From positions 1,577,001-1,641,000 of the forward strand of contig NZ_BSDR01000001.1 of NCBI RefSeq assembly GCF_027925305.1: a stretch of 64,000 bases of DNA. Direction: 5' to 3'. Below the pieces are notes generated by a model. That model did no database searches and was not told the DNA's origin. It saw only the letters and a list, made by a program, of their open reading frames with translations. A program made the position numbers and the translations under genes. This stretch comes from Desulforhabdus amnigena (GTDB taxonomy: Bacteria; Desulfobacterota; Syntrophobacteria; Syntrophobacterales; Syntrophobacteraceae). This document shows, piece after piece, positions 1 through 64,000 of this stretch (position 1 is the stretch's first letter; every line of letters starts with the position of its first letter).

Positions 1-2
1 GA

Positions 3-506
3 ACGGATGTGGGCACGGTAAACAAAGCCTTCGGGTTGATCAGCACGATCCTCGGAACGCTTGCGGGTGGAAGCATCATTGCAAAGATGGGAATCAACCG
101 ATCCCTCTGGCTTTTTGCCTTTCTCCAGGCTTTTTCGAACCTGGCCTTCACGGGACTGGCCTTGGTGGGAAAAAGCTATGCCGTGATGGTAACCGCGATC
201 GGCCTTGAGAACATTTGCGGCGGCATGGGCACGGCGGCATTCGTGGCTTTCATGATGAGCCTTTGCGACAAGCGGTTCACTGCCACGCAGTATGCCCTCC
301 TCACCAGCTTTATGGCTGTCACCCGCGTTTTGGCTGGAGTCCCCACGGGATTCATGGTGAATTCCCTGGGGTGGGCCATGTTCTATTCCGTGAGTGTGTT
401 GGGAGCGCTTCCCGGTATTCTGCTTCTTCCCCGCTTCGCTCCGTGGAATGGAGGAGAGGGAAGAGGCTATGGAGCAAAAGAGGTGGAACTGGTGATCAGT
501 GAATGA
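3..506 (+). CDS. ampG: AmpG-type muropeptide permease, 3' part
   Basis: The frame is already open at base 3, so only the C-terminal ~167 residues are in the window. They form hydrophobic helices of a major facilitator superfamily carrier. The segment ENICGGMGTAAFVA, followed by a short loop and RFTATQYALL, closely matches the AmpG inner-membrane permease, which brings anhydro-muropeptides into the cytoplasm for cell-wall recycling. The family usually has 12 or more helices and 400-500 residues, so most of the protein lies upstream. The last 11 bases overlap the end of the convergent radical SAM gene. The AmpG call rests on remembered E. coli AmpG sequence; a related MFS carrier is the main alternative. 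Confidence 0.85.
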   Translation, partial: TDVGTVNKAFGLISTILGTLAGGSIIAKMGINRSLWLFAFLQAFSNLAFTGLALVGKSYAVMVTAIGLENICGGMGTAAFVAFMMSLCDKRFTATQYALLTSFMAVTRVLAGVPTGFMVNSLGWAMFYSVSVLGALPGILLLPRFAPWNGGEGRGYGAKEVELVISE

Positions 507-1632
507 AATGACGATTTCCCAGCCGCACCCGCCGCAAACCGGCTTCTTTGGCCACCTTCAGGCAGGCTGCGGCCTGATCCCGCGAAGTCGTGGGAAAATC
601 TTCCAAGCAAAACTGAGGGGTAAAAGCAAGCAAGGCATAGGGAATATCCGGATTGAGACTCGCGATGAAAGAAGCGATTTTGTAGACCTCTTCTTCTCCC
701 ACATAACCCGGCACCAGGAGCGTGCTCGCCACCAAAAGCGGCGGTTCCGGCCGCAAAGGAACCCACTCGGCCAGGCAAGCAAAATTTTCCAGCACCTGCC
801 GGTTGTCGCATCCGCACAGGGCCTCGTGGATATGAGGGTCCCACGCTTTTAAATCCGCTTTCACACACCCTCCGGATTCCAGGGAAAGACGCGCCATGGG
901 TTTGAGCCAGGCAGGGTTCATGCTCAGATTGGTTTCCCAACAGATGCGCAGAATCCGATCCGGATGCCTTCGCCGCATCTCCTCCGAAACACGCAGCGCA
1001 TAGGGAAGCTGAGGTGTGGGGTCTCCACCGAAGAAGCAGACGCAACTGGTTTCATCGTTGACTTCATCGACCAGGGAATCGACGGAACGCCAGGTTCCCT
1101 TTGAGAGGCCGCTTCTCTTGAAAGACCAGTTCTGGCAGTAGAGGCAGTTGAAGTTACACCCTTCAAAAAACACGGCCAGATTATAGAATCCAACCTCCGT
1201 TCCACAATCATTGGCATACACTGGGTAGCCGGCTCCTGTTCCCCCAGGGCACACCCAGTCGGCCACACAGTTGGTGGGAAGAGGATCGTAGTAGCAGGAG
1301 ACACGCGCCCTGGAACGTCCGTCCAGGCGCAGGCTGTTTTTATCCCCCGTACGAATGCCGCAGTACCCCGAATCCTTCTCCCCCATGAGGCACTCGTGCG
1401 GACAGAGGCGGCAGGATATCCCCCGGAGATTTCGTGGCGGGTTCCTGGGAAGGTCGAATACCTGCCTCGAGCGTGAATGGATGGCGGCGATCCGCTCACG
1501 GCTCTCTTCCCACCGGTTCTTTATACAATCGGGACAGACCTCAAGGCTGTGCCCGATCCCGGAAAGCCGTGCTCCGCAAATGAGGCAAACAAATGTTCTA
1601 TTCCTGGACCTACCGCATCCCTTGATGAGCAT
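496..1632 (-). CDS. Radical SAM protein, PflA-like, last gene of the hyp operon
   Basis: A 378-residue radical SAM enzyme. The S-adenosylmethionine iron-sulfur motif C-x3-C-x2-C is at residues 159-166 (CNFNCLYC). Two further cysteine groups precede it, a zinc-ribbon-like pair pair near residues 16-36 and a CRLCPHEC...YC cluster near 74-91, as in proteins called pyruvate-formate-lyase activating enzyme homologues (COG1180/COG1313 type). The start codon lies 11 bases after the hypE stop, with GAGG as ribosome binding site formed by the hypE end itself, so it is translated with hypE. Substrate unknown; the position suggests a part in metal-centre or hydrogenase maturation, but that is inference. 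Confidence 0.8.
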   Translation of the reverse strand: MLIKGCGRSRNRTFVCLICGARLSGIGHSLEVCPDCIKNRWEESRERIAAIHSRSRQVFDLPRNPPRNLRGISCRLCPHECLMGEKDSGYCGIRTGDKNSLRLDGRSRARVSCYYDPLPTNCVADWVCPGGTGAGYPVYANDCGTEVGFYNLAVFFEGCNFNCLYCQNWSFKRSGLSKGTWRSVDSLVDEVNDETSCVCFFGGDPTPQLPYALRVSEEMRRRHPDRILRICWETNLSMNPAWLKPMARLSLESGGCVKADLKAWDPHIHEALCGCDNRQVLENFACLAEWVPLRPEPPLLVASTLLVPGYVGEEEVYKIASFIASLNPDIPYALLAFTPQFCLEDFPTTSRDQAAACLKVAKEAGLRRVRLGNRHFIH

Positions 1633-1643
1633 GGATTCTTACC

Positions 1644-2654
1644 TCAACAAATCCTGGGGAGCTGTTCCCCGCGCAGCATGTCCAAAAGGCGATGGCCCCC
1701 GATGCGCGTTCTCAGGAACACACGCCCGGCGTCGTTTGAAACCGTTTCCCCTATCTTGCAGGCGTTTCTGCCCAGAGGATGATCCCGCATGACTCGAAGC
1801 ACACTTTTCATGCATCGGGCGGGCACGAAAACAAGCACCTTTCCCTCGTTGGCCACATACAATGGGTCCAACCCCAGGATTTCACAGGCTCCGGCCACAT
1901 CCTCACGCACCGGCAGGGCTTCCTCTTCCAGACGAATGCCCACATGAGACTGCTCAGCGATCTCGTTCAACGTGGTCGCCACTCCTCCTCGAGTCGGATC
2001 ACGCAGCACATGGATCTGCGGACAGACCTCGAGCATTTTTTCCACCAGACCGTTCAGGGAAGCCGAATCGCTCCTGATTTCATTTTCAAATGCCAGGCCT
2101 TCCCGTTTACAGAGCACAGCCATGCCATGGTCCCCAATGGTGCCGTTGATCAAAACGGCATCTCCGGGTTCGGCATACTGCCCGCCCACCCGGACTCCAG
2201 GAGGAACAACACCCACTCCCGAGGTATTGATAAAGATTTTGTCCGCTTTGCCCCGAGGGACCACCTTCGTGTCTCCAGCCACAATGAAAACATTGGCTTC
2301 ACGGGCGGCAGCCGCCATGGACGACACGATTTCCCCCAGTGTTTCCAGAGAAAGCCCTTCCTCCAGGATAAAACCGGCCGTCATATAGAGGGGTCTCGCC
2401 CCGCGCATGGCCAGATCGTTCACGGTCCCATGCACTGCAAGGCTTCCGATATTGCCCCCCGGAAAAATCACGGGGTCCACCACATACGAATCGGTGGTCA
2501 TGGCAATCTGCCCGTTCCCCACATTCACCAGAGCGCTGTCGTTCATTTCAAGCAGATATTCATTCCGAAAGGATTGGATAAAAAGGTCTTGGACCAGCTC
2601 ATGGGTCGCCCTTCCTCCACTTCCCTGATCCAACTGCACGGTCATGGATTCCAT
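1644..2654 (-). CDS. hypE: Hydrogenase maturation protein HypE
   Basis: 336 residues, the usual length. HypE dehydrates the thiocarboxamide on its C-terminal cysteine to a thiocyanate and passes the cyanide to the Fe(CN)2CO centre of [NiFe]-hydrogenases with HypF, HypC and HypD. The N-terminus has the GSGGRATHELV signature, the middle carries the AIR-synthase-like fold with DPTRGGVATTLNEIA, and the protein ends in PRIC, the carbamoyl-accepting cysteine. It is the fifth hyp gene in the leftward operon. A second ATG three codons in (base 2645) is an equally possible start. Confidence 0.96.
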   Translation of the reverse strand: MESMTVQLDQGSGGRATHELVQDLFIQSFRNEYLLEMNDSALVNVGNGQIAMTTDSYVVDPVIFPGGNIGSLAVHGTVNDLAMRGARPLYMTAGFILEEGLSLETLGEIVSSMAAAAREANVFIVAGDTKVVPRGKADKIFINTSGVGVVPPGVRVGGQYAEPGDAVLINGTIGDHGMAVLCKREGLAFENEIRSDSASLNGLVEKMLEVCPQIHVLRDPTRGGVATTLNEIAEQSHVGIRLEEEALPVREDVAGACEILGLDPLYVANEGKVLVFVPARCMKSVLRVMRDHPLGRNACKIGETVSNDAGRVFLRTRIGGHRLLDMLRGEQLPRIC

Positions 2655-2715
2655 TCTCTTTCTTCCTCACTGCGCCGAAGAAAAAATCGGCGCATGCAAA
2701 CCATCCGTCAGAACA

Positions 2716-3804
2716 TCAATGTTCATAGCGATAATACGCCCCGCAAGTCCCTTCACTGGAAACCATGCACGGCCCCTTGGGATTTTGAGGAGTACACACT
2801 TTACGGAAAAGGCCGCATTGAAGGGGAGTCATCATCCCCCTCAGAACGTCTCCGCAGCGGCATCCCGGATGTTCCTTCACTTCTATCCTTGGCATGAAAA
2901 ATCGGTTCACCGCATCGTAGTCCTTCCATCGGCAACGTATTTTCAGACCACTCCGGGGAATTTCCCCCAGGCCGCGCCATGTGGAATCGACCGGTTCAAA
3001 GATTTCATCCAGGAGACGTCTGGCCGCAAGATTTCCCTCCCAGCTGACAGCTCGCCGATACGGGTTCATCACATGGGCTTCCCCCTTTTCCACCTGGTCC
3101 GCAAGCATGGTGATGCCCTGCAGCAGATCGAGCGCTTCAAAACCTGTGACCACACAGGGGACATGGTAGCGGGTCACCACTTCTTCGTAGGCTGCGGCGC
3201 CGATGACGGTGCTCACATGGCCGGGGCAGAGAAAGCCGTCCAGTTGCTGATCTTTCGCTTCCAAAAGAGCCCGCATGGCTGGTGGGAGCAGCTTGTGTGC
3301 GGAAAAAACCGAGAAATTCCGAAGTCCTTCAGAAGCCGCCCGGCGTACCGCCGCAGCCACGGTGGGGGCTGTCGTTTCAAACCCGATGCCCAGAAATACG
3401 ACCTGACGACCGGGATTTTCCCGCGCGATTTGAAGGGCATCAAACGAGGCGTAGACCATACGCACATCGGCCCCCCTGCTGCGTTCCACATGAAGGGAAG
3501 ACGAGGACCCGGGAACACGTAGAAGGTCACCGAAGGTCGCTATGATGACCCCCGGCTGTTGAGCCAACCAGACGGCCCGGTCGATATCCTCGTTTGCCGT
3601 GACGCAAACGGGACACCCCGGACCGCTGATCAACTGAATGTTCGCCGGGAGCAGCTGCCTCAGCCCCAACCGGAAAATGGACACCGTGTGAGTTCCGCAA
3701 ATCTCCATGAATTTCATGGTTCGCCCGTCACGACCTCTGCGCTGCAATCCGTTCAATAAGCTTTTAGCCAGCTGAGGGTCCCTGTATTCATCCAGATACT
3801 TCAA
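2716..3804 (-). CDS. hypD: Hydrogenase maturation protein HypD
   Basis: 362 residues. HypD is the iron-sulfur scaffold that holds the Fe(CN)2CO group with HypC. Visible hallmarks are MKFMEICGTHT, the SGPGCPVCVT motif with its redox cysteines, GFETTAPT, and the C-terminal cysteine-rich [4Fe-4S] region (HPGCRCGDVL ... GPCMVSSEGTCGAYY). A strong AAGGAGGTG ribosome binding site precedes the ATG. Upstream, where hypC normally sits in hypF-hypC-hypD-hypE operons, there is only a repeat array. Confidence 0.96.
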   Translation of the reverse strand: MKYLDEYRDPQLAKSLLNGLQRRGRDGRTMKFMEICGTHTVSIFRLGLRQLLPANIQLISGPGCPVCVTANEDIDRAVWLAQQPGVIIATFGDLLRVPGSSSSLHVERSRGADVRMVYASFDALQIARENPGRQVVFLGIGFETTAPTVAAAVRRAASEGLRNFSVFSAHKLLPPAMRALLEAKDQQLDGFLCPGHVSTVIGAAAYEEVVTRYHVPCVVTGFEALDLLQGITMLADQVEKGEAHVMNPYRRAVSWEGNLAARRLLDEIFEPVDSTWRGLGEIPRSGLKIRCRWKDYDAVNRFFMPRIEVKEHPGCRCGDVLRGMMTPLQCGLFRKVCTPQNPKGPCMVSSEGTCGAYYRYEH

Positions 3805-3821
3805 GACAACACCTCCTTATG

Positions 3822-4158
3822 TGGCTCATGCTTCGCAGCTGATGGCTCATGCTTCGCCGTTCATGGCTCATAGTTCATGGCTCATAGTTGATGGCTCATA
3901 GTTGATGGCTCATAGTTGATGGTCCATAGTTGATGGTCCATAGTTGATGGTCCATAGTTGATGGTCCATAGTTCATGGCCCGAAGGGCATAAGTACGCTG
4001 AAGTCTCTGAATCCAGCACTTCGCCCCAACCATGCCCCATGCCCCATGCCCCATGCCCCATGCCCCATGCCCCATGAGCCATGCCCCATGAGCCATGAAC
4101 CATGAACCATGAACCATGAGCCATGAGCTACGAGCCATCAGCTGCGAAGCATGAGCCA
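3822..4158. repeat. Heptanucleotide array with 27-bp perfect inverted ends, in place of hypC
   Basis: The hypF-hypD gap is filled by 7-base units. The left part is built of variants of ATGGCTC/ATAGTTG/ATGGTCC, the right part of CATGCCC and CCATGAA/CCATGAG units, with a short unique core near 3978-4028. Bases 3822-3848 and 4132-4158 are perfect inverted copies (TGGCTCATGCTTCGCAGCTG and seven more bases). The right copy forms the last codons of hypF (W-L-M-L-R-S-stop); the left copy ends just before the hypD ribosome binding site. Two overlapping open frames here are only repeat translation. Confidence 0.9.
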
Positions 4159-6444
4159 ATCCGCTCCAATATACGCCTGGCCGAGAGCAATACAGGCGTC
4201 ATTTGTCGGCACTTCCATGTGGCTGTACACCTGAAAACCCTGCTGCATAAGCTCTGAATGCAGTTTATCGAAGAGATAGGCATTCTGGAAGACGCCGCCG
4301 CTCATGGCGACACGATTCAAACCCGTATCTTCCCTCGCACGCCGAATTCCTTCGCTCAGCAGATTCACGAGGCCATTGTGGAATCGCGCGGAAATGATGC
4401 CGACTCCTTGTTTGCGTTTTACTTCGCCAGCCACCTCCGCCACCATCGGATAAGGATCCAAAATCAATGTCTCTTGCTCTCTCGTCACAATCCCCTCGTA
4501 ACTCCCATCGTCGGCTTCCATCACCTGTTCTAGTTCAATGGCCGCCTGCCCTTCGTAAGTGACGGAATCTCTCAGGCCAATGAGAGCGGAAACGGCGTCG
4601 AACAATCTGCCGCAGGAAGACGTGAGGGGGGAGTTGACCCGCCGTTCCAACATCTGCACCAGAATCCTTCGGTTTTGCACGGACCATCGCTCCACGACAT
4701 GCGCGAAAGTCTCTTCGCAATTCCGGGGGTCTATGCTCCACAAATAAGCCAGAGCCATGCGCCATGGTTCCTTGATGGCCTTGCTTCCTCCCGGAAGAGG
4801 AACATGGCGCAAATGCCCCAGGCGTTCAAACCGGTGTCCATCCACCCGAAGGATTTCGCCTCCCCATAGGGTACCGTCGGTTCCGAAGCCGGTCCCATCG
4901 AGAGCCAACCCGAGCAGAGGGCCTGTCAGCTTTTGTTCCGCCGCAACGGAGGCGATATGCGCATGATGATGCTGCACGGCAAGACGTTGAAGGCCCTTTT
5001 GTCCCAGAGCCCACTGCGTACTGAGGTAATCCGGATGAAGATCGTGGACAACGCATTCCGGCTGAATTTCCAGGATGCGCTCCAGGTGAGAGATGACGTG
5101 TTCAAACGAATTGAGGGTTTCCAGGTTCTCGAGGTCCCCGATATGCTGGCTGAGAAACGCTTCCCGGCCCCGTGTGAGGCAGATGGTGTTTTTCAGTTCC
5201 GCCCCTACGCCCAGAACCGGCGGCACCGGTTCACGCAAAAAAACCGGCAGGGGGACATAGCCGCGCGCCCTGCGCATGGGACGGGGCTTGCCGTGAAGCA
5301 CCCGCGTCACGGAATCATCGCACCGCATGTGGATGTCACGGTCGTGAAAGAGAAAATAATCGGCGATGTCCTTCAGCCGCTCGCGGGCGTCCTCATTGGT
5401 CATGACTATGGGCTCATCACTTCGATTGCCGCTGGTCATGACGAGAGCATCGTAGGAGCAACCCTCGAAAAGCAGAAAATGGAGCGGTGTATAAGGGAGA
5501 AAGGCCCCCAGAAAACGGTTGTGGGGCGCAACGCTGGGAGCGATGACCGAACCGGCTTTGTCGGCACGAATTTTCAGAAGTACGATGGGACGCTGCAAGC
5601 CCGTCAGGAGCACTTCCTCTTCCGCATTCACCAGACAGACCTCTTTGACCGCATCCACACTACAAAACATGACGGCAAAGGGTTTTTCCTCCCTGACCTT
5701 TCGACTGCGCAGGCGATTCACCGCCCCTTCATCGCCTGCATGGACCGCCAGGTGAAATCCTCCCAGCCCCTTGACGGCCAAGATGGAACCCGTTTCCAGA
5801 TGCCGAACCGACCGAAGAACGGCATCGTCCCCTTCGGCCACCTTCCGCCCGGCGGGAGTTTCCAGCCAGACCCGCGGGCCGCATTCCCAGCACGCATTGG
5901 GTTGAGCATGAAACCGGCGGTCCATGGGATCTTCATATTCCTTCCGACAGGCGGGGCACATGGCGAAGGAACCCATGGTGGTTTTGTCACGATCGTAAGG
6001 AATGTCTTTTATGATGGTATAGCGGGGACCGCAATGGGTGCAGTTGATGAAAGGATAACGGTAACGGCGGTTCAAAGGGTCGTTCAATTCCCGGAAGCAG
6101 TCGTCACACGTACAGACATCGGGTGCAATGAGGGTGGATCTCGACTGTTCCCCGTCGCTTTTGACAATGGTGAAGCACTCTACCGGGGAAAATTTCCTAT
6201 CGAGAACGTCCATTTCATCGATGCGGGCGAGAGGGGGGGCTTTGGCAGAGATATCCCGCAGGAAACGATCGATTTGTTCGGCATGGCCCGCAGCATCGAT
6301 TTCAACTCCATTGGAGTCGTTTCGAACCCAGCCCCCGAGCTGGTACCGGTGGGCCAGTTGATAGATGAAGGGGCGGAATCCAACCCCCTGGACAATGCCA
6401 CGAACCCGAACAAACACCCGCCGATTTTCCTCAGCCATTCTCAT
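4138..6444 (-). CDS. hypF: Carbamoyltransferase HypF
   Basis: 768 residues, full length. HypF converts carbamoyl phosphate and ATP to a carbamoyl-adenylate and transfers the carbamoyl group to HypE. Domains in order: acylphosphatase (about 8-95, RVRGIVQGVGFRPF), a double zinc finger (four C-x2-C pairs, about 110-190), a YrdC-like domain (about 205-390) and a Kae1-like domain with the HHHAHIASV metal/ATP motif (about 485). The C-terminus reads GADWLMLRS; its last seven codons are the inverted end of the adjacent repeat array, so the original end has probably been replaced. ATG three codons in (MAEEN) is an alternative start. Confidence 0.95.
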   Translation of the reverse strand: MRMAEENRRVFVRVRGIVQGVGFRPFIYQLAHRYQLGGWVRNDSNGVEIDAAGHAEQIDRFLRDISAKAPPLARIDEMDVLDRKFSPVECFTIVKSDGEQSRSTLIAPDVCTCDDCFRELNDPLNRRYRYPFINCTHCGPRYTIIKDIPYDRDKTTMGSFAMCPACRKEYEDPMDRRFHAQPNACWECGPRVWLETPAGRKVAEGDDAVLRSVRHLETGSILAVKGLGGFHLAVHAGDEGAVNRLRSRKVREEKPFAVMFCSVDAVKEVCLVNAEEEVLLTGLQRPIVLLKIRADKAGSVIAPSVAPHNRFLGAFLPYTPLHFLLFEGCSYDALVMTSGNRSDEPIVMTNEDARERLKDIADYFLFHDRDIHMRCDDSVTRVLHGKPRPMRRARGYVPLPVFLREPVPPVLGVGAELKNTICLTRGREAFLSQHIGDLENLETLNSFEHVISHLERILEIQPECVVHDLHPDYLSTQWALGQKGLQRLAVQHHHAHIASVAAEQKLTGPLLGLALDGTGFGTDGTLWGGEILRVDGHRFERLGHLRHVPLPGGSKAIKEPWRMALAYLWSIDPRNCEETFAHVVERWSVQNRRILVQMLERRVNSPLTSSCGRLFDAVSALIGLRDSVTYEGQAAIELEQVMEADDGSYEGIVTREQETLILDPYPMVAEVAGEVKRKQGVGIISARFHNGLVNLLSEGIRRAREDTGLNRVAMSGGVFQNAYLFDKLHSELMQQGFQVYSHMEVPTNDACIALGQAYIGADWLMLRS

Positions 6445-6512
6445 TTTGGATGTCTCTCACAATATCGGCATTTCCGACATCCCCACAATCCCCCTTCAAA
6501 GGGGGTTTCATC

Positions 6513-7187
6513 CTAAAACCGCCCCTTTTTCTGTTCCCGCACTTTACCTTCCAGCCAGGAAAGCCAGGGGGTCAGGCCTTCGCCCGTACGGCAGGATACT
6601 TCAAAAACCTGCTGATTTCCGTTGAGCTGGCGGGTCCGTTCGTGAATTTTTTTGACATCGCAATCGATATAGGGAAGCAGATCGATTTTATTGATGAGAA
6701 GGACTGAACTCAGCTGGAACATCAGGGGATACTTCAGGGGTTTGTCATCCCCTTCGGTTACGCTCAGGATCATGACCTTATCGTGTTCCCCCAGGTTGAA
6801 CTCGGCCGGACAGACCAGGTTCCCCACATTTTCGATGATGAGAAGATCCAGGTCTTTGAGATCGATGGATTCCAGTGCGATCTGAATCATGTTGCCATCC
6901 AGGTGGCATCCACCCTCGGTATTGATCTGAACGGCCTGGACCCCTTTTTGCTGAATGCGTTCGGCATCGTAGGAAGACTGAAGGTCCCCTTCGATCACCG
7001 CCATCTTCAGCCGCCCCGCCAGACCGTCGATGGTCTTTTCAAGGAGGGACGTCTTACCCGCCCCCGGCGAACTCATGAGGTTGATCACGTATATGCCCGC
7101 ATCGTCGAAACGCTTGCGGTTTGCGGCCGCCAGCCGTTCATTGGCCTGGAGTATGTTGCGAACTACGGGAACATTGATCTGCGCCAT
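6513..7187 (-). CDS. hypB: Nickel-incorporation GTPase HypB
   Basis: 224 residues. A SIMIBI-class GTPase that, with HypA, delivers nickel to [NiFe]-hydrogenase large subunits. The P-loop SSPGAGKTSLLEK is near residue 40 and VGNLVCPAEF, containing the G-domain metal-site cysteine, near residue 130. The histidine-rich N-terminal storage stretch of some HypB proteins is absent; the N-terminus is the short form (MAQINVPVVRNILQANE). The start lies inside the 3' end of hypA (50-base overlap), suggesting translational coupling. Confidence 0.95.
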   Translation of the reverse strand: MAQINVPVVRNILQANERLAAANRKRFDDAGIYVINLMSSPGAGKTSLLEKTIDGLAGRLKMAVIEGDLQSSYDAERIQQKGVQAVQINTEGGCHLDGNMIQIALESIDLKDLDLLIIENVGNLVCPAEFNLGEHDKVMILSVTEGDDKPLKYPLMFQLSSVLLINKIDLLPYIDCDVKKIHERTRQLNGNQQVFEVSCRTGEGLTPWLSWLEGKVREQKKGRF

Positions 7188-7539
7188 TATCCTCCCCCGT
7201 TTCCCCCTCTATGCTGACAATGGAAAGATCCCTCCCGCTCACCAATTCCAGGGTGGGATCACCACATTGAGGGCACAAGAACATCTGGTTTTCCACTTCA
7301 AAAAGAATATCGCATCTGGAACATCTCGCAATCACCGGAACCGTCTCGATTTCCAGTGAAGCCCCTGCCGCCAGGGTATCTTTGCTCACCAACTCGAAAC
7401 AAAATGTCAGGGATTCAGGGACAACAGCAGCCAGAGCTCCCACCTGGATCCTGATCACCTTCACGCACTCCAGGGAATGCTTTTGCCCCTCTTCCTGCAC
7501 GATTTCCAAGAGACTCTGTGCGATCGACAGCTCGTGCAC
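7138..7539 (-). CDS. hypA: Nickel chaperone HypA
   Basis: 133 residues from a GTG start. HypA binds nickel through its N-terminal M-H-E motif and zinc through two CxxC pairs. I chose GTG at 7539 because it gives the family N-terminus (M)HELSIAQSLLEIV and has GAGGAG six bases upstream; an upstream ATG would add residues the family lacks. The zinc site is CSRCDILFEVENQMFLCPQC (residues about 73-92). The C-terminal tail beyond about residue 113 is longer than usual and overlaps hypB. First gene of the hyp operon. Confidence 0.92.
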   Translation of the reverse strand: MHELSIAQSLLEIVQEEGQKHSLECVKVIRIQVGALAAVVPESLTFCFELVSKDTLAAGASLEIETVPVIARCSRCDILFEVENQMFLCPQCGDPTLELVSGRDLSIVSIEGETGEDNGADQCSRSSQHTPGQ

Positions 7540-8035
7540 AGCTTTCTCCTCATTCATTGAAATGGGTATCATCGGGTGCAAAAACCCGGGAAGGGTTATC
7601 ATTTCGGAGCGAAGGATTTATCCTACCCGTAAAAAAGGGATTGCCGTTTCCGCTCCCCGGGCCTTATTTAACATCTCCGTTCTCGATCCCAAAAGAGACC
7701 GAAGCCCGAAATTCAAACGAGACGTTGGGAATTAACATGAGCCAATGAATGGGTCAAGATGTGCGGCTGTATTTGTTCCTCATACATCCCGTTCGGCGGT
7801 CGATGAAGAGGTGCTATGTACTTTTTTATAGTAAGGTTTTCAATCAATACTACAGTGAGAATGTAAGAGCAGCATGGCTCCATCGTAGAGCTGGCAAAGT
7901 CTTCTTTTCTCCTCTACGATAGAAGTCTCATTGTCGTATCAATTGTTCCGTTGATTATGGAAGCCCTCTGTGATTTTATAAAAATGTGTGTGAAACCTGG
8001 AAGAAATTTGCATAATCCCAAATAAGGAGGAACCG
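7540..8035. other. Intergenic region between divergent hypA and elbB
   Basis: About 500 bases separating the leftward hyp operon from the rightward elbB gene. It must hold promoters for both directions. I see no coding frame worth calling and no strong -35/-10 pair. The only clear signal is AAGGAGG just before elbB. Confidence 0.5.
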
Positions 8036-8695
8036 ATGGCAAAAAGAATAGGAGTGATTCTGTCGGGATGCGGTGTTTTTGATGGATCGGAAATCCATGA
8101 GGCCGTTCTGACCCTGCTCGCTCTTGGCCGGGCGGGTGCAAAAGCCGTCTGCATGGCCCCCAATATAGAGCAATATCACGTGATCAACCACTTGACGCAG
8201 CAGGAAACCAATGAAAAGAGAAACGTCCTCGTGGAATCCGCCCGCATTGCCCGCGGGGACATCAAGGACATCAAAGACGTGAAGGCATCAGACATCGATG
8301 GACTCATTCTTCCCGGGGGATTCGGGGCCGCCAAGAACTTGAGCGATTTTGCATTCAAGGGCCCCGATGCCACGGTGAATCCTGAAGTGAAACGATTGCT
8401 CGAGGAGATGGTTGCCGCGAAAAAGCCCATCGGAGCCATTTGCATCGCTCCGGCCACTCTGACGAAGGCGCTTTCGGACAAAAAACCCGAAGTGACCATC
8501 GGGAACGATGTGGGAACCGCCCAGGGCATCGAAGCCATGGGGGGGCGTCACCATACTTGCACCGTGGACATGATCCACGTGGATAAGAATAACAAAATCG
8601 TGACAACTCCCGCCTACATGCTCGGTCCGGGAATCAAAGACGTGGCCCGGGGAATCGAGAAACTGGTGGCCAAAGTGGTGGAACTGGCGGGTTAG
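8036..8695 (+). CDS. elbB: ElbB-like class I glutamine amidotransferase-like protein
   Basis: 219 residues, typical for ElbB. The family (DJ-1/PfpI fold) has glyoxalase activity in E. coli and was named for a link to isoprenoid synthesis; the physiological role is unsettled. Visible features: the N-terminal GVILSGCGVFDGSEIHEAV signature, the central LPGGFGAAKNLSDFA, and the nucleophile elbow with cysteine at GAICIAPA (about residue 138). The AAGGAGG ribosome binding site is well placed. It appears to be transcribed alone. Confidence 0.92.
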   Translation: MAKRIGVILSGCGVFDGSEIHEAVLTLLALGRAGAKAVCMAPNIEQYHVINHLTQQETNEKRNVLVESARIARGDIKDIKDVKASDIDGLILPGGFGAAKNLSDFAFKGPDATVNPEVKRLLEEMVAAKKPIGAICIAPATLTKALSDKKPEVTIGNDVGTAQGIEAMGGRHHTCTVDMIHVDKNNKIVTTPAYMLGPGIKDVARGIEKLVAKVVELAG

Positions 8696-8800
8696 CACCG
8701 GCAAGCATCTTTTCATTGCCCTCTATCTTTTCGGGAGAGGATCGGGGGCCAAAAGAGTGCTTTCAAGAATTCAATTCATGAAAGCATTTGCGGAGCATCG

Positions 8801-9622
8801 ATGCGTATCTATTTTTTGGGAGACATTCACGGAAACAATTATGCCCTGGAGGCATGTCTGAAGCATCTGGACACTCTCCAGGTCGATGCGGTCTATTGCC
8901 TGGGAGACTTGGTGGGATGGCTCCCATTTGGAGACCGCACCCTGACCCGCATGAGATCCCTCGACTTTCCAACCGTCGCCGGAAATCATGATCTGCTTGT
9001 GGCAGGGCGGTTTACGGATTTCCCCCATCAACTGGACCGTATGCAGGCGACTGCTTACAACTCGGGGCTGCTTTCCACAATCCCCGGCGCCATCGATTAC
9101 CTGGCAGGTTTCCCCCTGATCCTTGAACGGGACGATTTCACCGTCATTCATCACAGCCCATTCCATCTGCCCGCCCACGGCGGCAAACCATCCATTGAAC
9201 ATTTCCACTATTTGGATGAAGCGGCCCTCAGGGAATGTCTCGGCACATGGAAGGCGTTCCCCTTTCGCCTCATCTTCAGCGGCCACGACCATATTCCAGC
9301 CGTATACGAGCTTCCTGAAACCACCGCCCATCTAAGGTTCGAAGACGTGCATGTCCACCTGCCCCCGGCAGATGGCCCCCTCACAATCCATCTGAACCCT
9401 CGTTCCAGGTACTGGATCAAAGCGGGAAGTGTGGGAGGCCCCTACAGAGACGGCATTCCCCTGGCCAATACGGTCCTCTACGATACCGACCGGAAAACGG
9501 TCACTCTTTATCGCATTCCCTATCCGCAGGCCAGGCTTTACGAAGAACTGGCATCACATCATTTCTGCGGCAATCTGCCCACAATCCGCCGCTTTATGGA
9601 TTTATTGAACCGGGAGCTGTGA
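8801..9622 (+). CDS. Calcineurin-like metallophosphoesterase
   Basis: 273 residues with all the metal-binding motifs of the calcineurin-like superfamily: GDIHGN (residues 7-12), GDLVGW (about 35), GNHD (about 60) and SGHDH (about 161). Such proteins are two-metal phosphodiesterases or phosphatases. The substrate cannot be read from sequence; the family includes YfcE/MJ0936-type phosphodiesterases. No signal peptide, so cytoplasmic. Gene order gives no functional hint. Confidence 0.85.
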   Translation: MRIYFLGDIHGNNYALEACLKHLDTLQVDAVYCLGDLVGWLPFGDRTLTRMRSLDFPTVAGNHDLLVAGRFTDFPHQLDRMQATAYNSGLLSTIPGAIDYLAGFPLILERDDFTVIHHSPFHLPAHGGKPSIEHFHYLDEAALRECLGTWKAFPFRLIFSGHDHIPAVYELPETTAHLRFEDVHVHLPPADGPLTIHLNPRSRYWIKAGSVGGPYRDGIPLANTVLYDTDRKTVTLYRIPYPQARLYEELASHHFCGNLPTIRRFMDLLNREL

Positions 9623-9685
9623 ACTGCAATGATGTCCGTTTCCAAACCAAATTTATCCCGACTCCCCGCTCCGTCTCCGAGATTT

Positions 9686-10642
9686 TCAGCGATTCTTCAT
9701 GGTTTGGGCGAGATCGCGAACCACATCGCCGGTACTCTTGAAATCGTGAGGGAACCAGGTCTTGAGGTATTCATTGTCTGCCACTAATTCGGGAGGATCG
9801 CCGGGGCGGATGGGTTTTTCCGTCACATTCACTTTAACTTGAAGCGCCTCCTCCACCGCTCTCACCAGTTCGCGCACAGAGGTTCCCTTCCCCCGCCCCA
9901 CGTTGGAAATGAGCCGTTCCCGGGATTCCAGAACATCCAAAGCCTTGATGTGAGCGGCGCCGAGGTCCATCACATACACATAATCGCGAACGGCGGTCCC
10001 ATCGGCTGTGGGATGGTCCGTCCCGAAAAGATAGAAGGGCGCTCCCGTCAGCGCCGCCTTCATGAGGTTCGGCAACACGTGGGTCTCCGGTTCGTGCCTT
10101 TCGTAGATTTCGCCTTCGGGATCGTTTCCCACGACGTTGAAGTAACGCAGGGCCGCAAAGCGGATTCCCACCACCGGAGCGACCGTCTTGATGACCTGCT
10201 CGCACATGAGCTTGGAAAGACCGTAGGGATTGGTCGGTTCCTGAGGATGGTCTTCACGAATGGTAGGTGTTCTGGCATTGCCGTAAGTGGCGCAGGAACT
10301 GGAAAAGACCAGCCGTTTCGTGCCCGCCCGCTTCATGGCTTTGAGCAGGGCCACCGTGCCTCCCACGTTATTGTCGAAATACATCTCGGGAAGGCGTGTG
10401 GATTCCTCCACGTAGGCGTTGGCCGCAAAATGGATGACCGCATCGACATTGAATCCCTTCAGGGCCTGGTAGAGCGCCTCCTCGTTTCTAATGTCTCCAA
10501 AAACGAAAGGACCGAATTTGACCCATTCAGCCCAACCGTTAGAGAGATTGTCGAAAACGATTGGTGTATGGCCGGCCTTTTTCAGCAGCTTGGACGTATG
10601 AGAACCGATGTAGCCCGCTCCTCCGGTGACTAAAATATTCAT
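9686..10642 (-). CDS. galE: UDP-glucose 4-epimerase
   Basis: 318 residues of an extended short-chain dehydrogenase. GGAGYIGSH (residues 7-15) is the NAD-binding glycine motif; the active site is SSSCATYG near residue 115 and YGLSK near 140 (Y-x3-K). The sequence follows GalE (FDNLSNG, FAANAYVEES, GTDHPTADGTAVRDYVYVMDL), giving UDP-galactose for cell-surface glycans. It stands alone; the surface-glycan genes of this window are 28 kb away. A related UDP-sugar epimerase remains possible. Confidence 0.88.
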   Translation of the reverse strand: MNILVTGGAGYIGSHTSKLLKKAGHTPIVFDNLSNGWAEWVKFGPFVFGDIRNEEALYQALKGFNVDAVIHFAANAYVEESTRLPEMYFDNNVGGTVALLKAMKRAGTKRLVFSSSCATYGNARTPTIREDHPQEPTNPYGLSKLMCEQVIKTVAPVVGIRFAALRYFNVVGNDPEGEIYERHEPETHVLPNLMKAALTGAPFYLFGTDHPTADGTAVRDYVYVMDLGAAHIKALDVLESRERLISNVGRGKGTSVRELVRAVEEALQVKVNVTEKPIRPGDPPELVADNEYLKTWFPHDFKSTGDVVRDLAQTMKNR

Positions 10643-10661
10643 TCATTTCTCCTCGTTCCTA

Positions 10662-10766
10662 TTGCGATATTGCCACATTAGCCACGGAGACACAGAGAAA
10701 AACCTTCAAATGAAATCTCTGTGTTTTCCGTGTCTCCGTAGTTCAAATGAAATCCGACAATATCAA
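10662..10766. repeat. CACGGAG palindromic repeat, copy 1
   Basis: Imperfect inverted repeat. One arm reads GCCACGGAGACACAGAG, the other CTCTGTGTTTTCCGTGTCTCCGT, separated by a spacer with TTCAAATGAAAT, and the ends are ATTGCGATATTG / GACAATATC. It folds into one long hairpin. Similar copies lie at about 17021, 22258, 24640, 48388, 51812, 58409 and 63195. Confidence 0.85.
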
Positions 10767-11232
10767 CCTATGTATAAGCGCATGACAGCTGTGTTCCACT
10801 GCATCTTCAGCCTTTGATTCCCCGCTCCCGGCACGGAACCTCTTTTCATGACATCGCAACTCCAAACAGCATGCATTATGCGACAAAAAGAGAAGGGATT
10901 CTAACACATTTTCATACTGCCTGGAGCAAGTGTTATTTCGTTCGGGAAGGGCATCGGAATTTGGGCGCGAGAACATCGAGACTCCCTTTCGATGCGCACG
11001 GGGGAGGTCACATCCCCGTTCTTTCCCCCTGGGGCTTGTCTTTAAAGCACCGTGCGATAATATTGCCCTACAGGAGGCTGAGAAGGATTTTTCATGCCCT
11101 AAACTTTTGTTATTTGCCCGATAGCCCTCGATGAGATAGTCTCACCCTGTGGGCTCTACGCCTCAAGGACCTATCCGGGAACCTTTTCCGGTTCAAACAT
11201 TGCCGGGAAACAACCGACATGCAAAGGCGACT
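10767..11232. other. Intergenic stretch, no gene recognised
   Basis: About 465 bases between galE and the J-domain gene. Short open frames here lack a ribosome binding site and resemble no family I know. It presumably includes the promoter of the downstream gene; no convincing -35/-10 pair was seen. Confidence 0.4.
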
Positions 11233-11715
11233 ATGAATATGCTCCAATTGTTCCTCATTCTTTTTGGGATCCTTTACTTTCTCTCCCCTTTCGACCTGAT
11301 CCCGGATTTCATACCCCTTCTGGGACGCATCGACGACCTGCTGGTGCTATTTTTTATCTATTGGAATTTTATTAGAAAAAATAGGAGATATGCTCCGGGA
11401 AGTTCCGGTGCCGACCCCGGTTCCCAATCCAGCGGACAAAACTCTTCCAACCGGCAGTACCAGCAATACCGTCAATCCTCCACATATCAGGGTACATCCC
11501 AGGGGCAAACCACACGGAAGAAAGACCCTTACAGTATTCTGGAAATCCCTCCCACTGCCACGATAGAGGAAATCAAGCGCGCCTACCGCCAGCAGGCAAA
11601 CCGCTACCACCCCGATAAGGTAGCTCATCTGGGAGAAGAATTTCAGGCGTTGGCCAAGGAAAAATTCCAGGAAATCCAGCAGGCGTATGAAGAACTGCTG
11701 CGCCGTAAGGGCTGA
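11233..11715 (+). CDS. Membrane-anchored J-domain protein with YkvA-like (DUF1232) N-terminus
   Basis: 160 residues from ATG at 11233. The N-terminus (about 3-45) is hydrophobic and contains YFLSPFDLIPDFIPLLGRIDDL, the hallmark of the DUF1232/YkvA family. A glutamine/serine-rich linker (about 50-95) follows, then a complete J-domain (about 98-158) with the HPD triad in YHPDKV. A J-domain stimulates the ATPase of a DnaK-type chaperone, so this protein probably recruits DnaK to the membrane. An upstream in-frame GTG (11149) would add 28 residues outside the family pattern. Confidence 0.85.
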   Translation: MNMLQLFLILFGILYFLSPFDLIPDFIPLLGRIDDLLVLFFIYWNFIRKNRRYAPGSSGADPGSQSSGQNSSNRQYQQYRQSSTYQGTSQGQTTRKKDPYSILEIPPTATIEEIKRAYRQQANRYHPDKVAHLGEEFQALAKEKFQEIQQAYEELLRRKG

Positions 11716-11798
11716 GACTCGAAACAGCGTTTCAGTGCAGAGAGAAAAAAATACAGCACCCTTCTCCGGAAACTCCAGACAAAGGGGTATGAAACATT

Positions 11799-12686
11799 AT
11801 GACAGAAGAATCCCCACAATTTGTATCCGTCCACACCATCGCCAACCGTTTTGAAGCGGACCTCCTTTTGGATGCGCTCGAGCAGGAAGGAATTCCCACC
11901 CTGCTGCGAACCTTTGAAGAGACGCCCTATGATGGCCTCTTTGTTTCCCAGAGAGGATGGGGGAAAATCATGGTCCCAGAAGCCCTGACCAGCCAGGCCC
12001 GCCAGGTTATCGAACCCCTTCTGAAAACCGTGCAGCCGGAAAGCCCCTACGTTGCCCCGTCGGAGATCGATCCCCACCTCTGGGAAAGACTGCGCGCAGC
12101 CGATCCTCAAACCGTCTGCCACAGCGCAAATGTGCGCTACAATGGCGCACTCGAAGCCTATGAATTCCCTTTCCTGAACACTCGATTCCATTGCTTTCCC
12201 CATCAGGAAGCCATTGAACCCATTGAAGAAAATCCATATGTGAGACTCGACTTCGAATTTTACCTCGCCACCCTGTATTATCTCCTGGAAGCTCAACCCC
12301 GAGAACCATCAGGAAACTGGATCAGTGAAAAAGACCTCCCCGGAGGAGCCTTTTTCTTTCGGGGTCCTCACGTTTTCCCCTTCTCTCCCCTTCTCAAGCT
12401 CTTCGACCCTCACCCCCACCTCTTTGACGCCGCCTCGCAAGTCCTCGGGGGAACCCGGGTGGACATGGGAGATGCGGCCTACAGCTTGCAAATCTATCCG
12501 CGCGTGCCGCTGCTCTTTGTGTTCTGGAAGGGCGATGATGAATTTGAGGCGGCCATGAACGTCCGTTTCGATGAAAACATCCTTCTCCATCTCAAAACCC
12601 TGGACACCCTGTGGGCATTGGTGAATGTAGTCTGCAGGAGCCTGCGCACCGCCGGAAAACAACTCTCTGAAGGAACCCCTTCATGA
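11799..12686 (+). CDS. DUF2007-DUF3786 fusion protein
   Basis: 295 residues. The N-terminal ~75 residues (FEADLLLDALEQEGIP, followed by a short beta segment) match DUF2007, a small domain proposed to act in signalling. The rest (about 95-285) resembles DUF3786: YYLLEAQPREPSGNWIS, an LPGG turn, GPHVFPF, then LPLLFVFWKGDDEF and a closing helix. DUF3786 proteins occur in anaerobes and some sit near corrinoid or iron-sulfur enzymes, but no function is established. No membrane segment. Confidence 0.75.
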   Translation: MTEESPQFVSVHTIANRFEADLLLDALEQEGIPTLLRTFEETPYDGLFVSQRGWGKIMVPEALTSQARQVIEPLLKTVQPESPYVAPSEIDPHLWERLRAADPQTVCHSANVRYNGALEAYEFPFLNTRFHCFPHQEAIEPIEENPYVRLDFEFYLATLYYLLEAQPREPSGNWISEKDLPGGAFFFRGPHVFPFSPLLKLFDPHPHLFDAASQVLGGTRVDMGDAAYSLQIYPRVPLLFVFWKGDDEFEAAMNVRFDENILLHLKTLDTLWALVNVVCRSLRTAGKQLSEGTPS

Positions 12687-12850
12687 AATAACCCCTGTGT
12701 ATCATTTCGCGGGTATATTCCGGCAGAAGTCCGGGTTTCGCCATTGAGACCTTTTCAGATGATTGATGGTCTATCGTCTTGCAGAGAAGTCATAAATCAT
12801 TTTTGCATCTGCTCAATGTCAAACCACTTCCTGTGCCTCATCTCTTTCCA

Positions 12851-12992
12851 AAAGGGAAAAATAAAAGGTGCATAATCCTGAATCGGATTCAGAATCCATT
12901 GCAAGTTTAAGCTTTCAAAAATTCAGCGCTCGGATTAGACATTTGATTTAGTATATGTGTCGGAATTTTTTGATTTAATATTTGGTGTCCAA
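12851..12992. repeat. Dispersed ~140-bp element, copy 1 (inverted copy at 36277-36415)
   Basis: The stretch containing AAAAATAAAAGGTG, ATTCAG, CGGATTAGACA, TGTCGGAATTTTTTGAT and ATATTTGGTGTC is repeated in inverse orientation next to the second IS200 copy, at roughly 80% identity by eye over the whole length. It is non-coding in both places. Here it lies directly upstream of the DUF211 gene and may carry its promoter; it could also be a remnant of a non-autonomous mobile element. Confidence 0.7.
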
Positions 12993-13020
12993 TTCATGTT
13001 TGGTTTGATGGAGGGATCGT

Positions 13021-13305
13021 ATGAACATTCGGCGCCTCGTTCTCGATGTCGACAAGGCGATGGCTCGGCCTCCTATTATCGATATTGCCCAGGCCATCAG
13101 CGCCTGTCCTGGGGTAGAGGCCGTAAACATCACTGTGACGGAAATCGATGTGGAAACGATCGGCATGGATGTGATCATCGAGGGCCAAGACCTGAACTAT
13201 GACCTGATCGCGAAAGCGATCGAGTCGACGGGAGCCGTGGTTCACAGCATTGACCAGCTCGTCTGCGGCCAGCGAATCATAGAGCGCATCATCAGGGCTA
13301 GATGA
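13021..13305 (+). CDS. DUF211 family protein
   Basis: 94 residues matching DUF211, a small ferredoxin-fold family best known from archaea (MTH889 type). Visible: MNIRRLVLDVDKAM, a PIIDIAQAIS helix, GVEAVNITVTEID and a second beta-alpha-beta unit ending in HSIDQLVCG. Proteins of this fold assemble into rings and have been suggested to bind ligands or metals; no reaction is known. The stop codon overlaps the next start (ATGA), so it is coupled to a VIT-like membrane protein, which points to a joint transport or regulatory role. Confidence 0.85.
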   Translation: MNIRRLVLDVDKAMARPPIIDIAQAISACPGVEAVNITVTEIDVETIGMDVIIEGQDLNYDLIAKAIESTGAVVHSIDQLVCGQRIIERIIRAR

Positions 13306-13838
13306 AAATCCTTCGTTCATTGCTAAATCCAAAGAACCGTCTGGACATGGTCGCAGGGATCTGCGACGGGGTACTCACGGCCTTGACTCTCGTCGCGGGA
13401 AAGTTACTCGGACCGGAGGCGGGTGTCACAGCAAGTTTGGCGTTGCGTGTGGCAGTTGCTGCCGCCATCTCGGGTGCCTTCATCTTTTTCGTCGCTCACT
13501 ACTCAGTGCTCCGCGCCGAACTCGTCGAAGCCGAGCGGCAGCTCAATTTGACAGAGAGCGGCCGCATGGCGACAACGCATCTCGGGCGGGCCATCTTGAC
13601 CGAGGCGGTATGCCAGGCATTGGTGACAAGCCTGTGTAGTTTCGCTGGTGCCTTGCTCCCCTTGCTGGTTGGCGTATTGATGCCGATGCTCACGATAATC
13701 GTCGCGCTCGTGGCCTTGGGCATGCTCGGGGCCTTCCTGGGCCACACGGTTCATGGTCGGCCACTTTTCTGGGCAGTCGGCTTGTTCGTAGGCGGGATAG
13801 CATTGACAGGCGTCGGTTTCTACCTGAGAATCGTATGA
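13302..13838 (+). CDS. VIT1/CCC1-like integral membrane protein
   Basis: 178 residues with four or five hydrophobic helices. The N-terminal part (DMVAGICDGVLTALTLVAG) resembles the first helix of the vacuolar iron transporter VIT1/CCC1 family, including a D-G pair, and the C-terminal half has long hydrophobic stretches (LLPLLVGVLMP, AVGLFVGGIALTG). The cytoplasmic metal-binding helical domain of full CCC1 proteins is shortened, as in the smaller TIGR00267-type group. Coupled by a 4-base overlap to DUF211. Transport of a divalent metal is an inference. Confidence 0.7.
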   Translation: MKILRSLLNPKNRLDMVAGICDGVLTALTLVAGKLLGPEAGVTASLALRVAVAAAISGAFIFFVAHYSVLRAELVEAERQLNLTESGRMATTHLGRAILTEAVCQALVTSLCSFAGALLPLLVGVLMPMLTIIVALVALGMLGAFLGHTVHGRPLFWAVGLFVGGIALTGVGFYLRIV

Positions 13839-14841
13839 GCCGGGCCTGCCTGCTTGGACCACTTGAGGGACGAACTTGGCGCTGCGGCAGACGGAGGCCA
13901 TTACTTTGGTTTTGGGAGTTCGCTGTCTGAGGAGACAGCCGCCGCTGCCAGGTTCTGTTGATATTTGCCGGATTAGGCGTGTTTTCAATCGATTGGATAT
14001 TCCTGGTATTATGGTCTAAAAAGTTCCAATTCCGATTCTGCGAAAAAGACAAATTCGCATTGACACGGAAGCGTACGGTGCTAAAAAGGAAGAAATCGCG
14101 CGCCACTTTTCAGGGCTCATTATCCCTCAACATATCCAGCGAAATTTCCATCATCTGCGTATCCCTCATCATGTTGATTCAAACTGAGCTCTCCTCTCAC
14201 TCACATAACAGTTACCGTGAAAATGTGCCCTGTGCTGGTCGGGATCCCTTTCCCGATGTTGGCTACCAGGTTTGAAAACCCGACCTACGGTTTTCATGGC
14301 TGAGGGTAAACATTTCCGGATATTCATGACATGCCGGCGGGAGGAAGGCATGAGAATTCGAAAAGCCATCGTTCAGCTTTCCGGCTCTGACTAGAGTACA
14401 GGGAAAAATAAAGGAACAAGCAACTGGGAGTGGAAATCGTCAGTAAGTCGCTGGATGGCGTTGCACTCAACAAAGAAGAAATCGTACAACTCTTCAGAAA
14501 TTCCGCTCTTCTCCGGGGAATCGGCAGTGATCCTTTCGGCAATTTTGTCCCATGTCAAGGGCTGACCCCCACTATTTTTCCACTTGCATTTTTACAACAT
14601 TCAAAATATGTTTTCTCTTGTCAAAAATCATGTGAAGTAATATCAAATCTCGAATATCCGCCTGCAGCGTCTTGAGATGAGACCGACCATTGCGGGATCA
14701 ACCGCCCGTCAAGAGGTCTTCTTGATAAATCAGGAAGGGGGTGACATGCTCAGGTACATTGGATCCAGCGAAGTGAGTTTTTCTTTTATCGATGCAGTCG
14801 AAATGGAAAGCAAACGAAAACCCTAAGCCAGGGAGGTAAAG
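13839..14841. other. 1-kb stretch without a convincing gene
   Basis: It holds GGTTCTGTTGATATTTG (about 13952), which recurs as GGTTCTGTTGACATTTG at about 35614 and may mark an old insertion end. A short frame from about 14430 (start GTG, GVALNKEEIVQLF) looks faintly like the N-terminus of a radical SAM or biotin-synthase-type protein but stops after 81 codons; it may be a gene remnant. The last 100 bases must hold the promoter of the CoA-transferase genes. Confidence 0.4.
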
Positions 14842-15897
14842 ATGGCGCGAAGTCTTCAAAAAACCAAAAAAGCCGAATTCTTGACCCTCGAAGAAGCGGT
14901 CAAGAAATATATGCACGATGGTATTGTATGTGCCTTCAGTGGATTCACGGGTTTCAACAGGAATCCTGTGGCCTTCGCCTGGGAGACCGTGAGGCAGGGC
15001 ATCAAGGATATCCACGTGTTGGACAGACATGGCAGTATCTGCACCTGGCTCCTCAATGCCGTCAATGCCATAAAGATTTATGAGACCGACTGGATGGGCT
15101 GGGGAGAAATGGCTGGAAAGATCGATGTTAACCTTGATCGGAATTACAAAGCAGGGAAAATGATCCTGGAAGACTACGCCCACGGAGCTATGGCCATGAG
15201 ATTTCTGGCGGGTGCAGTCGGTGCCCCTTTCATTCCCTATCATGCTCCATTGGGATCCGATCTTTATAACCCTGAATACGATGCCTTGGGGAGGGCTGGT
15301 CTCAGAAACGACAGTAATCCCAGGATTCCCAAGAAAAAGTTTATCCAGATGGAAGATCCCTTTTACGGCGATGGAGACGTGGTGCTTCTTCCAGCAGCGA
15401 GACCAGAGCTTGCTATCATCCATGTTTCCCAGGCAGGCGACAAGGGAACGGCGAGATGGCGGGGAGTGGGTACGATCGATAAGGAAATCGCATTTGCCTG
15501 CGACAAGGTTGTCCTTATTTGTGAAGAAATCGTACCGGAGGCAGAGTTGAGAGTTCATCCGGAATCCAACCAGATTCCCTACTTTACGGTCGATTGTATC
15601 GTGGAACAGCCCTGGGGCGCCTATCCGAGCTCCGTCCCCTTTTATTATGACTATGATGCACCCTTTATGCGAACCATGGATGCTGCATCCAGGAATCCGG
15701 ACGATCTCAAAAAATGGCTTGACGAGTGGGTCTATGAACCGAAATCTTGGGAAGACTTTATGACCAAACTCGGCGCCAAAAAGCTCCTGGATCTTAGAGC
15801 AGACAGTGTCACCGGCTACAGCACCAGGATAATGAGGGGCAAAAAGCCTGCACCCAGGATGAAGATGCCCTTGTCCGTTGAAAGAAGTGGCTACTAA
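14842..15897 (+). CDS. gctA: CoA-transferase family I subunit A (glutaconate CoA-transferase type)
   Basis: 351 residues, similar in layout to the alpha subunit of glutaconate CoA-transferase: FLTLEEAVKKYMHDG, the FSGFTGF turn, a central G-A-P-F-I-P segment, and DVVLLPAARPELAIIHVSQAGDKGTARW. With its partner it would move CoA between acyl-CoA and a free acid. The best ribosome binding site, GGGAGG, is 6 bases before ATG. The C-terminal extension past about residue 290 is longer than in glutaconate CoA-transferase, so the substrate (glutaconate, another dicarboxylate, an aromatic or fatty acid) is uncertain. Confidence 0.8.
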   Translation: MARSLQKTKKAEFLTLEEAVKKYMHDGIVCAFSGFTGFNRNPVAFAWETVRQGIKDIHVLDRHGSICTWLLNAVNAIKIYETDWMGWGEMAGKIDVNLDRNYKAGKMILEDYAHGAMAMRFLAGAVGAPFIPYHAPLGSDLYNPEYDALGRAGLRNDSNPRIPKKKFIQMEDPFYGDGDVVLLPAARPELAIIHVSQAGDKGTARWRGVGTIDKEIAFACDKVVLICEEIVPEAELRVHPESNQIPYFTVDCIVEQPWGAYPSSVPFYYDYDAPFMRTMDAASRNPDDLKKWLDEWVYEPKSWEDFMTKLGAKKLLDLRADSVTGYSTRIMRGKKPAPRMKMPLSVERSGY

Positions 15898-15914
15898 ATA
15901 AGGGGGAGAACGTT

Positions 15915-16814
15915 ATGGCAAAATCAATGGAAGAATTGATACAAATGATCGACAAGATTCCCGATGAACCCGCCAAGCCCAACGAGTTTATCTTGCCTGA
16001 ACTGATGGCTATCGCCGTTGCTCACGAAGTCAGGAACGATGATATCGTTTTTGCTGGAACGGGGCTCCCCATGGTGGGTATGATGGCCGCAAATCTCCTG
16101 AATGCCCCCCAGGCTCTTCTGATCTACGAATCAGGAATATGTGACGGCAAAACCATGCATGTTCCCATGTCCGTGTGCGACCAGAGGGCTGCGAACATGA
16201 GCTCCACTTTGGGGGGCCTGGTGGATACCTTTGGATATTACCTCCAACGGGGTTATGTGACCCTCGGGTTTCTGGGCGGCGCGGCAATCGATAAGTACGG
16301 CGGAGTCAATGTTACCTCCATTGGGGATTACTTCGCCCCAACCCATCGCTTCACCGGTTCCGGCGGGAATTCGGATATTGGCACCATGGCGCACAGGACT
16401 GTCTTTATCATTCTTCAGGAAAAAAGAAGATTCCTCGAGAGAAATGATTACACCACGACTCCCGGCTGGTGGTGCTGGGATTTCAAGACCAAGGAATGGA
16501 AACCCAAAAGAGAGGTATGGAAAGGGACTCCTTTCGCTGAAACAGGCCCGACGGCAGTTGTCACGAACATGGGAGTTTACAGGTTTGATGAAGAGGGTAT
16601 CATCTATCTGGAAACCGTGCACCCAGGTGTTACCGTGGCCCAGGTTCAAGAAAACTGCGGCTTCGAACTGAACATATCAAGATTGAAAGGGGAAACTCCC
16701 CATCCGACCTACAGGGAACTTTTTGTCGTCAGGGAATTCGTTGATCCCGAATTGATTTTCTTGCCACAGAAAATGGAATACCCAGCGAAGATCAAATCGA
16801 TTATCGGCGAGTGA
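15915..16814 (+). CDS. gctB: CoA-transferase family I subunit B (glutaconate CoA-transferase type)
   Basis: 299 residues, beginning 17 bases after subunit A. The segment LLIYESGICDG (about 70-80) contains the glutamate that forms the enzyme-CoA thioester in glutaconate CoA-transferase beta subunits. GGAAIDKYGGVNVTSIGDY and GSGGNSDIG are further family motifs. Together with the upstream gene it makes a heteromeric cytoplasmic enzyme, probably for activation of an acid during anaerobic or syntrophic oxidation. Symbol given for family resemblance, not proven substrate. Confidence 0.82.
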   Translation: MAKSMEELIQMIDKIPDEPAKPNEFILPELMAIAVAHEVRNDDIVFAGTGLPMVGMMAANLLNAPQALLIYESGICDGKTMHVPMSVCDQRAANMSSTLGGLVDTFGYYLQRGYVTLGFLGGAAIDKYGGVNVTSIGDYFAPTHRFTGSGGNSDIGTMAHRTVFIILQEKRRFLERNDYTTTPGWWCWDFKTKEWKPKREVWKGTPFAETGPTAVVTNMGVYRFDEEGIIYLETVHPGVTVAQVQENCGFELNISRLKGETPHPTYRELFVVREFVDPELIFLPQKMEYPAKIKSIIGE

Positions 16815-16900
16815 TGAAGAATTAAAAAGATTTCCGGTGCATGATCCCTCGTTGGGACGGGCAGAAAACGGCTGCTTCGCCTCGAACCGGCGAGAAACTG

Positions 16901-17021
16901 CTCTTAGAACCTATCCAGAAACCACCTGTGGACTTTGCGACACCCCCCTTGGTCCCCCCTTGAGGGGGGGGAATTAAAGGGGGGTGTCCGCTGCCGAGGT
17001 AGGTTTTTGGATAGGCTCTTA
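16901..17021. repeat. MITE-like palindromic element
   Basis: Imperfect terminal inverted repeats of about 25 bases: left TTAGAACCTATCCAGAAACC, right GGTTTTTGGATAGGCTCTTAA. The interior holds a strong palindrome CCCCCCTTGAGGGGGG and a second arm pair ACACCCCCC / GGGGGGTGT. The same right end (AGGTTTCCGGATAGGTTTCT) and core recur at 51715-51812. No coding content; a small non-autonomous element is the best guess. Confidence 0.65.
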
Positions 17022-17127
17022 ATGCGACATTGTCACATTAACCACGGAGACACGGAGGGCACGGAGAAAGACCTTCAAATGAAATCTCCGTGTCTCCGTG
17101 GTTCAGATGAAATCTGACAATGTCAAG
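17021..17127. repeat. CACGGAG palindromic repeat, copy 2
   Basis: ATGCGACATTGTCACATTA, then ACCACGGAGACACGGAGGGCACGG, spacer with TTCAAATGAAAT, then CTCCGTGTCTCCGTGGTTC and a closing GACAATGTCAAG. The outermost CGACATTG / GACAATGTC also pair, so the element is a full long hairpin. Confidence 0.85.
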
Positions 17128-17190
17128 TTAAGCCCTTCCTATAATAAGATGCGGCAAGAGCCGGAGAGAAAAACTAATTATTTACAATAA

Positions 17191-17829
17191 GTCAAATACC
17201 TCCGGCAAAGCCGGAGGCTTGAAAATATGGACCGCTCAAAGCGGTTGTAAACCATTGGCCACCTAAAGGTGGCGGCTACTTGAACTTATGCAGTTGATCG
17301 AGTCTGCGATCCTCGGTTTCCTGCTTTTTGATATATTCGCGGATCATCTTCTCATCTTTACCCACCGTGGACACGAAGTATCCGCGCGCCCAGAAATTGT
17401 GGCCAGTGAAATTCTTCCTCTGACCAAGGAAGCTCCTTGCAATGTGGATGGCACTTTTGCCCTTGATGAAACCCACCACTTGGGCAACGCTGTACTTGGG
17501 TGGAATGCTGATGAGCATGTGGACATGGTCCACCAGCAGATGACCTTCCACTATCTTGCTCTCACGCTGCATCGCAAGCTCTCTGAATATCTGCCCCAAA
17601 TGCTTTCGGAGCTCTTCATAGAGGGTCTTCCTTCGGTATTTGGGAATCCATACCACATGGTACTTGCAGTCCCACGCCGTGTGGCTTAGGCTTTGGTATT
17701 CGTCCATACGAAAGCTTTCCTTTCTGTAAACTTTGAGCGGTTCACAGGAGGGAAGCTTTCGTATACTCCCGGAAATGTCAAACTCTGGGAGTCGCCCGGC
17801 AGAGCCGGGGGTTTACCCAAAATTAATTA
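17191..17829 (-). mobile_element. IS200/IS605-type insertion sequence, copy 1
   Basis: A 639-base element with a single Y1 transposase gene, found again at 35638-36276 with the same ends and length. It has no inverted termini; the ends carry hairpins as in this family: CCTCCGGCAAAGCCGGAGG, CCGCTCAAAGCGG and CCACCTAAAGGTGG at one end, CCCGGCAGAGCCGGG at the other. No tnpB is present. Exact borders are judged from where the two copies stop matching. Confidence 0.9.
17276..17707 (-). CDS. tnpA: IS200-type Y1 transposase TnpA
   Basis: 143 residues, the usual size. A HUH single-strand transposase: HVH (in VDHVHMLI, about residue 61) binds the metal and the tyrosine of IREYIKKQ (about 125) attacks the DNA. 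The sequence KYHVVWIPKYRRK is typical of the family. It appears intact. It differs from copy 2 by one residue near the C-terminus (LHKFK here, LHMFK there), so both were acquired or copied recently. Confidence 0.95.
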   Translation of the reverse strand: MDEYQSLSHTAWDCKYHVVWIPKYRRKTLYEELRKHLGQIFRELAMQRESKIVEGHLLVDHVHMLISIPPKYSVAQVVGFIKGKSAIHIARSFLGQRKNFTGHNFWARGYFVSTVGKDEKMIREYIKKQETEDRRLDQLHKFK

Positions 17830-17882
17830 AAATTAAACACCTGATCAGAAGTTATTTAACATTCTCGAGCCTTATTGATTAT

Positions 17883-17960
17883 GTCATTCCGGCATGCTTT
17901 TAGCCGGAATCCAGCCCCACGGCAAATTCTCTGGATACCGGCTTACGCCGGTATGACGGT
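17883..17960. repeat. CATTCCGG dispersed repeat, copy 1
   Basis: GTCATTCCGGCATGC, then CCGGAATCCAG, a spacer, CTGGATACCGGC and CCGGTATGACGG. Two nested inverted pairs (GTCATTCCGG / CCGGTATGAC and GAATCCAG / CTGGATAC) give a hairpin. Related copies at 52851 and 63071. Confidence 0.75.
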
Positions 17961-18010
17961 ATGAAAATATCAAAAAATATGTGATCAGGTGCTTAAAAGC
18001 AGTTTTTTGA

Positions 18011-18361
18011 TTAAAGCCTGATGTCCACATCCACCTCGGAGGCCAGTTTTTGCAGGAAGTCGCGAGATATTCCCTTTTTTATTTCTTCCAAGTCTGTCTC
18101 GAGGACTTCGCAGAGGGCATGCACAAAACCTTCGTACAGGTGTATGAGAGAGGTAAGGCCGTCATTGGGTTGTCGCAGCATCAACGCCTCTTCTATGGTC
18201 ATCGTGATGAACTGATCGCTTATTAAATCCAAGGAGGATTTTTTCAAGTATTCCAGGTATTGGGAAGGCTCAATCAGATCATTGCTATAAAGCCAGCTGA
18301 GCTGTAGAAAAACGCAGTAACAGTAATGGGCTCTATCTCTTATTTCTTGTTCAGAAAGCAT
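18011..18361 (-). CDS. Small acidic helical protein next to YcaO, function unknown
   Basis: 116 residues from ATG at 18361, seven bases after the ycaO stop with GGGAGA before it; a longer upstream start would overlap ycaO and lacks a ribosome binding site. I do not recognise a family. It has no membrane segment, is predicted mostly helical and is acidic (LETDLEEIKK, ASEVDVDIRL). Because it follows ycaO so closely it may be the partner or substrate-recognition subunit. It is not like TfuA, the usual YcaO partner. Confidence 0.65.
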   Translation of the reverse strand: MLSEQEIRDRAHYCYCVFLQLSWLYSNDLIEPSQYLEYLKKSSLDLISDQFITMTIEEALMLRQPNDGLTSLIHLYEGFVHALCEVLETDLEEIKKGISRDFLQKLASEVDVDIRL

Positions 18362-18368
18362 ACTCTCC

Positions 18369-19577
18369 CTATTTTCCCTGTGAGTTGTAGAGTCTTTCGC
18401 CTTTTCTTTTCCTGTCAAAACAGTAAACTTCCATTCCTGGAACAATGACCCTGACTGTCGGAATTCCTACGTCCGACCTGGTCAGATCGACAACGATCAC
18501 CTTGTTCAATCCTCTTTCTCTCAGTTTCCTCAATATGATCTGTATATCCTGAAGGACGTCTTCGCTGTATTCCGATTTTATTTCGCCAAGATATTTTTTC
18601 TCGTGAGCATAGAAACGAGGATCGGCATCATATGACTCCCGGTAATAGTGGGAAGCGGTCTCCTGTAATCCCTTGATCCCGTATTTCTGAATGAAAAGAG
18701 CCCGGGTTGTCGTCATTTCCAGCAAGGCGCGGGCCATGGCAACCCGGGGGTCCAAATGAGCGCCGAAACCGTCGATTGGTATCATGTTTGAGTGAACCAG
18801 GTCTTCAGAGAAGGCAGCAATAACAGGAACTCCGATATCGGATGTGATGTCTTTGGCCGTCACCTGAATCTCGGCCTTTTCAAATTTCTCTATTAAATCA
18901 ATGATAAATTGATGACCGGGGTGATCATCCACTACAAGGGCGTTGTCCATTTCGTGGTTGAATTTGGCTATACTCCAGGCATCTCTTTCTATTATTTCGG
19001 TAAGCCCGTGAAAAATTGCCTCTTCCATGGTATTGCCCGAGGCAAGTCCGTTGGTATGCGTGTCGATTAAGTTTTCAGTTTCTATATGAAATGGATGATA
19101 CACCGAACAGGCCGGCACCAGGATGTCTTCTTCATTCACGATATCGTATCCCCAGACCCAGTATAAGTCCTTGTTCGCACTGAAGTTCGTGAACCGGGGT
19201 AATATGAGTTCGCCAGGATCCAGTACATTGTATTTGGATCGCAGGTTTTGGTAGGGTCCTTGTACGAGTCTTTCCAGGTACTCACTTCTGAATTCGGAAG
19301 AATATCTTTCAATCGATTCCATCAGCAAGGATACCTGTGCCTGCGTTTTTGAAACTCCTTTACCGGTATGACTGGTCCTGGAATTGTCGGGCCTCAACCG
19401 CTCACAGGTGAAAACCGGAATTCCGATGCGATCCAAATTGGTTGACTCCTGAAAAGAACTCATCCCTAGAATCTCTTTCATTCTATCTATGAATCGAAGG
19501 GTTGAATCCGGCGTCCTGGAGCGGTGCGTTTCCAGGACATAGACTTTAGGGCATTTGTGAAGGGTTAGAGCCGGCAC
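18369..19577 (-). CDS. YcaO-domain protein, thioamide/azoline-forming type
   Basis: 402 residues covering a whole YcaO domain. YcaO enzymes use ATP to activate a peptide amide for cyclodehydration or thioamidation. The ATP/Mg motifs are present: SLLMESIERYSSEF (about 107), TEIIERDAW (about 197) and ARALLEMTTTRALF (about 280). The end (VRVIVPGMEVYCFDR) is the stand-alone form found in methanogenesis marker 1-like proteins, without the C-terminal PxPxP of azoline synthetases. No precursor peptide is recognised nearby and this is not a methanogen segment, so the target is unknown. Confidence 0.88.
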   Translation of the reverse strand: MPALTLHKCPKVYVLETHRSRTPDSTLRFIDRMKEILGMSSFQESTNLDRIGIPVFTCERLRPDNSRTSHTGKGVSKTQAQVSLLMESIERYSSEFRSEYLERLVQGPYQNLRSKYNVLDPGELILPRFTNFSANKDLYWVWGYDIVNEEDILVPACSVYHPFHIETENLIDTHTNGLASGNTMEEAIFHGLTEIIERDAWSIAKFNHEMDNALVVDDHPGHQFIIDLIEKFEKAEIQVTAKDITSDIGVPVIAAFSEDLVHSNMIPIDGFGAHLDPRVAMARALLEMTTTRALFIQKYGIKGLQETASHYYRESYDADPRFYAHEKKYLGEIKSEYSEDVLQDIQIILRKLRERGLNKVIVVDLTRSDVGIPTVRVIVPGMEVYCFDRKRKGERLYNSQGK

Positions 19578-19818
19578 ATTGAGTCTCCTTGATTTTTTGT
19601 TAATCCAATGTTTTGATTCGATTGCAATGCTTGAAAAAGCGTGCGCTTGCTCTGCGGTTCAAGTTCGCTTTCTTTTTTCTCCGGCCGAAAAAGCTCGTTG
19701 ACCAAACCATTGCAGCATAGGATAACGAACAATAGAAGAAGAGAGAAGAGATATTACTCACCAAAGACCTTCGAACTTCTTTTTTGCGGCATGCACAACA
19801 CCCCCCTGAGGAGACAGT

Positions 19819-20289
19819 ATGAGTCTGACAGCACGAGATGTTATGGATACCCGGTATCGAACGCTACAGCCGCAGACCCCTATTGCAGAAGCAATAGATA
19901 TTTTTGAGAAAGCGAGTGAGGAGCGAGGGCAGCGGGTATTCGGGATGATGGTAACCGACGAAGCAGGGCGATTGGTAGGCATGCTTTCCATGTACGATAT
20001 TCTTCTTCTCATGCGCCCCAAGCATATTCACATCTGGGGGGAAATGAAAGACATCGACGTCAGCGGATTCATAAGAGAAGCCTGTGAACGGGCCAAACCG
20101 ATCCTCGTCGGGGACATCATGACCACCGAAGTGGTCACCATAGAACCCGACACACACCTCATGCTCATCGTGGATATCATGATCAAAAAACATATCCGCC
20201 GTCTCCCCGTCATCGATAACGGAAAGGTCGTAGGAATTGTTTATATTTCAACCGTTTTTCATCATCTCATGAAGCAGATGAAGCGTTGA
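19819..20289 (+). CDS. Paired CBS-domain protein
   Basis: 156 residues forming one Bateman module: CBS 1 (about 5-65, ARDVMDTRYRTLQPQTPIAEAI ending VGMLSMYDIL is the full span) and CBS 2 (about 92-152, VGDIMTTEVVTIEPDT to VGIVYIS). CBS pairs bind adenosine nucleotides and report energy state. No catalytic domain. A ribosome binding site GAGGAG precedes ATG. The next gene, 25 bases on, is another CBS protein, so they probably act together. Confidence 0.88.
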   Translation: MSLTARDVMDTRYRTLQPQTPIAEAIDIFEKASEERGQRVFGMMVTDEAGRLVGMLSMYDILLLMRPKHIHIWGEMKDIDVSGFIREACERAKPILVGDIMTTEVVTIEPDTHLMLIVDIMIKKHIRRLPVIDNGKVVGIVYISTVFHHLMKQMKR

Positions 20290-20314
20290 ACACGAGACAG
20301 TTTGAGTGTTTCCC

Positions 20315-21217
20315 ATGCAAGCCACTGATCGCAAGAATGTTTTAAGTCATTTGAAAGTCCGGGAGGCCATGCGCAAGCTTGCCGTTCACGTGCCTCGTGG
20401 CGCCCCTTTGGAACGCGCCGCCCGATTCACTATCAAATATAAAGTCAACGCCATTCTCGTGACATCGGAAAATCTCGAACCCTTAGGAGTCGTTTCCAAG
20501 ACGGATCTCATGGGAGCCTATTATGCGGAACTTCCCATTGAAACTCCCGTGGAAGCCATCATGATAGGTCCTCCCCTCTTCTGCCGCGTGGACGATTCTC
20601 TGGAATCCGCCCTCGAATCCATGCGAACCAATAGAATCCACCGGCTGTTCGTTCTGGGAGACGAATCCGACCAGGCGGTCGGCGTGCTCGCGTACCCGGA
20701 CATTGTGGGCTTGCTCTACAGGTATTGTCACCAATGCGAGAGAAGCATCATCCGATCCCGAGGCCCCGATTCGGACCTGAGCTTTGCAGACCGCTTCAGG
20801 GTCTCTGAAGTCATGACTCCGTCGGTGCATGCGCAGAGGGAGAACGAAACCCTGCTGGAAGTGATGGAGAGCTTGTCGGCGCATCGGCTTGGAGCCGTCC
20901 TCATCAAGGGGGGAAACGACCTTCCGGTGGGAGTGCTTTCCAAGACCGATCTCATCATGGCCTACAAGCATGCGATCCCCACCAGTGCGGAAGCACGAAC
21001 CATCATGCGCTCGCCCGTCATGACCTGCGATCATGACGATCCATTGGTCCTGGCCATTCAAAAGATGATCTTTTCAGACATCTACCGTTTGTTTGTCCAC
21101 AGGAACCATCCGGAAAACATCGTGGGAGTCATCTCCCTTACAGACGCTGCGAGAATCCGTTCAGGATCCTGCCGCGCCTGCATGAGCAGCCGCATCCTGA
21201 TCGATACCGAATCCTGA
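20315..21217 (+). CDS. Four-CBS-domain protein
   Basis: About 300 residues with two Bateman modules: CBS repeats starting near 14 (VREAMRKLAVHVPRG), 83 (PVEAIMIGPPLF), 168 (VSEVMTPSVHAQRE) and 233 (ARTIMRSPVMT). Each ends with the usual GV-S-TD-type motif. It follows the smaller CBS gene on the same strand. A GTG three codons earlier (20306) is an alternative start. Likely a cytoplasmic nucleotide sensor; the controlled process is unknown. Confidence 0.85.
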   Translation: MQATDRKNVLSHLKVREAMRKLAVHVPRGAPLERAARFTIKYKVNAILVTSENLEPLGVVSKTDLMGAYYAELPIETPVEAIMIGPPLFCRVDDSLESALESMRTNRIHRLFVLGDESDQAVGVLAYPDIVGLLYRYCHQCERSIIRSRGPDSDLSFADRFRVSEVMTPSVHAQRENETLLEVMESLSAHRLGAVLIKGGNDLPVGVLSKTDLIMAYKHAIPTSAEARTIMRSPVMTCDHDDPLVLAIQKMIFSDIYRLFVHRNHPENIVGVISLTDAARIRSGSCRACMSSRILIDTES

Positions 21218-21261
21218 CTCCTCCCGTAGGTCGATCGACAGAAATTTATCCATGAAGTCTC

Positions 21262-22230
21262 TCAAACCAGCAGTTCAAGGTCTTCCAACATCTGACGGTC
21301 CTGATCCCGATCACGTCCCGCGACCGTCAGGAGCGGTCCAGCCATGATTCCCGTAGCCCCGGCGTAGAAAACCATGGACTGCAGGTCCCTCAAATGCACC
21401 CGCCCCGCACAGACCTTGACTTCCGCTTTGGGGTTCATCATGCGAAACATGGCGATGCTTCGAAGCATGTCCATGGGTTTCATGACAGTCTGCTCTTCGA
21501 GCTTTGTACCCGGAATGGGGATCAGGAAATTGAGAGGAATGGAATCCACTTCTTCCCCGGCCAGAAAGGATGCAAACTCCACCCGCTGATCCAGGGTTTC
21601 ACCCAGCCCCAGGATGCCGCCGCAGCAGACTTCCATGCCCACTTCCTTCGCTGTCCGAACCGTTTCCACCCGCATGGAATAACTGTGCGTGGAGCAGATG
21701 CTCGGGAAAAAGCTTTCCGATGTCTCCAGGTTGTGGTGAAAACGTTTGAATCCGGCATTCTTGAGAATTCGGAGCCGTTCCTTGTCCAGGCATCCCAGGG
21801 AGGCGCACCAGGAGACGCGAGGATTCGTATGGCTTTTGGGAGCCTCGCAGATCTGGAGAACCTCCGCATCTTTCAGAGCCTTCCCGCTGGCAACCACTCC
21901 AAAATGGTCGATGGGAAGTTTGGATGCAGCCTGGTAGGTGCTCACCAGTTCCTCTGTGCTTGCCAGGGGAAAGACTTTCGCCTGAGTCCTGTGGTGAGCC
22001 GATTGAGCACAAAAGGCGCAGTCTTCTGAACAGCCGCCGCTCTTGGCATTCATGATGGAACACAAATGAATACGGTTTCCGAAATATCGCTTTCGAAGCT
22101 GAGTGGCGCATGCGAGAATTTCGGGAATTTCTCCGGCATCACTTTTCAAAATCTCCAAAGCGGTATCCCGGGAAACAGCCCTTCCTTCTTCCGCCGCGTG
22201 CCGCATATCCTTCAGATGGATTTCTTTCAT
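21262..22230 (-). CDS. bioB: Biotin synthase
   Basis: 322 residues. A radical SAM enzyme that inserts sulfur into dethiobiotin. The C-x3-C-x2-C cluster motif is in [13 protein letters not shown] (about residues 64-71). Other family motifs are [10 protein letters not shown], the HHNLETS segment and [11 protein letters not shown]. The substrate arginine region (VCAGRVHL) is also present. It is downstream of bioD on the same strand, 89 bases away across a half copy of the CACGGAG repeat, so it is probably in a bioD-bioB transcript. Confidence 0.96.
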
Positions 22231-22257
22231 TTATATTTCTCCCCGAGAATAACTCGA

Positions 22258-22306
22258 TTTTGAAGGTCTTTCTCCGTGCCCTCTGTGCCTCCGTGGTTTA
22301 TATGAC
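22258..22306. repeat. CACGGAG repeat, half copy between bioD and bioB
   Basis: TTTTGAAGGTCTTTCTCCGTGCCCTCTGTGCCTCCGTGGTTTATATGAC matches only one arm of the longer element, so it cannot form the full hairpin. It lies inside the presumed bioDB transcript. Confidence 0.7.
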
Positions 22307-22319
22307 AAGGAAAGCCAGG

Positions 22320-23021
22320 TCATGAAAACGCCAACCTTTCAATCTCGCGCAAGACTTCCTGGACTGCATTCTTCGCCCCCGGGTCACACTCCATATGGGG
22401 GAGCGGCCCCAGGACGGGAACGGAGGCCAAATCCTGCAATACCCTGGGATTGCTCCAGTAACTGGCATCATGCTCGCAGGATTCATTTTCATTGAGGAGC
22501 ACCCCAATGACGCGAATCCCTCTGGAAAGAGCCGACTCCACGGTGAGAAGAGAATGGTTCACGGTCCCAAGGCCTGCCCGTGCGACGATGAGAAGGGGAA
22601 GCTTTAGATCCCGGACGAGATCCGCGTAGAGACAGGAATGGGAGAGGGGCACCAGCAATCCCCCCGCCCCTTCCACGAGCACCACATCCGAGGCCTCGGC
22701 GATATTCCGGTACTTTTCCTTGATGTGTTCAAGATCGATGGTGATGCCCGCCTCCCGTGCCGCCTCGGCCGGAGCCAGCGGCCGGGGAAGAGCATAGGGG
22801 CAAATCGTATCCAGAGGCATATGCGAACCGGCCGCAACTTTCAGCCGGAGTGCATCCTTCGGCAGCCATTGCCCTTCGACCTCCTCGCAGTCGCTTTCCG
22901 CCGGCTTCATCACCCCGACTTTCATGTAATCCTTCAGATGAGACGCCAAAAGGCAGGTCACAAAGGTTTTCCCCACCCCCGTATCGGTTCCCGTAACGAA
23001 AAGCCCCTTTTGTTGCCCCAT
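22320..23021 (-). CDS. bioD: Dethiobiotin synthetase
   Basis: 233 residues from ATG at 23021, preceded by GGGAG. BioD closes the ureido ring of 7,8-diaminopelargonic acid with CO2 and ATP. The P-loop GTDTGVGKTFVT is at residues 8-19, the substrate lysine lies in MKPAES, and VEGAGGLLVPL is the second conserved motif (about 117). An earlier in-frame start (23069) would add 16 residues before the family N-terminus. First gene leftward from the divergent bio control region. Confidence 0.95.
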   Translation of the reverse strand: MGQQKGLFVTGTDTGVGKTFVTCLLASHLKDYMKVGVMKPAESDCEEVEGQWLPKDALRLKVAAGSHMPLDTICPYALPRPLAPAEAAREAGITIDLEHIKEKYRNIAEASDVVLVEGAGGLLVPLSHSCLYADLVRDLKLPLLIVARAGLGTVNHSLLTVESALSRGIRVIGVLLNENESCEHDASYWSNPRVLQDLASVPVLGPLPHMECDPGAKNAVQEVLREIERLAFS

Positions 23022-23081
23022 CTTCCCGCTCCCGTTGTCAGGTATCAATCCTTGTGCTCGAAACAACAACTTTCGAAAGGC

Positions 23082-23111
23082 TCTTTACTCAGATTCCCAC
23101 TCACGTGTCAA
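23082..23111 (-). promoter_or_regulatory. Candidate promoter of bioD-bioB
   Basis: On the minus strand a perfect TTGACA (-35, 23111-23106) is followed after 18 bases by TAAAGA (-10, 23087-23082). The gap to the bioD start is about 60 bases. The -35 box begins four bases from the left arm of the candidate BirA operator. Confidence 0.6.
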
Positions 23112-23115
23112 GCGT

Positions 23116-23148
23116 TGGTTAACCAGTTGAGCACAATTGGGTTGACGA
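23116..23148. promoter_or_regulatory. Candidate BirA operator between bioD and bioA
   Basis: TGGTTAACC, 15 bases, GGTTGACGA. The BirA consensus as I know it is WTGTMAACC-N14-16-GGTTKACAW; the left arm matches 7 of 9 and the right arm 8 of 9, and the spacer length is right. The site lies in the divergent bioD/bioA control region beside the bioD -35 box, and its right arm overlaps a possible rightward -35 (TTGACG, 23142-23147). Confidence 0.65.
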
Positions 23149-23193
23149 AGTCCAGAAACTCATGGTATCCCCCAATCCGAAAGGGGTTACAGA

Positions 23194-24543
23194 ATGAATG
23201 TCGAACGGCTTCTCCAGCTGGACGCCGACCATGTGTGGCATCCGTGCACTCAAATGAAAGATCACGAGGAACTTCCCCCCATTCCCATTGAACGGGGCGA
23301 CGGAGTCTACCTCCAGGATAAGAACGGCAAATGTTATATCGACGGCGTTTCCTCCTGGTGGGTGAATCTCCTGGGGCACAATCATCCCCGCCTGAACACC
23401 GCGCTCATCGAACAGAGCCGAAAGATTGCTCACCATATTTTTGCAAACTTCACGAATGAACCGGCCGTCATGCTTTCGGCCAAACTCGCGGCCGTCACGC
23501 CGGGCAATCTCTCCAAGGTGTTTTTCACGGACAACGGATCTTCGGCCGTGGAAGCGGCTCTGAAAATGTCTTTCCAATACTGGCAGCAGTGCGGCCATCC
23601 AGGAAAGACGAAATTCCTTTCCCTCACAGGGGCGTATCACGGCGAAACCATCGGGGCACTGAGCGTCGGAGGCTGCGACCTTTACCGGCAGATCTATCAG
23701 CCCATTCTTCTTCAAGGATTTCAGGTCCAGGGGCCCGATTGCTACCGCTGTGCCGAAGGGAAACACCGGGATACCTGCCAGGCCGAATGTTTCGCTCACG
23801 TGGAAGCCATTGTGCGGGAACATCACGAATCCATTGCGGGGATCATTCTGGAACCGCTGGTGCAAGGAGCCGCCGGCATGCGCATCTATTCCCCCCGCTA
23901 CCTGCAAAAGCTCCGCTCCCTTTGCGACACGTATAAAATCCATTACATAGCGGACGAAATCGCTGTTGGATTCGGACGCACGGGGAAGATGTTCGCCAAC
24001 GACCATGCCCGGGTAGCCCCGGACATCATGTGCCTTTCCAAGGGCATCACGGGAGGCTATCTCCCTCTTGCCGTGGTCGTTACTCATGACGAGATTTACC
24101 GCGCTTTTTACGATGAATACACAAGTCTCAAAGCCTTTCTCCATTCCCACAGCTACACCGGCAATCCCCTCGCCTGCGCCGTTGCCGTGGAAGTGTTGAC
24201 CATTTTCGAGGAAGAAAAGATCCTCGAAGAGGTGCAGCCCAAAATCGACCAACTGGCCTCCTTCAAGGAACGGTTCGAAGCCCTCCCCTGCGTGGGGGAA
24301 TTCCGGCAACTGGGGATGATCGCAGCCGTGGAACTGGTCAAGGACAGGGAAACCAGAGAAGGCTTTCCCTGGGAAGAACGCACAGGGTATCGGGTCTTCC
24401 AGGAGGCCCTGAAAGCAGGGGCTTTGCTGCGCCCACTGGGAAATGTGGTCTATTTTTTCCCGCCTCTCACGATCAAACCCAACGAACTGGAGACTCTCGC
24501 AGACATCGCCTGCGAATCTATTGGAAAGGTTCTCGGGAAATAG
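23194..24543 (+). CDS. bioA: Adenosylmethionine-8-amino-7-oxononanoate aminotransferase
   Basis: 449 residues, a PLP-dependent class III aminotransferase that converts 8-amino-7-oxononanoate to 7,8-diaminopelargonate. DADHVWHPCTQMKDHE at the N-terminus and SSWWVNLLGHNHPRLN are BioA signatures; the PLP lysine is K283 in CLSKGITGG, with DEIAVGFGRTG before it. The SAM-using form is likely because the N-terminal W-H-P-Y/C-T motif is present. It opens the rightward bio cluster; a heptad array and a CACGGAG repeat separate it from the following operon. Confidence 0.95.
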   Translation: MNVERLLQLDADHVWHPCTQMKDHEELPPIPIERGDGVYLQDKNGKCYIDGVSSWWVNLLGHNHPRLNTALIEQSRKIAHHIFANFTNEPAVMLSAKLAAVTPGNLSKVFFTDNGSSAVEAALKMSFQYWQQCGHPGKTKFLSLTGAYHGETIGALSVGGCDLYRQIYQPILLQGFQVQGPDCYRCAEGKHRDTCQAECFAHVEAIVREHHESIAGIILEPLVQGAAGMRIYSPRYLQKLRSLCDTYKIHYIADEIAVGFGRTGKMFANDHARVAPDIMCLSKGITGGYLPLAVVVTHDEIYRAFYDEYTSLKAFLHSHSYTGNPLACAVAVEVLTIFEEEKILEEVQPKIDQLASFKERFEALPCVGEFRQLGMIAAVELVKDRETREGFPWEERTGYRVFQEALKAGALLRPLGNVVYFFPPLTIKPNELETLADIACESIGKVLGK

Positions 24544-24617
24544 GCTCATGGCTGATGGCTCATGGCTGATGGCTCATGGCTGATGGGTGATGGGTGATGG
24601 CTCATGGCTGATGGGTG
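24544..24617. repeat. Heptanucleotide array after bioA
   Basis: Ten or so 7-base units, alternately GCTCATG and GCTGATG, with GGTGATG variants, beginning directly at the bioA stop codon. Same unit family as the arrays at 3822-4158 and 45566-45815. Confidence 0.85.
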
Positions 24618-24639
24618 CCCCCAGGGAGTTGGCGGATTC

Positions 24640-24750
24640 TAATACCCGTTATTCACCACAGAGGCACAGAGGGCACGGAGAAGATTTTGGAATTTTTATG
24701 GGATTCCTCCGTGATCTCTGTGCCTCCGTGGTGAATGGGGATTTCAAGAG
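24640..24750. repeat. CACGGAG palindromic repeat, copy 4
   Basis: CACCACAGAGGCACAGAGGGCACGGAGAAG, a spacer with GGAATTTTTATGGGATTCC (itself a hairpin), then CTCCGTGATCTCTGTGCCTCCGTGGTG. A well-paired hairpin. It belongs with copy 58409-58508, which shares the GAAGATTT spacer and the GGGGATTTCA end, as a sub-type. Confidence 0.85.
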
Positions 24751-24819
24751 CGGCTCACTCCCTTAAAGGGCTCGTGTCTGAAGTTGCGCATGTATTCAAA
24801 AGGTTGGAAAATCGGGAAC

Positions 24820-25158
24820 ATGAATGAAATATACCCCCAAGTGAACGAATGTTTCCACTTCGATCCGTCGGACCCCTTATTTGAAGACCACTTTCCCGGC
24901 CGGCCCGTGATTCCGGGTTCTCTGGTGCTCGATTGCTTTCAGAAAGCCATCCGTGACAGGCTCATGCCTCAAGAAAAGCCGCTCCTGGTCCTTGCAGGAA
25001 TCCGCAACGCGCGTTTCATCCGTTTTGGTCGCCCGGGCTGGGTGGAAGTGGAAATCTCTCATATGGGCGTAGACGATGACCGCGTCATCTTTTCCTGCCT
25101 GGCCCGGCAGGATGGGCAAACGCTCTCCTCCGCCCTGCTGCAGTACGGACGGTCATGA
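24820..25158 (+). CDS. FabZ-like hotdog dehydratase of the bio-fab operon
   Basis: 112 residues. DHFPGRPVIPGSLVLD (about 24-39) is the FabZ/FabA-type hotdog motif with the catalytic histidine of 3-hydroxyacyl-ACP dehydratases. Slightly short against the usual 140-150 residues: the C-terminal strand region is trimmed. I take ATG at 24820 because it places the first strand correctly; upstream ATG/TTG add residues with no family match. It overlaps the next gene by four bases (ATGA). Likely dehydrates the 3-hydroxy intermediate in a dedicated chain-building cycle. Confidence 0.75.
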   Translation: MNEIYPQVNECFHFDPSDPLFEDHFPGRPVIPGSLVLDCFQKAIRDRLMPQEKPLLVLAGIRNARFIRFGRPGWVEVEISHMGVDDDRVIFSCLARQDGQTLSSALLQYGRS

Positions 25159-25883
25159 TTTCCCTGCACCCGAAAATCCAGCGTGCTCTCATCACCGGTG
25201 GAAGCCGTGGAATCGGACTCGCCATTGCCCGGCGTCTCATGGATCAGGGGGTGGAAGTCTATTACGCATCGAGGCAGCCCTCGGCTTTTGAACATTCACT
25301 GCTCCATCATCTTGCCGCTGATTTTTCCAATCCCCGGGAAAGCATGGGTGCCATCAGCGAATCTTTCCAGGGAATGGAGCGGGTGCCGGATGTCCTCGTT
25401 TGCGCAGCGGGAACGCTTCACGAAGCTCTTGTCCTCCGCCAGGAGGATGCGTCGATGGAGGAACAGCTGCGGGTCAACATGACTTTCCACATGCACCTCA
25501 TCCGCTGGATCGTCGCCCCCATGCTGCTGCGACGGTTCGGGCGCATCGTGGGCATCTCTTCCACCGCAGCCCGCTTCCCTGCTCCAGGGCAAGCAGTCTA
25601 CGCATCGGCCAAAGCGGGGCTCGAAGCCTTCCTGAAGGGCTGTGCCGTTGAATTTGCGCGCAAAGGCATCACCTGCAACTGGGTTACCCCCGGCTACGTT
25701 CGAACGGATTTTTCCTCCGAGTTTCTGGCACAAAAGGACCTGAAGAAGGTCGTACCTGTGGGGCGTGCGGGAACATCGGAGGAAGTTGCCGAAGCGGTGA
25801 TGCTCTTCCTGGGAGAATATAGCGATTACCTGACCGGTTCGCAGATTGTCGTGGATGGAGGGCTTTCCCTCGCAGTGAAATAA
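25155..25883 (+). CDS. FabG-like 3-oxoacyl-ACP reductase of the bio-fab operon
   Basis: 242 residues, a classical short-chain dehydrogenase. TGGSRGIGLAIARRL (about 14-28) binds NAD(P)H; the catalytic set is GISSTAARF (serine), YASAKAG (tyrosine and lysine, about 152-156); the end VVDGGLSL is typical of FabG. It would reduce 3-oxoacyl-ACP. A four-base overlap links it to the hotdog gene. The organism will have a housekeeping fabG elsewhere, so this looks like a pathway-specific copy. Confidence 0.85.
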   Translation: MISLHPKIQRALITGGSRGIGLAIARRLMDQGVEVYYASRQPSAFEHSLLHHLAADFSNPRESMGAISESFQGMERVPDVLVCAAGTLHEALVLRQEDASMEEQLRVNMTFHMHLIRWIVAPMLLRRFGRIVGISSTAARFPAPGQAVYASAKAGLEAFLKGCAVEFARKGITCNWVTPGYVRTDFSSEFLAQKDLKKVVPVGRAGTSEEVAEAVMLFLGEYSDYLTGSQIVVDGGLSLAVK

Positions 25884-25960
25884 ACAGGATACCAATCGAT
25901 ACAACAACGCATCAAGGCGTATGGATGCGCAACCCCTGTGAACCATTTACCGGAGGATTT

Positions 25961-26377
25961 ATGTCTGAAGCCGTTTTGAAGACTTTGCAAAAGACCATTT
26001 CAGAGCTGATCAACTGCGACGAGAATGAAGTGACTCCAACGACTCGCCTGGTGGAGGACCTGGGATTTGAATCCATCGATTTTCTGGAACTCTCCATGAC
26101 ACTATCCCAGGAATACAAACTGGATATCGACGAAAAAACCCTGTTTCTTTCCGAATTCCGCCCCATGATGAGCAGTGCGAAGGGCGGTCGACTCCTGGAT
26201 ATCCTCACCGCTGCATATCCGCACCTGCCTCGGGAGGAACTCCGGAGGTTGATGGAAGAAGCACCCAGGGGCAATGTGCTCAAGGTCGGCCACCTGGTGA
26301 GATATCTGGACTTCAAAACCGGAAATACCAGCCAGGGAAGTACTACAGCTCATACATTCGAGACAAACCGACCATGA
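25961..26377 (+). CDS. Dedicated acyl carrier protein of the bio-fab operon
   Basis: 138 residues from ATG at 25961, with GGAGG ribosome binding site. Residues 1-80 are an acyl carrier domain; S38 in DLGFESIDFLEL is the expected phosphopantetheine site (E-S-I in place of the common D-S-L). The domain runs on into an unusual ~55-residue tail (REELRRLMEEAPRGNVLKVGHL), longer than in housekeeping ACP (about 78 residues). Four-base overlap with the next gene. Probably holds the growing dicarboxylate chain. Confidence 0.85.
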   Translation: MSEAVLKTLQKTISELINCDENEVTPTTRLVEDLGFESIDFLELSMTLSQEYKLDIDEKTLFLSEFRPMMSSAKGGRLLDILTAAYPHLPREELRRLMEEAPRGNVLKVGHLVRYLDFKTGNTSQGSTTAHTFETNRP

Positions 26378-27030
26378 ATGCCAAAACAACTCCGAGCGAA
26401 GATATGCGCACTTCAACGCATCTGGAATATCTCATTTGCAGCCGCTACTCCGAACGCTTTTTCACGGGAGAACCGCTCCCCGCGGGCAGCGTTCAGCGCA
26501 TCGTTGAAACCGCTTTGCACGCTCCCTCCCCGTCGGGACGCAATCCGTTCTATTTCGTCATCGCCGAAGAGCGGAAAGCCCTGGAAGAGCTGGCGCAGGA
26601 ACTCAGGTCGTCCTTTCTTGAACTTCACGTGAAATCATGTGGAGATGCATCTAGAAACAAAGTGATCTCCTACTACGAACGTTACAGCATTTTTCTGGAG
26701 AACGCCGCCGCCCTCCTGCTCTGCTACACCAACGACAGGAAAAGCGCGCTGGACGCCCTTTTTTCCGATGCCAAAAGTGAAGCCGCAAACCTCATTTCTC
26801 TCGGAACCGTCCTTCAGAATATCGGACTCCTTTGCACGGAATCAAACATCGGCCATTGCATCCTTTCGGCTCCAGTGGAATTGTTTCCGGAGCTTTTTGA
26901 CCACATCTTTAGAGCACCACCGCATCTCACTTTGCGCTGTCTCGTCGCTCTGGGACGCGCGGCAGGGAAAGGACGGAAGAAACCGAAAGCCATTCCCGCA
27001 CAGCGTTACGTGAAGGTATTGCAACGATGA
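26374..27030 (+). CDS. Nitroreductase-family flavoprotein of the bio-fab operon
   Basis: 218 residues of the FMN-dependent nitroreductase fold. The FMN phosphate contacts are in SRYSERFF (about 21-28) and APSPSGRNPFYFVIAEE (about 50-66); the second half has LISLGTVLQNIGLL and the closing ALGRAAGKGRKKP. It overlaps both neighbours by four bases, so it is made with the ACP and the ketoacyl synthase. In this setting I infer an enoyl-ACP reductase role, since none of the known enoyl reductases is in the operon; nothing in the sequence proves it. Confidence 0.8.
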   Translation: MNAKTTPSEDMRTSTHLEYLICSRYSERFFTGEPLPAGSVQRIVETALHAPSPSGRNPFYFVIAEERKALEELAQELRSSFLELHVKSCGDASRNKVISYYERYSIFLENAAALLLCYTNDRKSALDALFSDAKSEAANLISLGTVLQNIGLLCTESNIGHCILSAPVELFPELFDHIFRAPPHLTLRCLVALGRAAGKGRKKPKAIPAQRYVKVLQR

Positions 27031-28259
27031 AGCGGCGAGTGGTCATTGTGTCGGCGGGAGTCCTCGCTCCGGTGGGTTCCACCTGGGAGGAGTTTCAACG
27101 GAACATTTTTCTTGAGAGGGACTGGTTCGAACCCTTGGCAAAAGAACTGCCCTACCCTGCGGGTGCCAGAGTGGACGATGCGGCCCTCGATGCCTTTTAC
27201 CGGCAGAAGGGACGTGCCTTCAAGTACCGGCGCTACTACAACCGGGCAACGGACATGGCGGTCGTGGCCGCTTTCGAATGCCTGAAGAACCTGCAACCCG
27301 CATCCATCGACCCTCAGGAAATGAACCTTTTCTGGGGAGCGGGGCCCAACTTCGATTTAAGCGCGATTCCCGAAGCAACCTTTTCAGTGGAACCCGCCGA
27401 CCAGCCAAAGAGCCATCATGGAGTTTCCGCAGCCTGGATGCTCCTCTATCTTCCCAATATGACGGCGTCCGCCATTTCATGCGCCCTTGGAATCCGGGGG
27501 GAAACCCTGACTTACCTCACGGCCTGCGCCGCCGCTTCCCATGCTATCGGCGAAGCCTTCCTCAAGATCCGCAACGGGGACCTGGACTGCGTCCTCTGCG
27601 GAGGCAGCGACAGCCGCCTCAACCGGGGCGGACTGCAGGCTTACAAAATGCTCGGAGCCCTCTCCCCTTCCCCCGAACCCCGTGTTCTGCCCTTCTGTAA
27701 AGAGCGGGATGGGTTCGTGCCGGGCGAGGGTGCAGCTGCTTTCCTCCTCATGGATGCGGATACGGCTCAAACCCTGAACACTCCCATCCTGGCCGAACTG
27801 GTGGGTTATGGGTCCAGCTCCGACGGTTTTCGGCTGACCGACCCGGAACCCGGCGGACTCGGCATGGAAACGGCCATGAAAAAAGCGCTCCGAATGGCTC
27901 GAATGGCCCCTGGAGAAATCGACCTGATCGATGCCCATGGCACGGGAACCCTCAAAAACGATGCCGCTGAAGCGGCGGCCATACGCCGGGTTTTTCCGTT
28001 CCCCGTGCCCGTGACTTCCAATAAATCCCAGTTCGGCCATCTTTCGGCAGCGGCGGGAGCGCTCGAACTGGCTGCCTGCCTTGCCATGCTCCGGCGTGGA
28101 GAAGCGACCCCCACGGTAAACACGGTTGGGAAAACCGTTGAAGAAGGCATTGAACTGGTACGGAAAAACCGCTCCATGCCGCTTCGGACCATCCTCTCCA
28201 ATTCTTTCGGTTTCGGCGGTGAGAACTGCGCACTCGTCGTCAAGAGGTGGGAACCATGA
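27027..28259 (+). CDS. 3-oxoacyl-ACP synthase (KAS I/II type) of the bio-fab operon
   Basis: 410 residues, thiolase fold. The condensing triad is visible: C167 in LTACAAASHA, H304 in DAHGTGTLKND and H338 in FGHLSAAAG, as in FabB/FabF. The first 70 residues are more divergent than in FabF (EEFQRNIFLERDWFEP), which may reflect an unusual primer. It would extend a malonyl-derived starter by two-carbon units. Coupled to the nitroreductase and the second hotdog protein by ATGA overlaps. Confidence 0.88.
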   Translation: MKRRVVIVSAGVLAPVGSTWEEFQRNIFLERDWFEPLAKELPYPAGARVDDAALDAFYRQKGRAFKYRRYYNRATDMAVVAAFECLKNLQPASIDPQEMNLFWGAGPNFDLSAIPEATFSVEPADQPKSHHGVSAAWMLLYLPNMTASAISCALGIRGETLTYLTACAAASHAIGEAFLKIRNGDLDCVLCGGSDSRLNRGGLQAYKMLGALSPSPEPRVLPFCKERDGFVPGEGAAAFLLMDADTAQTLNTPILAELVGYGSSSDGFRLTDPEPGGLGMETAMKKALRMARMAPGEIDLIDAHGTGTLKNDAAEAAAIRRVFPFPVPVTSNKSQFGHLSAAAGALELAACLAMLRRGEATPTVNTVGKTVEEGIELVRKNRSMPLRTILSNSFGFGGENCALVVKRWEP

Positions 28260-28753
28260 GCCGGCCCGGCCCCTTTCGATTTGTGGACCGAATCCTGGAA
28301 TACGCATCCGAAGAGCGTATCGTCACCCTCACGGACCTGAGCTCCAGAAAAGATCTTTTGAACCGGTTCGGATTTTCCTCCCTGCTCCTGGAAATCGCAG
28401 CCCAGAGCTGCGGTCTCATGAACCGCGCGCAACACCGGGGAACTCGGGATTCCTTCCTGGGAAAAGTCAGGCACATGGCCTTTCATGAACCCTTCTTCAC
28501 CGTCTCGCCCCTTTCGACGGTGCGGACTCTCGCCCGGCGGATTTCAGGCACACCCGATTTGACCCGCTACCAGGGAAAGGTCGAGTCTTTTAACGGCACT
28601 CTTCTCGCCGATTTCGATCTTCTGATCTGCACTGCCGAACTCGGCGGCCGGGATACGGACGGGCGGCGCCGGTACTGGCAGGACTACCTCGATCGGTTGG
28701 AGCAGCAGACTTTTCTGAACACCAACGGAGAAAGATTCCATGAAATCCATTGA
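28256..28753 (+). CDS. Second hotdog-type dehydratase-like protein of the bio-fab operon
   Basis: 165 residues from ATG at 28256 (overlap ATGA with the synthase). PFRFVDRILEYASEERIVTLTDLS is the FabZ/hotdog first strand, and SSLLLEIAAQSCGLM the long helix, but the H-F-x-G-x-P-x-x-P-G motif with the catalytic histidine is missing (RFGFSSLLLE is in its place). So it may be an inactive partner of the first hotdog protein, a thioesterase, or a chain-length control subunit. It overlaps bioF by 14 bases. Confidence 0.65.
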   Translation: MSRPGPFRFVDRILEYASEERIVTLTDLSSRKDLLNRFGFSSLLLEIAAQSCGLMNRAQHRGTRDSFLGKVRHMAFHEPFFTVSPLSTVRTLARRISGTPDLTRYQGKVESFNGTLLADFDLLICTAELGGRDTDGRRRYWQDYLDRLEQQTFLNTNGERFHEIH

Positions 28754-29927
28754 AGAACGAGCGCAAAAGCTTTGCCGTGACTTTCAGACCAAAGGCGTTT
28801 TCCGGCGCCTCCCCCCGGATGATGTCCATCTGCGCCTCAACCTGGCATCCAATGACTACCTGGGAATCGTCCGCAGGGGCCTGCTTCGGCCTTCCCTGAC
28901 AAAGCACGCTTCCCGGTGCGGAACCGGCGGGGGCAGTTCCCGCCTCGTCTTCGGCAATACCAGGGCACACCGCATCCTGGAAGAAAAACTCGCGGATCAT
29001 TTCGAATACGAAGCAGCCCTGGTCTTCACGTCCGGTTTCATGGCCAATTACGGCCTATGTTCGGCTCTCAGGGAACTGGCGGATGTGGTGCTCATTGACA
29101 AGCGAGTCCACGCCAGCGTCGTGGACGGACTCATGCAAAGCATGGGCGGAAAATGCGAGATCAAGAGCTTCAAACACAACGACGCAGAGCACTACCGGCA
29201 TCTGTCTGAGCGTTTCAAAGGCCGCGAAATGGCGACCATCACTGAATCCCTTTTCAGCATGACGGGGCATGTCTGCAATCGAGGAGTCATCGAAGAAGCG
29301 GGTCAAAGGGGGTTTCTGATCGTAGACGAAGCCCACTCCCTCGGAGCGGTCAAATCTCGAGGGAAAGCGATTTTCGGCAAAGCGGCCGGAGCCGACATCA
29401 CCATCGGGACCTTTGGCAAGGCCTTCGGGTGCGTCGGCGGATTCATTCTCTGTTCCGCTCCGGTTCATACGTTTCTGGTCAACCGGTGCCGTTCATTCAT
29501 CTTCACGACGGCTCTGCCTGAAGTCTACGCGGCGGTGGGAACCGACGCCATCGATCTTGTGGCGGGAATGGACGAAGAGCGTGAAAAATTGGCGGCTCTC
29601 GCGAACTATTTGCGCACGCAGCTGACATCCTCGGGCTTTCGCGTCTCGGGAGACGCACACATCCTGGCCATCTACTGCAAGGGAGCCGAGGAAGCCGTGG
29701 AAATCAGCAGACGCCTCGGGGAAAGAGGCATCGCCCTCTATGCCGTGCGCGCCCCCACCGTTCCCCCGAAGGAAATCCTGCTGCGCGTCTCTCTAAATGG
29801 CACGCTGGATCGAGCCGACCTGGATTTCCTTCTGGAAGAACTCCAGAAACTGAAAAGGGAGCATCCGCACCTTTTTGAGGAGGACGACTGCTCCCCCCTA
29901 TTACGCCAACTGCCCCTCTCTTTTTAA
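28740..29927 (+). CDS. bioF: 8-amino-7-oxononanoate synthase
   Basis: 395 residues of the alpha-oxoamine synthase family. LNLASNDYLGI (about 34) and GTGGGSSRLVFG (about 61) are family motifs, DEAHSLGAV (about 196) binds PLP, and K227 in GTFGKAFG forms the internal aldimine. BioF joins pimeloyl-ACP or pimeloyl-CoA with L-alanine. Here it is the last gene of the operon, coming directly after the ketoacyl synthase and hotdog genes, which supports pimeloyl-ACP as the product of those genes. Glycine C-acetyltransferase is the only serious alternative. Confidence 0.9.
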   Translation: MKSIEERAQKLCRDFQTKGVFRRLPPDDVHLRLNLASNDYLGIVRRGLLRPSLTKHASRCGTGGGSSRLVFGNTRAHRILEEKLADHFEYEAALVFTSGFMANYGLCSALRELADVVLIDKRVHASVVDGLMQSMGGKCEIKSFKHNDAEHYRHLSERFKGREMATITESLFSMTGHVCNRGVIEEAGQRGFLIVDEAHSLGAVKSRGKAIFGKAAGADITIGTFGKAFGCVGGFILCSAPVHTFLVNRCRSFIFTTALPEVYAAVGTDAIDLVAGMDEEREKLAALANYLRTQLTSSGFRVSGDAHILAIYCKGAEEAVEISRRLGERGIALYAVRAPTVPPKEILLRVSLNGTLDRADLDFLLEELQKLKREHPHLFEEDDCSPLLRQLPLSF

Positions 29928-30008
29928 TCCTGCAAGCAGAGCAGACAATCATGAAGCTTTGAATCCTTCAGGCAGTACTTCGTCAGTTGCTTGCCATGAA
30001 TAGTCGTA

Positions 30009-30464
30009 TCAAAGCGCTATACATCGCTCACAGTAGTATTTTCCGCCCTTTATGGAGTAGGCATCCTCACTGAGTTTGATGACTGCGTTGCACTTTGCAC
30101 ATCGCGTGGGCTCAAATTCCGGGGGATTCTGCAGCTTCACAAAATTGTACTCGTTGGTACCATACCAGACGTACATTTCAGTCTCGAAAGCTTCCCGACA
30201 TTTTTTGCACTCTCGCCAATCCCCTTCGTGCCCCTCATTGTAGTGATAAGCGCAGAGTGTATAATTGCTATGATTTCTGTGGCAACTGTTGCGCGCATAA
30301 GAAAAGAGAACATACTGGTCCTCGTCATCACAGATCCACTGGTTGCAGCACTCGGTCTTTGTCAATTTGCCTTTCTTACCACACAGCCCACAACGGGGGG
30401 CGGTCTTTTGTCCTGCTACCTTCGAGGAAACTTTACGCTTGCTTGTGGTCTTCTTTTCAGCCAT
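30009..30464 (-). CDS. Conserved cysteine-rich (zinc-ribbon-like) protein, function unknown
   Basis: 151 residues from the ATG preceding AEKKTTSKRK (an earlier start at 30479 adds five residues). A basic N-terminus is followed by many C-x2-C pairs: CGLCGKKGKLTKTECC, CKKC, CAKC and a final CERC, plus ICDDEDQYVLFSYARNSCHRNH. These suggest two or three zinc-binding knuckles. I have a memory of this protein type in diverse bacteria without a named function. It may be the outermost cassette of the integron region, but its stop codon is not in an attC-like core. Confidence 0.75.
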   Translation of the reverse strand: MAEKKTTSKRKVSSKVAGQKTAPRCGLCGKKGKLTKTECCNQWICDDEDQYVLFSYARNSCHRNHSNYTLCAYHYNEGHEGDWRECKKCREAFETEMYVWYGTNEYNFVKLQNPPEFEPTRCAKCNAVIKLSEDAYSIKGGKYYCERCIAL

Positions 30465-30614
30465 GACGCGACTCCTCACATTTTATTATCAATAACTGTC
30501 ATCTGGCCGCACGGGAGGCGGGATTAAGTCCCTGTACGTGAATCCTGTAAGACGAAGCCCCGGGTTCATGAGATATATCAACCGCCTCCCCTAATAGGGA
30601 GGACATGGTAAAGG

Positions 30615-30676
30615 GCTAAACTCTGAGCAGGCAAGCACCGAGTGGTTTGGTGCCCGGCTCGAACCACTTGTTATAA
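30615..30676 (-). other. attC-like recombination site
   Basis: On the minus strand: TTATAAC, an imperfect bulged stem (CGAGCCGGGCACC facing GGTGCTTGCCTGCTC), then GTTTAGC, 62 bases in all. Ending in ...AAC and starting GTT... is the integron attC rule. The outer arms also pair (GGCTTATAAC / GTTTAGCC). Core bases deviate from RYYYAAC/GTTRRRY, so confidence is limited. Confidence 0.45.
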
Positions 30677-30687
30677 GCCGGCCCATA

Positions 30688-30706
30688 TTGTACAATATAT
30701 AGTACA
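30688..30706. promoter_or_regulatory. YefM-type operator
   Basis: TTGTACAA (30688-30695), a perfect palindrome, followed six bases later by AGTACA (30701-30706). Operators of yefM-yoeB modules, as described in E. coli, carry a TGTACA core in a long and a short palindrome. The site lies just upstream of the antitoxin gene, where autorepression would act. Confidence 0.65.
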
Positions 30707-30731
30707 AACCTCTTTTAAAGGAGTACCATAG

Positions 30732-30983
30732 ATGAACGCAATAACCTACTCACAAGCCCGAGGTAACCTTGCTAAAACCATGGACAAGGTCTGCGATGAC
30801 CATTCCCCGATCATCATTACACGCAAAAGCCAGCGTTCGGTCGTGATGATCTCCCTTGAAGACTACCAAGCCCTTGAAGAGACCGCTTATCTTCTAAGAA
30901 GCCCGAAAAACGCGAGAAGGCTTCTGGAGTCCATTGCTGAGCTTGAATCCGGTGGTGGTACTGAGAGGGAGTTGATCGAGTGA
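30732..30983 (+). CDS. yefM: Antitoxin YefM (Phd/YefM family)
   Basis: 83 residues. ITYSQARGNLAKTMDKVCDDH and IITRKSQRSVVMISLEDYQALEETAYLL are the DNA-binding and dimer core of Phd/YefM antitoxins. The C-terminal tail should wrap the toxin. AAGGAG precedes the ATG. It overlaps the toxin by four bases, the usual translational coupling. It runs opposite to the cassette genes and has its own operator. Confidence 0.93.
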   Translation: MNAITYSQARGNLAKTMDKVCDDHSPIIITRKSQRSVVMISLEDYQALEETAYLLRSPKNARRLLESIAELESGGGTERELIE

Positions 30984-31234
30984 GGATCATTTTCTCTGAA
31001 CATGCCTGGGAAGATTACCTCTACTGGCAACGGACTGATCGAAAGATTCTCGAGCGCATAAACAAGCTGATCAAGGAAATACAGCACTCACCCTTTGAGG
31101 GGACCGGCAAGCCTGAGCCCCTCAGGCATGGTCTATCCGGATATTGGTCCCGACGCGTAACCGATGAACACCGGATTGTCTACAAAATCGATCAGGACTC
31201 CCTCCATCTTGCACAGCTTAGATACCACTATTAG
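30980..31234 (+). CDS. yoeB: Toxin YoeB (ribosome-dependent mRNA interferase)
   Basis: 84 residues from GTG. RelE fold. FSEHAWEDYLYW, the LSGYWSRRVTDEHRIVY segment with catalytic arginine, and the final RYHY with histidine 83 are the YoeB signature. It cleaves mRNA in the ribosomal A site and is neutralised by YefM. The module lies between two attC-like sites, a common place for such pairs in chromosomal integrons. Confidence 0.94.
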   Translation: MRIIFSEHAWEDYLYWQRTDRKILERINKLIKEIQHSPFEGTGKPEPLRHGLSGYWSRRVTDEHRIVYKIDQDSLHLAQLRYHY

Positions 31235-31248
31235 CGATGGCTTCATGC

Positions 31249-31371
31249 TCATAACAAACAGCTGACCGGCCGCGCCGAAGCGGCACCGAACTATGCCGCC
31301 AAGGAACTACAGGAAACGCTACCGTAAATTCCCGGCGTGGTTCGGTGTCCGGCCGCATACGCTCGTTAGGC
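31249..31371 (-). other. attC-like site following the small membrane protein gene
   Basis: On the minus strand it begins with GCCTAAC, which contains the TAA stop codon of the preceding gene, and ends with GTTATGA. Inside, CACCGAACCACGCCG pairs with CGGCATAGTTCGGTG and a flanking GGCCGG pair extends it, giving an imperfect bulged stem. Length 123 bases. A stop codon buried in the first attC core is a strong cassette hallmark. Confidence 0.6.
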
Positions 31372-31728
31372 ATTCTTCTTTCCAACGGGACTAGGAGCAA
31401 GAAGTCCTGCAAGGAAGCCCACTACCGTGGTTACGATGGTTAGCATGGTGTCACTCTTAGTAGCGTAAACCACATCCTTTTTGAGTTCAGTGGAGACTCC
31501 TGCACCAAGAACCCAGACCGAGTAAATGAGCGAAAATGCAAATGCGATGACAATGATTAGCCAAATTGCATCGATAATCTTGGAACTGGGAGGTGGCAGT
31601 TGTTGTGTTACCTGTGCCTCGAACTTGCGCAATATACCCTCTGGATCGACTTTAAGTTCTTCGATTGTCGCAGGATTAGAGAGTACTGAGTTGACAAGCG
31701 CCGTTGCGGAACGAAGTTGTTCAGCCAT
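31366..31728 (-). CDS. Small two-helix membrane protein, probable integron cassette gene
   Basis: 120 residues with no family I can name. The N-terminal 45 residues are soluble and helical (TALVNSVLSNPATIEELKVDPEGIL). Two membrane segments follow, IIDAIWLIIVIAFAFSLIYS (about 51-70) and MLTIVTTVVGFLAGLLAP (about 96-113). AAGGAG precedes the start. Its TAA stop lies in GCCTAAC of the attC-like site. An IS3-type element sits about 55 bases upstream and may have cut it off from the integron promoter. Confidence 0.7.
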   Translation of the reverse strand: MAEQLRSATALVNSVLSNPATIEELKVDPEGILRKFEAQVTQQLPPPSSKIIDAIWLIIVIAFAFSLIYSVWVLGAGVSTELKKDVVYATKSDTMLTIVTTVVGFLAGLLAPSPVGKKNA

Positions 31729-31826
31729 TTGTTTCTCCTTTGCTCGGATTTGTGGGTGGTGATGATTTCGGTTGCTGCGGAATGTGTCAATAACTTTGAG
31801 ACACCCTTGAGCAAAATTTATTGTAA

Positions 31827-32831
31827 CTATCCATCAGTCGTTACAAGCTTGGGGGGATTGATCCAAGCCGCTGTCGGTAAAGGCTTTGGAGTCGGCACCT
31901 TGTTGACGAATCTTTCTGGGTGATCCTGGTATGCGCGGATCAAGACCCGTTCTCTGGCTTGTAAGACTTCAGGGGCATTTCCAAAGTGAACCATCTCGGG
32001 GGTGAGCAGGCTGATCCCCGTATGACGGTGCTCCTGGTTGTACCAGGGAAAGAAATCCTGGCAGAAACTGCGTGCATCCTGGATGGCTCCAAAGCATTCG
32101 GGAAAATCAGGTCTATACTTGAGCGTTTTGAACTGGGATTCGGAGTAAGGGTTATCATCACTGGTATAGGGTCTGCTGTGAGTCTTGGTGATCCCAAGGT
32201 CTGCGAGCAGAAAGGCCACGGGTTTCGATTTCATTGAAGATCCTCTGTCTGCATGAATCGTCAACTGTCCCGGAACTATCCCCTGTTTGGAACAGGTTTC
32301 CTGAATGAAGCGTTTTGCGAGCTGCGCCGATTCATGGGTTGCCACCATCCATCCGACGACGTATCGGCTGAAGATGTCAATAATCACATAGAGATAGAAG
32401 TAGGTCCATTTGCCGGGACCAAGAAGCTTCGTGATGTCCCAGGATCAGACCTGGTTGGGTCCCGTTGCCAGAAGCTCGGGTTTTTCATAAACAGGATGGC
32501 GCAACTGGTTTCTGCGTTCTTTCACCTCCTTTTGATCTTCAAGGATCCGGTACATGGTGCGGATGGAGCAGTGGTATTTTCCCTCATCGAGCAAGGTCGC
32601 ATAGACTTCATGAGGAGCCTTGTCGACAAAGCGCTCCGAGTGCAGGATATCGAGCACCGCCTGCTTTTCTTCTGGTTGCAGAGCACGCGGCGAAGGAGAT
32701 TTCCCGCCGCACTCCGCAGCCTTCATTTTGCTCCCGGCTCTCCGCCGATACAGGCTGGCCCTCGGAACCACGAGGGCTTCACAGGCACGGCGGGTGCCTA
32801 TTTCAAGGGCGAGCGCTTCTGTGGCATCCAT
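31827..32831 (-). pseudogene. IS3 orfB (DDE transposase), interrupted by one nonsense codon
   Basis: Two segments in the same frame (32831-32445 and 32444-31827) are separated only by TGA at 32447-32445, where relatives have tryptophan (GPNQVWSWDITK would be expected). Beyond it the integrase core is intact: D in SWDITK, D in TIHADRGSSM and E in YSESQFKTLKY, and the expected HRHTGISLLTPEMVH. About 334 codons in total. The start overlaps the orfA stop (TGATG). Confidence 0.88.
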
Positions 32832-33322
32832 CAGTCTTTCCCGCTCTGCACCTGGGTTTCGAGTGTTATGCCCAATATCTGAGAGATTTTTTTTTGAGCA
32901 TCGATGATGAGCTCCGCCTGCTTGAGGCGTTTTTGAAGCCGTTCGTTTTCCTGGCGCAGTCTGCCCATCTCGATCACCAGAGGATCGGGTTCTTTGGCTT
33001 TGGGTCCCCGTTTTCTTGGCTCCAAAGCCTCCAGGGTGCCCGCATTCCGTTGCCGTCGCCAGGTGGCGAGGTTTGAGTGATACAATCCTTCGCGGCGCAG
33101 CAAGGCACCAAGACTACCGGGGGTCTTACAAGCGTCGGCTAGACCAAGGATATTCAGTTTGTATTCGGCCGTGAACTTACGGCGTGTCGGATTCTCCAAC
33201 ACTTCGGGATCCGGCCGCCCGAGTGCCCTTACAGCTCCATCGGGCTCGCTCTGCTCCCCCGATTCCGCCTCCAGGGCACTCACCTTGACCAACCGCTTTT
33301 CCATATTTGAACCTTTTTCCAT
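32831..33322 (-). CDS. IS3 orfA
   Basis: 163 residues. RRKFTAEYKLNILGLADACKTPGSLGALLRREGLYHSNLATWRRQ is a helix-turn-helix of the IS3 orfA type (given here as a span at about residues 47-91; key residues KFTAEYK, GALLRREGL, LATWRR). A leucine-rich coiled coil (MGRLRQENERLQKRLKQAEL) follows. It would be fused to orfB by frameshifting, but a stop in orfB blocks a full product. Confidence 0.85.
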   Translation of the reverse strand: MEKGSNMEKRLVKVSALEAESGEQSEPDGAVRALGRPDPEVLENPTRRKFTAEYKLNILGLADACKTPGSLGALLRREGLYHSNLATWRRQRNAGTLEALEPRKRGPKAKEPDPLVIEMGRLRQENERLQKRLKQAELIIDAQKKISQILGITLETQVQSGKD

Positions 33323-33354
33323 GATTAGTCTCTTCCTCCACCCTCTACTTTAAT

Positions 33355-33489
33355 TTATTTGGGGGAGGATGTCTCAAGCATATTGGCACAGAGGGCTCTG
33401 ATGCGCTGAATGAGTCTGGCTTGACCACAATCACGGCAATCTGCTTGCTTATCTTCCCCCAAATTGGCTGGAAACTGTGAACCTTTCAT
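33355..33489 (-). pseudogene. Possible small gene truncated by the IS3 element
   Basis: A 44-codon frame reads MKGSQFPANLGEDKQADCRD, then CGQARLIQRIRALC, and passes into the right end of the IS3 element, where it stops. The CRDCGQ pair hints at a metal knuckle. The rest would have lain beyond the insertion point. Weak ribosome binding site; this may be chance. Confidence 0.25.
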
Positions 33490-33561
33490 TGCTTCCAGTC
33501 AATCGACTCTCCTGCAAATCGAACCAATACCCTATACCAGAATCCATGCCAGTCCGGGCTT

Positions 33562-33649
33562 CTTGAACAATGGATAGAGGGGAACAATAGAGGGGTGGGG
33601 AAAAGCATCCCACCCCTCTATTGCTCCCCTCTATCCTTGTAGGTTATGC
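33562..33649 (-). other. Long hairpin after the DUF3883 gene; terminator or attC-like site
   Basis: Bases 33572-33599 and 33609-33636 are inverted copies, 27 of 28 matching, with a 9-base loop. Outside the stem, the minus strand reads GCATAAC before it and GTTCAAG after it, the ...AAC / GTT... pattern of attC. It begins eight bases after the stop codon of the leftward gene. No T-run follows, which speaks against a simple terminator; the nearly perfect stem is unusual for attC. Confidence 0.5.
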
Positions 33650-33655
33650 AAGGGA

Positions 33656-34474
33656 CTATTTCGGGACCGCTTTATATGCTAAAGCTTCGAGTCTAAAATG
33701 ACTCGCCAATTCTGATCTTGAGTACTTGGAGACAAAGGGGTTGTCTGACAAAGCAGAGTTGACGAGGCAAAGTACAAACAAGGAATCCTCTTTTGCTTTT
33801 CTCACCTCTCCCGCAGTGATGATGAAGCTCTGTTCGGTTCCTCTCGTGCCTTTTACCTCCACATGTTCCTCACGAGACTCCTTTTTGCAGACCAGATCAA
33901 ACCCACATTTCTCGGTCTCTACGGAGATGACCGTCCATCCTGAACTCTCGTATAGCTGAATTACGTGTTGCACAGCGGATGCTTCTACCGCTTTATTGAT
34001 TTCTGGACTGCCAAATCCTGCACCGGACACTTGGTCTTCCGAAGGTATGTCTTCAAGAACATCACCTTCAGGTTCAGCTACCTGGCTGAGAGTAGCATCT
34101 GGCTGCAAGGATTCTGAGCCTGAGTCCAGCTTTACCTGAGTCGGTGACAAAATCCCTTGATCTGACAAACCGACCGGAGGCATGTTGTGGTTGCCTTCTG
34201 TGTCTGTCTGAGTTCGTTTGGGAATGACTTTTCTCTCCCAGATGAAACTACCGTCGGTTCCACGCCAGTTGTTGGGATTTAGAGGGGAGTTGCCCCAACC
34301 ACTTCCTTGAGGTGTATATACTATGACATCGTGTGGACTGTTCCTGAATTCCTCCAAATACGAAATCTTATTCTGAGGATTCTTGACTTTTCCAGAACGA
34401 ATATAGGCATTACAGACTTGAATCACTTCATCGCGAGCTACACGCTGTCCTGGAACAAAATTATGCCAACTCAT
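33656..34474 (-). CDS. DUF3883 (NO VEIN-type) nuclease-like protein, probable cassette gene
   Basis: 272 residues from ATG at 34474 (CAGGAGAG before it); the longer frame to 34528 runs into attC-like DNA. The N-terminal ~75 residues (VPGQRVARDEVIQVCNAYIRSG, NKISYLEEFRN) form a small domain, followed by a polar linker. The C-terminal ~120 residues match DUF3883: VISVETEKCGFDLVCKK, EEHVEVKGTRG, a PD-(D/E)xK-like D...ExK arrangement. Such domains occur in restriction and defence proteins. Activity is inferred from the fold only. Confidence 0.72.
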   Translation of the reverse strand: MSWHNFVPGQRVARDEVIQVCNAYIRSGKVKNPQNKISYLEEFRNSPHDVIVYTPQGSGWGNSPLNPNNWRGTDGSFIWERKVIPKRTQTDTEGNHNMPPVGLSDQGILSPTQVKLDSGSESLQPDATLSQVAEPEGDVLEDIPSEDQVSGAGFGSPEINKAVEASAVQHVIQLYESSGWTVISVETEKCGFDLVCKKESREEHVEVKGTRGTEQSFIITAGEVRKAKEDSLFVLCLVNSALSDNPFVSKYSRSELASHFRLEALAYKAVPK

Positions 34475-34560
34475 AAACTCTCCTGCTGAAATGCATAATG
34501 GGGAGTTGAGCGGAACCCCCTTGGCCACGAGGGCTGCAATTTATTGCAGGCCCGAGTGCC

Positions 34561-34630
34561 AATGGGGGCGGAGCCGCCGAAGGCGGTTTCCGCTCGAACG
34601 TTGGTTCGAGACGCCGCAGGCGGCGAGAAC
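34561..34630. repeat. GC-rich 70-base block, copy A (copy B at 36682-36751)
   Basis: AATGGGGGCGGAGCCGCCGA through CGGCGAGAAC; the two copies match at 67 of 70 bases. It holds the palindromes GGAGCCGCCGAAGGCGG, CTCGAACGTTGGTTCGAG and CGCCGCAGGCGGCG. Both copies lie next to attC-like sites, with GTTCTCG at one end on the minus strand, so the block may itself be part of a VCR-like repeat. Confidence 0.75.
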
Positions 34631-34675
34631 CATCGTGAGAGTCGCGCAACTCCCCATTCGCGCCGCCGGAGGCGG

Positions 34676-34764
34676 CGCGAACGTCGCAAATCACCGGCAG
34701 CAAAAAAGCAGAGCGAGGAACGAGCGGCGCTTTTTGCTGTCCGAGTGCATTTGCCTTGTTAGGC
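34676..34764 (-). other. attC-like site following the methyltransferase gene
   Basis: On the minus strand it starts GCCTAACAAGGC, the TAA being the stop codon of the methyltransferase, and ends GTTCGCG, 89 bases. GCAAATGCACTCGGACAGCA pairs with TGCTGCCGGTGATTTGC with single-base bulges, the asymmetry typical of attC. This is the best attC candidate in the window. Confidence 0.65.
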
Positions 34765-35499
34765 GATTTCTTTCTTAATCTTTCCAAAGGCGAATATCGC
34801 TGGCTTTAGAAACCTAGGAGCAAATCGTTGATGAAGAACACCGAAAAGATAGGCGACCTTTGAAAAGGAGAGATAGCTAGGTTCAGCTTCGTACCCGTAC
34901 ACTACGCACTCAAAGCCGCTCTTCTTCATAATGCGTTTTAGCTTAGCGACACTATTGCATTTGTAAACAGTTGGGAAGACATCCTCCTCTTTCCTGCCAT
35001 CCTGGACAATAGACGTCACTGATGAGTGATACCTATTAGGAATTAGTGTCGCCCCTAGCGCAATGTAGCTCCATCGATTTGGAGTCCTTATGCACAAAAA
35101 TCCGCCATTCTTTAGGACACGGCCAATTTCAGCAAAGAACTTATCTGGATCATCAATGTGTTCCAAGACATTATCGCATATGATTAGGTCGATCGAGTTG
35201 TCGTTAATCGGCCATGCGTCACCTTGTATGAGATGAAACTCATCGAGAAACGGATTGTCTTGAGCTTTTTTATCAACGTCTATTCCGACAACCTTGGCAA
35301 CTTTTCCTTTAATAATCCTTAGATTTTTCCGAAGTGGCACTGAATCTTCACCATATGCGCCCCTTCCGCAACCTACATCCAGAACGGTAAAGGATGATTC
35401 AAGAAGCGAATTGACTCTGTTAAAAAACGCCACCGTTCCATCAATATCTGTGAATCCGCCGAATTTTGCCTCGGGATAGAATATTTCTTTGCTATTCAT
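34759..35499 (-). CDS. SAM-dependent methyltransferase, probable cassette gene
   Basis: 246 residues, class I methyltransferase. FTVLDVGCGRGAYGED (about 36-51) binds SAM; VVGIDVDKKA is motif II; IDLIICDNVLEHIDDP is motif IV-V (Methyltransf_11 type). The C-terminal third may recognise the substrate, which is unknown; similar proteins act on sugars, lipids or small molecules. GCCTAAC lies 26 bases upstream of its start (35525-35531) and its own stop codon is inside GCCTAAC, so the gene spans one cassette. Confidence 0.82.
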   Translation of the reverse strand: MNSKEIFYPEAKFGGFTDIDGTVAFFNRVNSLLESSFTVLDVGCGRGAYGEDSVPLRKNLRIIKGKVAKVVGIDVDKKAQDNPFLDEFHLIQGDAWPINDNSIDLIICDNVLEHIDDPDKFFAEIGRVLKNGGFLCIRTPNRWSYIALGATLIPNRYHSSVTSIVQDGRKEEDVFPTVYKCNSVAKLKRIMKKSGFECVVYGYEAEPSYLSFSKVAYLFGVLHQRFAPRFLKPAIFAFGKIKKEIA

Positions 35500-35524
35500 C
35501 AGGTATCCTTTGTGTGTGTTTTTC

Positions 35525-35597
35525 GCCTAACATTCTCAATAGGTGGAAAATTTTCCATGCTATCACTCTTATATCTTGAAAAAATTTCCATCTATTG
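35525..35597 (-). other. attC-like site upstream of the methyltransferase cassette
   Basis: The minus strand ends in GTTAGGC (35531-35525). Its stem pairs CAATAGATGGAAATTTT (35597-35581) with AAAATTTTCCACCTATTG (35554-35537). A clear ...AAC opening core is not visible at the right, possibly because it has decayed or an IS200 landed 40 bases away. Confidence 0.45.
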
Positions 35598-35637
35598 CGA
35601 TATCTGGTGGCTAGGTTCTGTTGACATTTGGGTTCTA

Positions 35638-36276
35638 GTCAAATACCTCCGGCAAAGCCGGAGGCTTGAAAATATGGACCGCTCAAAGCGGTTGTAAACC
35701 ATTGGCCACCTAAAGGTGGCGGCTACTTGAACATATGCAGTTGATCGAGTCTGCGATCCTCGGTTTCCTGCTTTTTGATATATTCGCGGATCATCTTCTC
35801 ATCTTTACCCACCGTGGACACGAAGTATCCGCGCGCCCAGAAATTGTGGCCAGTGAAATTCTTCCTCTGACCAAGGAAGCTCCTTGCAATGTGGATGGCA
35901 CTTTTGCCCTTGATGAAACCCACCACTTGGGCAACGCTGTACTTGGGTGGAATGCTGATGAGCATGTGGACATGGTCCACCAGCAGATGACCTTCCACTA
36001 TCTTGCTCTCACGCTGCATCGCAAGCTCTCTGAATATCTGCCCCAAATGCTTTCGGAGCTCTTCATAGAGGGTCTTCCTTCGGTATTTGGGAATCCATAC
36101 CACATGGTACTTGCAGTCCCACGCCGTGTGGCTTAGGCTTTGGTATTCGTCCATACGAAAGCTTTCCTTTCTGTAAACTTTGAGCGGTTCACAGGAGGGA
36201 AGCTTTCGTATACTCCCGGAAATGTCAAACTCTGGGAGTCGCCCGGCAGAGCCGGGGGTTTACCCAAAATTAATTA
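35638..36276 (-). mobile_element. IS200/IS605-type insertion sequence, copy 2
   Basis: Same 639-base length and ends as the copy at 17191-17829, including the CCTCCGGCAAAGCCGGAGG and CCCGGCAGAGCCGGG hairpins. It sits within the integron region. Its right border touches the dispersed element at 36277. No target duplication is expected for this family. Confidence 0.9.
35723..36154 (-). CDS. tnpA: IS200-type Y1 transposase TnpA, copy 2
   Basis: 143 residues, identical to copy 1 apart from one residue near the end (M for K in RLDQLHMFK). The HVH metal motif and IREYIKKQ tyrosine are present. Intact. Confidence 0.95.
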   Translation of the reverse strand: MDEYQSLSHTAWDCKYHVVWIPKYRRKTLYEELRKHLGQIFRELAMQRESKIVEGHLLVDHVHMLISIPPKYSVAQVVGFIKGKSAIHIARSFLGQRKNFTGHNFWARGYFVSTVGKDEKMIREYIKKQETEDRRLDQLHMFK

Positions 36277-36415
36277 GACACCAAATATTGAATCAAAAAA
36301 TTCCGACAAATACACCAAATCAGGTGTCTAATCCGGGCACTGAATTTTTAACAGGTCGAAATTATAATGAATCCTAAAGCCGATTCCGGATTATACACCT
36401 TTTATTTTTTCCTTC
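36277..36415. repeat. Dispersed ~140-base element, copy 2
   Basis: Inverse-orientation relative of 12851-12992. Shared words on the minus strand are ATAAAAGGTGTATAATCC, CGGATTAGACA, TGTCGGAATTTTTTGATTCA and ATATTTGGTGTCTAATT. The element ends exactly where the IS200 begins. The GTATAATCC segment resembles a -10 region, so both copies might carry a promoter. Confidence 0.7.
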
Positions 36416-36681
36416 GAAAAACGGATTATACACACAAGTGATTTGAGATCAATTACGTTTGCTGATCAACATGAAGGTCAATAGTTCACCCTGACACGGG
36501 CTGTCGACTGTACGGCTATTACAACTATACACAGCGGATGAAGTTGATGCGCAAAATGCAGGTGTTAAAACGGCTACCAGAGCAGATCTGCCTTCACCAA
36601 AATGAGACTCGATGCGCAGTTATTCATGACGCTGTGTATAAAGGGGCTCCAACGAATACCAGCGTGGAGCTAACGGACGGG
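36416..36681. other. Non-coding stretch in the integron region
   Basis: Holds an inverted pair TATACACAGCG (36532-36542) and CGCTGTGTATA (about 36629-36639) enclosing about 85 bases, and GTTAGCT on the minus strand (36672-36666), which resembles an integron core site. No coding frame with a ribosome binding site. Probably decayed cassette DNA. Confidence 0.4.
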
Positions 36682-36751
36682 AATGGGGGCGGAGCCGCCG
36701 AAGGCGATTTCCGCTCGAACATTGGTTTGAGACGCCGCAGGCGGCGAGAAC
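36682..36751. repeat. GC-rich 70-base block, copy B
   Basis: 67 of 70 bases identical to 34561-34630, with changes in GGCGATTT, GAACATTGG and GGTTTGAG. It overlaps the end of the neighbouring attC-like site by the seven bases CGAGAAC. Confidence 0.75.
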
Positions 36752-36822
36752 GCCCGCCTTCAGCCGCGGCCTTGACGAAGCGAAGCGGCGGTGGAGACGT
36801 CGGCTAGAAGGCATTGTTGGCC
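36745..36822 (-). other. attC-like site next to the pyrF fragment
   Basis: On the minus strand: GGCCAAC at one end, GTTCTCG at the other, 78 bases. GCCTTCTAGCCG pairs with CGGCTGAAGGC with a single unpaired T, the extra base expected in attC. It follows immediately after the last conserved codons of the truncated pyrF. Confidence 0.55.
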
Positions 36823-36825
36823 TCT

Positions 36826-37011
36826 ACAGGCATTAATTTGGTTTCGAAGCGCCGCTGCGACCGCCCTAGCCGCCCCTGAAAAATCTTCCCCCCTGTCCGC
36901 ATAAAGTACAGCCCTCGAAGAATTGATTATCAAGCCCCGCCCGTCTGGAGTTTGGCCAGCTTTAACCATCGCCTCCACATCACCACCCTGAGCCCCGACA
37001 CTAGGAACGAG
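36826..37011 (-). pseudogene. pyrF: C-terminal fragment of orotidine-5'-phosphate decarboxylase (pyrF)
   Basis: About 60 codons on the minus strand read LVPSVGAQGGDVEAMVKAGQ, then TPDGRGLIINSSRAVLYAD and EDFSGAARAVAAALRNQINA. These are the last conserved motifs of OMP decarboxylase (the phosphate-binding VGAQGGD and INSSRAVLY). The catalytic lysine part and the N-terminal three quarters are missing; upstream DNA carries no in-frame continuation I can recognise. It lies where an integron attI would be, between the cassettes and intI. Confidence 0.75.
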
Positions 37012-37076
37012 AGATGAAGTTCAAACTTGTCTCCAAAGAAGCCAACATTGATTATACAGATTGATTATCCAGCGTA

Positions 37077-37100
37077 TTTTCCGTTTTATTTTACGGAAAA
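37077..37100. promoter_or_regulatory. Perfect palindrome upstream of the integrase remnant
   Basis: TTTTCCGT, 8 bases, ACGGAAAA, 42 bases before the first possible integrase start. It could be an operator or a relic of attI. It does not match the E. coli LexA box (CTG-N10-CAG). Confidence 0.35.
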
Positions 37101-37141
37101 CTGTCAACTTACGATCTCCAAATGCCGATATTTAATGCAAT

Positions 37142-37971
37142 TTGTCAATGCTGTTTAAAAATAAAAAACTTAGAAATGCGGAAATGGAGATTGTTATGAA
37201 ACTCATGGATCAGGTGCGGGATGCAATCGGCAAAAAGCATTACTCCATTCGGACAGAAGCGGCCCATGTCAAGTGGATCAAAGACTTCATCTTTCACGGG
37301 GTATGCCACCCCAACGATATGAAAGAAGAGAAAATTGCACAATATATTTTTTATCTTACCACGGACCGCCGTCTTGCTTCCAGCACACGGAATCAAGCTC
37401 TATGCGCCCTTGTTATCTCAACAAACACGTCCTTCGCATGGAAGTGCGCAATCTTGGATCCATGGAAAGGGGCAAGAAGCCACAGAATCTGCCAGTGGTC
37501 ATGACTCAGGCGGAAGTGAGTCGTGTCCTCTCGGCAATGCAGGGTGTTCATGGATTGATGGCCGGGTTGCTCTGTATGGGTGTGGTCTTGGACTCATGGA
37601 ATGTGCTTGGCTGAGAGGCTGTCTTAAAATTCCCCCTTGAGGGGGAATCGAAGCAGGTTCGGCTCCCAGGCAGAGGAATTTTCAGACACTCTCTGAGAGT
37701 GAAAGATGTGGATTTTGGGCGAAATCAGTTGATCGTACGAGAAGGAAAGGGAATGAAAGACCGGCGGACCATGCTCCCGGCACAGTTGCAGCCTTCATTA
37801 GAGGAGCATTTGAAAAGATTAAAATTCATTCATGAGAGAGATTTACAGCAGGGATACGGCGAGGCGTACTTGCCTTTTGCTCTATTAAAGAAAGCAAAGA
37901 GATACAAGGCAATAGGGGGAAAGCGGAAAACGCTCTTGAAAAGCGATGTTCTCATGAGCTATGAACCATGA
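37142..37971 (+). pseudogene. intI: Integron-type tyrosine recombinase IntI, decayed
   Basis: The conceptual translation follows IntI along its length in four pieces. Piece 1 (to about 37410): LMDQVRDAIGKKHYSIRTEA, TRNQALCAL, the core-binding domain. Piece 2, another frame (about 37411-37572): KHVLRMEVRNLGSMERGKKP, LPVVMTQAEVSRVL. Piece 3, third frame: LYGCGLGLMECAWLR, holding the region of the first catalytic arginine (GMRISE in IntI1, here changed). Piece 4 after an insertion (37699 on): VKDVDFGRNQLIVREGKGMK and a stretch reaching the IntI-specific helix, where homology stops. The C-terminal R-H-R-Y catalytic part is gone, so it cannot recombine. Confidence 0.88.
37611..37699. mobile_element. 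82-base MITE-like insertion in intI with 7-base target duplication
   Basis: CTGAGAG occurs at 37611-37617 and 37693-37699. Between them the ends GCTGTCTTAAAATTCC and GGAATTTTCAGACACT pair (13 of 16), and the core holds CCCCCTTGAGGGGG. Removing one CTGAGAG and the insert rejoins A-W-L-R-V-K-D in one frame, as in IntI proteins, which proves the insertion point. Confidence 0.85.
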
Positions 37972-38000
37972 GTCTTTTTTTCTACATAACAGGAGACGGC

Positions 38001-39650
38001 ATGGACAATTCGTTCCCCAAAAAATCCGAGGATTTTCCGTCGAGGGATCTGTTCGCCCAATTGGCCCTCTCTTACATCCCTCTCTTGACTCAGCTGGTGG
38101 ACCGCAATCCGTTCAGCCCCACCTACGGCTGCTTTGACCGTGAATACTGGCATTACCGCACGCTGGATTTTCCATGCGGAATGAGCCAGGAATTCGTCCT
38201 TCCATTTGCCCTTCTTTATAAGAATGACTATCCCGGGAACAAGTACCATGGATGGGAACGGATGCGTGACATCGCTCAGGCGGGCATCTACTTTGCCCTG
38301 AAGAGTTCCAGGAAAGACGGCACATGCGACGACTATTTTCCGTACGAAAGGGCCATGGGAGCCCTGGTCTTCTCCACTTACGCCTGTGCCGAGGCTTATC
38401 GGCTGCTGGAATTGGAGGATGAGCGGCTGGTGGATTTTTTCAGGAAACGGTGCGATTACCTGGCAAAGCACAATGAGGCGGGCAAGCTTTCAAACCACCA
38501 GGCCCTTGCAGCTCTGGCGGCTTACACCGTCTATCAGATCACGGGAGAAGACAGGCACCGGCGGCTGGCCCAGGATCGCGTATCCCTGGCCCTGTCATGG
38601 CAGCATCCAGAGGAAGGATGGTTCCAGGAATACGAAGGGGCAGATCCGGGATACCACACCTGCACCATTGATTTTCTCGGGAAGTACTATCAGAAAAGCG
38701 GCGACGATTCCGTCATCGCGCCTCTAATAAAAGCCGTGGAATTTGCCTGGTATTTCATGCATCCCGACGGATCGTACGGCGGAGAATACGGCAGCCGCAA
38801 TACTTACCATTACTATCCCCATGGCTTTGAAATCCTGGCCCCTTTCACTGAAAAGGCCGCCCAACTGAATGACGCCTTTCTGCGTGGTGCTGCAGCGGGA
38901 AAACGCTATCACATGGACGATGCCCGTCTCTGTTGTCACCTGGTCTATGGATGGCTCCAGTCCTACAACGACTTTCATCCCGAACGGCCCACCCCCCTCA
39001 ATGAAAGAGGCGACTTCCTGCACTGGCTGCCCGACGCGGGTATGGTCATCTGCAAGAAGAACCGGTACTATGCGGTGTCCAATCTGAAAAAGGGGGGTGT
39101 CACCAAGGTTTATTCCCTGGACGGATGCCTCGGCAGCGATACGGGACTGATTGCGCAATGCGATGACGGCACGATTATCGTCACTCACCTCATGGACGAG
39201 CGGCATCGCGTGAAGGCTTCACCGGAAGAAGGATGTTTTGAAGTGGAAGGGGTGTTCTCCGTGAGTTCCAGGAAACTGGCCAGCCCGCTCAAACTCATTC
39301 TCTTCCGGGCCATCAACCTGACCTTTGGACGATTTTTCCCCGATGTGCTTCGATTTCTCTTGCAGAAAATCCTCATAACGGGCAAAAAACGCACGCCATA
39401 CCGCTTCAACCGAAAAATTGAATTCCGTCAGGATGGCATACACATCACGGACAATCTGCCCGACGCGCTTCCCGTGCTGCGCATGGCGGCGGGAAGTGAC
39501 GCCACCTCCATTTATGTCGCTGCAAGCAACGTGTACCAGGAATCCGTCCTTCGCTGCCCCTGGATTTATGCGCCCGATCCCTTGCTGAAGGAGATGCGTC
39601 GGGGGGGCTCCTGCTGGAGACGCATGATAAAAGCTGAACAGAACCTTTGA
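38001..39650 (+). CDS. Large soluble protein of the surface-glycan cluster, function unknown
   Basis: 549 residues from ATG at 38001 (GGAG before it). The N-terminal 350 residues look like an alpha/alpha toroid of the glycoside-hydrolase or C5-epimerase sort, with repeated helix pairs rich in aromatic residues (CFDREYWHYRT, DPGYHTCTIDFLGKYY, DGSYGGEYGSRNTYHYYPHGFE). The C-terminal 180 residues are beta-rich as in heparinase II/III-like proteins. No signal peptide. It precedes a flippase-like gene and lies near glycosyltransferases, so a role in a surface polysaccharide is likely but not shown. Confidence 0.6.
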   Translation: MDNSFPKKSEDFPSRDLFAQLALSYIPLLTQLVDRNPFSPTYGCFDREYWHYRTLDFPCGMSQEFVLPFALLYKNDYPGNKYHGWERMRDIAQAGIYFALKSSRKDGTCDDYFPYERAMGALVFSTYACAEAYRLLELEDERLVDFFRKRCDYLAKHNEAGKLSNHQALAALAAYTVYQITGEDRHRRLAQDRVSLALSWQHPEEGWFQEYEGADPGYHTCTIDFLGKYYQKSGDDSVIAPLIKAVEFAWYFMHPDGSYGGEYGSRNTYHYYPHGFEILAPFTEKAAQLNDAFLRGAAAGKRYHMDDARLCCHLVYGWLQSYNDFHPERPTPLNERGDFLHWLPDAGMVICKKNRYYAVSNLKKGGVTKVYSLDGCLGSDTGLIAQCDDGTIIVTHLMDERHRVKASPEEGCFEVEGVFSVSSRKLASPLKLILFRAINLTFGRFFPDVLRFLLQKILITGKKRTPYRFNRKIEFRQDGIHITDNLPDALPVLRMAAGSDATSIYVAASNVYQESVLRCPWIYAPDPLLKEMRRGGSCWRRMIKAEQNL

Positions 39651-39735
39651 AAACGGGTGCTGCACCGACAACAGGGCAGGAGATCCCTTCGGATACCGGG
39701 GGACCGTTGCCGTTCTACCGACGAGAAAAAAACAT

Positions 39736-40707
39736 ATGGCATCCAGGCAGTTGAAAAAAAGATTTTTCGGGCTGGCGTGCGTCTGCTTTTCTTTTGTGCT
39801 CGTGGCTCACCTTCTCCTGCGAATCGACCTCAACCGTGCCGCCATGATCCTGCAGCGCGCCAACTGGGCCTGGCTGGCCGCAGCACTGGCAGCTACATGC
39901 TGTATCCCCTTTTGCACGGTCTTCAGATGGATAGGTGTCCTGCGGGCACAGGAAAACCTCAAATTCGGATATACATCCGCCCTGCGCGCCGTCTTGATGG
40001 CGAATGTGCTCAACAGCTTTCTTCCTTCCAAAGCGGGGGATGGAGCCAAGGCGGTTTATCTGCGAAAACAGGGGGGGCTTTCACGGGGGATCGGCACCGT
40101 CATTCTGGAGCGGGCCGTGGATTTTTCAATCCTCGGCGTGCTGGGGATACTGGGCTATTTTATCAGCGGAGCGGTATGGGGACTTTGGACGGGTGCGGTA
40201 TTGCTGGGAAGCATGATGGCTTTGTTTGGTTGCATGTTGTTTCTGCCTTTTCACAAGCTGCCCCTGCCTCCAAAGGTTCACGAAAAGCTGAAAGCCCTTC
40301 TCGGAGTGTTCAAAAGTTGGGTCAAAAAGCCGGGCGCCGTCCTTCAGACCGTTGTGGGATCTCTCTGCAGCTGGTCCATTGCCGGTTTCCTCGTCTGTTG
40401 CCTGGCTTCCGCTTTGAATACGGGTCTATCCTGGGGGTATGCCTACGGAGTCTTTCCGCTCGCCATCCTTGCCGGTCTCGTACCCGTCACGCTGAGCGGA
40501 ATCGGTACGCGCGATTCCGCTTTTGTGCTCCTTCTCGCTTCGAAAATGCCCATGGAAGAAGCCACCCTGGTGGGGTTGGGGTATACACTTTTCGCCTACT
40601 GGCTGCTCTCTCTCATCAGCCTTCCCGTAGTGCTTTGGGAAATCACGGCCTTCTTCCGCAACGACAAACCGAAGGAGGAAAGGGATGATCCGGCAACCGG
40701 GAAATGA
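39736..40707 (+). CDS. Lysylphosphatidylglycerol synthetase/flippase-like membrane protein (UPF0104)
   Basis: 323 residues with about eight membrane helices. The motifs NSFLPSKAGDGAKAVYLRKQ and ERAVDFSILG, and VTLSGIGTRDSAFVLLL near the end, are those of the UPF0104/YbhN (LPG_synthase_TM) family. Members are thought to flip lipid-linked substrates. There is no aminoacyl-transferase domain. The stop is only 26 bases from the end of the convergent glycosyltransferase, consistent with a glycan-lipid cluster. Confidence 0.8.
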   Translation: MASRQLKKRFFGLACVCFSFVLVAHLLLRIDLNRAAMILQRANWAWLAAALAATCCIPFCTVFRWIGVLRAQENLKFGYTSALRAVLMANVLNSFLPSKAGDGAKAVYLRKQGGLSRGIGTVILERAVDFSILGVLGILGYFISGAVWGLWTGAVLLGSMMALFGCMLFLPFHKLPLPPKVHEKLKALLGVFKSWVKKPGAVLQTVVGSLCSWSIAGFLVCCLASALNTGLSWGYAYGVFPLAILAGLVPVTLSGIGTRDSAFVLLLASKMPMEEATLVGLGYTLFAYWLLSLISLPVVLWEITAFFRNDKPKEERDDPATGK

Positions 40708-40733
40708 GGTTCACACCTTTTTCGCTATCCGTT

Positions 40734-41723
40734 TCATTCCATCTCTTCAAGCGCCTCAGACAATCCCCGTTCCGAAGCCGGATGATTCTCCTCCAAACGG
40801 AACAGGCGCCGGCGGATGTCTTCAAGGAGCTTGCGGTTGATAGCCAGAAGATCGGCGAGAATTCCCAGGATCAACAGGAAGAGGGCAAACAGAAAGAACA
40901 AACCGCTCGTCAGGAGAGTAGGGATGTGTGTATCTTCCCTTCCCATAGCGAAAAAATATAAAAAAATACAGAAAAAACCAATACTTAAAAGAAACGACAT
41001 TCCGCTCAGAGTCATAAAGAACTTGAAGGGTGAATAGATGATATAAATCCTCAAAATGGTCTGGATGGAGCGGGCGACATAGGAGGGGATGCTTCGCACC
41101 AGGCGCGATTCCCTCAACTTTCCATTCGTACGGATCGGTACGGAAACGACCGCAATCCCCTGCTTGCCCGCTTGAATAATGGTTTCCAGCGTGTATGTGT
41201 ATGAATCGAAAACGATCAGGCGCCGAGCCGCACTGCGGCTGATGGCCCTGAATCCGCTGGGAGCATCCTGCACCGATGTGCCGCTCACTTTCCTCACCAC
41301 CCAGCTTCCCATGCGCTGCAACGTTTTTTTGAGAATCGAGAAGTCCTCGATGTCGCCAATGGGGCGGTCTCCAATGACCAGTTCCGCCTCACCCTCAAGT
41401 ATGGGGGCAATGAGTTTCCGAATGTCTTCAGCGTTGTATTGATTGTCGGCATCGGTGTTGACAATGACATCCGCTCCAGCCAACAGGGAGGCATCGATCC
41501 CCTTCATGAACGCCCGGGCAAGCCCCAGGTTCCGGGGATGCCGGACAATGTGGTCGACTCCATGCTCCCTGGCAACTTCGACCGTTCTATCCCTGGAACC
41601 ATCATCGATCACGAGCCATTCCACCTTGTCCACACCGGGGACATCCCGCGGCAGGGAGGAAAGAGTGATCCCCAGAGTCTGTTCTTCATTGTAGCATGGA
41701 ATTTGAATGATCAGCTTTTTCAT
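40734..41723 (-). CDS. Family 2 glycosyltransferase, dolichyl-phosphate mannosyltransferase type
   Basis: 329 residues. The N-terminal 230 residues are a GT-A fold: IQIPCYNEEQTLGITL, EWLVIDDGSRDRTVEVA, VNTDADNQYNAEDI (DxD motif) and DAPSGFRAISR. Two membrane helices follow (about 238-260 and 270-295), as in DPM1/GtrB-type enzymes that make polyprenyl-phosphate sugars. ATG at 41723 gives the usual N-terminus; three more codons upstream are possible. Its start lies inside the 3' end of the next gene, so the two are coupled, and that gene would use the polyprenyl-phosphate sugar. Confidence 0.88.
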   Translation of the reverse strand: MKKLIIQIPCYNEEQTLGITLSSLPRDVPGVDKVEWLVIDDGSRDRTVEVAREHGVDHIVRHPRNLGLARAFMKGIDASLLAGADVIVNTDADNQYNAEDIRKLIAPILEGEAELVIGDRPIGDIEDFSILKKTLQRMGSWVVRKVSGTSVQDAPSGFRAISRSAARRLIVFDSYTYTLETIIQAGKQGIAVVSVPIRTNGKLRESRLVRSIPSYVARSIQTILRIYIIYSPFKFFMTLSGMSFLLSIGFFCIFLYFFAMGREDTHIPTLLTSGLFFLFALFLLILGILADLLAINRKLLEDIRRRLFRLEENHPASERGLSEALEEME

Positions 41724-43524
41724 AGCCTTCACGTTTCAGGAGTCGAAAGCTCCGCTCCGTGTCTACCCCGGCCCATTGCTCAGGCGGTGCAACGGACAGG
41801 ATCAAATCACCCTCTCCCTTCCAACGGACGACATAGCTGCCGTCTCCGAGTTCCACCGGGTTGGAGGCAGGCTTACCGCCGATGAAAAGTTCTCCCTCAG
41901 AAGACCGCCAGTAATATTTACCGGCAATCCTGATATCCACCTTCTGATGCTCCTGGTGTTTTTCCTCTGGTACGACCTTTCCCGCAGCCCATAACAGATT
42001 ATCGTTCAGAGGATGATAATTGGTTCGGATGAACGCATCCACCGAAGCCCCCATGGACTCAACACGGAAATCCCGAAGCACGTACCGGACATCCTTTCGG
42101 TCCAGCTCGGCAGGGACATCGATTCCCAGGGAATGATCCCTCAAGCGGGCCCTGAGCGCATTCACCCATGAAACATAGTAAAAGGGATGAGAGCGAAACA
42201 AAGGAAGGCCGATTCCGTCGAACACATATTCTCCCGGATCGATTCGTTCCAGAAGGCCATCCGCCCATTTGATTTTTTCCACGGATTTGATCCAAAACCA
42301 CTGGTGCAAGCCGGCGGTGGAGACAAGAAGAAACAAAACGAGAGCCGCAACATGGGCTCGACCCGGCTGGAGCCTGCGGAAAATGGAATAACGTGCAGTC
42401 TCGAAGCGTTGGAAAAGGAGGAGAAACACCCATGCCTGAACGAGGGTACCCGTCATGAGAAACGGCAAAGTACTCTGTTCGTGATGCGTGGGTAGAAGAA
42501 AACAGTACTGGATCAGCAAGAAAAACGAGCATGCCAGCAGCAGAAGGATTCTCTCGGGCACCGTTTCTTTCCGAAAAACCTTTCGGGCTGCATAAAAAAG
42601 ACTGAAATATAGAAAGGAGCCACCAAGGGGCGCCCAATAGGGAACAAGAAAAAAGGCAATGAAAAAAGACTCATGGAGACGGTCCGCATTCTGCAGAACA
42701 TACGTCGTCCAAAAGGCTTCCAGGTTACCCTGGGCGGCCAAAAACAGAACCATCCCAAGAGGGGCAAAGACCGTTCCAACTCCGAAAGTCAGAAGAGGTT
42801 TCCACAGGATTCTCTTCTCAAGGATCATACCCGTCACAAACATGGCGCCGACAGCGCCTCCAAGCACCAGAGCCTTGAGAGAACACCAGAAGGCACAACC
42901 CAGCAGAAGTCCGCTCCAAAAAAAAAACGGCACTTTTCGAGAATTCCAGGCCCGGAACCACACGAGCAAAGAACTTGTCCAGATGAGATTCATGGGGTTG
43001 TCGGGACGTATTTCGACGGCAGCCAGCGCGGTCAATTCCGAGAGCAGGAGAAAGAAGCATGCCAGTTCAGGGAAAAACGATGATTGGGGAAAGATTTCTT
43101 CTGCGAGGCGATAATAGATGTAAAGCGTTCCCAGAAGACACAAAAGGATGAGAAGACGCCCCAGGAGCATCACCCAATGCGACTGCCACGGCACAAGGCG
43201 GTACATCCCGGCAAGGATCAAACTGAGCAGAGGTCCGTGGTTGTCCCACATTTCGGTATAAAGCAATTTGCCCTGAGCGATGTTGATCCCCAGAAGCATC
43301 GACTGAAATTCATCTTCATCGAATGCCTTTCCAAATCCATGCACCATGTAAGTCAAGAGCAGAAAGCCGATGAGTATCAAAAGCGTTTTTCGGGCGTGAA
43401 TCTCGGAAAACCGGCGCACTGCGACACAGGAGGCCAAGTGACTTCCAGGTTCGTTCGTCTTACCGGAAAAGGTTCGATACACCTCAGACATGGGATTCTC
43501 TGTGAAATAGGTATCCGGGGACAT
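41686..43524 (-). CDS. Membrane glycosyltransferase of the PMT/ArnT superfamily
   Basis: About 612 residues, with ten or more membrane helices in the first 430 and a soluble C-terminal part. FDEDEFQSMLLGINIAQGK in the first periplasmic loop holds the acidic pair expected as catalytic base in ArnT/PMT-type enzymes, and TEMWDNHGPL follows. It would transfer a sugar from a polyprenyl carrier to a lipid or protein outside the membrane. Starts at TTG 43533 or ATG 43491 are also possible. It overlaps the GT2 gene by 38 bases. Confidence 0.78.
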   Translation of the reverse strand: MSPDTYFTENPMSEVYRTFSGKTNEPGSHLASCVAVRRFSEIHARKTLLILIGFLLLTYMVHGFGKAFDEDEFQSMLLGINIAQGKLLYTEMWDNHGPLLSLILAGMYRLVPWQSHWVMLLGRLLILLCLLGTLYIYYRLAEEIFPQSSFFPELACFFLLLSELTALAAVEIRPDNPMNLIWTSSLLVWFRAWNSRKVPFFFWSGLLLGCAFWCSLKALVLGGAVGAMFVTGMILEKRILWKPLLTFGVGTVFAPLGMVLFLAAQGNLEAFWTTYVLQNADRLHESFFIAFFLVPYWAPLGGSFLYFSLFYAARKVFRKETVPERILLLLACSFFLLIQYCFLLPTHHEQSTLPFLMTGTLVQAWVFLLLFQRFETARYSIFRRLQPGRAHVAALVLFLLVSTAGLHQWFWIKSVEKIKWADGLLERIDPGEYVFDGIGLPLFRSHPFYYVSWVNALRARLRDHSLGIDVPAELDRKDVRYVLRDFRVESMGASVDAFIRTNYHPLNDNLLWAAGKVVPEEKHQEHQKVDIRIAGKYYWRSSEGELFIGGKPASNPVELGDGSYVVRWKGEGDLILSVAPPEQWAGVDTERSFRLLKREGYEKADHSNSMLQ

Positions 43525-43588
43525 GCTTTTCAAGGTTCAGGGCCGCCCTCCCAATAAAGAAGGAAAGCCGGCCCGATTCACGATCCTC

Positions 43589-44962
43589 TCAATTGACCAG
43601 GCTTTGCATGGGTGCCGGGATGCGCCCTCCAAGGGACATGAATTCCCGTGATCCACCGTTGTCGGCCACCTTGATGATCGTCGCTTCTCCGAGCAGTCCA
43701 CCGAAAAAGGCTTTTTCTCCGGCTTTCTTGCCCGGTACGGGAATGAGACGGGTGGCTGTGGTCTTCTTGTTGATGACACCGATCGCCATTTCGTCGGCAA
43801 TGATGGCGGCAATGGTTTCTGCCGATACTTCGCCGGGAAGGGCCACCATGTCTAATCCCACAGAGCACACGCTGGTCATGGCTTCCAGCTTTTCCAGGGT
43901 CAAATGGCCCTTGCGCGCGGCTTCCGCAATGTTCAAATCCTCACTCACTGGAATGAAGGCCCCGCTCAACCCGCCCACATAGGAACTGGCAAAGGCCCCA
44001 CCCTTTTTCACCGCATCATTGAGCATGGCAAGCACGGCCGTCGAACCGGGTACCCCGATGGACTTCAGGCCCAGGCTCTGAAAGATCTCCCCCACGCTGT
44101 CGCCCACGTTGGGTGTCGGAGCCAGGGAGAGATCGACAACTCCGAAGGGAACACCGAGCTTTCTGGCCACCTGCCTGCCGATGATCTCCCCTACCCGCGT
44201 GACTTTGAAGGCCGTGCGTTTGATGATTTCTGAAAGCTCCCCCAGATCCAGTTTGGGATTGACTGCACGGGCCCGATCAATGGCTTTCCGCACGACGCCG
44301 GGACCGCTGACTCCCACATTAATCACGGCATCCGGTTCGCCGACCCCCAGGTAGGCTCCCGCCATGAAAGGGACATCCTGGGGGATGTTGGCAAAAACGC
44401 AGAGTTTGGCACACGCAATGCCATCCGCTTTTTCAGTGAGATGTGCGGCCCGCTTGATGGTCTGTCCCATGAGATAGACCGCATCCATGTTGATGCCGGC
44501 ATGCGTGGAAGCCACATTCACCGAGGCGCAGACACGCTCGGTTGCCGTGAGAGCTTCCGGAATGGCTTCGATGAGGGCACGGTCTCCCGTGGTCATCCCT
44601 TTTTCCACGAGGGCACTGAAGCCCCCGATGAAATCGATGCCGATTTCTCTGGCCGTATCATCCAGAGTCTGAGCGATCTCAACCATCTGCCCGGCTGAAA
44701 ACGGACAGGCAGCCACGGCGACAGGACTCACGGAAATGCGCTTGTTCACAATGGGTATCCCGTATCTTACACCGACCTCGTCACACGTCACGACCAGGTT
44801 GCGCGCAAGACGGGAAATTTTGTCGTGAATATTTTTCTTGAAGCGTTTCAGGTCCCGGTCGGCACAATCAAAAAGGCTGATCCCCAACGTAACGGTGCGT
44901 ACGTCCAGGTGTTCATTCTTGAGCATCTCAAAAGTGGAAAGTACTTCCCGATCTGTAAGCAT
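43589..44962 (-). CDS. UPF0210 (PFL-like) family protein
   Basis: 457 residues, matching UPF0210 (DUF711) over its length: VRTVTLGISLFDCADRD, RISVSPVAVAAC, GMTTGDRALIEAIPEALTAT, VSGPGVVRKAIDRAR, and a glycine-rich ending. Proteins of this family have a PFL-like fold but no glycine-radical motif is visible, and the function is unknown. The ACT-domain gene starts 9 bases upstream on the same strand. The two families are often neighbours, which suggests an amino-acid-responsive role. Confidence 0.88.
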   Translation of the reverse strand: MLTDREVLSTFEMLKNEHLDVRTVTLGISLFDCADRDLKRFKKNIHDKISRLARNLVVTCDEVGVRYGIPIVNKRISVSPVAVAACPFSAGQMVEIAQTLDDTAREIGIDFIGGFSALVEKGMTTGDRALIEAIPEALTATERVCASVNVASTHAGINMDAVYLMGQTIKRAAHLTEKADGIACAKLCVFANIPQDVPFMAGAYLGVGEPDAVINVGVSGPGVVRKAIDRARAVNPKLDLGELSEIIKRTAFKVTRVGEIIGRQVARKLGVPFGVVDLSLAPTPNVGDSVGEIFQSLGLKSIGVPGSTAVLAMLNDAVKKGGAFASSYVGGLSGAFIPVSEDLNIAEAARKGHLTLEKLEAMTSVCSVGLDMVALPGEVSAETIAAIIADEMAIGVINKKTTATRLIPVPGKKAGEKAFFGGLLGEATIIKVADNGGSREFMSLGGRIPAPMQSLVN

Positions 44963-44971
44963 GGTGATTCC

Positions 44972-45523
44972 CTATACCCGGTGAATTTCTTCGAAAATAT
45001 CTCTATGCTGCAGACTGACATCGAGGCCGAGCTCTTTTGCGCGTTCGAACAGGGCGGCTCGAAAAGCATTCTGATCCGTTTCAACGGGGATGTCGACCTC
45101 ATAGATCATGACATTGCGCCGGGGATCTTCCCCTCCACGGAAGGCAGCCTGGAGATGGGTTATATTGATGCCGAACTCGCTCAGCAAACTGGTTATGCCC
45201 GCCACCAAACCGAGGCGGTCCGGCCCCAGGGTCGTGATGACAAAAGGCTCCTTCGGAGGAACGGTTTCGACCTCCACTGTCTGCATTTCCTTCAGGAAAA
45301 CTGAAAGTCCCATGGGTTTGAGCCTCTTTTCCAGGCTGGCGAGCAACTCTTCCTGCTTCATCCCGCCAGGGAAAGTGGCGATAAAAATCCCCGCAAACTC
45401 CGTCTGCAAAATGGTCTGGCTGATATCCTCGATATTGCATTCATGTTCGAACAGGACTTGAGACACCGCCGCCACAATCCCCGGCCTGTCACACCCCAAT
45501 ACGGTAATAATTATTTTTTTCAT
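44972..45523 (-). CDS. Double ACT-domain protein (GcvR-like)
   Basis: 183 residues. Two ACT domains: residues 1-85 (IITVLGCDRPGIVAAVSQVLFE) and 92-175 (VITTLGPDRLGLVAGITSLL). ACT domains bind amino acids. The pattern is that of GcvR-type regulators and of UPF0237 partner proteins. It is directly upstream of the UPF0210 gene and probably in one transcript with it. No DNA-binding domain. Confidence 0.85.
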   Translation of the reverse strand: MKKIIITVLGCDRPGIVAAVSQVLFEHECNIEDISQTILQTEFAGIFIATFPGGMKQEELLASLEKRLKPMGLSVFLKEMQTVEVETVPPKEPFVITTLGPDRLGLVAGITSLLSEFGINITHLQAAFRGGEDPRRNVMIYEVDIPVETDQNAFRAALFERAKELGLDVSLQHRDIFEEIHRV

Positions 45524-45565
45524 ATGATGTATTGCCTCAATCGGCCCTCCATATCCGTATAAAAA

Positions 45566-45815
45566 AGCTCATAGCTCATGGCTCATAGCTCATGGCTCAT
45601 AGCTCATGGCTCATAGCTCATGGCTCATAGCTCATGGCTCATAGCTCATGGCTCATAGCTCATGGCTCATAGCTCATGGCTCATAGCTCATGGCTCATAG
45701 CTCATGGCTCATAGCTCATGGCTCATAGCTCATGGCTCATAGCTCATGGCTCATAGCTCATGGCTCATAGCTCATGGCTCATAGCTCATGGCTCATAGCT
45801 CATGGCTCATGGCTC
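45566..45815. repeat. 14-bp tandem array (AGCTCATGGCTCAT), about 17 units
   Basis: About 245 bases of a nearly perfect 14-base repeat, each made of two 7-base halves, AGCTCAT and GGCTCAT. It lies between the NFACT-like gene and the ACT gene, both leftward. The last units degrade to GGCTCATGGCTCTTGG. Same motif class as the arrays at 3822 and 24544, but far more uniform. Confidence 0.95.
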
Positions 45816-45828
45816 TTGGTGCGAGGAA

Positions 45829-46248
45829 TCATTCCGCATCCATAGATTGCCCGCCTTCAGGCAAGCCCGGCCTGACTTTGATGAGGGTCTCCCTGCGGAT
45901 CTGCACCATCCCCGGCTTGGCTCCCGCCGGCTTGGTGACATAGCGGGCCCGCGTGCAGGAAACGGCCACAACTCCCCCCGCGCGCGCCTTACTGTGATAC
46001 GCTGCAATGGCGGCAGCCCTCTTGAGTGTCTCCCGGTCCGGCTCCTCTCCGGGCTTTGCCCTCAGGATCACATGGCTTCCAGGCATACCGCGCACATGAA
46101 ACCACCAATCGTCAGGTTTGGCAACTTTGATGCTCAGCCGGTCGTTGTCCTCATCGGTTTTTCCAGCCATCACAACCCAACCTCCGGGGAGTTCATACTC
46201 ATGAACCTGAGGTCCCCTGGGTTTGAAATTTTTTTCCATATTCTGCAT
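45829..46248 (-). CDS. Stand-alone NFACT-R (DUF814) RNA-binding domain protein
   Basis: 139 residues from ATG at 46248 (a TTG six codons earlier is possible). The domain resembles the C-terminal part of Rqc2/RqcH and fibronectin-binding proteins: WVVMAGKTDEDNDRLSIKVA, DDWWFHVRGMPGSHVILR, AAAIAAYHSKAR, then VKPAGAKPGMV-like basic loop. NFACT-R domains bind tRNA or rRNA in ribosome quality control. The N-terminal domains of RqcH are absent. Confidence 0.85.
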   Translation of the reverse strand: MQNMEKNFKPRGPQVHEYELPGGWVVMAGKTDEDNDRLSIKVAKPDDWWFHVRGMPGSHVILRAKPGEEPDRETLKRAAAIAAYHSKARAGGVVAVSCTRARYVTKPAGAKPGMVQIRRETLIKVRPGLPEGGQSMDAE

Positions 46249-46314
46249 GATCTTATTTTTCAGCAATCTTCCGGCGCCCTGAAATCCCTTGCAAAAGGGC
46301 GGCGACGGGTTGGA

Positions 46315-47157
46315 TCATCGGGACTGCCATTTTTCCTCCAGAGCACCGGCCAGAAGCGAGAGATGCGCCTTCTCTTCATCGCCGATGTGAAGGAGGACAT
46401 TTTTCGTTTCCGCATTGGCGCATTCATTGGCCATTCTCAGGTAGAGATCCAATGCCTGAGTCTCGATCATCATGGCCAGTTCCAGGTACCCGGAAACGGA
46501 CTGTAGGAACTTTTCATTCTCTTTCATGAAGTCGGCAATGTTCATGCCCCCTTCCATCAGGTCCTTGTCCGCATTTTCAGAAAGAGCCTTCAGTACCATT
46601 TCCCTCTCTTCCTCTGTGGGCAGCAGTCCAAGCAGTGTCCTTTCGTGGCTTTCTTCGGCTTTGATGAGACCACTCAGAAGATCGGAGAACACCGGATCGT
46701 CCGTTCTCGATCTCACGGCCTCATGAAACTTTTTCAGCCCTTCCTCCATGCGGTAGGCCAGCTTGACGATCTCTTCAGGCGTCTCATCTCCCCGCACGAA
46801 CTTCAAATGAAACTCCACAGGCCCCACGGCAGTGGCATCCTCCCAGGCATCGATCCCTCCCTGCAAGTGGTAGACGTCCTTGAACCCCTGGTGAACCAGC
46901 ATCTGCGCCGCCATTTGGCTCCTTCCACCCACGGCGCAATAGACAAGGATCGGCTTCGTGGGATCCAGTGCATCCAGTGAATCCGCCAGGCTGGGCAAAG
47001 GCATCAACCTGGCGCCGGGAAGATGGGCTTCTTCATACTCGACAGGCTGGCGCACATCCAGCAGGATGTATGTCCCCTCCTTGTTTTTTTCCATGAATTC
47101 CCTGGCATCATCGGGAAACATGCTGCCGGGGCGGTCTGGATCTTTTCTCCTCTGCAT
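46315..47157 (-). CDS. Rhodanese-ferritin-like fusion protein
   Basis: 280 residues from ATG at 47157, chosen because GAGGAG sits seven bases upstream; an ATG five codons earlier lacks this. Residues about 18-115 are a rhodanese domain with active cysteine in VYCAVGGRS (about 80) and DVRQPVEYEEAHLPGA. Residues about 120-275 are a ferritin-like helical bundle with carboxylate-rich helices (EESHERTLLGLL, METQALDLYLRMA, GDEEKAHLSLLAG), similar to rubrerythrin-like proteins without a rubredoxin. A role in sulfur transfer or oxidative stress in anaerobes is inferred. Confidence 0.85.
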   Translation of the reverse strand: MQRRKDPDRPGSMFPDDAREFMEKNKEGTYILLDVRQPVEYEEAHLPGARLMPLPSLADSLDALDPTKPILVYCAVGGRSQMAAQMLVHQGFKDVYHLQGGIDAWEDATAVGPVEFHLKFVRGDETPEEIVKLAYRMEEGLKKFHEAVRSRTDDPVFSDLLSGLIKAEESHERTLLGLLPTEEEREMVLKALSENADKDLMEGGMNIADFMKENEKFLQSVSGYLELAMMIETQALDLYLRMANECANAETKNVLLHIGDEEKAHLSLLAGALEEKWQSR

Positions 47158-47187
47158 TCCATTTCTCCTCATTTCCCGAAGCGGACA

Positions 47188-47934
47188 TCAATCACCTTTG
47201 AGGCCTTTCAAAAAAGCGAGCACATTCTGCCCGAGCACTTCGTGATTGTACCCCCCTTCGAGGACCGCAAAACACCCCGCGCCCAGCTTCCTGCATCGTT
47301 CCAGAACCATGCGCCCCATGGTCCGGTAGTCTTCCGTAAGCAGTACCCGCCCCCAATCTTCCACATGATTGTCGAACCCGGCGGACACGCCGATGATATC
47401 CACCTCTACCGACGCAAGCTTTCTTGCAACTTCATCGAGGTAGATCAGCCGGTCATCCGAATCGGGATTATGAATAGTCACATAACCCTTATGCTCTAAA
47501 ATGGAAACAGTGCCGTCGCCGTAATGCATGTCGAAGTCCAGGATATGGGCAGTCTTTATGAGGCCGTTTCGTTTCAGATGTTCCAGGGCAATGGCCATAT
47601 TGTTGAAATAGCAGAATCCCCAGGAACTGTCCGCCGATGCATGGTGCCCCGGAGGACGCACCAGGGCGAAACAGGGTTCCGAGAGTCCCTTCTCTGCGGC
47701 CTGAACGGCCCCGCCTGCAGCCAATGCAGCGATGTTGTACAATCTTCTGCGCTCCACACTCTGCACATGCCCTTTCGTATGAACAGCAAGAATGTCGTCA
47801 TATCCTGCGGGGAAGGCTTCTTCAAAGACGACTTCCCCCTCGACGGCTTTCAAGATGCATTCAATCCGCCCCGGCGCCGCCGCAGGATCCATCGTATATT
47901 CTTCAAGGAAATCCTGGTGTGTTATGACCTGCAT
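47188..47934 (-). CDS. HDAC-like amidohydrolase
   Basis: 248 residues, shorter than most of the family (300-370). RPPGHHASADSSWGFCYFNN is the histidine pair, ILDFDMHYGDGT holds the zinc-binding D and H, AGFDNHVEDWG has the further D, and the closing LEGGYNHEVLGQN is complete. Bacterial members act on acetylated polyamines, acetoin or unknown amides. The first helix is short, but all catalytic residues are there. It precedes the rhodanese gene by 31 bases in the same direction. Confidence 0.88.
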   Translation of the reverse strand: MQVITHQDFLEEYTMDPAAAPGRIECILKAVEGEVVFEEAFPAGYDDILAVHTKGHVQSVERRRLYNIAALAAGGAVQAAEKGLSEPCFALVRPPGHHASADSSWGFCYFNNMAIALEHLKRNGLIKTAHILDFDMHYGDGTVSILEHKGYVTIHNPDSDDRLIYLDEVARKLASVEVDIIGVSAGFDNHVEDWGRVLLTEDYRTMGRMVLERCRKLGAGCFAVLEGGYNHEVLGQNVLAFLKGLKGD

Positions 47935-47955
47935 ATCCCCTCCTTTTGAAGATCT

Positions 47956-48156
47956 TCAATGCATCCGGCCTTGCCACCACATGGTTCCCATTCCAAAAAA
48001 GCCTTGAAAGAATGCCATGATCAATGTACCGATCAAAGCCAAGACGATGAAGGCCGGAATGGACGCGATCACCCACTTCACCATAAATATCACCATGGAC
48101 CAGAATTTCATTTTAATATCTACAACAACCACTTCTGTGACATTTTGCGAATTCAT
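47956..48156 (-). CDS. Small single-pass or two-pass membrane protein
   Basis: 66 residues, with a strong purine-rich GGGGGGAGATGG before ATG. A hydrophobic stretch from about 18 to 55 (IFMVKWVIASIPAFIVLALI, then GTLIMAFFQGFFGM) should give one or two helices. No family recognised. It lies in front of the HDAC-like gene and may share its transcript. Confidence 0.65.
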   Translation of the reverse strand: MNSQNVTEVVVVDIKMKFWSMVIFMVKWVIASIPAFIVLALIGTLIMAFFQGFFGMGTMWWQGRMH

Positions 48157-48387
48157 TCCATCTCCCCCCTTTCATTTGATCCAATGATCCAAATGTTGGA
48201 AACTCTAATTTTTCGCAGCCATAAGATTGAATCGCATGAGTAAGGTTAATGATCTTAAAGGGCAAATACAAGATTTTAGAGGAGAATACAAAACTTGCAA
48301 GAATGAAGATCTATCGCAGTCATTGTGGACATGAACCGAGGAGAAAGATATTGCGAGTTTCCCGATTCTTTCATATTACATAGACAA

Positions 48388-48501
48388 TGCGACATTGTCA
48401 CATTAACCGCAGAGACACGGAGAGCACAAAGATTTCTTTTGAAGGTCCTTCTCTGTGCCCTCTGTGTCTCCGTGATTCGGATGAAATCCGACAATGTCAA
48501 G
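48388..48501. repeat. CACGGAG palindromic repeat, copy 5
   Basis: ATGCGACATTGTCACATTA, CGCAGAGACACGGAGAGCAC, spacer TTTTGAAGGT, then GTGCCCTCTGTGTCTCCGTG and ATCCGACAATGTCAAG. Same ends as copies at 17021 and 63195. Confidence 0.85.
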
Positions 48502-48563
48502 AAAAAATGAGGGAGAAAGGGCGATAGCCTGTTCCCCAATGATTGCGCTGAAAGGATGATACG

Positions 48564-49151
48564 ATGCCAAAGGATGACAGACCAAACACGCCTGTTGAGA
48601 ACGCACGACAAGGAGAAAAACGGCACCACTTCCGCGTGGACGATTTCTTGCCAGTGACCCTCAAGAAGGTTTCGGGCGACTGCTCCTGCATGAAAGCAAG
48701 AATAATTTCCGGTTTTCGCTCGGGATCGGATGCATCGACAGCCTATGACGACATGCTGCAAGACTCAGTGAATCCCAAAATATGGAAAATGCTTGTAGAG
48801 ATCAACACCAAGTTGAATCTTATACTGGATCAATTCTGTCTGGAGAGGGAGGGATTGAATAAGGTGGAACGGCAAGTGGTCTCTCTCAGCGCTTCGGGCC
48901 TGAGAACCAAGGCATCTGAGCGTTTTGAAATTGGGGATTTCGTTGAAATCGGAATATATCTCCCAACGAATGTTCCATTGTGGATTGCAGTGTATGGTAA
49001 GGTCATGAGGAATAAAGAAATCTCCCCAAACGAGTACGAAGTGGCCGTACGCTTCTGCGAAATGGACGAAGAAATAAGAGATAAAATTTTTCAATACACT
49101 CTCAAGCGGCAGAGAGAAATCATCAGAACACGAGACCTGGAATGCATGTGA
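48564..49151 (+). CDS. PilZ-like domain protein
   Basis: 195 residues. EKRHHFRVDDFLPVTL (about 18-33) fits the R-x3-R type motif, and VSLSASGLRTKA (about 106-117) the [D/N]-x-S-x2-G motif (S in place of D/N) of PilZ domains, which bind cyclic di-GMP. GDFVEIGIYLP and ISPNEYEVAVRF are further beta strands. A helical insert (WKMLVEINTKLNLILDQF) separates the two motifs, as in some two-part PilZ proteins. Probably an effector for surface attachment or motility. Confidence 0.75.
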   Translation: MPKDDRPNTPVENARQGEKRHHFRVDDFLPVTLKKVSGDCSCMKARIISGFRSGSDASTAYDDMLQDSVNPKIWKMLVEINTKLNLILDQFCLEREGLNKVERQVVSLSASGLRTKASERFEIGDFVEIGIYLPTNVPLWIAVYGKVMRNKEISPNEYEVAVRFCEMDEEIRDKIFQYTLKRQREIIRTRDLECM

Positions 49152-49601
49152 CGGCACAGGGAAGGAGCATGTCCCTGGCTAAGTTACAGATCCCGTGATT
49201 CCTTCTTTCCCTCAAACTATAGATTGAAACCCCAAGCGATGATTGACAAAAGAGCAAGTCGTCTCCCGTTTCCAAGAAGACCAACCTCCGGGAATATCTC
49301 CTTGACTATTCGACGCAAAACAGATACGCGGCATTGACTTTCAGACCGTCTTTGATTCACGAAGCGATCGAAATGACGAGTCGCCGTTGCGCGGCCAATC
49401 ATCAACCGCAGGCGTTTTTCCTGACACACCCTGGAAAGAAACGGCGTCGGACAGGGTGCCATGATTTGATATTTTTGTTATTTTAGCAGACTGATTTTAT
49501 GCCTGGCGGGTTTGAATTCTTTTCGCTATTCATTCAAAAGCCCATAAGGTTCATTCAGGTTCATTTCAAATGCATCATCACCGAGGAGGATTTCAGATCC
49601 C
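49152..49601. other. Intergenic stretch upstream of ettA
   Basis: About 450 bases without a gene I can support. The only open frame of note, leftward from 49462, resembles no family. Near the 3' end GAGGAGG lies 13 bases before the ettA ATG. Confidence 0.4.
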
Positions 49602-51287
<1,686 letters not shown>

Positions 51288-51309
51288 GTCAATCATGAAC
51301 GAGGGCATC

Positions 51310-51657
51310 ATGTCAAATCACGAATGGGTAAAAGAATTTCCGGGTACCATCACCGTTTGCGACTCCGAAGGCATCATTCTGGAGATGAACGATGCGGCAA
51401 TAGAAGCCTTCAAGAAAAATGGAGGGGAAAAGCTCATCGGCACCAATCTGCTGGACTGCCACCCGGAACCCGCAAGGTCAAAACTCAAGAAACTCCTGGC
51501 CACACAAAGGGAAAACACCTACACCATCGAAAAAAACGGTGTAAAGAAATTCATCCATCAGGTTCCATGGTATGAAAATGGCGAATACCGCGGCTTTGTG
51601 GAATTCTCTTTAAAAATCCCCGCCCAGATTCCCCATTTCGTAAGGGACAACACCTGA
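51310..51657 (+). CDS. Small PAS-domain-like protein
   Basis: 115 residues from ATG at 51310 (an ATG five codons earlier at 51295 is also possible). GTITVCDSEGIILEMNDAAIEAF is the opening of a PAS fold, LIGTNLLDCH the central helix, and TYTIEKNGVKKFIHQVPWYENGEYRGFVEFSL the last three strands. No kinase or output domain, so it is a stand-alone sensor. It starts 22 bases after ettA. Confidence 0.78.
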   Translation: MSNHEWVKEFPGTITVCDSEGIILEMNDAAIEAFKKNGGEKLIGTNLLDCHPEPARSKLKKLLATQRENTYTIEKNGVKKFIHQVPWYENGEYRGFVEFSLKIPAQIPHFVRDNT

Positions 51658-51714
51658 ACCATTTTCAGAGAAAGCACAGAAGATTTCCATCAGAAACAGG
51701 CAGATTGACGTCAG

Positions 51715-51812
51715 GTTAAGCATAAAATTGCTCTCGAAGGTTCAAATCCCCCTCTCGAGGGGGATTAAGGGGGGGCCAAGGTCCACAGGAGGTTTCCGGA
51801 TAGGTTTCTAAC
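51715..51812. repeat. MITE-like element related to 16901-17021
   Basis: Core CCCCCTCTCGAGGGGG (arms broken once), then GGGGGGGCC, and an end AGGTTTCCGGATAGGTTTCT matching the end of the element at 16901. The left end is not clear, so this may be a truncated copy. Confidence 0.5.
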
Positions 51813-51911
51813 TTGAAATTGTCGGATTTCATCCGAACCACGGAGAAAGACTTTCAGATGAAATCCTTGTATTCTCCATATCTGTGAGGTGAATATGACA
51901 ATGTCATATTA
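51812..51911. repeat. CACGGAG palindromic repeat, copy 6 (shortened)
   Basis: TTGAAATTGTCGGATTTCATCC, ACCACGGAGAAAGACTTTC, spacer, TTGTATTCTCCATATCTGTGAGG and ATGACAATGTCATATTA. The inner arms are degraded compared with other copies. Confidence 0.7.
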
Positions 51912-51949
51912 GTCTGAAAGGAGTAATGCGAGGCAGCCTGCAAGCACGG

Positions 51950-52714
51950 CTACAGATTCAATTCATCCCCCGGTTCCGGGAGCAATACCTGAATATCCTC
52001 GATCCCCTTCAGCAGATTCAGGATGTCCGAGAAACGCTCTTTTCTTTCGTCGCGCTGCAGATGCACGAGGGCGAGGGATGCAGCGCGGGCTCGGCGGGAA
52101 AAATCGATGCATTCCCTCACAGTCCCATGTCCGGGGGTCACCCCCTCCATGCGGAAGGCCTCGTGAATCACGAGGTCGCATCCCTCCGCCAGCGCAGCCG
52201 TTTCAGGAGTCGGCAGACCATCGCCGCTATAGAAAACGGAATGCGCTCCATCTTCTATGCGTACTGCCAGGTCCCTCTGACCGTGGCCGTTGAGTGCAAA
52301 TTGCCATTTGAGTCCCACGGCAAGGATTTCACGAGTCGGTTCCGCTGTGATGAACTCCAGGGGATACATGAGTTTTTGCAGGAAATGGGGATAAGCAAGT
52401 TCCATGGTCCGGCGTACCATATCTTCGACTCCCGACTGCCCCAAAATCGTCAAAGGCTTTTCGCGCTTTGTTTCCCAGAATCTCAGGAGCAGAGCCGGTA
52501 CCCCGAAAAAATGGTCTCCATGAAAGTGTGAAATCCAAAGGGCATCCAGATCATCCGGGTTCGTCGTCTGCCGCCAGTAAAGCGAAGGCACGGTGAATCC
52601 GCAGTCCAGCAAAACAGAGCGTTGCAGACCGTCCGTTTCCGTCCGTAACCAAATGGAGGTATTGGCGTATCTTTCGTCACAAGCTTCGCCGACTCCCAAA
52701 AAAACAACCCTCAT
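51950..52714 (-). CDS. Metallo-beta-lactamase-fold hydrolase, RNase Z-like
   Basis: 254 residues. ISHFHGDHFFG (about 81-91) is the H-x-H-x-D-H zinc motif, YSGDGLP (about 167) supplies the bridging aspartate and LVHLQRDERKERF the last histidine. The layout, with short exosite region, is nearer to RNase Z than to glyoxalase II. It may process tRNA 3' ends or act on another phosphodiester. It is transcribed alone. Confidence 0.78.
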   Translation of the reverse strand: MRVVFLGVGEACDERYANTSIWLRTETDGLQRSVLLDCGFTVPSLYWRQTTNPDDLDALWISHFHGDHFFGVPALLLRFWETKREKPLTILGQSGVEDMVRRTMELAYPHFLQKLMYPLEFITAEPTREILAVGLKWQFALNGHGQRDLAVRIEDGAHSVFYSGDGLPTPETAALAEGCDLVIHEAFRMEGVTPGHGTVRECIDFSRRARAASLALVHLQRDERKERFSDILNLLKGIEDIQVLLPEPGDELNL

Positions 52715-53283
52715 GCTATCGTTCCTTTCATGGCTGTAAAAATTTCAAATGAGAGCAGCAATTCTCATTTTTGACGGCCTTCACGGTGTTGTCACTTCAG
52801 ACATCCCCTTTTAAAAATTATCACAAAATTCGCTCACACTGCCACCTTGGCGAAGCCAGTGTCCAGCCCTGCCGGGAATGCCTGGATCCGGTTTTCACCG
52901 GAATGACGATCGAGGGTATTCGGATCGTTTTGAGATAGTTTCTTAATCCCTCCTCATAAGGAGGGTGACTTTACTCCAGGAATTTTGCCCTCGAGAAGAG
53001 CATGGAAGGTGTCCACTTTTCATAATGAGAATTGCTGGAGAGAGGGCATGAAGCCTTGAAACCGTCATCGATCTATAGAATAATAAAATCGTAATGCCTT
53101 TGGAAGGACAGAGTTGAAAAGGATCGGGGCTATAAAAAATCAAATCATTCCTAAACTCCTCATATACCCCCTTTTCCTTCAGACACCTCAGCCGGGATGC
53201 AGGACAGTATCCCGGCTTCGCATGGAAATCCAACGGCTTCTGAACTCATTTTTGAACAATCACTCAAACGGTTGGAGGAATAG
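52715..53283. other. Intergenic region with CATTCCGG repeat, copy 2 (52851-52910)
   Basis: The repeat reads GAAGCCAGTGTCCAGCCCTG, CCGGGAATG, CCTGGATCCGG and TTTTCACCGGAATGACG, pairing as in the copy at 17883. The rest has no gene I can support. GGAGGAATAG lies directly before the peptidase start at the right end. Confidence 0.6.
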
Positions 53284-56214
53284 ATGACCATCACTCACGG
53301 CTTTGAACTGGTGCGTGAAGAAAACATAGAAGAGTTGAAAACTCGGGCCAGACTTTATCGCCACATCCAAACGGGAGCGGAACTCCTTTCTCTTTCAAAT
53401 GACGATGAAAACAAAGTCTTTGGAATCAGCTTCCGCACTCCCCCAAAAGACTCTACCGGTGTGGCGCACATACTGGAACATTCCGTACTTTGCGGTTCAC
53501 GCAAGTACCCTGTCAAAGAGCCTTTTGTGGAGCTTCTGAAAGGTTCGCTCAAGACATTTCTGAACGCCTTCACCTATCCCGACAAAACCTGCTATCCCGT
53601 AGCCAGCCAGAATGTTCAGGATTTTTATAATCTCGTGGACGTCTATCTGGACGCGGTCTTTTATCCGAGGATCACCCCCTTCGTTCTTCAGCAGGAAGGC
53701 TGGCACCTGGAACTGGAAAACCCCGACCTTCCTCTTACCTATAAAGGCGTCGTCTACAATGAAATGAAGGGGGCCTACTCCTCACCGGACAATGTGCTCG
53801 CCGAATTTTCTCAGCAATCCATTTTTCCCGATAATACCTACGGGTTGGATTCAGGTGGAAACCCGAAGGAGATTCCCAATCTCACCTTCGAACAATTCAA
53901 GGAATTTCATGAAAAATATTACCACCCGTCCAATGCCCGCATTTTCTTTTGCGGGGACGACGATCCGGACGAACGGCTGCGTTTGGTGAACGAATATCTC
54001 AAGGAGTTTCAGAAGATCGCCCCCGACTCCCAGGTTCAACTACAGCGGCCTTTCGACGCTCCTCGACGCATCGTTCGTTCTTTCGCCTCCGGTAGAGAGG
54101 ATTCCGCCGGCGGTGAAGCCGCTTCCAAGGGAATGATTACCGTCAACTGGCTGCTCCCCGAGACGACGGACCCGGAATTGAATCTCAGCTTTCAGATCCT
54201 GCAGTACGTCCTTCTAGGAATGCCGGGTTCCCCTCTGCGTAAAGCACTCATCGACTCGGGCCTCGGCGACGACCTGGCCGGTGTCGGGCTGGAAAGCGAT
54301 CTGCGCCAGATGTATTTCTCTACGGGGCTAAAGGGGATTGCCATTGAGAATGCAGACCGCATCGAAGCTCTGATCCTGGACACTCTGTCAAGGATGGCAA
54401 AAGACGGCATTGATCGCCAAACGATCGAGGCCGCACTCAATACCATCGAATTTCGCCTCCGAGAAAACAACACGGGAAGCTTCCCAAGGGGCCTCGTTCT
54501 GATGCTTCGGTCCCTTACCACATGGCTTTATGACGGCAATCCTTTCTCCTTGCTGGCCTTTGAAGCTCCCCTCGCCGCGGTAAAATCCCGTTTGAAGTCC
54601 GGCGCTCCCTATTTCGAAAAGCTTATCGAGGAATATTTTCTGAACAATTCTCACCGCACCACGCTGGTTCTGACCCCCGACCCCAAGCTGGCGGAAAAGG
54701 AAGAGGCAGACGAACGCGCCCGGCTTGCAGCCATTCGGGAATCCATGACATCCGAACAATTGAAGAACGTCGTTGAAAACACACACGCACTGCAAAGGCT
54801 GCAGGAGACTCCGGATCCACCCGAAGCCCTGGCCACGATCCCGACGCTCAAGATTTCCGATCTCGAAAAGCGAAACAAGGTGATTCCCAAGACAGTCCTG
54901 CAAAAAAACGGCAGGGAAATTCTCTTTCACGACATTTTCACCAGCGGCATCGTTTACCTGGATATCGCTTTCAATTTGCACACACTCCCCCAGAAGTATC
55001 TGCCGTACATCCCCCTCTTTGGCCGCAGCCTGGTGGAAATGGGCACGGAAAAAGAAGATTTCGTGGCGCTTAGCCAGCGGATCAGCGCCAAAACCGGCGG
55101 GCTCAGAACCGAAGTCTTCACCTCAGCGGTCCAGGACAGCAAGAAGGCCAGAACCTGCATGATACTGCGGGGCAAAAGCATGCTGACGCAAACAGAAGAT
55201 CTTCTGAACATTTTGCAGGATGTGCTCCTCAGGGGGCAACTGGACAATCGCGAACGCTTTCGACAAATGGTCATGGAGGAGAAGGCCAGGCAGGAACAGA
55301 AGCTAGTCCCCAATGGGCATCAGATCGTCAATATCCGATTGCGTTCTCACTTCGGCGAAGCGGATTGGGCTGCGGAACAGATGAGCGGGATCAGCTACCT
55401 GTTTTTCATCCGCCAACTTGCCCGCCAGGTGGATTCGGACTGGCCGGGCGTGCTCCACACCCTCGAGGAAATCCGGCGCATTTTGGTCAACCGCAATGAG
55501 ATGCTTTTCAATGTGACTCTCGATGCATCGAATTTTTCGCGGTTTGAACCGCAACTGGCAAACTTTATGGAGACCCTCCCCGCTGCTGCCTCCTCCGAAG
55601 TCGAATGGGCACCGGAACACCCGCCCGAATTCGAAGGGCTGATGATCCCCGCCCAGGTGAACTACGTCGGAAAAGGCGCCAACCTTTACGATCTGGGTTA
55701 CCGTTTTCATGGCTCGACTCAAGTGATAACGGGATATCTGAGGACGTCCTGGCTGTGGGAACGCATCCGGGTTCAGGGCGGCGCCTATGGGGCTTTCTGC
55801 CTTTTCGACCGGCATTCGGGGATGTTCACCTTCGTTTCCTATCGCGATCCCAATCTCTTGAAAACCCTCAATAATTTCGATCAGGCTTCGGAATTCCTGC
55901 GCCATGCGGATCTGAACGAAGACGAGCTCACCAAGGGCATCATTGGAGCCATCGGAAACATGGACTCATACTATCTGCCCGACGCCAAGGGGTACATGTC
56001 CATGCTGCGCCACATCACGGGCGATACAGACGAAATCCGCCAGAAGATCCGGGATGAAGTGCTGTCGACCACCGCCGCGGACTTCAGGGCCTTCGCCGAT
56101 ATACTCGACGAGGTGAAGAAAAGAGGCATTGTGAAGGTGCTGGGCTCCCAGTCTGCGATGGAAGAAACCGATTCCGAACGCCCTGGATGGCTCAACCTAT
56201 TGAAAGTACTATAG
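53284..56214 (+). CDS. M16C metallopeptidase (PreP/Cym1 type)
   Basis: 976 residues, two halves of about 480 joined by a helical linker, full length for the family. The inverted zinc motif H-x-x-E-H is in VAHILEHSVLCGSRKYP (about 59-75) and the third ligand glutamate in YNEMKGAYSSP (about 159). The GGAYGAFC...R-D-P-N motif near residue 825 is conserved in the second half. Relatives are PreP (organelle presequence protease) and bacterial zinc proteases that degrade short unfolded peptides. No signal peptide, so cytoplasmic. GGAGGAATAG precedes ATG. Confidence 0.93.
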   Translation: MTITHGFELVREENIEELKTRARLYRHIQTGAELLSLSNDDENKVFGISFRTPPKDSTGVAHILEHSVLCGSRKYPVKEPFVELLKGSLKTFLNAFTYPDKTCYPVASQNVQDFYNLVDVYLDAVFYPRITPFVLQQEGWHLELENPDLPLTYKGVVYNEMKGAYSSPDNVLAEFSQQSIFPDNTYGLDSGGNPKEIPNLTFEQFKEFHEKYYHPSNARIFFCGDDDPDERLRLVNEYLKEFQKIAPDSQVQLQRPFDAPRRIVRSFASGREDSAGGEAASKGMITVNWLLPETTDPELNLSFQILQYVLLGMPGSPLRKALIDSGLGDDLAGVGLESDLRQMYFSTGLKGIAIENADRIEALILDTLSRMAKDGIDRQTIEAALNTIEFRLRENNTGSFPRGLVLMLRSLTTWLYDGNPFSLLAFEAPLAAVKSRLKSGAPYFEKLIEEYFLNNSHRTTLVLTPDPKLAEKEEADERARLAAIRESMTSEQLKNVVENTHALQRLQETPDPPEALATIPTLKISDLEKRNKVIPKTVLQKNGREILFHDIFTSGIVYLDIAFNLHTLPQKYLPYIPLFGRSLVEMGTEKEDFVALSQRISAKTGGLRTEVFTSAVQDSKKARTCMILRGKSMLTQTEDLLNILQDVLLRGQLDNRERFRQMVMEEKARQEQKLVPNGHQIVNIRLRSHFGEADWAAEQMSGISYLFFIRQLARQVDSDWPGVLHTLEEIRRILVNRNEMLFNVTLDASNFSRFEPQLANFMETLPAAASSEVEWAPEHPPEFEGLMIPAQVNYVGKGANLYDLGYRFHGSTQVITGYLRTSWLWERIRVQGGAYGAFCLFDRHSGMFTFVSYRDPNLLKTLNNFDQASEFLRHADLNEDELTKGIIGAIGNMDSYYLPDAKGYMSMLRHITGDTDEIRQKIRDEVLSTTAADFRAFADILDEVKKRGIVKVLGSQSAMEETDSERPGWLNLLKVL

Positions 56215-56465
56215 CCGTGTAATGGTGAGGTGAAAATCAGGCTAAATCGATCCGCATATTACGTAGATTGCACAGGCTGAACAGTCTTCTACCAACCCAA
56301 GATAAAAGGTTTTTTTATCTGCGAAAATTTGCGTGATCTGCGGATAAGAATGGGATGAAAAAGTTTTACTGCCATCCTCCGATTTTCATTATGCCAGCCG
56401 TGTACTCCACGTATCCTGAAGAGAACGGCAATCGATTGCCCGGTCAGGATGATACGTACAGGTGG

Positions 56466-58385
56466 TCAGGGTACGACATAGGTTACCTTCAACCGAGGAG
56501 CTTCGGCTGATGAAGCGTCATCCCCGTGAAATTGTATGAAATCATGAGCAGAACCCTTATCCGTGGCGGGTAAAAAGTGGACTCGCAACTGTATCAAACC
56601 TCCCTTGTTGATCGCCCGAAGCCCTTCCTCATTGAACAACCCTTTGGAACGAAAACCATTTTTCTTCGGGCGAGTCAAACGGGCGGCACGCCGCACCGCC
56701 GCCTCCGCCTGGAAATCACTCTTTTCAAGTCCCGCTGAACCGAAAGTACCTGAAGCGACATCTACAAAGCAGGTTCTGAAAGTTTCAAAGGGATCGGTTT
56801 TCGATGCTTTCATCCGCGTCAGGATGAGCTTGGCGGAGGTGACCACCGCATTCTCCGGGATATCGCTGGTATCGAAGGAAAGGATACTCTTGAGTTGACG
56901 ATTGGCCGCATCGTCTCCAACGCGCAAACTGCCATTTTTCCTGATGGCCCCTCCTCTAAGAGAACCCTCGGAAGACTCCCTTACCCAACCATCCCGGTCC
57001 GCCTGCGAGTAAAGAGTCGTGGTTACCGTCTTCGACTTGACGAAATAATAAGCGTTGAGCGCATGAATCAGTCCGTAACCATACTTGTTGTCAGGTCCAC
57101 TGCTTCCCAAATCGGTCGAAGAAAAAGTCAACGCCTGCTCCAGGGTCTGAACCGGCAAACCGGGGAATGCGCTCAGGAGCAAGGCCATGGCTCCAGCCAC
57201 ATGGGGAGCCGAAAATGAAGTTCCGGATACAACGGCATACGATCCCGGAATCCCGCCAAGAGAGAGGTCTGAAGATGTGATGGCAGATCCCGGGGCCACC
57301 ACCCGGGGATAGATGGAGCCATCACAGGAGGAAGGACCACGGCTGCTGAAATCGGAGAGATGATTCGATCTATCGATGGCGCCCACAGAAAGAATGCCGG
57401 CATTATTGGCCGGAGCCGAACTCGTTGCGGGCTGGGGACCATCGTTTCCTGCCGAAAACACCACTGCGATTCCCGACGCCTTCAAAGCATGAATGTCAGA
57501 CTCGTATTCCTTGATGCATAAGTCCTCCGCCTTGGAAAAGCCCCAGGAATTGTTTAAAACGTCCGGGGCATCATCCGTATCAGGATTGCCGTCCGGATCC
57601 AAAAGCCATTGGAAGCCCTGATGGATGGCGCTGGCTCTGGCGTTTCCGTCGTCATCAAATATCTTGACAGCAATCCAGTTCGCTTTTGGAGCCACACCGA
57701 TAGCCGTTCCACCACCATTTCCCCCTACGAGGATGCCCGTAACCAGCGTTCCGTGGCCATCGGAATCATGGGGCTGGGCGTATCGACCATAGGGATCAAA
57801 CCAGCTGTTGCTTCCTCCGCGCCAGCACCCGGCCAGATCCGGATGACTTCCATCCACACCGGAGTCCATAGTCGCAACCGTTATTTTCTGTCCTTCAAAA
57901 CCAAGGTCCCACAAATCCCTGGCGTGAATCCGATCGATATTCCACTCCGCCACCGTTGTGGCGGTATATGTGACATGGGCCAAAGGAATCACGGCATCCA
58001 TTCTGATTTCATCAACGCGAGGATCGTTCGCCAGTTCGCGAATGACATCCGCTCCTGCAGTGAGAGCCATCCCATTGATCAGCCACAACTGAATGGATTT
58101 CTTGATGCCCCGATTTTGCAAGAAGGTGCGTAAGGGCATTTGCGAATGCTCCGCCTTTTCTTTAAGAGATTTGATGATGGCTGCCCTTCGAAGCCTTCGT
58201 GGCATTTCACTGAACTGGCCGATTACAGCCTGGTCGGCAAGAGTGACGATCACCGAAATCTTTTCATCCGGCCTCCTGGATTTTAAACTGGAAGCCACAT
58301 CAGGATTGAGAACCGCAGCATTCACCGCCGGCACCAGGAACAAAACAAAAAAAGTCATCACCCATGCAAACCATGACATTTTCAT
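56466..58385 (-). CDS. Secreted subtilisin-like serine protease
   Basis: About 639 residues from ATG at 58385, preceded by AAGGAGAG; a start 13 codons upstream has no such site. Signal peptide: SWFAWVMTFFVLFLVPAVNA, then cleavage. A prodomain (about 25-110) is followed by the S8 catalytic domain: D in TMDSGVDGSHPDL, H in DSDGHGTLVTG, oxyanion N in LNNSWGFS and S in SGTSFSAPHVAG. The C-terminal ~160 residues are beta-rich (SLRVGDDAANRQLKSILSFD), as in DNRLRE-type extracellular domains. An extracellular protease for peptides. Confidence 0.93.
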   Translation of the reverse strand: MKMSWFAWVMTFFVLFLVPAVNAAVLNPDVASSLKSRRPDEKISVIVTLADQAVIGQFSEMPRRLRRAAIIKSLKEKAEHSQMPLRTFLQNRGIKKSIQLWLINGMALTAGADVIRELANDPRVDEIRMDAVIPLAHVTYTATTVAEWNIDRIHARDLWDLGFEGQKITVATMDSGVDGSHPDLAGCWRGGSNSWFDPYGRYAQPHDSDGHGTLVTGILVGGNGGGTAIGVAPKANWIAVKIFDDDGNARASAIHQGFQWLLDPDGNPDTDDAPDVLNNSWGFSKAEDLCIKEYESDIHALKASGIAVVFSAGNDGPQPATSSAPANNAGILSVGAIDRSNHLSDFSSRGPSSCDGSIYPRVVAPGSAITSSDLSLGGIPGSYAVVSGTSFSAPHVAGAMALLLSAFPGLPVQTLEQALTFSSTDLGSSGPDNKYGYGLIHALNAYYFVKSKTVTTTLYSQADRDGWVRESSEGSLRGGAIRKNGSLRVGDDAANRQLKSILSFDTSDIPENAVVTSAKLILTRMKASKTDPFETFRTCFVDVASGTFGSAGLEKSDFQAEAAVRRAARLTRPKKNGFRSKGLFNEEGLRAINKGGLIQLRVHFLPATDKGSAHDFIQFHGDDASSAEAPRLKVTYVVP

Positions 58386-58408
58386 CTCTCTCCTTAAGGG
58401 AGTTGGCG

Positions 58409-58508
58409 GATTCCAATATCCCATTCCACGGTGACACGGAGAGCACGGAGAAGATTTCGGAATTCCTGTGTGGTCTCTGCCTCCGTGGTAAATGGGGATT
58501 TCATGAGC
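58409..58508. repeat. CACGGAG palindromic repeat, copy 7
   Basis: TTCCACGGTGACACGGAGAGCACGGAGAAGATTTCGG, then AATTCCTGTGTGGTCTCTGCCTCCGTGGTAAATGGGGATTTC. Same sub-type as the copy at 24640 (GAAGATTT and GGGGATTTCA). It is upstream of the protease start. Confidence 0.85.
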
Positions 58509-58599
58509 GACTCACTCTCTTAAGCTGCAGACCTTTTCATCGGTCTCGAAGGAAATGAGGACAAGGACACCCTTTTTCCCATAAATGCCCTGTTGTCTG

Positions 58600-58637
58600 C
58601 AAAAAGAAAAACCCATGCCCGCATAAGCGGCATGGGT
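58600..58637 (-). terminator. Rho-independent terminator of the rplM-aspartate aminotransferase operon
   Basis: On the minus strand, ACCCATGCC, a nine-base loop, GGCATGGGT, then TTTTTCTTTTT. The stem is nine perfect base pairs. It lies 78 bases after the aminotransferase stop, where a leftward terminator is expected. Confidence 0.85.
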
Positions 58638-58714
58638 CCTCGAGCAGCAGAGATGAGATCGTCAGGCCATGCCTGACATATTCCTCGCGTGACAGCGCTT
58701 TTGAGCCCGGGGAA

Positions 58715-59911
58715 TCATGAAAGATTCTCCAGTGCCCTGGCCACACGCGCAAATCCTTCCTGCAAATCTTCCATGGAAAGGGCGTAAGACAGACGCAGGC
58801 AGTGATCTTCTCCGAAAGCACTGCCGGGAACTACGGCCACATGGGCGATCTCCATGAGATAGTCGGCCAGATCGAGGGAATTTTTTATGCTGCGGTCCCC
58901 GACTTTTTTCTCGTAATAATGGCTGAAATTTGGAAAAACGTAGAATGCACCGGCCGGGGTCGGGCAGGTGACTCCAGGTAATTTTGACAGGCATTCCAGC
59001 ACATAGCGACAGCGTTGTTCAAAGACCTTAACCATCTCCTGCACAACGGACTGATCTCCTCGCATAGCAGCAACGCTGGCCCACTGAGAAATGGAAGTCG
59101 GATTGCTGGTGGACTGGCTCTGAATCTTGGTAGCTGCCCGGATCACATCGGCATTCCCCACCACATAGCCAATGCGCCAACCCGTCATGCAGTAGGTTTT
59201 ACTCACGCCATTGATAATGAAAGTGCGATCCCGCAGCGCTTCGCTGACCATTGCCAGGTTGCACCATTCATGGCCGTCGAAGAGAATTCGGTAATAGATA
59301 TCATCCGTGATGACGGCCACATCCTCGTGTTTCAAGAGAACCTCAGCGAGGCCGGCCAGTTCGGACCGGCTGTAGTGTACGCCTGTGGGATTGGAGGGAC
59401 TGTTGATGATCAAGAGGCGGGTCCTGGGAGTGATGGCACTTTCCAGAGCGTCGGGATGCAGCTTGAACCCGTACTCTTCGGCACAGGGGACCGTTACGGG
59501 CTTCCCCCCTATAAGAGACACCATCTCGGGGTACGAAACCCAGTAAGGGGAAGGAATGATCACCTCGTCGCCCGGGTCCAGCAGCGCCTGGAGCAGATTG
59601 TAAATGGCATGTTTTCCTCCGCAGGAAACCAGGACGTTTTCCCTCGCATAGGAGAGGCCATAATCGTTCCGGATCACATAGCAAATAGCGTCTTTCAGTT
59701 CATCAATTCCACTCACCGGTGTATAGCGGGTCTGCCCGTCTTTTATGGCATTGATCGCGGCTTCCTGAATGTGGAGAGGAGTATCGAAGTCGGGTTCGCC
59801 CACTCCAAAATTGACGATATGCACGCCCTGTTTTTTCAATCTCCTTGCCTTGGCGTTGATCGCTAAAGTTGCTGACGGCTGGATTCGGGCAACCCGTTGA
59901 GCCAGTTTCAT
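58715..59911 (-). CDS. Class I aspartate/aromatic-type aminotransferase (AspC-like)
   Basis: 398 residues from ATG at 59911 (GAGGGG before it); the frame is open 19 codons further up without family match. PLP enzyme: NFGVGEPDFDTPLHI (about 33), SYPEMVSLIGGKPV, NSPSNPTG (about 170), and the PLP lysine in GVSKTYCMTGWRIGY (about 234). It resembles thermophile-type aspartate aminotransferase (subgroup I-gamma). It follows truA, and the operon ends after it. Prephenate aminotransferase activity is a possible alternative. Confidence 0.88.
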   Translation of the reverse strand: MKLAQRVARIQPSATLAINAKARRLKKQGVHIVNFGVGEPDFDTPLHIQEAAINAIKDGQTRYTPVSGIDELKDAICYVIRNDYGLSYARENVLVSCGGKHAIYNLLQALLDPGDEVIIPSPYWVSYPEMVSLIGGKPVTVPCAEEYGFKLHPDALESAITPRTRLLIINSPSNPTGVHYSRSELAGLAEVLLKHEDVAVITDDIYYRILFDGHEWCNLAMVSEALRDRTFIINGVSKTYCMTGWRIGYVVGNADVIRAATKIQSQSTSNPTSISQWASVAAMRGDQSVVQEMVKVFEQRCRYVLECLSKLPGVTCPTPAGAFYVFPNFSHYYEKKVGDRSIKNSLDLADYLMEIAHVAVVPGSAFGEDHCLRLSYALSMEDLQEGFARVARALENLS

Positions 59912-59930
59912 TCTTTTAACCCCTCTACGT

Positions 59931-60710
59931 TTATAAGGACCTGTCATCACTTTCATAGTGGACAGCAATCAAATACAATCCGTGTGCCGGAGCGGTCATC
60001 CCCGCCCGGCATCGATTCCGGCTTACCATGATGCTTGAAAATTCATGAGGTGTCCGTTTCCCTACCCCCACTTCGACCAGAGTCCCCACAAGGTTTCGCA
60101 CCATATGTCTCAGAAAGCCGTTGGCCTCAAAGACAAACACCAAAAGATCGGCTGCGCGATGTTCCAGTTCTGCCCGGTAGATGTGCCTTTCCGTCGAATT
60201 CACGGAAGATCCAGCTCCCATGAATGCGGAAAAATCATGACAACCCCTTAACATTTCCAGGCATTCCAAAACGGGCTCCACGCTGAGAGTCCTGCGAATG
60301 TGCCATGCAAACCCCCTCTCCAAAGCCGAAGGCACCACCCGGTTCAGGATGTGATATTCATAGGTTTTGCTTACAGCTGAAAACCGCGCATGGAAAGAAT
60401 CGGGCACTTCTTCTACATGGAGGACAACGATATCGGGCGGCAGCAAGCTGTTGAGCCCACGATGAATTTCTTCAACCCTGAGAGCGGTCCGGCTATAAAA
60501 ATTGACTACCTGTCCTCTGGCATGCACTCCGGCATCCGTTCTGCCGGAAGCTCTGACCCCTATAGCCCCCCCCAGCATCACTTCCAGCTGGGATTCCAAC
60601 ACCTCCTGGATGGTCAGCACTCCCTGCTGCCGTTGCCATCCATGGTACTGGGAACCATCATACTCCAAAACAAGCTTGAAATTGCGCTTTGGCCGATGTT
60701 CATGGCTCAT
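59931..60710 (-). CDS. truA: tRNA pseudouridine(38-40) synthase
   Basis: 259 residues, the usual length. GASGRTDAGVHARGQVVNF (about 53-71) holds the catalytic aspartate. Motifs YDGSQYHGWQRQ at the start and FLRHMVRNLVGTLVEVG near residue 203 are standard. It modifies U38-40 in tRNA anticodon arms. It lies 19 bases upstream of the aminotransferase start and after argC. Confidence 0.96.
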   Translation of the reverse strand: MSHEHRPKRNFKLVLEYDGSQYHGWQRQQGVLTIQEVLESQLEVMLGGAIGVRASGRTDAGVHARGQVVNFYSRTALRVEEIHRGLNSLLPPDIVVLHVEEVPDSFHARFSAVSKTYEYHILNRVVPSALERGFAWHIRRTLSVEPVLECLEMLRGCHDFSAFMGAGSSVNSTERHIYRAELEHRAADLLVFVFEANGFLRHMVRNLVGTLVEVGVGKRTPHEFSSIMVSRNRCRAGMTAPAHGLYLIAVHYESDDRSL

Positions 60711-60784
60711 GAGACAAAACTCTGACTGCTAAGTCGCTTCTCCAGGTCAAAACGCTCGCTTTCCCGTCCAGGCCTTCCCCTTTT

Positions 60785-61822
60785 TCAGGGTTGCCAAGGG
60801 GCCGTATCCAGTCCCGATTCTTCGGGCAGCCCACTCATCAAATTCATGTTGCATACGGCCTGGCCGGAGGCACCGCGCGTCAGGTTATCGATCACGGAAA
60901 CCACTACCACCCGCCTCGTGCGTTCATCCACCCTCCACCCCAAGTCACAATAATTGCTGCCACGCACCTGAAGCGTATCGGGAAATGCTTTGGACCCGCA
61001 AAGTCTTACAAAGGGCGCGTTTGCATAAAAAGAATGGAATGCTTCGTCCACCATTGCAGGTGTGACCCCATCCTGAAGGCTTGAATAGACGGTGCTGAGT
61101 ATCCCCCGGGTCATGGGAACCAGATGAGGTGTGAAAGTGATATTTATTTTCTGTCCCGCCAGGAAACTCAGTTCCTGTTCGATTTCCGGTGTATGCCGAT
61201 GCTCTCCCACCTTGTAGGCCTTAAAACCTTCATTCACTTCACAGAAATGAACTCCCAGAGAAGCACCACGCCCCGCCCCCGATACTCCGGATTTGGAATC
61301 GGCGATCAATGTCCCGGGGTCAATGAGCGCTTTTGAAAGCAATGGAGCTGTGGCTAAAATGATGCTGGTCGGATAGCAACCAGGGTTCCCGACAAGCCTT
61401 GCAGTCTTGATATGTTCCCTGTAGAGCTCGGGAAGGCCGTAAATCGCCCCAGGAAGCAATTCGGGAGTCTTGTGTTTTTGATACCATGATTCATATACGC
61501 CGGCGTCGCGAAAACGGTAGTCGGCACTCAGATCCACGACCTTCAGGTTCCGCTTCAGGAGTTCCGGAACCAAATCCATGGCGGCCTGATGCGGCAGGGC
61601 GGTGAAGACCAAATCTGCTTCCGATGCCAACTTGTCCGGGTCCGGATATTCAAAGGTGAGAGAACAATGGCCTCTGAACGCGGGGTAAAATGCGTCCAAC
61701 CTTTGACCTGCCTGTCCGCGCGACGTGATCATGTTAAGTTCAGCCTGGGGGTGCTGACTGAGAATCCGAATGAGTTCAAAACCCGTATAACCGGACGCGC
61801 CGGCAATGGCGACACGCACCAT
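60785..61822 (-). CDS. argC: N-acetyl-gamma-glutamyl-phosphate reductase
   Basis: 345 residues. ArgC catalyses the third step of arginine synthesis. GASGYTGFELIRIL (7-20) binds NADP; GNPGCYPTSIILATAPLL (about 146) has the active-site cysteine; the histidine in FTPHLVPMTRGILSTVY (about 220) is also present. It is within the rplM-rpsI-argC-truA operon. There are no other arg genes in this window. Confidence 0.96.
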   Translation of the reverse strand: MVRVAIAGASGYTGFELIRILSQHPQAELNMITSRGQAGQRLDAFYPAFRGHCSLTFEYPDPDKLASEADLVFTALPHQAAMDLVPELLKRNLKVVDLSADYRFRDAGVYESWYQKHKTPELLPGAIYGLPELYREHIKTARLVGNPGCYPTSIILATAPLLSKALIDPGTLIADSKSGVSGAGRGASLGVHFCEVNEGFKAYKVGEHRHTPEIEQELSFLAGQKINITFTPHLVPMTRGILSTVYSSLQDGVTPAMVDEAFHSFYANAPFVRLCGSKAFPDTLQVRGSNYCDLGWRVDERTRRVVVVSVIDNLTRGASGQAVCNMNLMSGLPEESGLDTAPWQP

Positions 61823-62025
61823 GATAGCCCTCGCTCAATAAATGTAGGGGCACCACGCCCCAGGCGCAACGCCCCTAATATTGGTTGTGCGGCATAAAGC
61901 ACCAAACCGCCACGGAATGCACTTCAAGATATTCTGCCTGCGGATCAGGACGTAAACACTCCGACCCCATGTGGAATGCATGCAGATGTCATTCATCCTC
62001 AATCCGGTACAGGATGAAGATAATC

Positions 62026-62418
62026 TTAACGTTTGGAATACTGGAATCGTGCACGTGCACTGCGCTTCCCGTACTTCTTTCTTTCCTTGACCCGGGAGTC
62101 ACGCGTGAGAAAGCCCGCACGTTTTAAAACTTCACGAAACTCCGGATTGTACTCCAGAAGGGCTTTTGAAATACCGTGCCGAATCGCTCCAGCCTGCCCG
62201 GAACCACCGCCTCCCTGAACATTCACAGAGACATCGAGCTTCCCATAGGTTCCCGTCAGAACCAGGGGCTGAAAAATAACCATTTTGCTGGTTTCCCGGT
62301 CGACATAACTGTCCATGGGTTTCTTGTTGATAACAACAACCCCCGACCCGGGCTGCAACCATACCCGAGCAACCGCTGTCTTTCGTTTTCCTGTTGCACT
62401 GAAACGCTGTTCCGCCAT
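62026..62418 (-). CDS. rpsI: Small ribosomal subunit protein uS9
   Basis: 130 residues from ATG at 62418, preceded by [23 protein letters not shown] at the N-terminus and [14 protein letters not shown] at the end are the classic S9 ends, the tail reaching the P site. It directly follows rplM as in most bacteria (31 bases between them). Confidence 0.98.
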
Positions 62419-62449
62419 CGTTACCATCTCCTCATCTGCTTACTGCACC

Positions 62450-62878
62450 TTACAACGCCATTCTCTCCGGCTGCTGGGCTTCGTGGGGATGTTCCACGCC
62501 ACTATAAATCTTGAGCTTTTTGATCAACTGACGTCCCAAGCGGTTTTTGGGGAGCATACCCCAAACAGCCATGCGGATGAGCCTTTCAGGCTTTTCCTGA
62601 TTGAGCTTGCGAGCAGTCGTAGCCTTTACACCACCCATATATCCAGTGTGGCGGTAATAAATTTTCTTATCCCATTTATTGCCGGTTAATTGCACCTTTT
62701 CAGCGTTGATCACCACCACAAAGTCACCCAAGTCCACATGTGGTGTGAAATGAGGCAAATGTTTTCCCCTCAGCCGCATGGCGATCTGAGTGGCAAGCCG
62801 CCCCAGCACCTGATCCTCGGCATCCACCAGAATCCATTTTCGCTGATCTGCTTCAAATTTTGCGCTGATTGTTTTCAT
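62450..62878 (-). CDS. rplM: Large ribosomal subunit protein uL13
   Basis: 142 residues, beginning [20 protein letters not shown], with [19 protein letters not shown], the HTGYMGG segment and [19 protein letters not shown] complete L13. It is the first gene of the leftward operon, behind a strong promoter. Confidence 0.98.
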
Positions 62879-62924
62879 TTATTACTCTCCACCTCTAAGA
62901 AAAATGTCAAACCCGAAGCATCGT

Positions 62925-62953
62925 TGTATAAAAAATCTTCCGTGCCTTGTCAA
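62925..62953 (-). promoter_or_regulatory. Sigma-70-type promoter of rplM operon
   Basis: On the minus strand TTGACA (62953-62948), 17 bases, TATACA (62930-62925). The -35 is perfect and the -10 matches TATAAT in four of six. The expected transcript start is about 40 bases before rplM. Confidence 0.75.
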
Positions 62954-63070
62954 GGGAGTTCGTAAAGATTTCAACACTTCTCCCCATTGATTCCTTAATC
63001 CTCTGGAGGAATCGGAACGGTAAACATGGCTCCAAACACCTGAACAAAACCTTCTCAACATTCTCATACC

Positions 63071-63146
63071 GTCATACCGGTGAAAGCCAGTATCCAGAGA
63101 ATTTGCCGCATGGCTGGATCCCGGCTGGAAACATGCCGGAATGACA
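63071..63146. repeat. CATTCCGG dispersed repeat, copy 3
   Basis: GTCATACCGGTGAAAGCCAG, TATCCAGAG, ATTTGCCGCATGGCTGGAT, CCCGGCTGGAAACATGCCGG, AATGAC. It is close to copy 1 in inverted orientation, including AATTTGCCG / CGGCAAATT. Confidence 0.75.
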
Positions 63147-63194
63147 TGATCAGTAAGGACCAGGAATGTTAGAGATATCTTCCGATCGGTTATT

Positions 63195-63313
63195 TAACTC
63201 GACATTGTCGGATTTCATCTAACCACGGAGACACAGAGAACACCGAGATTTTATTTGAAGGTCGTTCTCCGTATCCTCTGTGTCTCCGTGGTTAATGTGA
63301 CGATGCCACATTA
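63195..63313. repeat. CACGGAG palindromic repeat, copy 8
   Basis: CTCGACATTGTCGGATTTCATC, ACCACGGAGACACAGAGAAC, spacer, CTCTGTGTCTCCGTGGTTAATGTGACGATGCC. Complete hairpin directly after the lptD-like gene, whose stop is at its edge, so it may serve as a transcription stop. Confidence 0.85.
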
Positions 63314-64000
63314 AAATGAGTTCTGAGAACTGTAGGCATATGTTCCCCCGAAAGAACCCAGGCCCAGTAAATTAATGGAAAGAGCAACCCGCTGATCTTC
63401 CTCCTCTTTTTCATATGTGAGACCAAGTCCCCAACATCCCTGTATGTATTTGATTCCGTATCCCTGCTTGTACAGCTCATCCTTGTCGAAGGAATAATCA
63501 TGATATGTATTTACATATACATTGGGCATGATTTTCACACTGAATTCCGTTATGAGCTCATCGATGGGATAATCTTTTCTGAATTGATAATCCACTCGAA
63601 ACAAATGCCCCCGGCCGCTGTCGAGCGTCATGATGAGATCATGATTGGCCTGACTGCTCACGGTGGAATAAAAATCCGTATCATAGGTCAGCATGACATA
63701 CTTTTGAGGCATCAAATCCAACCTCATGCCAACGGAAGAAGCCCCTTCCCCTCTCTCAAAGTCAAAATTCAGGTTGGGCTCCGAAGGTTGGAAATTGAAA
63801 GCATGAAACAACTGAAGGCGCGCAAACTCATGATAGGTCGTCGCCTGATTGCCATCGGCATCCCTGAGGACGGACTTGCTCGTGAAAAAGTTGGTCACGC
63901 CATAGCGAATCTCGTTGAAGGTCTGATCCGCATCGAGTGGATCGAACTGGGGAATATCGTCCTGCCCAAGGCCCTTTGGGACATACTCATACACCACTTC
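63311..64000 (-). CDS. lptD: LptD-like outer-membrane protein, C-terminal part
   Basis: The frame is open to the window edge, so only the last 230 residues are present. It is rich in amphipathic beta strands: NEIRYGVTNFFTSKSVLRDA, ARLQLFHAFNF, LTYDTDFYSTVSS, VNTYHDYSFDKDELYKQGYG, ending in SQNSF with a terminal aromatic residue as in outer-membrane barrels. The FDPLDADQTFNEIRYG region resembles LptD, which inserts lipopolysaccharide in the outer membrane. Another barrel family is possible because the N-terminal domain is out of view. Confidence 0.7.
   Translation of the reverse strand, partial: EVVYEYVPKGLGQDDIPQFDPLDADQTFNEIRYGVTNFFTSKSVLRDADGNQATTYHEFARLQLFHAFNFQPSEPNLNFDFERGEGASSVGMRLDLMPQKYVMLTYDTDFYSTVSSQANHDLIMTLDSGRGHLFRVDYQFRKDYPIDELITEFSVKIMPNVYVNTYHDYSFDKDELYKQGYGIKYIQGCWGLGLTYEKEEEDQRVALSINLLGLGSFGGTYAYSSQNSF

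Follow-up and report, generated by a model that had tools for sequence, protein, structure and literature searches.

Organization of the biotin locus

The window, a stretch of 64,000 nucleotides of Desulforhabdus amnigena DNA, contains seven tightly packed open reading frames downstream of bioA at positions 24820–29927, each open over its full span. They encode, in order, a hotdog-fold protein (hotdog 1), a FabG-like reductase, an acyl carrier protein (ACP), a nitroreductase-family flavoprotein, a KAS II-type synthase, a second hotdog-fold protein (hotdog 2) and BioF. The overlaps are 4 bases at hotdog 1/fabG, acp/nitroreductase and nitroreductase/synthase, 13 bases at synthase/hotdog 2 and 14 bases at hotdog 2/bioF; a 41-base gap separates fabG from acp, and 276 bases lie between bioA and hotdog 1. 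The initial annotation had described seven genes for such proteins after bioA and near bioD and bioB, with overlaps of 4 to 14 bases or short gaps, and this description was confirmed by the open frames, the spacing and the family matches. The flanking genes bioB (biotin synthase; 21262..22230, minus strand; TIGR00433, 370 bits, cut-off 225) and bioD (dethiobiotin synthetase; 22320..23069, minus strand; TIGR00347, 172 bits, cut-off 83) are divergent from bioA (DAPA aminotransferase; 23194..24543, plus strand; TIGR00508, 572 bits, cut-off 405) and from the operon, all of which lies on the plus strand. The last gene, bioF (8-amino-7-oxononanoate synthase; 28740..29927), had TIGR00858 as its best model at 283 bits, below the cut-off of 426. 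A search of a plasmid collection gave no match.

A BirA-like operator, to which no strand is assigned, was found at 23116..23148 between the divergent bioD and bioA, with its half-sites 15 bases apart. It has one mismatch in 14 positions against GTMAACC-N15-GGTTKAC, a pattern derived from the published consensus (PMC545781), and it is the sole match in the window, while the mean for shuffled sequences was 0.03. The initial annotation made no mention of this site. The birA gene is located elsewhere in the genome, away from the operon, and the N-terminus of its product resembles a helix-turn-helix as judged by eye. With a predicted operator and a BirA carrying a putative DNA-binding domain, the locus has the features of a BirA regulon, and BirA would repress both divergent operons. 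In the relatives, operator-like sites with at most two mismatches were present at 10 of the 13 cluster promoters scanned, these being hand-picked stretches of 60 to 561 bases scanned without a shuffle control.

Genes of other pimeloyl routes were sought. The absence of bioC and bioW, claimed from the window, extended to the genome, in which BioC gave no match over the family cut-off and none at E ≤ 1e-25, and BioW gave none at E ≤ 0.001. Neither a BioC-BioH pathway, as judged by a BioC over the cut-off, nor a BioW pathway was thus found. At the same threshold BioW was missing from all 59 genomes, this one included, and 2 of 14 control genomes were positive. No BioC was detected at E ≤ 1e-25 in any of the 10 genomes of the relatives set that have the synthase cluster (one cluster being broken), nor at E ≤ 1e-30 among the candidates scored, at most 10 or 6 per genome, in the seven phylum-set genomes with hotdog 2. 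BioC was present in 118 of 395 phylum-set genomes; the hand-reckoned chance of 0/7 is about 0.08, and this count taken alone is weak evidence.

The arrangement is already known, and the D. amnigena locus is a further example. A biotin arrangement with fab genes was predicted in 2004 (PMC545781), and mutant fitness data from D. vulgaris published in 2023 revealed a genetic need for the biotin cluster (PMC10102598); the remark in the initial annotation that such operons had been noted in Desulfovibrio was correct. By the published descriptions, on which our comparison rests, D. vulgaris DVU2558-DVU2565 likewise combines bio genes with two FabZ-like proteins, FabG, an ACP, a KAS and BioF, and likewise is described without bioC and with predicted BirA control (PMC10102598, PMC545781). 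In D. vulgaris the predicted site separates the operon from birA (PMC545781), whereas the operator-like site here is flanked by bioD and bioA, and birA is not nearby. Gene content, the lack of bioC and a synthase that falls in one clade with that of D. piger fit the locus to the Desulfovibrio-type biotin fatty acid synthase cluster.

Clusters in relatives and the synthase

The gene set is conserved together with bio genes in relatives. Because it recurs in this way and the synthases form one clade, the association goes beyond chance. Close relatives were counted singly (L036-L038, L039-L041, L043-L044), and the counts below are not of independent events. The broken cluster, L042, was left out of the synthase and hotdog 2 counts and its hotdog 1 was counted, while four contigs (L040, L045, L054 and L073) start past the hotdog 1 position and so stand outside that count. 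L045 also gave a weak match to hotdog 1, on the opposite strand and outside the cluster, which was removed by hand. Two clusters, L044 and L171, have the synthase, hotdog 2 and bioF without adjoining acp, fabG and hotdog 1; more than 4.5 kb upstream was examined and is occupied by other genes, so that the module is not one operon in every case.

The synthase (27027..28259), of the KAS I/II type, has the N-terminal PF00109 and C-terminal PF02801 domains and scores 262 bits, below the fabF equivalog cut-off of 494. Its Cys-His-His triad is intact in 23 of 23 cluster synthases. In the tree, the cluster synthases formed a single clade of 22 rows with support of 100/99, apart from 52 other synthases; the clade contains the D. 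piger protein (L089), D. vulgaris was absent from the set, and the partial synthase of L073 was left out of the tree and kept in the 23. An arginine (Arg197) stands at the place of FabF Ala193 in all 23 and in 3 of 59 other synthases, a mixed set of mostly planctomycete and Chloroflexi records, 30 of which entered the tree. Since that set is a mixture, a further control was drawn from 21 synthases of the relatives, itself mixed (14 of the 21 fall in a wider clade with E. coli FabF), and none of them has the arginine. The same distribution (23/23 against 0/21 and 3/59) was obtained for Tyr206, which occupies the position of FabF Phe202, a gating residue (PMC7138838). The invariant arginine and the tyrosine at the gating position are, from these alignments, candidate binders of a free carboxylate. 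Pro107 had also been considered, as a counterpart of the gating Ile108 of FabF, and was dropped: its column was proline in 18 of 19 rows of one alignment and a gap in another, and a later alignment placed other residues there.

The type of synthase bears on how the chain is started. FabF-type enzymes take acyl-ACP as a primer, and the primer of BioZ is glutaryl. A synthase primed by glutaryl from lysine or aromatic degradation could reach pimeloyl in a single elongation as for BioZ, a reported precedent in alpha-proteobacteria (PMC7645780), and every enzyme of the cycle would still be required. We consider this one-cycle route unlikely: the operon synthase is of the FabF type, whereas BioZ is described as of the beta-ketoacyl-ACP synthase III type (PMC8024396), and FabF-type priming from acyl-ACP also counts against it.

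The two hotdog proteins

Hotdog 1 (24820..25158, with a possible earlier TTG start at 24784) matched the FabA-like family PF07977 at E 8e-6 and is probably the FabZ-like subunit of a dehydratase that supplies the catalytic His, a residue found in 18 of 18 cluster proteins. Hotdog 2 (28247..28753, starting at GTG 28247 or ATG 28256) is a FabZ-fold subunit with the catalytic Glu and without the catalytic His: the Glu is present in 23 of 23 and a His 14 residues before it in none. Neither Pfam nor NCBIfam models matched it at E 0.001. Its predicted fold had a mean pLDDT of 75, with residues 1-8 and 154-165 below 50. In FabZ controls, His and Glu lie on one chain in all 21 that matched the motif pattern; three further control loci missed the pattern and were left out, with H and E visible by eye. 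Neither protein of the operon carries both residues of this FabZ dyad on one chain, as hotdog 1 pairs its His with Asp and hotdog 2 has the Glu alone. An arginine 11 residues after the Glu of hotdog 2 is also invariant (23/23, against 0/21 FabZ proteins) and is a further candidate for binding the free carboxylate.

The simplest reading of these patterns is that the two hotdog proteins make up a heterodimeric dehydratase and would share the FabZ His/Glu pair between them. On the other hand, 6 of the 18 cluster versions of hotdog 1 do retain an acid 14 residues after the His, among them that of this genome, which has Asp at the FabZ Glu position, and a working homodimer is thus conceivable. FabA likewise has Asp at the place of the FabZ Glu. 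Hotdog 1 would then be the dehydratase alone, with hotdog 2 structural or thioesterase-like, and the PDB structures that match the hotdog 2 fold do include thioesterases from rank 11. This seems rather improbable to us, because the other 12 of the 18 have A, G, S, Q, H or R at that position while the Glu is kept in all 23 hotdog 2 proteins, and because ranks 1-10 of the fold matches are FabZ structures and all 11 PDB matches at E ≤ 1 in the sequence-profile search are FabZ-type dehydratases.

A heterodimeric dehydratase has parallels. In mycobacteria, HadAB is a hotdog dehydratase that likewise pairs two different chains and has a single active site, but HadB carries both catalytic residues (PMC4491049), whereas here they are apparently divided over two proteins. 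ApeI/ApeP is also a heterodimeric dehydratase but belongs to aryl polyene synthesis, a different pathway (PMC8041823); aryl polyene genes, sought in one E. coli record for a check of the dyad, were absent from the stretch examined.

Carrier, reductases and the proposed route

The FabG-like 3-oxoacyl-ACP reductase (SDR/FabG; 25155..25883) had TIGR01830 as its best model at 163 bits, below the cut-off of 298. Ser-Tyr-Lys was present in 15 of 15 cluster FabG proteins, and a check for group-specific residues found conservative ones only. The dedicated ACP (25925..26377, with an ATG at 25961) matched the PP-binding family PF00550. It had been described as an ACP with an extended tail; it is an ACP, but the additional segment, aligned with AcpP, is an internal helical insertion before the last helix, and in the model (pLDDT 86) extra helices precede that helix.

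The nitroreductase-family flavoprotein (26374..27030; PF00881, 64 bits) is a candidate, unproven, for the enoyl-ACP reductase. Its gene lies between acp and the synthase gene in 9 of the 18 clusters having both on the contig, and is absent from the other nine. Of four genomes searched whose clusters have none, three (G003, G004 and G012) gave matches of at most 40 bits only and G037 gave one of 75.5 bits. This irregular presence would suit an accessory role, with enoyl reduction by the housekeeping enoyl-ACP reductase, which the 2023 paper offers as an alternative (PMC10102598), and we regard it as a serious though lesser possibility. Against it, biotin synthesis in D. vulgaris also needs a nitroreductase, DVU1220, which is distantly related and, unlike the operon gene here, unlinked (PMC10102598), and the wider family includes a solved structure named enone reductase CLA-ER. 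A nitroreductase-like gene is also described in the biotin clusters of Syntrophobacter fumaroxidans and Desulfobacter vibrioformis (PMC10102598). An E. coli FabI query, run without a positive control, gave no match in the D. amnigena genome at E ≤ 1e-15.

In all likelihood the operon encodes its own type II fatty acid synthase, dedicated to making seven-carbon pimeloyl on a separate carrier for BioF. The same proposal in the initial annotation is thereby supported, and it agrees with the D. vulgaris genetics and the 2004 prediction (PMC10102598, PMC545781); the comparison of bio-fab clusters that it called for gave the recurrent gene set and the single synthase clade. It is very improbable that the operon makes another product, such as an octanoyl/lipoyl precursor or a special lipid, beside biotin genes that are mere neighbours. 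All the proteins except BioF do match only generic fatty-acid or flavoprotein families, but bioF lies within the run of overlapping genes, BirA-like operators stand at most of the promoters scanned, and the D. vulgaris phenotypes are described as biotin-specific (PMC10102598).

We infer the primer, the number of cycles and the enoyl reductase of this route as follows. Housekeeping FabD would load malonyl onto the operon ACP, and the synthase would take malonyl, with its carboxylate retained, as the primer and condense it with a second malonyl. After reduction by FabG, the dehydration would fall to the putative heterodimer, in which hotdog 1 contributes His and hotdog 2 Glu, and the nitroreductase, with FMN, would reduce the double bond, yielding glutaryl-ACP. 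Repeating the cycle once would lead to pimeloyl-ACP, from which BioF, BioA, BioD and BioB would complete biotin. The invariant arginines of the synthase and hotdog 2 may hold the free omega-carboxylate, which would make the methyl-ester mask of BioC unnecessary. In the E. coli BioC-BioH pathway, as proposed for this operon, a malonyl-derived chain comes from fatty acid synthesis and is delivered to BioF. The E. coli pathway, however, relies on the housekeeping enzymes, with a methyl ester as the disguise (PMC10102598), whereas the enzymes of D. amnigena are dedicated and no BioC exceeds the cut-off. Taken together in its full form, a dicarboxylate-specific mini synthase with an obligate heterodimer of split His and Glu, Arg-lined pockets in the synthase and dehydratase, a helical insertion in the ACP, a nitroreductase-family enoyl-ACP reductase and an unmasked pimeloyl is a scheme that could well hold, and we advance it tentatively.

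The question of how many anaerobes make the first half of biotin was raised in 2004 (PMC545781), and its biochemistry is still wanting in the literature searched, in which we found none for this route. The comparison of relatives suggests how the enzymes may suit an unusual, acid-ended substrate. It has been conjectured that the active sites of these enzymes are less hydrophobic (PMC10102598), and the residue patterns would make this concrete at Arg197 and Tyr206 of the synthase and at Glu46 and Arg57 of hotdog 2 (numbered from ATG 28256). They also indicate that hotdog 1 should be studied jointly with hotdog 2, and not singly.

The operon and its biotin-linked neighbourhood

Reading frames and family searches agreed with the initial annotation on a seven-gene operon at 24820-29927 (+), in which hotdog 1, fabG, acp, a nitroreductase gene, kas, hotdog 2 and bioF follow one another. 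Hotdog 1 and hotdog 2 are FabZ-like proteins, and kas encodes a FabF-type (KAS I/II) synthase. A complete bioA precedes it, with bioD and bioB in the opposite orientation. The arrangement is already known, because an extended biotin operon was predicted to replace bioC, bioH, bioG and bioW in two Desulfovibrio species (PMC545781), and the text of PMC10102598 describes the D. vulgaris cluster, which was required without biotin in a transposon fitness assay. Further clusters are reported there from two more Desulfobacterota orders and Desulfurispirillum. In the open-licence PMC literature, PMC10102598 was the sole paper found with the D. vulgaris gene names, and no biochemical study of the pathway was found.

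The bioD-bioA intergenic region contains TGGTTAACC-N15-GGTTGACGA, with one mismatch in 14 positions against an operator pattern built from the BirA consensus published in PMC545781. It is the sole such match in the window, where shuffled sequence gave a mean of 0.03. With the identical pattern, 10 of 13 hand-chosen cluster promoter stretches gave a match of two mismatches or fewer, and those of loci L043, L046 (60 bases scanned) and L048 gave none. One BirA over the cut-off is encoded in the D. amnigena genome, where its N-terminus resembles a helix-turn-helix by eye in the reading frame, and one in 12 of 13 cluster genomes.

The gap from bioA to hotdog 1 contains a palindromic repeat, about 100 bases long (24650-24750), and the genome has at least 40 copies, each at least 77 bases long (best 40 of 155 candidates; 52 matches listed, some being the inverted self-match). 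The same gap in a relative, L034, is only a few bases. Just ahead of the palindrome, at about 24545-24617, a short ATGGCTGATGGCTC-like tandem repeat was seen by eye. Other neighbours, also judged by eye, resemble a YcaO-type protein (18369-19577, -), with two CBS-domain-like proteins nearby (19819-21217), and a YefM/YoeB-type toxin-antitoxin pair (30732-31234, +) shortly downstream of the operon. Transposase-like genes of an IS3-type group (31827-33322, -) and an IS200-like one (35723-36154, -) were likewise seen by eye, so that mobile elements seem abundant to the right of the operon.

Distribution and alternative pimeloyl routes

At least 10 biotin clusters were found among the 80 loci listed from a genome scan (L043-L049, L054, L073 and L089), which are a sample and no census. 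Their taxa, as labelled in the records, include Desulfoluna, D. piger, Syntrophales, Desulfobacterales, Elusimicrobia (L048) and Cloacimonadota (L054). The last two, metagenome bins with contigs of 9.1 and 7.1 kb, would add to the phyla listed in the text and figure S3 legend of PMC10102598. L044 (1-5268) and L171 (3695-8314) have the synthase, hotdog 2 and bioF side by side, but the more than 4.5 kb upstream contains other genes, and acp, fabG, hotdog 1 and the nitroreductase were not found there; these two genomes may carry the module in separate parts. The cluster of L042 (2274-4555, genome G005) looks broken, by gene loss or an assembly fault: the bioA frame is short, a synthase fragment immediately follows fabG, and acp, the nitroreductase, hotdog 2 and bioF were not found on the contig.

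Neither bioC nor bioW was seen in the window, and genome-wide searches agreed. BioC gave 14 weak matches in the D. amnigena genome, none over the cut-off (best, 57.6 of 185 bits), and BioW was absent from all 59 genomes of the relatives set, that of D. amnigena included. The synthase cluster was present in nine of these 59 (G000, G002, G003, G004, G006, G012, G014, G019 and G037) and broken in a tenth, G005. BioC (E≤1e-25) was detected in none of these 10 genomes and in 8 of the remaining 49. Within one genus of 11 genomes (g7), two carried the cluster, seven BioC and none both. In a phylum sample of 395 genomes, hotdog 2 was found in seven, each at 115 bits or more; the next-best match scored 45.8 bits, and the lower matches read were ordinary FabZ. 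BioC (E≤1e-30) occurred in 118 and BioW (E≤1e-10) in 12 of the 395, and neither in the seven. The D. amnigena genome also encodes a housekeeping FabZ, over the cut-off, and a second FabF-like synthase, and therefore the operon is a separate set.

Enzymes of the operon

FabZ requires a His and a Glu 14 residues on, which the dimer brings together from two chains; both were present in 21 of 21 controls (20 from relatives and that of E. coli). Hotdog 1 kept the His in 18/18 cluster proteins, with H (5), E (4), D (2), R (2), G (2), A, S and Q (1 each) at the second position. Hotdog 2 kept the Glu (E-x-x-A-Q) in 23/23 and had the preceding His in 0/23. Hotdog 2 was recognized by neither Pfam nor NCBIfam, but its profile gave 11 PDB matches at E≤1, every one a FabZ-type dehydratase (best E, 0.0017), and fold matches 1-10 of its predicted model were all FabZ. 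These complementary losses argue for a single composite active site shared by the two proteins. With Asp at the second dyad position in the window's own hotdog 1, a homodimer could work if this species is taken by itself. Aryl polyene synthesis is reported to use a heterodimeric, single-site dehydratase (PMC8041823), whereas mycobacterial HadB carries both catalytic residues on one chain (PMC4491049).

Alignment with E. coli AcpP shows that the extra length of the ACP, initially described as a tail, is an insertion of roughly 35-45 residues ahead of the last helix, shared by 15/15 cluster ACPs; the attachment serine context E-S-I-D was also kept in 15/15. Extra helices are visible in the predicted model (mean pLDDT 86, built with 7 sequences). 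The 360 PDB fold matches listed for it at E≤10 had ACPs on top, and none reached E 0.001.

In the operon-type synthase, the Cys, His and His were kept in 23/23. Arg at the place of E. coli FabF Ala193 and Tyr at that of Phe202, which gates the acyl pocket (PMC7138838), were each found in 23/23 cluster synthases, 0/21 synthases of relatives and 3/59 others. Trp at the Phe133 place was found in 21/23, the remainder being one Phe and one gap. Hotdog 2 has Arg at Glu+11 in 23/23, FabZ in 0/21 (one Lys); if the helix is regular, this Arg shares a face with the Glu. From these patterns we infer that the synthase substitutions and the hotdog 2 Arg are candidate binders of the free carboxylate.

As a candidate enoyl reductase, the nitroreductase would supply a step that the pathway otherwise lacks. 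Of the 18 clusters with both acp and kas on the contig, nine carry its gene between the two (the window, L034, L036, L037, L038, L043, L048, L169 and L170) and nine do not (L035, L039, L040, L041, L046, L047, L049, L089 and L172); the end of one also stands just ahead of kas at the contig edge of L045. Nitroreductases inside the cluster were noted for Syntrophobacter and Desulfobacter, and the unlinked DVU1220 was also required without biotin in D. vulgaris (PMC10102598). G037, with a cluster lacking the gene, encodes a related protein elsewhere (75.5 bits); genome searches of G003, G004, G012 and G005 (broken cluster) gave nitroreductase matches of at most 42 bits. Since some clusters lack it, the role is not universal unless another enzyme replaces it.

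The operon is real and was rightly read, and it is a further example of a known, genetically supported pathway; what makes it interesting is the set of specific, testable predictions at the level of its enzymes.
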